NCBI GenBank assembly: GCA_902796775.1
Contig: CADBQK010000078.1
Location: forward strand, 1-12,154
DNA: 12,154 nucleotides
Direction of reading: 5' to 3'
DNA from: an uncultured Lachnospiraceae bacterium
GTDB taxonomy: Bacteria > Bacillota_A > Clostridia > Lachnospirales > Lachnospiraceae
The translations under genes and the position numbers were made by a program. Below the pieces are notes generated by a model that ran no database searches, was not told the DNA's origin, and worked only from the letters and a program-made list of their open reading frames with translations. Position 1 is the stretch's first letter. Each line of letters starts with the position of its first letter. Below, piece after piece: positions 1 to 12,154 of the stretch.

Positions 1-291
1 ATCATTCTGGATCCGGGAATCGGATTCGGGAAGACTTATGAGCAGAACCTCTTCGTTCTGGCTCATCTAAAAGAGTATTGCAGTCTGGGCTTTCCGATGC
101 TCCTGGGCTGTTCCCGGAAATCTGTTATCGGACTGACACTAAACCAGCCGACTGAAAGCCGTCTGGAGGGAACGCTTGTTACAACAACGCTGGCAGTCAT
201 GGCCGGTTATGCCTTTGTCCGCGTACATGATATTGAGGCGAATAAGAGATCTGTCATGATGGCTCAGGCGATTTTAAATAATAAGGGGTAA
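1..291 (+). CDS. folP: Dihydropteroate synthase, C-terminal part (5' end outside window)
   Basis: Joins 6-hydroxymethyl-7,8-dihydropterin diphosphate to p-aminobenzoate to give dihydropteroate, a cytosolic step of folate synthesis and the sulfonamide target. Only about the last 96 codons are present, reading in frame from base 1 to the TAA at 289-291; there is no start in the window. Visible family marks are DPGIGFGKT near the beginning (the pterin/diphosphate-binding loop region), GCSRKSVIG (the SRKS phosphate-binding loop) and RVHDIEA near the C-terminus, all in the usual order for the last third of the TIM barrel. The ATG at 97 is internal methionine, not a start. The fused folB-folK gene starts 3 bases after the stop, so the two are almost certainly co-transcribed. 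The next two enzymes of the same pathway lying together supports the call. Confidence 0.95.
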   Translation: MILDPGIGFGKTYEQNLFVLAHLKEYCSLGFPMLLGCSRKSVIGLTLNQPTESRLEGTLVTTTLAVMAGYAFVRVHDIEANKRSVMMAQAILNNKG

Positions 292-294
292 AAT

Positions 295-1170
295 ATGGAA
301 ATTATCAGTATCAAAGGTTTGGAAGTATATGCAAGCCACGGCTGTATCCCTTCGGAGAAAACACTTGGACAGAAATTCCTGATCAATGTGGACATGTATC
401 TGGATAGGAGCAGTCCCCGTATCAAGGATGAAATTGATGATACCGTTAGTTACGCCGATGTCTGCGATGATCTGTGCGAATGGATCCGGAAACCGGTATT
501 CAATCTGATCGAAGCTGCTGCCGAATCCCTGGTGCGCAGACTGATGATCGCTTACCCTGAAGTGAAAAAGGCGGTGCTGGAGCTGGAAAAGCCGAATGCA
601 CCGATGGAATATCATTTCGAGACGGTCAAGGTGCGTGTGGAAAGGGAACGGCATACGGTCTATCTGGGACTGGGCAGCAACCTGGGCAAACGGGAGGATA
701 CCATTGCAGATGCCATTGAGATGCTGGATGGTCACAACGATATCCATGTGCTGCAATGCTCGGCACTCTATGAGACAACTCCGTATGGGTATCTTGAACA
801 GCCGGATTTCATCAATGCCTGCGCAAAGGTCGAAACGATTCTGGAGCCCAGGCAGCTCCTGACGGTCATTCATGTGATTGAAGACAGTCTGGGCCGTGTG
901 CGCAAAGAGCGATGGGGTCCGAGGACGATCGATATCGATATTCTGCTGTTTGACAAGCAGGTCATCGATGAGGAGGATCTGCAGATCCCCCATCCGGAAA
1001 TGCCGAATCGTATGTTTGTACTTCAGCCGCTGAATGAGATTGCACCTTATATCAGGCATCCGTGGCTTGGCAAGACTGTCGGGCAGATGTTCCGTGAGCT
1101 GGAAGCCCGTGAGAAAGAGCAGCCTTCCGGGAATGAAATACATAAGATTCAGGAAACAGAGAAACAGTAA
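295..1170 (+). CDS. folK: Bifunctional dihydroneopterin aldolase / HPPK (FolB-FolK fusion)
   Basis: One 291-residue protein carries two consecutive folate enzymes. Residues 1 to about 118 are dihydroneopterin aldolase: YASHGCIPSEK holds the conserved Glu (E21), and a conserved Lys lies in LELEKPNAP (K99). Residues about 121-275 are 6-hydroxymethyl-7,8-dihydropterin pyrophosphokinase: GLGSNLG (125-131), YETTPYG (159-165), RWGPRTIDIDIL (207-218, with the two Mg-binding Asp D213 and D215) and the PHPEM...R.FVLQPL.EIAP block (232-251). The product of HPPK is the substrate of FolP, encoded just upstream. The last 20 or so residues are a charged tail without a recognisable domain. The start ATG is preceded by AAGGGG-like ribosome-site bases. 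Such fusions are known in Clostridia. Both active sites look intact. The symbol folB applies equally to the N-terminal half. Confidence 0.95.
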   Translation: MEIISIKGLEVYASHGCIPSEKTLGQKFLINVDMYLDRSSPRIKDEIDDTVSYADVCDDLCEWIRKPVFNLIEAAAESLVRRLMIAYPEVKKAVLELEKPNAPMEYHFETVKVRVERERHTVYLGLGSNLGKREDTIADAIEMLDGHNDIHVLQCSALYETTPYGYLEQPDFINACAKVETILEPRQLLTVIHVIEDSLGRVRKERWGPRTIDIDILLFDKQVIDEEDLQIPHPEMPNRMFVLQPLNEIAPYIRHPWLGKTVGQMFRELEAREKEQPSGNEIHKIQETEKQ

Positions 1171-1171
1171 A

Positions 1172-1188
1172 ACAAGCCGGCTGCTTGT
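1172..1188 (+). other. Short hairpin before the Ppx-like gene
   Basis: ACAAGC (1172-1177) and GCTTGT (1183-1188) form a perfect 6-bp stem with a 5-base loop, beginning just after the folK stop and ending 6 bases before the AGGAGG of the next gene. There is no T-run after it, so it is not a standard terminator. It might mark an mRNA processing site or tune translation, or be chance. Confidence 0.3.
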
Positions 1189-1207
1189 AAGAAAAGGAGG
1201 GTCAACA

Positions 1208-2746
1208 ATGGCCTGGCATATGTTTGCAGCAATCCATGTCAGCTCCGGGGAAGCTTCCATGAAGGTGTATGAAGTTTCCAAAAAGAACGGGCTGCGTCAG
1301 GTGGATTTTATCAAGTCCTATATTGAGCTGGGCGCGGACAGCTTTGCAAAAGGCTATATTGATCACAGTATGGTTTTTGAGTTGTGCCGTATCCTCAGCG
1401 GTTTTGCCGCGAAACTGGAGGAATACCGGATACAGGATTACTGTGCCTATGCGACTGGGGCCATCTGTGAAGCGGGAAACTGCCAGCTGATCCTGGACCA
1501 GATCCGCATCCGGACCGGGCTGACCTTCACCGCGGTCAGTAATGCACCGCAGCGCTTCCTGGTCCTGCGCTCACTCGCATCCGTTTTTCCCGAGTTTGAT
1601 AAGATTACCATGGAGGGAGCAGTCATCGTTGACATGGTAGGAACAGGGAGTATCCAGCTGACAGTTTACGAGGCAGGTGTCCTGATCTTCACCCAGAATC
1701 TGAGACTGGGACCGCTTCGGATCCGTGAAGTGCTGGGCGGTATGGAGGAGCGTTCGACCGAGTTCCTGTCCATTATGGAAGATTACATTGGGAATGATAT
1801 TGATACGCTGGCTCTGTATTTTGAGAACCATCGCGGGATCCGCCATCTGCTGTTCACCGGGGAGGAACTGCTTTCTGTTATGAAGATCGCCGGAGAGTTT
1901 GCTCCCGGCAAGGCGATGAAAAAGAACAAATTCGACGGTCTCTACGGCAGGATCAATAAGATGCATGCAGATGAGATCGCAGAGAAATATTCACTTCCTT
2001 ATGAGGTGGCCGGACTTCTCGGCCCGACCCTGTCTGTATACAGAGGTCTCCTGGAGATCACCGGAGCTTCGAGGGTGTGGGCATTTACAACAGATTTGTG
2101 CGACGGGATTGCCTGGGACTATTATGAAAAAAACATGAATGCAAAACCTGCGCATGATTTTCAGGGGGATATTCTTGGTTATGCCCGTGTGATCGCAGCC
2201 AAATACCAGACCAACAGCAGGCATACTGCCAATGTCGAACAGCTTGCCATGCTCATCTTTGATGCCGTGCGGAGGTATTCCTCTCTTTCCGAGCGCGACA
2301 GACTGCTGCTGAGGATGGCCTGCATTCTTCACGATATCGGCAAATACGTCAATATGGCAAACGGTACGGGGAACAGCTTCCGGATCGTGCAGGGGACGGA
2401 ATTTATCGGCATCTCCGAAGAGGAGAAACAGATCATTGCCTATGTGATCAAGTACAATTCCTGGCCTCATGTGCCAGGCGCCGGCGAGCTGGAGGATCAC
2501 CTCCCGTATACTGCTTACATCACGATGCTGAAACTGGCCGCCATCCTGCGGCTTGCCAATGCCATTGACCGGAGTCACAGGCAGAAAGTAAAAAAGATCC
2601 TGGTGAATGTCAAAGGAAAGAAGCTGTCGATCCGCGCGGATACGATCTATGATATTACACTGGAACAGACGATCGTTGAAGATAACGGCGCCTTCTTCGA
2701 AGAGGTGTACGGACTTGTTCCGCAGCTCAGGAGGAAGAGGAGGTAA
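1208..2746 (+). CDS. Ppx/GppA-like protein with C-terminal HD domain, active-site motifs degenerate
   Basis: A 512-residue protein of the exopolyphosphatase/guanosine pentaphosphatase fold (ASKHA ATPase superfamily) with an HD domain. The start is ATG 1208, 7 bases after a strong AGGAGG (1195-1200); the upstream in-frame ATG at 1034 lies deep in folK and is unlikely. Residues about 5-300 are Ppx/GppA-like. The family's first phosphate loop (IDxGS) reads IHVSSG (9-14), the ATxAxREAxN motif reads ATGAICEAGN (82-91, Arg to Cys at 87), the usual catalytic Glu region reads SNAPQRF (111-117) with no Glu, and the DIGGGS(T/I)(E/Q) loop reads DMVGTGSIQ (142-150). Residues about 330-460 form an HD domain with H339, H375-D376 and D454 in the expected order, so a metal site looks possible there. 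ppk1 follows with no gap, so a role linked to polyphosphate or (p)ppGpp is a reasonable guess. Because the first-domain motifs are altered, I do not claim phosphatase activity; it may be a sensor or regulatory partner. Confidence 0.85.
   Translation: MAWHMFAAIHVSSGEASMKVYEVSKKNGLRQVDFIKSYIELGADSFAKGYIDHSMVFELCRILSGFAAKLEEYRIQDYCAYATGAICEAGNCQLILDQIRIRTGLTFTAVSNAPQRFLVLRSLASVFPEFDKITMEGAVIVDMVGTGSIQLTVYEAGVLIFTQNLRLGPLRIREVLGGMEERSTEFLSIMEDYIGNDIDTLALYFENHRGIRHLLFTGEELLSVMKIAGEFAPGKAMKKNKFDGLYGRINKMHADEIAEKYSLPYEVAGLLGPTLSVYRGLLEITGASRVWAFTTDLCDGIAWDYYEKNMNAKPAHDFQGDILGYARVIAAKYQTNSRHTANVEQLAMLIFDAVRRYSSLSERDRLLLRMACILHDIGKYVNMANGTGNSFRIVQGTEFIGISEEEKQIIAYVIKYNSWPHVPGAGELEDHLPYTAYITMLKLAAILRLANAIDRSHRQKVKKILVNVKGKKLSIRADTIYDITLEQTIVEDNGAFFEEVYGLVPQLRRKRR
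2729..2743 (+). promoter_or_regulatory. Tandem Shine-Dalgarno sites before ppk1
   Basis: Two AGGAGG hexamers (2729-2734 and 2738-2743) sit inside the last codons of the Ppx-like gene. The second is only 3 bases from ATG 2747 but 9 bases from the in-frame ATG 2753; the first is 12 bases from ATG 2747. The spacing favours ATG 2753 as a real alternative start, which would shorten the protein by two residues. The abutting TAA-ATG also suggests translational coupling. Confidence 0.6.
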
Positions 2747-4900
2747 ATGAAAATGAAAGGTCCATACAGCGCTCCGGCCAACTTCCGCAACAGAGAACTG
2801 AGCTGGCTGGAGTTTGACGCCCGGGTACTGGGGGAAGCTAAGGATACATCGATTCCCCTGTTTGAAAGGCTGAAATTTTTAAGTATCACATCCAGCAATC
2901 TGGATGAGTTTTTCATGGTCAGAGTCGCATCCCTTAAGGACATGGTCAATTCCAAATATAAGGGAAAGGATATCGCTGGCATGACGCCCTCTGAGCAGCT
3001 GGAAGCGATCAGCGTCCGGACGCATGCACTGGTAGCAGAGCAGTACAGCAGCTACCGCCGCTCCTTTAAACCTTCTCTAGTCCAGCAGCATCTGCTTATT
3101 GTAGATGATTATCATCAGCTGAATCCCAGGCAGGAGGAATTTGTTGATGAATATTTCCGTTCAGAGGTATATCCGATTCTGACTCCTATGGCTGTCGATT
3201 CTTCCAGACCCTTCCCGCTGGTCCGCAACAAGACCCTGAATATCGGTGCGCTGATCCGGGGAAAAGGACAGAAGAAAGGGCATGATTTTGCAACAGTCCA
3301 GGTGCCATCCGGTCTGGCCAGGTATCTGTCCATTCCCTCAGAAGATCCTCAGGATACCACGATCATCCTGCTGGAGCAGGTCATTGCCCGGAATCTGGGA
3401 ACGCTTTTTTCGGGCTATGAAGTGATCTGCGCTTCTCCTTACAGGATCATGCGCAATGCAGATCTTCCCATTGATGAGGATGATGCTGCCGATCTGCTGA
3501 GCGAGGTGCAGGAGGTTCTGCGGCGCCGCCAGTGGGGTGAGGTGATCCGGCTGGAGGTCGAAGACGGCGTAGATAAAAGGCTGCTGAAGATTCTGAAAAA
3601 GGAGTTTGATGTAGGAGAGGATTCCATCTACCAGATTGGCGGACCGCTGGATCTGACTTTCCTGATGAAGGTCAGCGGAATGAAGGAGTTTGCGCATCTG
3701 CGCTATGAGCCTTATACCCCTCAGCCGGTCCCGGGGATTGCTAAAGGGGACGATCTTTTTGAAAAGATCCGTGAGAAGGATATACTTCTTTCCCATCCAT
3801 ACCAGACATTTGACCCGGTTGTGGATCTGATCCGGCAGGCAGCTGCAGATGAGCAGGTACTGGCGATCAAAATGACTTTGTACCGGGTCAGTGCCGATTC
3901 ACCGGTCATTGCTTCTCTTGCAAAAGCAGCGGAAAACGGGAAGCAGGTAACTGTTCTGGTCGAGCTGAAAGCACGTTTTGATGAAGAAAACAATATTATC
4001 TGGGCGAAAAAGCTGGAGCAGGCCGGCTGCCATGTAATCTATGGCCTGAGAGGGCTCAAGACACACAGCAAGATCGCGCTGGTTGTCCGCCGGGACGAGG
4101 AGGGGATCCGACGTTATGTCCATCTGGGTACCGGCAATTATAATGATGCGACAGCAAAACTCTATACCGATATGGGTATACTGACCTGTTCCGAACAGAT
4201 TGGAGAGGATGCGACAGCATTCTTCAATATGATCTCCGGATATTCCGAACCGCCCCGCTGGAACAAACTCTCACTGGCGCCTTTGTGGCTGCGGGACAGA
4301 TTCCTTTCCCTGATCCGCCGGGAGACGGAGCATGCCCTGGAAGGCCGCCCGGCTAAGATCATCGCAAAAATGAATTCGCTGTGTGATGGACAGATCATTG
4401 AATCGCTTTATGAAGCCTCCTGCGCAGGAGTGGAAATCGATCTGATCGTCCGGGGGATCTGCTGCCTGAAGGCAGGTATTCCAGGCCTGAGCGAACACAT
4501 TCGCGTGCGCTCCATCGTAGGAAATTTTCTGGAACACAGCAGGATTTTCTACTGGTATAACGATGGGTATGAAGAAATTTATATGGGCAGCGCAGACTGG
4601 ATGCCCAGAAATCTGGACAAGCGTGTAGAGATCCTGTTTCCGGTAGAAGCGGAAGACTGTAAAGCGGCAGTCAGACACCTGCTGGATGTCCAGCTGGCTG
4701 ATAATGTAAAGGCATCCATTCTGCAGCCGGACGGCACTTATATTAAGATCGATAAGCGGGGCAAAGTACTGGTGAATGCCCAGCAGCAGCTCTGCGAGGA
4801 AGCAGCCGCAGCCTGGAGAAAAAAGCCTGAAGGGCTCGAAACAGCCAGCCGCTGCTTTATCCCCGAATACAGGGAAGAGGCAGAGGAAACCGGACAATAG
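2747..4900 (+). CDS. ppk1: Polyphosphate kinase 1
   Basis: Transfers the gamma-phosphate of ATP reversibly onto inorganic polyphosphate chains. At 717 residues it is full length for PPK1. The N-terminal helical domain begins with the family signature NRELSWLEFDARVL (residues 16-29) and SSNLDEFFMVRVA. The middle head domain follows to about residue 325. Two phospholipase-D-like catalytic domains then carry the two histidines: HLGTGNYND (H459, the expected autophosphorylated His) and FLEHSRIFYW (H597). The Arg-rich RYVHLG region and GSADWMPRNLDKRVE near residue 620 also match the family. The gene abuts the stop of the Ppx-like gene, so the two are made from one mRNA and probably coupled in translation. 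ATG 2753 is an equally good start by ribosome-site spacing. Nothing appears broken. About 126 bases without a gene follow, and no strong terminator is visible there. Confidence 0.97.
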   Translation: MKMKGPYSAPANFRNRELSWLEFDARVLGEAKDTSIPLFERLKFLSITSSNLDEFFMVRVASLKDMVNSKYKGKDIAGMTPSEQLEAISVRTHALVAEQYSSYRRSFKPSLVQQHLLIVDDYHQLNPRQEEFVDEYFRSEVYPILTPMAVDSSRPFPLVRNKTLNIGALIRGKGQKKGHDFATVQVPSGLARYLSIPSEDPQDTTIILLEQVIARNLGTLFSGYEVICASPYRIMRNADLPIDEDDAADLLSEVQEVLRRRQWGEVIRLEVEDGVDKRLLKILKKEFDVGEDSIYQIGGPLDLTFLMKVSGMKEFAHLRYEPYTPQPVPGIAKGDDLFEKIREKDILLSHPYQTFDPVVDLIRQAAADEQVLAIKMTLYRVSADSPVIASLAKAAENGKQVTVLVELKARFDEENNIIWAKKLEQAGCHVIYGLRGLKTHSKIALVVRRDEEGIRRYVHLGTGNYNDATAKLYTDMGILTCSEQIGEDATAFFNMISGYSEPPRWNKLSLAPLWLRDRFLSLIRRETEHALEGRPAKIIAKMNSLCDGQIIESLYEASCAGVEIDLIVRGICCLKAGIPGLSEHIRVRSIVGNFLEHSRIFYWYNDGYEEIYMGSADWMPRNLDKRVEILFPVEAEDCKAAVRHLLDVQLADNVKASILQPDGTYIKIDKRGKVLVNAQQQLCEEAAAAWRKKPEGLETASRCFIPEYREEAEETGQ

Positions 4901-4910
4901 AAACATCGAT

Positions 4911-4986
4911 TATGCTTCACAAGCCAGCTTCTATAGGGTATACTAAAGAACATAAACTTCGATGATCAGAAAAATACAGAAGCATA
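4911..4986 (+). repeat. 8-bp inverted repeat flanking the candidate promoter
   Basis: TATGCTTC (4911-4918) is repeated inverted as GAAGCATA (4979-4986), with 60 bases between. The left arm overlaps the proposed -35 box and the right arm lies in the leader before the ribosome site. It could be a pair of half-sites for a regulator or a long-range stem in a read-through transcript from ppk1, but 8 bp over this distance can occur by chance. Confidence 0.35.
4916..4944 (+). promoter_or_regulatory. Candidate sigma-A promoter for the xpaC-like/telA pair
   Basis: TTCACA (4916-4921) and TATACT (4939-4944) are separated by exactly 17 bases, each matching 5 of 6 consensus positions. Transcription would start near 4951, giving a leader of about 75 bases before the gene at 5027. 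It lies in the largest gene-free gap of the window (4901-5026), at a change of functional theme, which supports it. It was found by eye and not scored. Confidence 0.6.
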
Positions 4987-5026
4987 GTATCAGAGAAATG
5001 AGCAGCTTAAAGAAAGGGTGGTAGTG

Positions 5027-6310
5027 ATGTCAGACAGACCGGGCGATCTGATCGATGAGATCGTAGACAGTGCCATGAACTCAATGGACTTTGAACATCT
5101 GAGTAAAGAGATCGGAGATTCCGTGCAGACGGTTTTTGACGAACTTGGCATTGTGCTGAATGTAAACATCAGCGATCACATACGCCAGAGGGGTTACGGC
5201 GGTACGGCTTCGCGGACTGCCAGTTCCCGTGTCGGGCGGAGAGGGCAGACAGCCAGGGAGGCTGTCCCGAGGGAGAAACCGGTAGCAATGCGCAATCCGC
5301 CTGGATCGCTTTCCGGCATTGTCCTGACAGCTCTGGGAGCAACATTCACAGCAATCTTCGGCCTGTGGGAGCTGGTGGTCGTGATCCTGGGTATGACGAT
5401 TCCCGATTTTGGCGGGCCGGGGGCGCTGACAGCAGCATTGTCCCTGATACCGCTGGCTGGCTCGATCGGGGCTCTGGTAGGCGGTATTCGTCTGAACAAC
5501 CGTGTAAAACGTTTCAGAAAATACATGAAGGAGATCGGAAAGCGCAAGTTCTGTGAGATCAAGGAGCTGGCGATGGCAATCGGCAAGTCTGACAAGTTTG
5601 TAGCCGATGACCTTCAGGACATGATCAACCGGAATTTTTTCACAAATGCTCATCTGGATACCATGAAGACGACTCTGATGCTGGATGAAGAGACCTGGCA
5701 GCAGTACCTGGCTTCCATGAATGAATATCAGCAGAGGCTCGAGAGAGAAGAGGAAGAAGGCAGGGTCTTCGCACCGGATGGGACCCAGCTGGATCCCGAG
5801 CTTGCCAAAGCTCTGGAGGAAGGCGAAAAATACATCCGTCAGGTTCGTGAAGCCAATGATGCGATACCAGGGGATGAGTTTACGGCCAAGCTTAACCGGA
5901 TGGAGGAGCTGATCCGCCAGATCTTTGTAGTCGTGCGCAAAAAGCCGGATCAGCTTTACAAACTCCGCCGTTTTATGAAGTATTATATGCCGACGACAGT
6001 CAAACTTCTGAAGGCATATCAGGAGCTGGATGCCCAGCCGGAGGGTGAGACGGTATTAAAATCCAAAAAAGAAATCGAGGATACGGTCGAAACCATCAAT
6101 TTTGCTTACGAAAAGCTGCTGGACAGCTTTTTTGAAGAAGATGCTCTTGATATCAGCTCAGACATTTCCGTGCTGCACAGCATGTTTGCCCAGGAGGGGC
6201 TGGGAGAGGATCCGTTCGCAGAGACCGGGTCGCCGGCCGGCGAGATGGAGATCGGCCAGGCACTTGCCGCAAGCCAGGCACAGACAGCGCAGCAGATGGA
6301 GGATATGTGA
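5027..6310 (+). CDS. XpaC-like membrane protein (BCIP hydrolysis family)
   Basis: A 427-residue protein resembling the family named for 5-bromo-4-chloroindolyl phosphate hydrolysis (XpaC), whose true biochemical role is unknown. I chose ATG 5027, 8 bases after AAAGGG (5013-5018); the in-frame GTG at 5018 overlaps that site and is less likely. Residues 1-50 are acidic and helical. Residues 53-90 are a basic, Ser/Gly/Arg-rich linker. Two membrane segments follow, about 97-123 and 132-155. Residues about 160-232 look like a helix-turn-helix or winged-helix fold (KRKFCEIKELAMAIGKSDKFV...DLQDMINRNFF). Residues 235-375 are long charged helices, probably coiled coil, as in XpaC proteins. It is longer than the Bacillus XpaC that I recall at roughly 200 residues, consistent with clostridial versions. 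A TelA-family gene follows 50 bases later, the usual xpaC-telA pairing, so the two products probably work together at the inner face of the membrane. Confidence 0.8.
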   Translation: MSDRPGDLIDEIVDSAMNSMDFEHLSKEIGDSVQTVFDELGIVLNVNISDHIRQRGYGGTASRTASSRVGRRGQTAREAVPREKPVAMRNPPGSLSGIVLTALGATFTAIFGLWELVVVILGMTIPDFGGPGALTAALSLIPLAGSIGALVGGIRLNNRVKRFRKYMKEIGKRKFCEIKELAMAIGKSDKFVADDLQDMINRNFFTNAHLDTMKTTLMLDEETWQQYLASMNEYQQRLEREEEEGRVFAPDGTQLDPELAKALEEGEKYIRQVREANDAIPGDEFTAKLNRMEELIRQIFVVVRKKPDQLYKLRRFMKYYMPTTVKLLKAYQELDAQPEGETVLKSKKEIEDTVETINFAYEKLLDSFFEEDALDISSDISVLHSMFAQEGLGEDPFAETGSPAGEMEIGQALAASQAQTAQQMEDM

Positions 6311-6360
6311 TCATACCAGACACAATAAAACAGTACTTTTTCAGAGAGGAGACTTAAAGA

Positions 6361-7533
6361 ATGAGCGAAGACATGGATATGGGATATACACCGGAACTGA
6401 CACTGGAAGGCTTTGGATCAGCAGCTGCTGCACAGGAAGCACCGGCTGCACCTGAGATTGAATTGCAGACAGAAGAGGAAAAGAAGGAAGATCCGTTTGA
6501 CGAGAGCAAGCTGACTCCCGAAGAGAAGCGTATTGTCGAGGAGTTTGCCAAGCAGATCGATATTACCAATTCCTCCCAGATTATGCAGTACGGTGCTACA
6601 GCTCAGCAAAAGGTCGCACAGTTTTCCGAGAGTGCCCTTGAGAGTGTCAAGACAAAGGATCTGGGAGAAGTCGGCGGCATGATCTCGGGTGTTGTGACAG
6701 AGCTTAAAAGCTTTGATGTGGATGAGCAGGATAAAGGCCTGTTCGGCCTCTTTAAAAAGAGCGCTAATAAAGCAACGGCAGCAAAGGCAAAGTATGCGAC
6801 CGTCGAGAAGAATGTCAATACGATCGTGGATGCGCTGGAGCATCATCAGATCACGCTGATGAAGGATGTCGCCACTCTGGACAAGCTTTATGAGATGAAT
6901 ATGCAGTATTATAAAGAGCTGTCCATGTACATCATTGCCGGCAAAAAGAAGCTTGCCATGATTGAGTCCGAGGAGATTCCGGAGCTCAAGCGTAAAGCTC
7001 AGACCTCCGGCACACAGGAGGATGCGCAGGCTGTAGCAGATTTGCAGGCTCTGGCAGACCGCTTTGAAAAGAAACTGCATGACCTGGAGCTGACCAGGAT
7101 TATTTCCATGCAGATGGCTCCCCAGATCCGTCTGGTACAGAATAATGATGTTCTGATGTCCGACAAGATCCAGTCGACCATTGTCAATACGATCCCGCTC
7201 TGGAAGAGCCAGATGCTGATCGCACTTGGTCTTGCCAATTCGGAGAAGGCAGCAAAGGCTCAGAGTGAAGTGACCAATCTGACCAACGAGATGCTGCGTA
7301 AGAATGCCGAGAAGCTCAAGAGCGCTTCTATCCAGGTGGCTAAAGAGTCTGAGAGAGGTATCGTGGATATCGAGACTCTTAAGACAACCAATGAGCAGCT
7401 GATCAGCACTTTGGATGAGGTCCTCCAGATCCAGACAGAGGGCAGAGCCAAGAGGAAAGCGGCTGAAAGTGAGCTGCGGGCGATTGAGGATGAGCTGCGC
7501 CAGAAGCTGATGAATGCCCGTTCCTTTAAGTAA
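6361..7533 (+). CDS. TelA family protein (toxic anion / cell-envelope stress)
   Basis: A 390-residue soluble, almost wholly helical protein of the TelA/KlaA family. Members have been linked to tellurite resistance and, in Gram-positives, to tolerance of cell-envelope-acting antimicrobials; the molecular mechanism is not established. Residues 1-45 are an acidic, Ala/Glu-rich, probably disordered tail. The TelA domain spans about 50-385 and shows the family pattern: a short GLFGLFKKSANKA segment (126-138), then KYATVEKNVNTIVDALEHHQ, LYEMNMQYYKELSMYIIAGKKKL and, late, LWKSQMLIALGLANSEKA. Most of the rest is heptad-like coiled coil. No signal peptide or membrane segment is seen, so membrane contact would come through the XpaC-like partner encoded just upstream. 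The start ATG has AGAGGAG (6345-6351) 9 bases before it. The pair probably shares the promoter at 4916-4944. Tellurite resistance should not be assumed from the family name. Confidence 0.88.
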   Translation: MSEDMDMGYTPELTLEGFGSAAAAQEAPAAPEIELQTEEEKKEDPFDESKLTPEEKRIVEEFAKQIDITNSSQIMQYGATAQQKVAQFSESALESVKTKDLGEVGGMISGVVTELKSFDVDEQDKGLFGLFKKSANKATAAKAKYATVEKNVNTIVDALEHHQITLMKDVATLDKLYEMNMQYYKELSMYIIAGKKKLAMIESEEIPELKRKAQTSGTQEDAQAVADLQALADRFEKKLHDLELTRIISMQMAPQIRLVQNNDVLMSDKIQSTIVNTIPLWKSQMLIALGLANSEKAAKAQSEVTNLTNEMLRKNAEKLKSASIQVAKESERGIVDIETLKTTNEQLISTLDEVLQIQTEGRAKRKAAESELRAIEDELRQKLMNARSFK

Positions 7534-7543
7534 GATAGAGATA

Positions 7544-7591
7544 GGAAAGCTTGTAAAACAACAGCTAAACCAGTAAGATAAAAAGCTTTCC
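7544..7591 (+). repeat. Perfect 9-bp inverted repeat upstream of dgt
   Basis: GGAAAGCTT (7544-7552) recurs inverted as AAGCTTTCC (7583-7591), with 30 bases between. Each arm itself contains the palindrome AAGCTT. The right arm ends directly against the GGAGG ribosome site of dgt (7592-7596). If transcription reads through from telA, the RNA stem would sit against the ribosome site. If it starts at the candidate promoter between the arms, the arms could instead be operator half-sites. No T-run follows, so it is not a standard terminator. Confidence 0.55.
7551..7579 (+). promoter_or_regulatory. Weak candidate promoter for dgt-dnaG-sigma-trmK
   Basis: TTGTAA (7551-7556) and TAAGAT (7574-7579) are 17 bases apart, each matching 4 of 6 positions of the sigma-A consensus. 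Transcription would begin around 7586, leaving a leader of under 20 bases that still includes the GGAGG site. The match is modest and the short leader is a mark against it; it is listed because the cluster needs a promoter and this 69-base gap is the natural place. Confidence 0.35.
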
Positions 7592-7602
7592 GGAGGACAG
7601 CT

Positions 7603-8610
7603 ATGAATATCCGTGAGCAGCAGGAAGCATGGGAGGCCAGGCATCTGAGCCCCTATGCTTCGCTGAGCATGCATTCAGCCGGACGTGACAGGGAGGAGGA
7701 GCCCTGTGACGTCCGTCCTGTATACCAGAGAGACAGGGACCGGATCCTGCACTGTAAGGCATTCCGAAGGATGAAGCATAAGACCCAGGTCTTTCTGGCC
7801 CCGCGCGGGGATCATTACCGGACCCGTCTGACCCATACGCTGGAGGTGGCGCAGATCGCCAGAACGGTTGCAAGGGCTCTGCGTCTGAATGAGGATCTGA
7901 CAGAGGCGATCGCCCTGGGTCACGATCTCGGACACACTCCATTCGGACATTCCGGGGAGGCAGTCCTGAATGAGGTCTGCCCATTTGGCTTTAAGCATAA
8001 TGAACAGAGTGTCCGGATCGTTCAAATCCTTGAAAACAATGGCAGGGGATTGAATCTGACAAAGGAAGTACGCGACGGGATCCTTTGTCACGGGACCAGT
8101 ATGATGCCATCTACTTTAGAGGGCAGAGTGGTACGTCTCGCCGATAAAATTGCCTATATCAATCATGACATTGATGATGCAATCCGGGGCAGGATCATCA
8201 CGGAAGAGGATATTCCGATGATCTACAGGAGGGTGCTCGGCGACAGTGCGAAGATAAGGCTGGATACCCTGATCCATGACGTTATAGAAAACAGCCTCGG
8301 ACAGCCGGACATACTTATGTCAGAGGAGATCGGAGAGGCTATGTTCGGCCTGCGCTCCTATATGTTCAAAAGTGTGTATACAAATCCGGCAGCCAAAGAT
8401 CAGGAGTCCAAGGCGCAGAACATGCTTCGGATCCTGTATGAGCACTTTTGCCGTCATACAGATCAGATGCCGGAAGAGTTCCTCACGCTGATTGACAGGG
8501 AAGAGCCGGTAGAAAAAGTAGTATGTGATTATATTGCAGGGATGACAGACCAGTATTCCATCATGGTCTACGAAGAGCTGTATGTTCCCGCTGCATGGAA
8601 GGTTTACTGA
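7603..8610 (+). CDS. dgt: Deoxyguanosinetriphosphate triphosphohydrolase-like protein (dNTPase)
   Basis: Cuts dNTPs to deoxynucleoside and tripolyphosphate, which affects dNTP pools. At 335 residues it is the shorter Firmicutes form of the family. The HD metal-site residues are present in order: H78 in RTRLTHTLEV, H107-D108 in ALGHDLGHTPFGHSGE and D181 in RLADKIAYINHD. Other family blocks are the N-terminal RDRDRILHCKAFRRMKHKTQVF (41-64), FKHNEQSVRIV, and the C-terminal YIAGMTDQYSI with EELYVPAAW. Start ATG 7603 has GGAGG (7592-7596) 6 bases upstream. dnaG begins 3 bases after the stop, so dNTP clearance and primer synthesis are encoded together, an arrangement I recall as common in Clostridia. 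All visible metal residues are intact. Substrate preference among dNTPs cannot be told from sequence; many non-enterobacterial members act on several dNTPs. Confidence 0.93.
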   Translation: MNIREQQEAWEARHLSPYASLSMHSAGRDREEEPCDVRPVYQRDRDRILHCKAFRRMKHKTQVFLAPRGDHYRTRLTHTLEVAQIARTVARALRLNEDLTEAIALGHDLGHTPFGHSGEAVLNEVCPFGFKHNEQSVRIVQILENNGRGLNLTKEVRDGILCHGTSMMPSTLEGRVVRLADKIAYINHDIDDAIRGRIITEEDIPMIYRRVLGDSAKIRLDTLIHDVIENSLGQPDILMSEEIGEAMFGLRSYMFKSVYTNPAAKDQESKAQNMLRILYEHFCRHTDQMPEEFLTLIDREEPVEKVVCDYIAGMTDQYSIMVYEELYVPAAWKVY

Positions 8611-8613
8611 AAA

Positions 8614-10443
8614 ATGTTTTATCCGGATGATGCCATAGAGCAGGTTAGGGCCGCCAGCAATATCGTGGATGTGATCGGCGGTTATGTCAGATTGAGAAGG
8701 AGCGGCAGCTCTTATGTCGGTTTATGTCCGTTTCATAATGAAAAGTCGCCTTCTTTTTCTGTCAGCGGCGAAAAGCAGCTGTATTACTGCTTTGGCTGCG
8801 GAGCCGGCGGAAATGTGTTTACCTTCCTGATGGAATATGAAAATATGTCCTTCCCGGAGGCGGTCGCCCATCTGGCAGAGAGAGCGAATATCGCCCTCCC
8901 GGAGAGGGATTACAGTGATGAAGAAAAACAGGCCAGGAGCCGCCGGCAGGTGCTGCTGGAGATCCAGCGGCTTGCGGCCAATTATTATTATCACAAGCTG
9001 CAGTCTGCAGATGGTGAAACGGCCCGGAAATATCTGGACGGGCGCGTACTCAGCATGGAGACACGCCGTCATTTCGGGCTCGGATATTCACCGAAAGTCC
9101 GGGATGAGCTGTATCGCTTCTTAAAAAGCAGGGAGTATACGGATGAGCAGCTTCAGGAGAGCGGGCTCATTCTCTTTGATGAAAAAGCCGGAGCGCATGA
9201 CCGCTTCTGGAACCGGGTCATGTTCCCGATTATGGATGCTTCCGGACATGTGGTTGGCTTCGGCGGACGTGTAATGGGGGATGGCAAACCCAAATATCTG
9301 AATTCTCCTGAATCGATGATCTTTAACAAAAGCCGTACATTGTATGGGCTGAATTTTGCTCGTACAGGCAAAAAGCCCTACCTCATCTTATGCGAAGGAT
9401 ACCTGGATGTGATCGCCATGCATCAGGCAGGCTTTACCAGCGCTGTTGCCACACTGGGTACGGCTTTTACGGCACAGCATGCCCTGATGGTCCGCAGGTA
9501 TACACAGCAGGTACGCCTGGCCTACGATAGTGATGGTGCGGGGAAAAAGGCTGCACTGCGTGCAATCGGCCAGCTCAGAGCGGCCGGTATTTCAGCCCGG
9601 GTCATCCATATGGATCCCTATAAGGATCCTGATGAGTTCATCAAGGCAGAGGGCGGCGAAGCTTTTCAGGCGCGGATCGATGAAGCGGAGTCTGCTTTTA
9701 TGTTTGAAGTGGCTATGGAGCAGGAGAAGCACCAGATCTCCGATCCGGAGGGCAGAGCTTCATTTATCAAAGCTGTGGCGAAAATGCTTCTGATCTTTCC
9801 GGAGGAGCTGGAGAGGAAGGTCTATATCGATGCTGTTTCCAGCGCCTATGGGATTGATGCATCTGGTCTGACCAGGATGGTAAATAATTTCGGGGCATCC
9901 TATACACCGGAGCAGATCGATGAGATGCGCAGAGGACCGCTTTCGGATGAGACTGCCGGGCGGCAGAACAGTTTTGCTGAGGATCCGTTATCCGGCCAGT
10001 CGGGAAGCATGGCCGGTGCGGGCGCCAATGCAGGCAGCGGGGTGCAGGATAAGATCCGTCTCTCCCAGAAGCTCCTTTTAACCTATATGATTGAAGATGT
10101 CAGTCTTTTTGAAAAATACAGCGGCATCATCAGTGAAGAGGATTTCAGCGATCCACTGTATAAAAAGGCAGTGTCCATGCTCTTTGCGGAATATGCTTCA
10201 ACCGGCCAGGTAACGCCGGCAAGGATCGTAGGATGCTTTGACAATGCGCAGGAGCAGCAGGAGATCGCCTCGCTCTTTACAACAAAGATCGTAGATGGCG
10301 ATGATCCCAAAACAAAGGAGAAGGCTATCTCGGATGTGATCCGCAATATCAAGGAAGACCGCCGCAGACGCCAGCTTGAAAGCTCTCCTACTATGGAAGA
10401 GCTGATGAAAGCGTACAAAGAGTTGAAAAAGGGACGAAACTAA
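8614..10443 (+). CDS. dnaG: DNA primase
   Basis: Makes the RNA primers for replication, acting with the DnaB-type helicase at the fork. The 609-residue protein is normal length. The zinc-binding domain has C38, H41, C59 and C62 (CPFHNEKSPSF...YYCFGCGAGG). The RNA polymerase core runs from about 115 to 425, with the TOPRIM residues in LCEGYLDVIAMH (E261) and AYDSDGAGKKA (D305, D307), then DPYKDPDEF (334-342). Residues about 438-479 are a Gly/Ala/Ser-rich linker, and the rest is the helical helicase-interaction domain. GGAAGG (8597-8602), inside the end of dgt, lies 11 bases before the ATG. The stop overlaps the ATG of the sigma gene by one base (TAATG at 10441-10445), so the two are translationally coupled, as in classic dnaG-rpoD operons. 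Nothing unusual in the catalytic parts. Confidence 0.97.
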   Translation: MFYPDDAIEQVRAASNIVDVIGGYVRLRRSGSSYVGLCPFHNEKSPSFSVSGEKQLYYCFGCGAGGNVFTFLMEYENMSFPEAVAHLAERANIALPERDYSDEEKQARSRRQVLLEIQRLAANYYYHKLQSADGETARKYLDGRVLSMETRRHFGLGYSPKVRDELYRFLKSREYTDEQLQESGLILFDEKAGAHDRFWNRVMFPIMDASGHVVGFGGRVMGDGKPKYLNSPESMIFNKSRTLYGLNFARTGKKPYLILCEGYLDVIAMHQAGFTSAVATLGTAFTAQHALMVRRYTQQVRLAYDSDGAGKKAALRAIGQLRAAGISARVIHMDPYKDPDEFIKAEGGEAFQARIDEAESAFMFEVAMEQEKHQISDPEGRASFIKAVAKMLLIFPEELERKVYIDAVSSAYGIDASGLTRMVNNFGASYTPEQIDEMRRGPLSDETAGRQNSFAEDPLSGQSGSMAGAGANAGSGVQDKIRLSQKLLLTYMIEDVSLFEKYSGIISEEDFSDPLYKKAVSMLFAEYASTGQVTPARIVGCFDNAQEQQEIASLFTTKIVDGDDPKTKEKAISDVIRNIKEDRRRRQLESSPTMEELMKAYKELKKGRN

Positions 10444-11531
10444 TGAGGGATGACGACAGGACTCTGTTTTTGGAGAGGCTCCGGGAGCTGGCCGGCAGCG
10501 GGGCAGGTGCAGTGACCCAGAAAGAGGCAGCGGCCCGTTTTGCAGATCTGCAGCTGACAGATGCGCAGCTGGAACAGGTGTTTTCCTATCTGCAAAATGC
10601 TGGTGTGATGATTCTGGATAGAGATCGGAGAAAGTCAGGTTTTTTTCCTGAAACGGATCCGGAGGATCGTTTATCCAGGCTGCTTTCAGAGGGAAATCTG
10701 TCGCTTCCGCCTGCTGAAAAAGGGCATGCAGCTGCAGCTGAATATCTGCAGGAGCTCAAAGCCCTCACTCAGTTGTCTGCTGAAGAGGACAGGCAGCTGT
10801 CCGATGTATATCTCAGTGGTGATCAGCAGGCTGCAGGGCAGTTGGCACAGGGAAATCTGCAGCTGGTTTTTCTGATTACAAAAGAATATTATGTCAATGA
10901 GGCGGTCCGAAAAGAACATGCCCCAGCTTTTTACGATCTGATCCAGGAAGGCAATCTGGGGTTATACACCGCATTATCCAGGTATCAGGGGACAGGCGGG
11001 CTCAGCTTTCAGGAATATGCTTCTTTGTGGATCCGTCAGGCTGTTTTGATGGCCATTGTCCGCAGCGAACGGGAGTCAGTTTTTGCCGGAGAAATCGCGC
11101 AGATCCTGAACCGCATCCGGGAAGCAGGTGATGAGATCGCAAAGGATCTGGGAGAGGCACCGGCTGCCTCGGAGCTGGCTCAGTACCTGGATATCCCATC
11201 AGCAAAGCTTACGAAGGCACTTTCCTTTGCAAAGGACAGCGAGATCCAGATCGGCACATCCGCGGTGGAGGAGGAAGAAGGAGTTGATCCACAGAGACTG
11301 GAAGAGATACGGGAGCTGGCGGTATCGGCGATCGACCAGCTTTATCCGCTGGAAATCAGTGTACTCACCTATCTGCTTGGTCTGAAGGATGGAAGAAGCC
11401 GTACTTTTGCCCGCTGTGCTGCACGATTCCGGATCAGTCAGGAAAGAGTCCGCCGGATACTGGCCCGGGCTATGCACCGGGGAAGATCCGTTAAGAGGAG
11501 AGAAGATGGTTCTATCAGCCAGACTGAATAA
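10443..11531 (+). CDS. Divergent sigma-70 family factor in the rpoD position
   Basis: A 362-residue sigma-70 family protein directs RNA polymerase to promoters. Residues about 7-58 resemble region 1.1 of primary sigma factors (VTQKEAAARFADLQLT...VFSYLQNAGVMIL). About 96-135 corresponds to region 1.2. The core-binding region 2 is clear (QGNLQLVFLITKEYY, then FYDLIQEGNLGLY, 136-175). However, about six extra residues lie between 2.1 and 2.2 (150-161). The -10 reading segment is EYASLWIRQAVLMAI, with Leu (195) for the first of two tandem Trp, and Leu202-Met203 for Thr-Arg. The RTIRxPxH stretch of region 3.0 is missing. The LGDF finger of region 3.2 is replaced by a short acidic stretch (273-285). 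In region 4.2 the recognition helix reads ISQERVRRIL (Gln333 and Arg338 where RpoD has Arg and Gln). The gene order dgt-dnaG-this-trmK is that of rpoD, with a one-base overlap with dnaG and only AAGGGA upstream. I do not give the symbol rpoD: it may be a diverged primary sigma or a paralogue with other targets. Confidence 0.85.
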   Translation: MRDDDRTLFLERLRELAGSGAGAVTQKEAAARFADLQLTDAQLEQVFSYLQNAGVMILDRDRRKSGFFPETDPEDRLSRLLSEGNLSLPPAEKGHAAAAEYLQELKALTQLSAEEDRQLSDVYLSGDQQAAGQLAQGNLQLVFLITKEYYVNEAVRKEHAPAFYDLIQEGNLGLYTALSRYQGTGGLSFQEYASLWIRQAVLMAIVRSERESVFAGEIAQILNRIREAGDEIAKDLGEAPAASELAQYLDIPSAKLTKALSFAKDSEIQIGTSAVEEEEGVDPQRLEEIRELAVSAIDQLYPLEISVLTYLLGLKDGRSRTFARCAARFRISQERVRRILARAMHRGRSVKRREDGSISQTE

Positions 11532-12154
11532 GGCAGCAAGCCTGGCCGAGCCGGGGTATGTCATTGCAGATATCGGGACAGACCATGCTTATCTGCCAAT
11601 CTGGCTGGTACAGGAGAATATCTGCCCCTCTGCCATCGCAATGGATGTCAGGAAGGGCCCCCTGGAAAGGGCGGCGGACAACATCCGTATGTACAAGCTG
11701 GAGAATCGGATACAGGTACGTTTGTCTGACGGGCTGAAGGAGCTTCGCCCGGGAGAGGTGCAGTGCGTGGTGCTGGCCGGGATGGGCGGACCGCTGATCC
11801 GGGATATCCTGGAGACTTCTGCCAAAACAGCTCACTCGCTCCGCTCTCTCATATTGCAGCCCCAATCCGAGGCCGGGCTTGTGCGGCATTATCTATTTGA
11901 AAACGGATATGTGATCGACGCGGAAGAGGCGGTCTGGGATGCCGGGAAATACTACCAGATGTTCCGGGCAAGACCGCTGGGGAGTCCCGATGATGCAGCG
12001 GGGTTTCCTGTTTACAGTGAAGAAGAGGATTTTCTGTACGGCAAGATCCTGATCGATACAGCCCATCCGGTCCTGGAAAGCTTCCTGCACAAACAGGAAG
12101 AAAAGGCGCAGGCACTGTTTAAACAGCTGGATGGACATGGTTCTGCCAGGGCGG
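11506..12154 (+). CDS. trmK: tRNA (adenine22-N1)-methyltransferase, 3' end outside window
   Basis: Adds a methyl group from SAM to N1 of A22 in tRNA. About 216 codons are present and the frame is still open at base 12154. Family marks are the SAM loop VIADIGTDHAYLPIWL (residues 19-34), MDVRKGPLERAADNI, the catalytic-region VLAGMGGPLIRDIL, and LILQPQSEAGLVRHYLFENGY, followed by a helical C-terminal part rich in Glu and Lys. The start ATG has GAGGAG (11495-11500) 5 bases upstream and lies 26 bases inside the end of the sigma gene in another frame, so the two are probably coupled. The usual continuation in Clostridia is a Nif3-like gene, outside this window. Visible motifs are intact. Confidence 0.93.
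   Translation, partial: MVLSARLNKAASLAEPGYVIADIGTDHAYLPIWLVQENICPSAIAMDVRKGPLERAADNIRMYKLENRIQVRLSDGLKELRPGEVQCVVLAGMGGPLIRDILETSAKTAHSLRSLILQPQSEAGLVRHYLFENGYVIDAEEAVWDAGKYYQMFRARPLGSPDDAAGFPVYSEEEDFLYGKILIDTAHPVLESFLHKQEEKAQALFKQLDGHGSARA

Follow-up and report, generated by a model that had tools for sequence, protein, structure and literature searches.

A divergent sigma-70 family protein in the rpoD position of a dnaG operon

Introduction

RpoD is among the least changeable of bacterial proteins. The dnaG-sigA operon is described as highly conserved (PMC2824700), and the promoter contacts of sigma-70 are reported residue by residue: F427, Y430, W433 and W434 hold the −11A, with W433 and W434 wedging the fork, Q437 and T440 read position −12, H455 and E458 act at the extended −10 element and R584 and E585 at the −35 element (PMC2613000; PMC10911233). 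Mutating both W433 and W434 is reportedly highly deleterious (PMC10911233), and changes of T440 and of R584 alone have been isolated as sigma-70 specificity mutants (PMC2613000). The sigma finger is described as pre-organising template DNA and shaping initial transcription, and its mutation or deletion as altering transcription profiles and pausing (PMC12445709). Group 2 sigma factors are characterised as close to Group 1 and devoid of region 1.1, with RpoS keeping its DNA-binding determinants (PMC4598750). Among the papers listed in searches of the open-licence PMC literature, none mentions a degenerate dnaG-linked rpoD in its title or the opening of its abstract. Here we analyse a sigma gene that stands in the rpoD position of a window of 12,154 nucleotides (the window being the whole stretch of DNA under study) and encodes a protein far from canonical RpoD.

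Results

The sigma gene and its neighbors

The nine genes of the window all lie on the plus strand in the order folBK, ppx/gppA, ppk, xpaC-like, telA, dgt, dnaG, sigma, trmK. The sigma gene (10443–11531, +), assigned from its open reading frame and from profile models, encodes a divergent sigma-70 family protein of 362 residues without an internal stop. Upstream are a dgt-like gene for an HD-domain phosphohydrolase (7603–8610, +; Pfam, and the order in the relative L007) and dnaG for an ordinary DNA primase (8614–10443, +; profile model and relatives), whose stop codon overlaps the sigma start in TAATG at 10441–10445. Pfam identifies the gene 3′ of sigma as trmK (PF04816, 166 bits); it starts at 11506, has 26 nt in common with the sigma gene and runs past the window end (11506–12154, +). 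The relative L007 has dgt-dnaG-rpoD-trmK with a canonical RpoD in the same slot, and the dnaG-linked rpoD locus, a Group 1 criterion, is therefore found here as well. The first-pass annotation had placed a divergent sigma factor exactly where rpoD belongs, and the flanking genes and the overlap bear this out.

The protein is a member of the sigma-70 family. Pfam regions 2, 3 and 4 score above their cut-offs (31.2 vs. 24, 29.2 vs. 25.3, and 25.9 vs. 24.1 bits), as does the NCBIfam superfamily model TIGR02937 (59.7 vs. 42.9). The N-terminus (residues 1–62; 10443–10628, +) had been likened to region 1.1, and the likeness holds weakly, at 18.8 bits below the Pfam cut-off of 22.5; region 1.2 is absent from the Pfam matches at E 0.1. 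For the control P0034, the RpoD of Lachnospiraceae bacterium KH1T2, regions 2, 3, 4, 1.1, and 1.2 score 86, 111, 81, 41, and 69 bits. The best NCBIfam match is the RpoD equivalog model PRK09210, at 136.9 bits under its cut-off of 572 (638.5 bits for P0034), and the Group 3 models RpoH, FliA/WhiG, and SigK are also below cut-off (63.7 vs. 323.1, 45.5 vs. 189.6, and 44.2 vs. 298.65 bits; best 25 of 50 families).

Loss and retention of contact residues

Residues were mapped in E. coli sigma-70 (L104) numbering against 129 canonical rows (P0003–P0120 and 11 loci), which are best matches and hence not a random sample, and the positions examined were our own selection. At the position of region 1.2 (residues 86–112; 10698–10778, +) the DPVRMYL motif is lost and 2 of 8 examined positions are kept. 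Regions 2.1–2.4 (residues 113–207; 10779–11063, +) retain the DLIQEGNLGL motif of region 2.1–2.2, which we take to be a main contact with core polymerase (L139, D165, Q168, E169, and N171 in the window sigma), contain a 7-residue insertion between about 152 and 162, and have W433 replaced by L195, T440 by L202, and R441 by M203; the examined positions kept amount to 9/17 in 2.1–2.2, 4/11 in 2.3, and 4/7 in 2.4. It had been claimed that the extended −10 stretch and the finger are missing, and both absences are real. In regions 3.0–3.1 (residues 208–263; 11064–11231, +) RTIRIPVH, each position of which is conserved in 128 or 129 of the 129 canonical rows, reads RESVFAGE, with H455 changed to E217 and E458 to Q220 and 1 of 10 positions kept in 3.0, and in the region 3.2 linker (residues 264–290; 11232–11312, +), where 3/15 positions are kept, the sigma finger is deleted, S517–F522 being a gap. 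Region 4 (residues 291–350; 11313–11492, +) keeps 9 of 28 examined positions, with R584 changed to Q333 and Q589 to R338, and E585 and R588 retained. Among the canonical rows, W433, T440, R441, H455, E458, and R584 are each conserved in 127–129 of 129.

With this anatomy the window sigma fits no sigma group cleanly, having the slot and a region 1.1 trace of Group 1 without the reading residues of Groups 1 and 2. It shares with the Group 1 RpoD/SigA of Lachnospiraceae type (a label assigned here, to P0034 by name and to L007 and L093 via DnaG, the rest having no taxon name) its gene position (L007), the domain order 2-3-4, the region 1.1-like N-terminus, and the core motif, but it is only ~30% identical, has no region 1.2 match and lacks the extended −10 contacts and the sigma finger, all Group 1 features, and is changed at the six conserved residues named above. 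It would resemble Group 2 (RpoS) as an RpoD-related secondary sigma, presumably non-essential, but it has a region 1.1-like stretch, albeit below the Pfam cut-off, and at ~30% identity with altered contact residues it is neither close to Group 1 nor equipped with the same DNA-reading residues. Like Group 3 (sporulation, flagellar, heat shock) it has regions 2, 3, and 4 and changed promoter contacts, but it scores higher against the RpoD model and occupies the rpoD slot.

Conservation shared with a metagenome protein

A protein database search with the sigma gave 6583 matches from a capped candidate set. Among the best 120, which were examined, the metagenome protein P0002 (348 residues) is set apart at 51% identity (52.8% in a separate comparison); leaving aside the window sigma itself, the remaining 118 are 26–31% identical. 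The sequence cluster of the window sigma has 9 members. A scan of genome contigs found two Bacteroidota loci at 26–27% identity, and 38 of 40 relatives of the genome G001 gave sigma matches at 26–33%. A region-limited search returned 7 matches (25–26%) and no further member of the divergent family; it also missed P0002 and is thus a weak negative.

Both proteins retain L384, D403, Q406, E407, N409, F427, Y430, W434, Q437, E585, and R588, of which L384 to N409 presumably bind core polymerase, and in both W433 is changed to L, T429 to E, T440 to L, R441 to M or L, H455 to E, E458 to Q or R, R554 to L, and R584 to Q, with R451 and P453 also changed and S517–F522 a gap. Differences are that P0002 keeps R99 and Q589 and has 2 of the 7 inserted region 2 residues. 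Of the 167 columns present that are conserved in at least 95% of canonical rows, 54 are kept in both proteins, 45 show the same change, and 68 are otherwise different. The two are 84% identical in regions 2.2–2.4 and 70% in 3.0–3.1, with identity falling to 5% in the linker and 15% in 3.2, and the window sigma matches the canonical consensus at 51% and 20% in the former two blocks; the variance of windowed identity between the pair is 15.5, the largest of 2000 shuffles giving 11.8. Part of the 45 common changes is shared descent, but their retention alongside a drifting linker suggests selection, as read from two sequences.

Composition departs from that of the neighboring genes: codon preference (own frame minus +1 frame) is 0.131 for the sigma gene, the weakest of the nine window genes (others 0.258–0.661), and its GC3 of 0.529 is the lowest (others 0.575–0.630), values compatible with low expression, with a foreign origin, or with a relaxation of constraint.

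An ordinary DnaG beside an extreme sigma

Among the best 120 relatives listed for the window DnaG, P0121 is near-identical, P0122 is 65% and P0123 and P0124 are 60% identical, and the remainder 57–58%; the sole named relative, Coprococcus catus, now Pseudocoprococcus catus, is at 57%, and by sequence this DnaG points to Lachnospiraceae. At the DNA level, matches in the 15 listed records (of 18) extend through dgt and dnaG and break off before the sigma gene. In a scan of viral contigs, the 80 DnaG loci listed out of 436 were at 42% identity or less.

DnaG served as a yardstick in 13 loci where it is linked to RpoD (11 full RpoDs and 2 partial), a set without L008, where no rpoD was found beside dnaG, and without L102 and L103, which have no dnaG in the piece compared. 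Across the 55 pairs among the 11 linked loci, RpoD identity is 50.7–85.8% at DnaG identities of 29.6–87.5%, and the lowest residual z is −2.0, whereas the window against the 13 loci (2 with partial RpoDs) gives sigma identities of 27.5–32.9% at DnaG identities of 34.2–51.9%, with residual z from −4.7 to −6.0 in all 13 comparisons. For example, L007 and L093 are 50.6% identical in DnaG and 80.9% in RpoD, and the window and L007 are 48.9% identical in DnaG and 30.7% in sigma.

Descent of the sigma

When sigma residues 1–64 were compared with 118 proteins and 13 loci, P0040 and P0034 gave the top scores, though with a narrow lead (90 vs. 86 and 85). A sigma-70 tree, proposed as a check in the first-pass annotation, gave a divided answer: under LG+G4 the window/P0002 pair groups inside the 17 rows of Lachnospiraceae type (98/95), its branch being about 9.1 long, but a mixture model, with a different row set, joins it by a branch of length 10 to Paenibacillus-type RpoDs, the fork (83/90) being unstarred. 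The AU test does not reject a clade joining the pair to five selected rows of Lachnospiraceae type (p 0.118), which is not proof of that clade. The branches to the pair are saturated, so that the case for descent from the local rpoD is made by the slot, the N-terminus and one of the two trees; these, together with the gene order in L007 and the ordinary DnaG beside the extreme sigma, support the earlier suggestion of drift in place.

Promoter candidates and predicted structure

Sigma-A-like promoters in the window had been taken as a hint that a normal RpoD exists. Their number is that of chance (11 sigma-70-like sites against a mean of 10.6 expected, sd 3.3), but one candidate, TTCACA-17-TATACT (4916–4944, +) in the ppk-xpaC gap, the longest, has a score that 3.1% of shuffles attain (p 0.031, uncorrected for the five stretches tested; the four others give p 0.09–0.91) and leaves a weak hint.

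The AF2 model of the window sigma (pLDDT 75.6, pTM 0.42) has the sigma domains and fold, and the Foldseek and VIA rows listed are sigma chains or sigma-containing models. Whole-chain matches have an rmsd above 20, probably due to free domain placement in the model. A single helix is predicted at 189–236, spanning regions 2.3–3.1, whereas in the model of the control P0034 (same 35 rows) the helix is broken at 231–235, within the RTIRIP stretch; with modest block mean confidences of 65 and 64, the fused helix is a lead only.

Discussion

The slot, the sequence anatomy, and the conservation shared with P0002 are direct observations, and the explanation that we consider probable is that an rpoD copy was remodelled where it stands to become a specialised sigma, a canonical RpoD being present elsewhere in the genome. 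The gene would descend from a Lachnospiraceae rpoD and have remained in the dnaG operon while ceasing to encode the housekeeping sigma, and a canonical RpoD, moved or duplicated elsewhere, would do the housekeeping. The slot copy would bind core through the retained region 2.1–2.2 motif, and its regions 2.3–3.1, as seen against P0002, appear to form new conserved surfaces. With −12, extended −10, and −35 contacts altered, it probably forms a minor holoenzyme that is directed to another class of promoter and, with half of the W433/W434 wedge and no finger, opens and primes promoters unlike sigma-A. Sharing an operon with dnaG, it would be expressed in growing cells. Of the two alternatives raised earlier, a specialised copy with the true RpoD elsewhere and an unusual primary sigma, the loss of W433 and other contacts and the conservation common with P0002 favor the former, to which the promoters add little. 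Counted against it are the 8 of 17 examined positions changed in core-binding region 2.1–2.2, the disagreement of the two trees, the share of common descent in the 45 joint changes, and the weak codon preference and low GC3, which make it slightly less likely and raise the possibilities of foreign origin and decay.

The sigma may instead be a regulator that binds core without initiating alone, as a sigma-A competitor or an activator-dependent factor. Retention of the core motif with loss of W433 and the finger would suit such a role, as would the effects of finger changes on transcription profiles and pausing (PMC12445709), but regions 2.3–2.4 and 3.0–3.1 are strongly conserved with P0002, as DNA contacts should be, and E585 and R588 are retained; we regard it as unlikely. 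Less of our credence goes to the unusual primary sigma, in which this protein is the sole one of its lineage, its promoters and the RNA polymerase having evolved in step with it. The rpoD slot, the region 1.1-like N-terminus, the core motif, and the retained Y430, W434, Q437, E585, and R588 speak for it, and since T440 and R584 changes alone have been isolated as specificity mutants, they do not exclude a housekeeping role. With W433, the region 3.0 contacts, and the finger lost, however, the housekeeping promoters would have had to change, and a housekeeping holoenzyme without W433, RTIRIPVH, and finger, using a promoter code unlike TTGACA/TATAAT, strikes us as decidedly improbable; the one sigma-A-like promoter in the longest gap (p uncorrected), a nearest kin at just 52.8%, and a codon preference weak for a housekeeping gene also tell against it.

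Replacement of rpoD in its slot by a foreign or phage sigma would agree with the saturated branch, its unresolved place in the mixture tree, and a codon preference and GC3 below those of the other eight genes. Yet exact-peptide scans of viral contigs with three queries found no relative, a weak negative; the listed phage and plasmid matches, which include phage-annotated rpoD genes, are 23–33% identical and none is closer to the window sigma than ordinary RpoDs; and the N-terminus scores best against Lachnospiraceae-type RpoDs, so that we hold this origin very unlikely. More improbable still is an rpoD copy in decay, or an artefact in the sequence: the weak codon preference and low GC3 of the gene, and an identity to P0002 of just 52.8%, would allow it, but the 362-codon frame is intact, the cluster has 9 members, and simple decay or assembly error is unlikely because P0002 has 45 of the same changes and conservation is strongly uneven. 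An assembly error whose repair would restore the missing motifs, a refutation once envisaged, is accordingly improbable as well.

If a rewritten rpoD copy is the true explanation, the rpoD locus has here escaped its constraint, a natural experiment on the origin of new sigma specificities and on what a primary sigma can do without, the promoter contacts being rewritten and the finger dropped with the core-docking motif kept. It would also be a warning against taking gene position as proof of a housekeeping sigma. Additional rpoD-like copies occur in gut bacteria: L096 has two rpoD copies in tandem after dnaG, and L102 is a lone sigma 37.6% identical to P0034. A pair of RpoD homologues has also been published from flavobacteria (PMC3587595).

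Sigma-70 genes in the compared loci

Eleven of the compared loci (the MT83xxxx set; L005-L008, L093-L098, and L102) come from human faeces and were submitted under the name 'Bacteriophage sp.'; because dnaG is followed by rpoD in nine of them, these records look like mislabelled pieces of bacterial chromosome. In L096 (MT837906.1, 4155-6004), dgt-dnaG is followed by two canonical-looking rpoD genes in tandem, with 57.9% and 62.9% identity to P0034, the canonical control RpoD of Lachnospiraceae bacterium KH1T2, the second gene being incomplete as it extends past the end of the record. The RpoD-like sigma of L102 (MT837549.1, 3-1148) is only 37.6% identical to P0034; of the promoter-contact residues (E. 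coli sigma-70 numbering), W433/W434 and R584 are retained and Q437 and T440 are altered. There is no trmK downstream of this gene, and its upstream side falls outside the record. A tandem pair of differing sigma-70 genes is found on plasmid pB6464 of Alkaliphilus sp. B6464 (L103, 250-5256), adjoined by a plasmid-borne secA.

Codon usage and other genes of the window

Among nine window genes, the sigma gene (10443-11531) has the lowest codon preference and the lowest GC3. Elsewhere, a single ORF (295-1170) contains both FolB and FolK (HPPK) domains, and a Ppx/GppA-HD protein gene directly abuts a polyphosphate kinase gene (1034-4900, junction 2746/2747), the two products perhaps forming a make-and-break pair.
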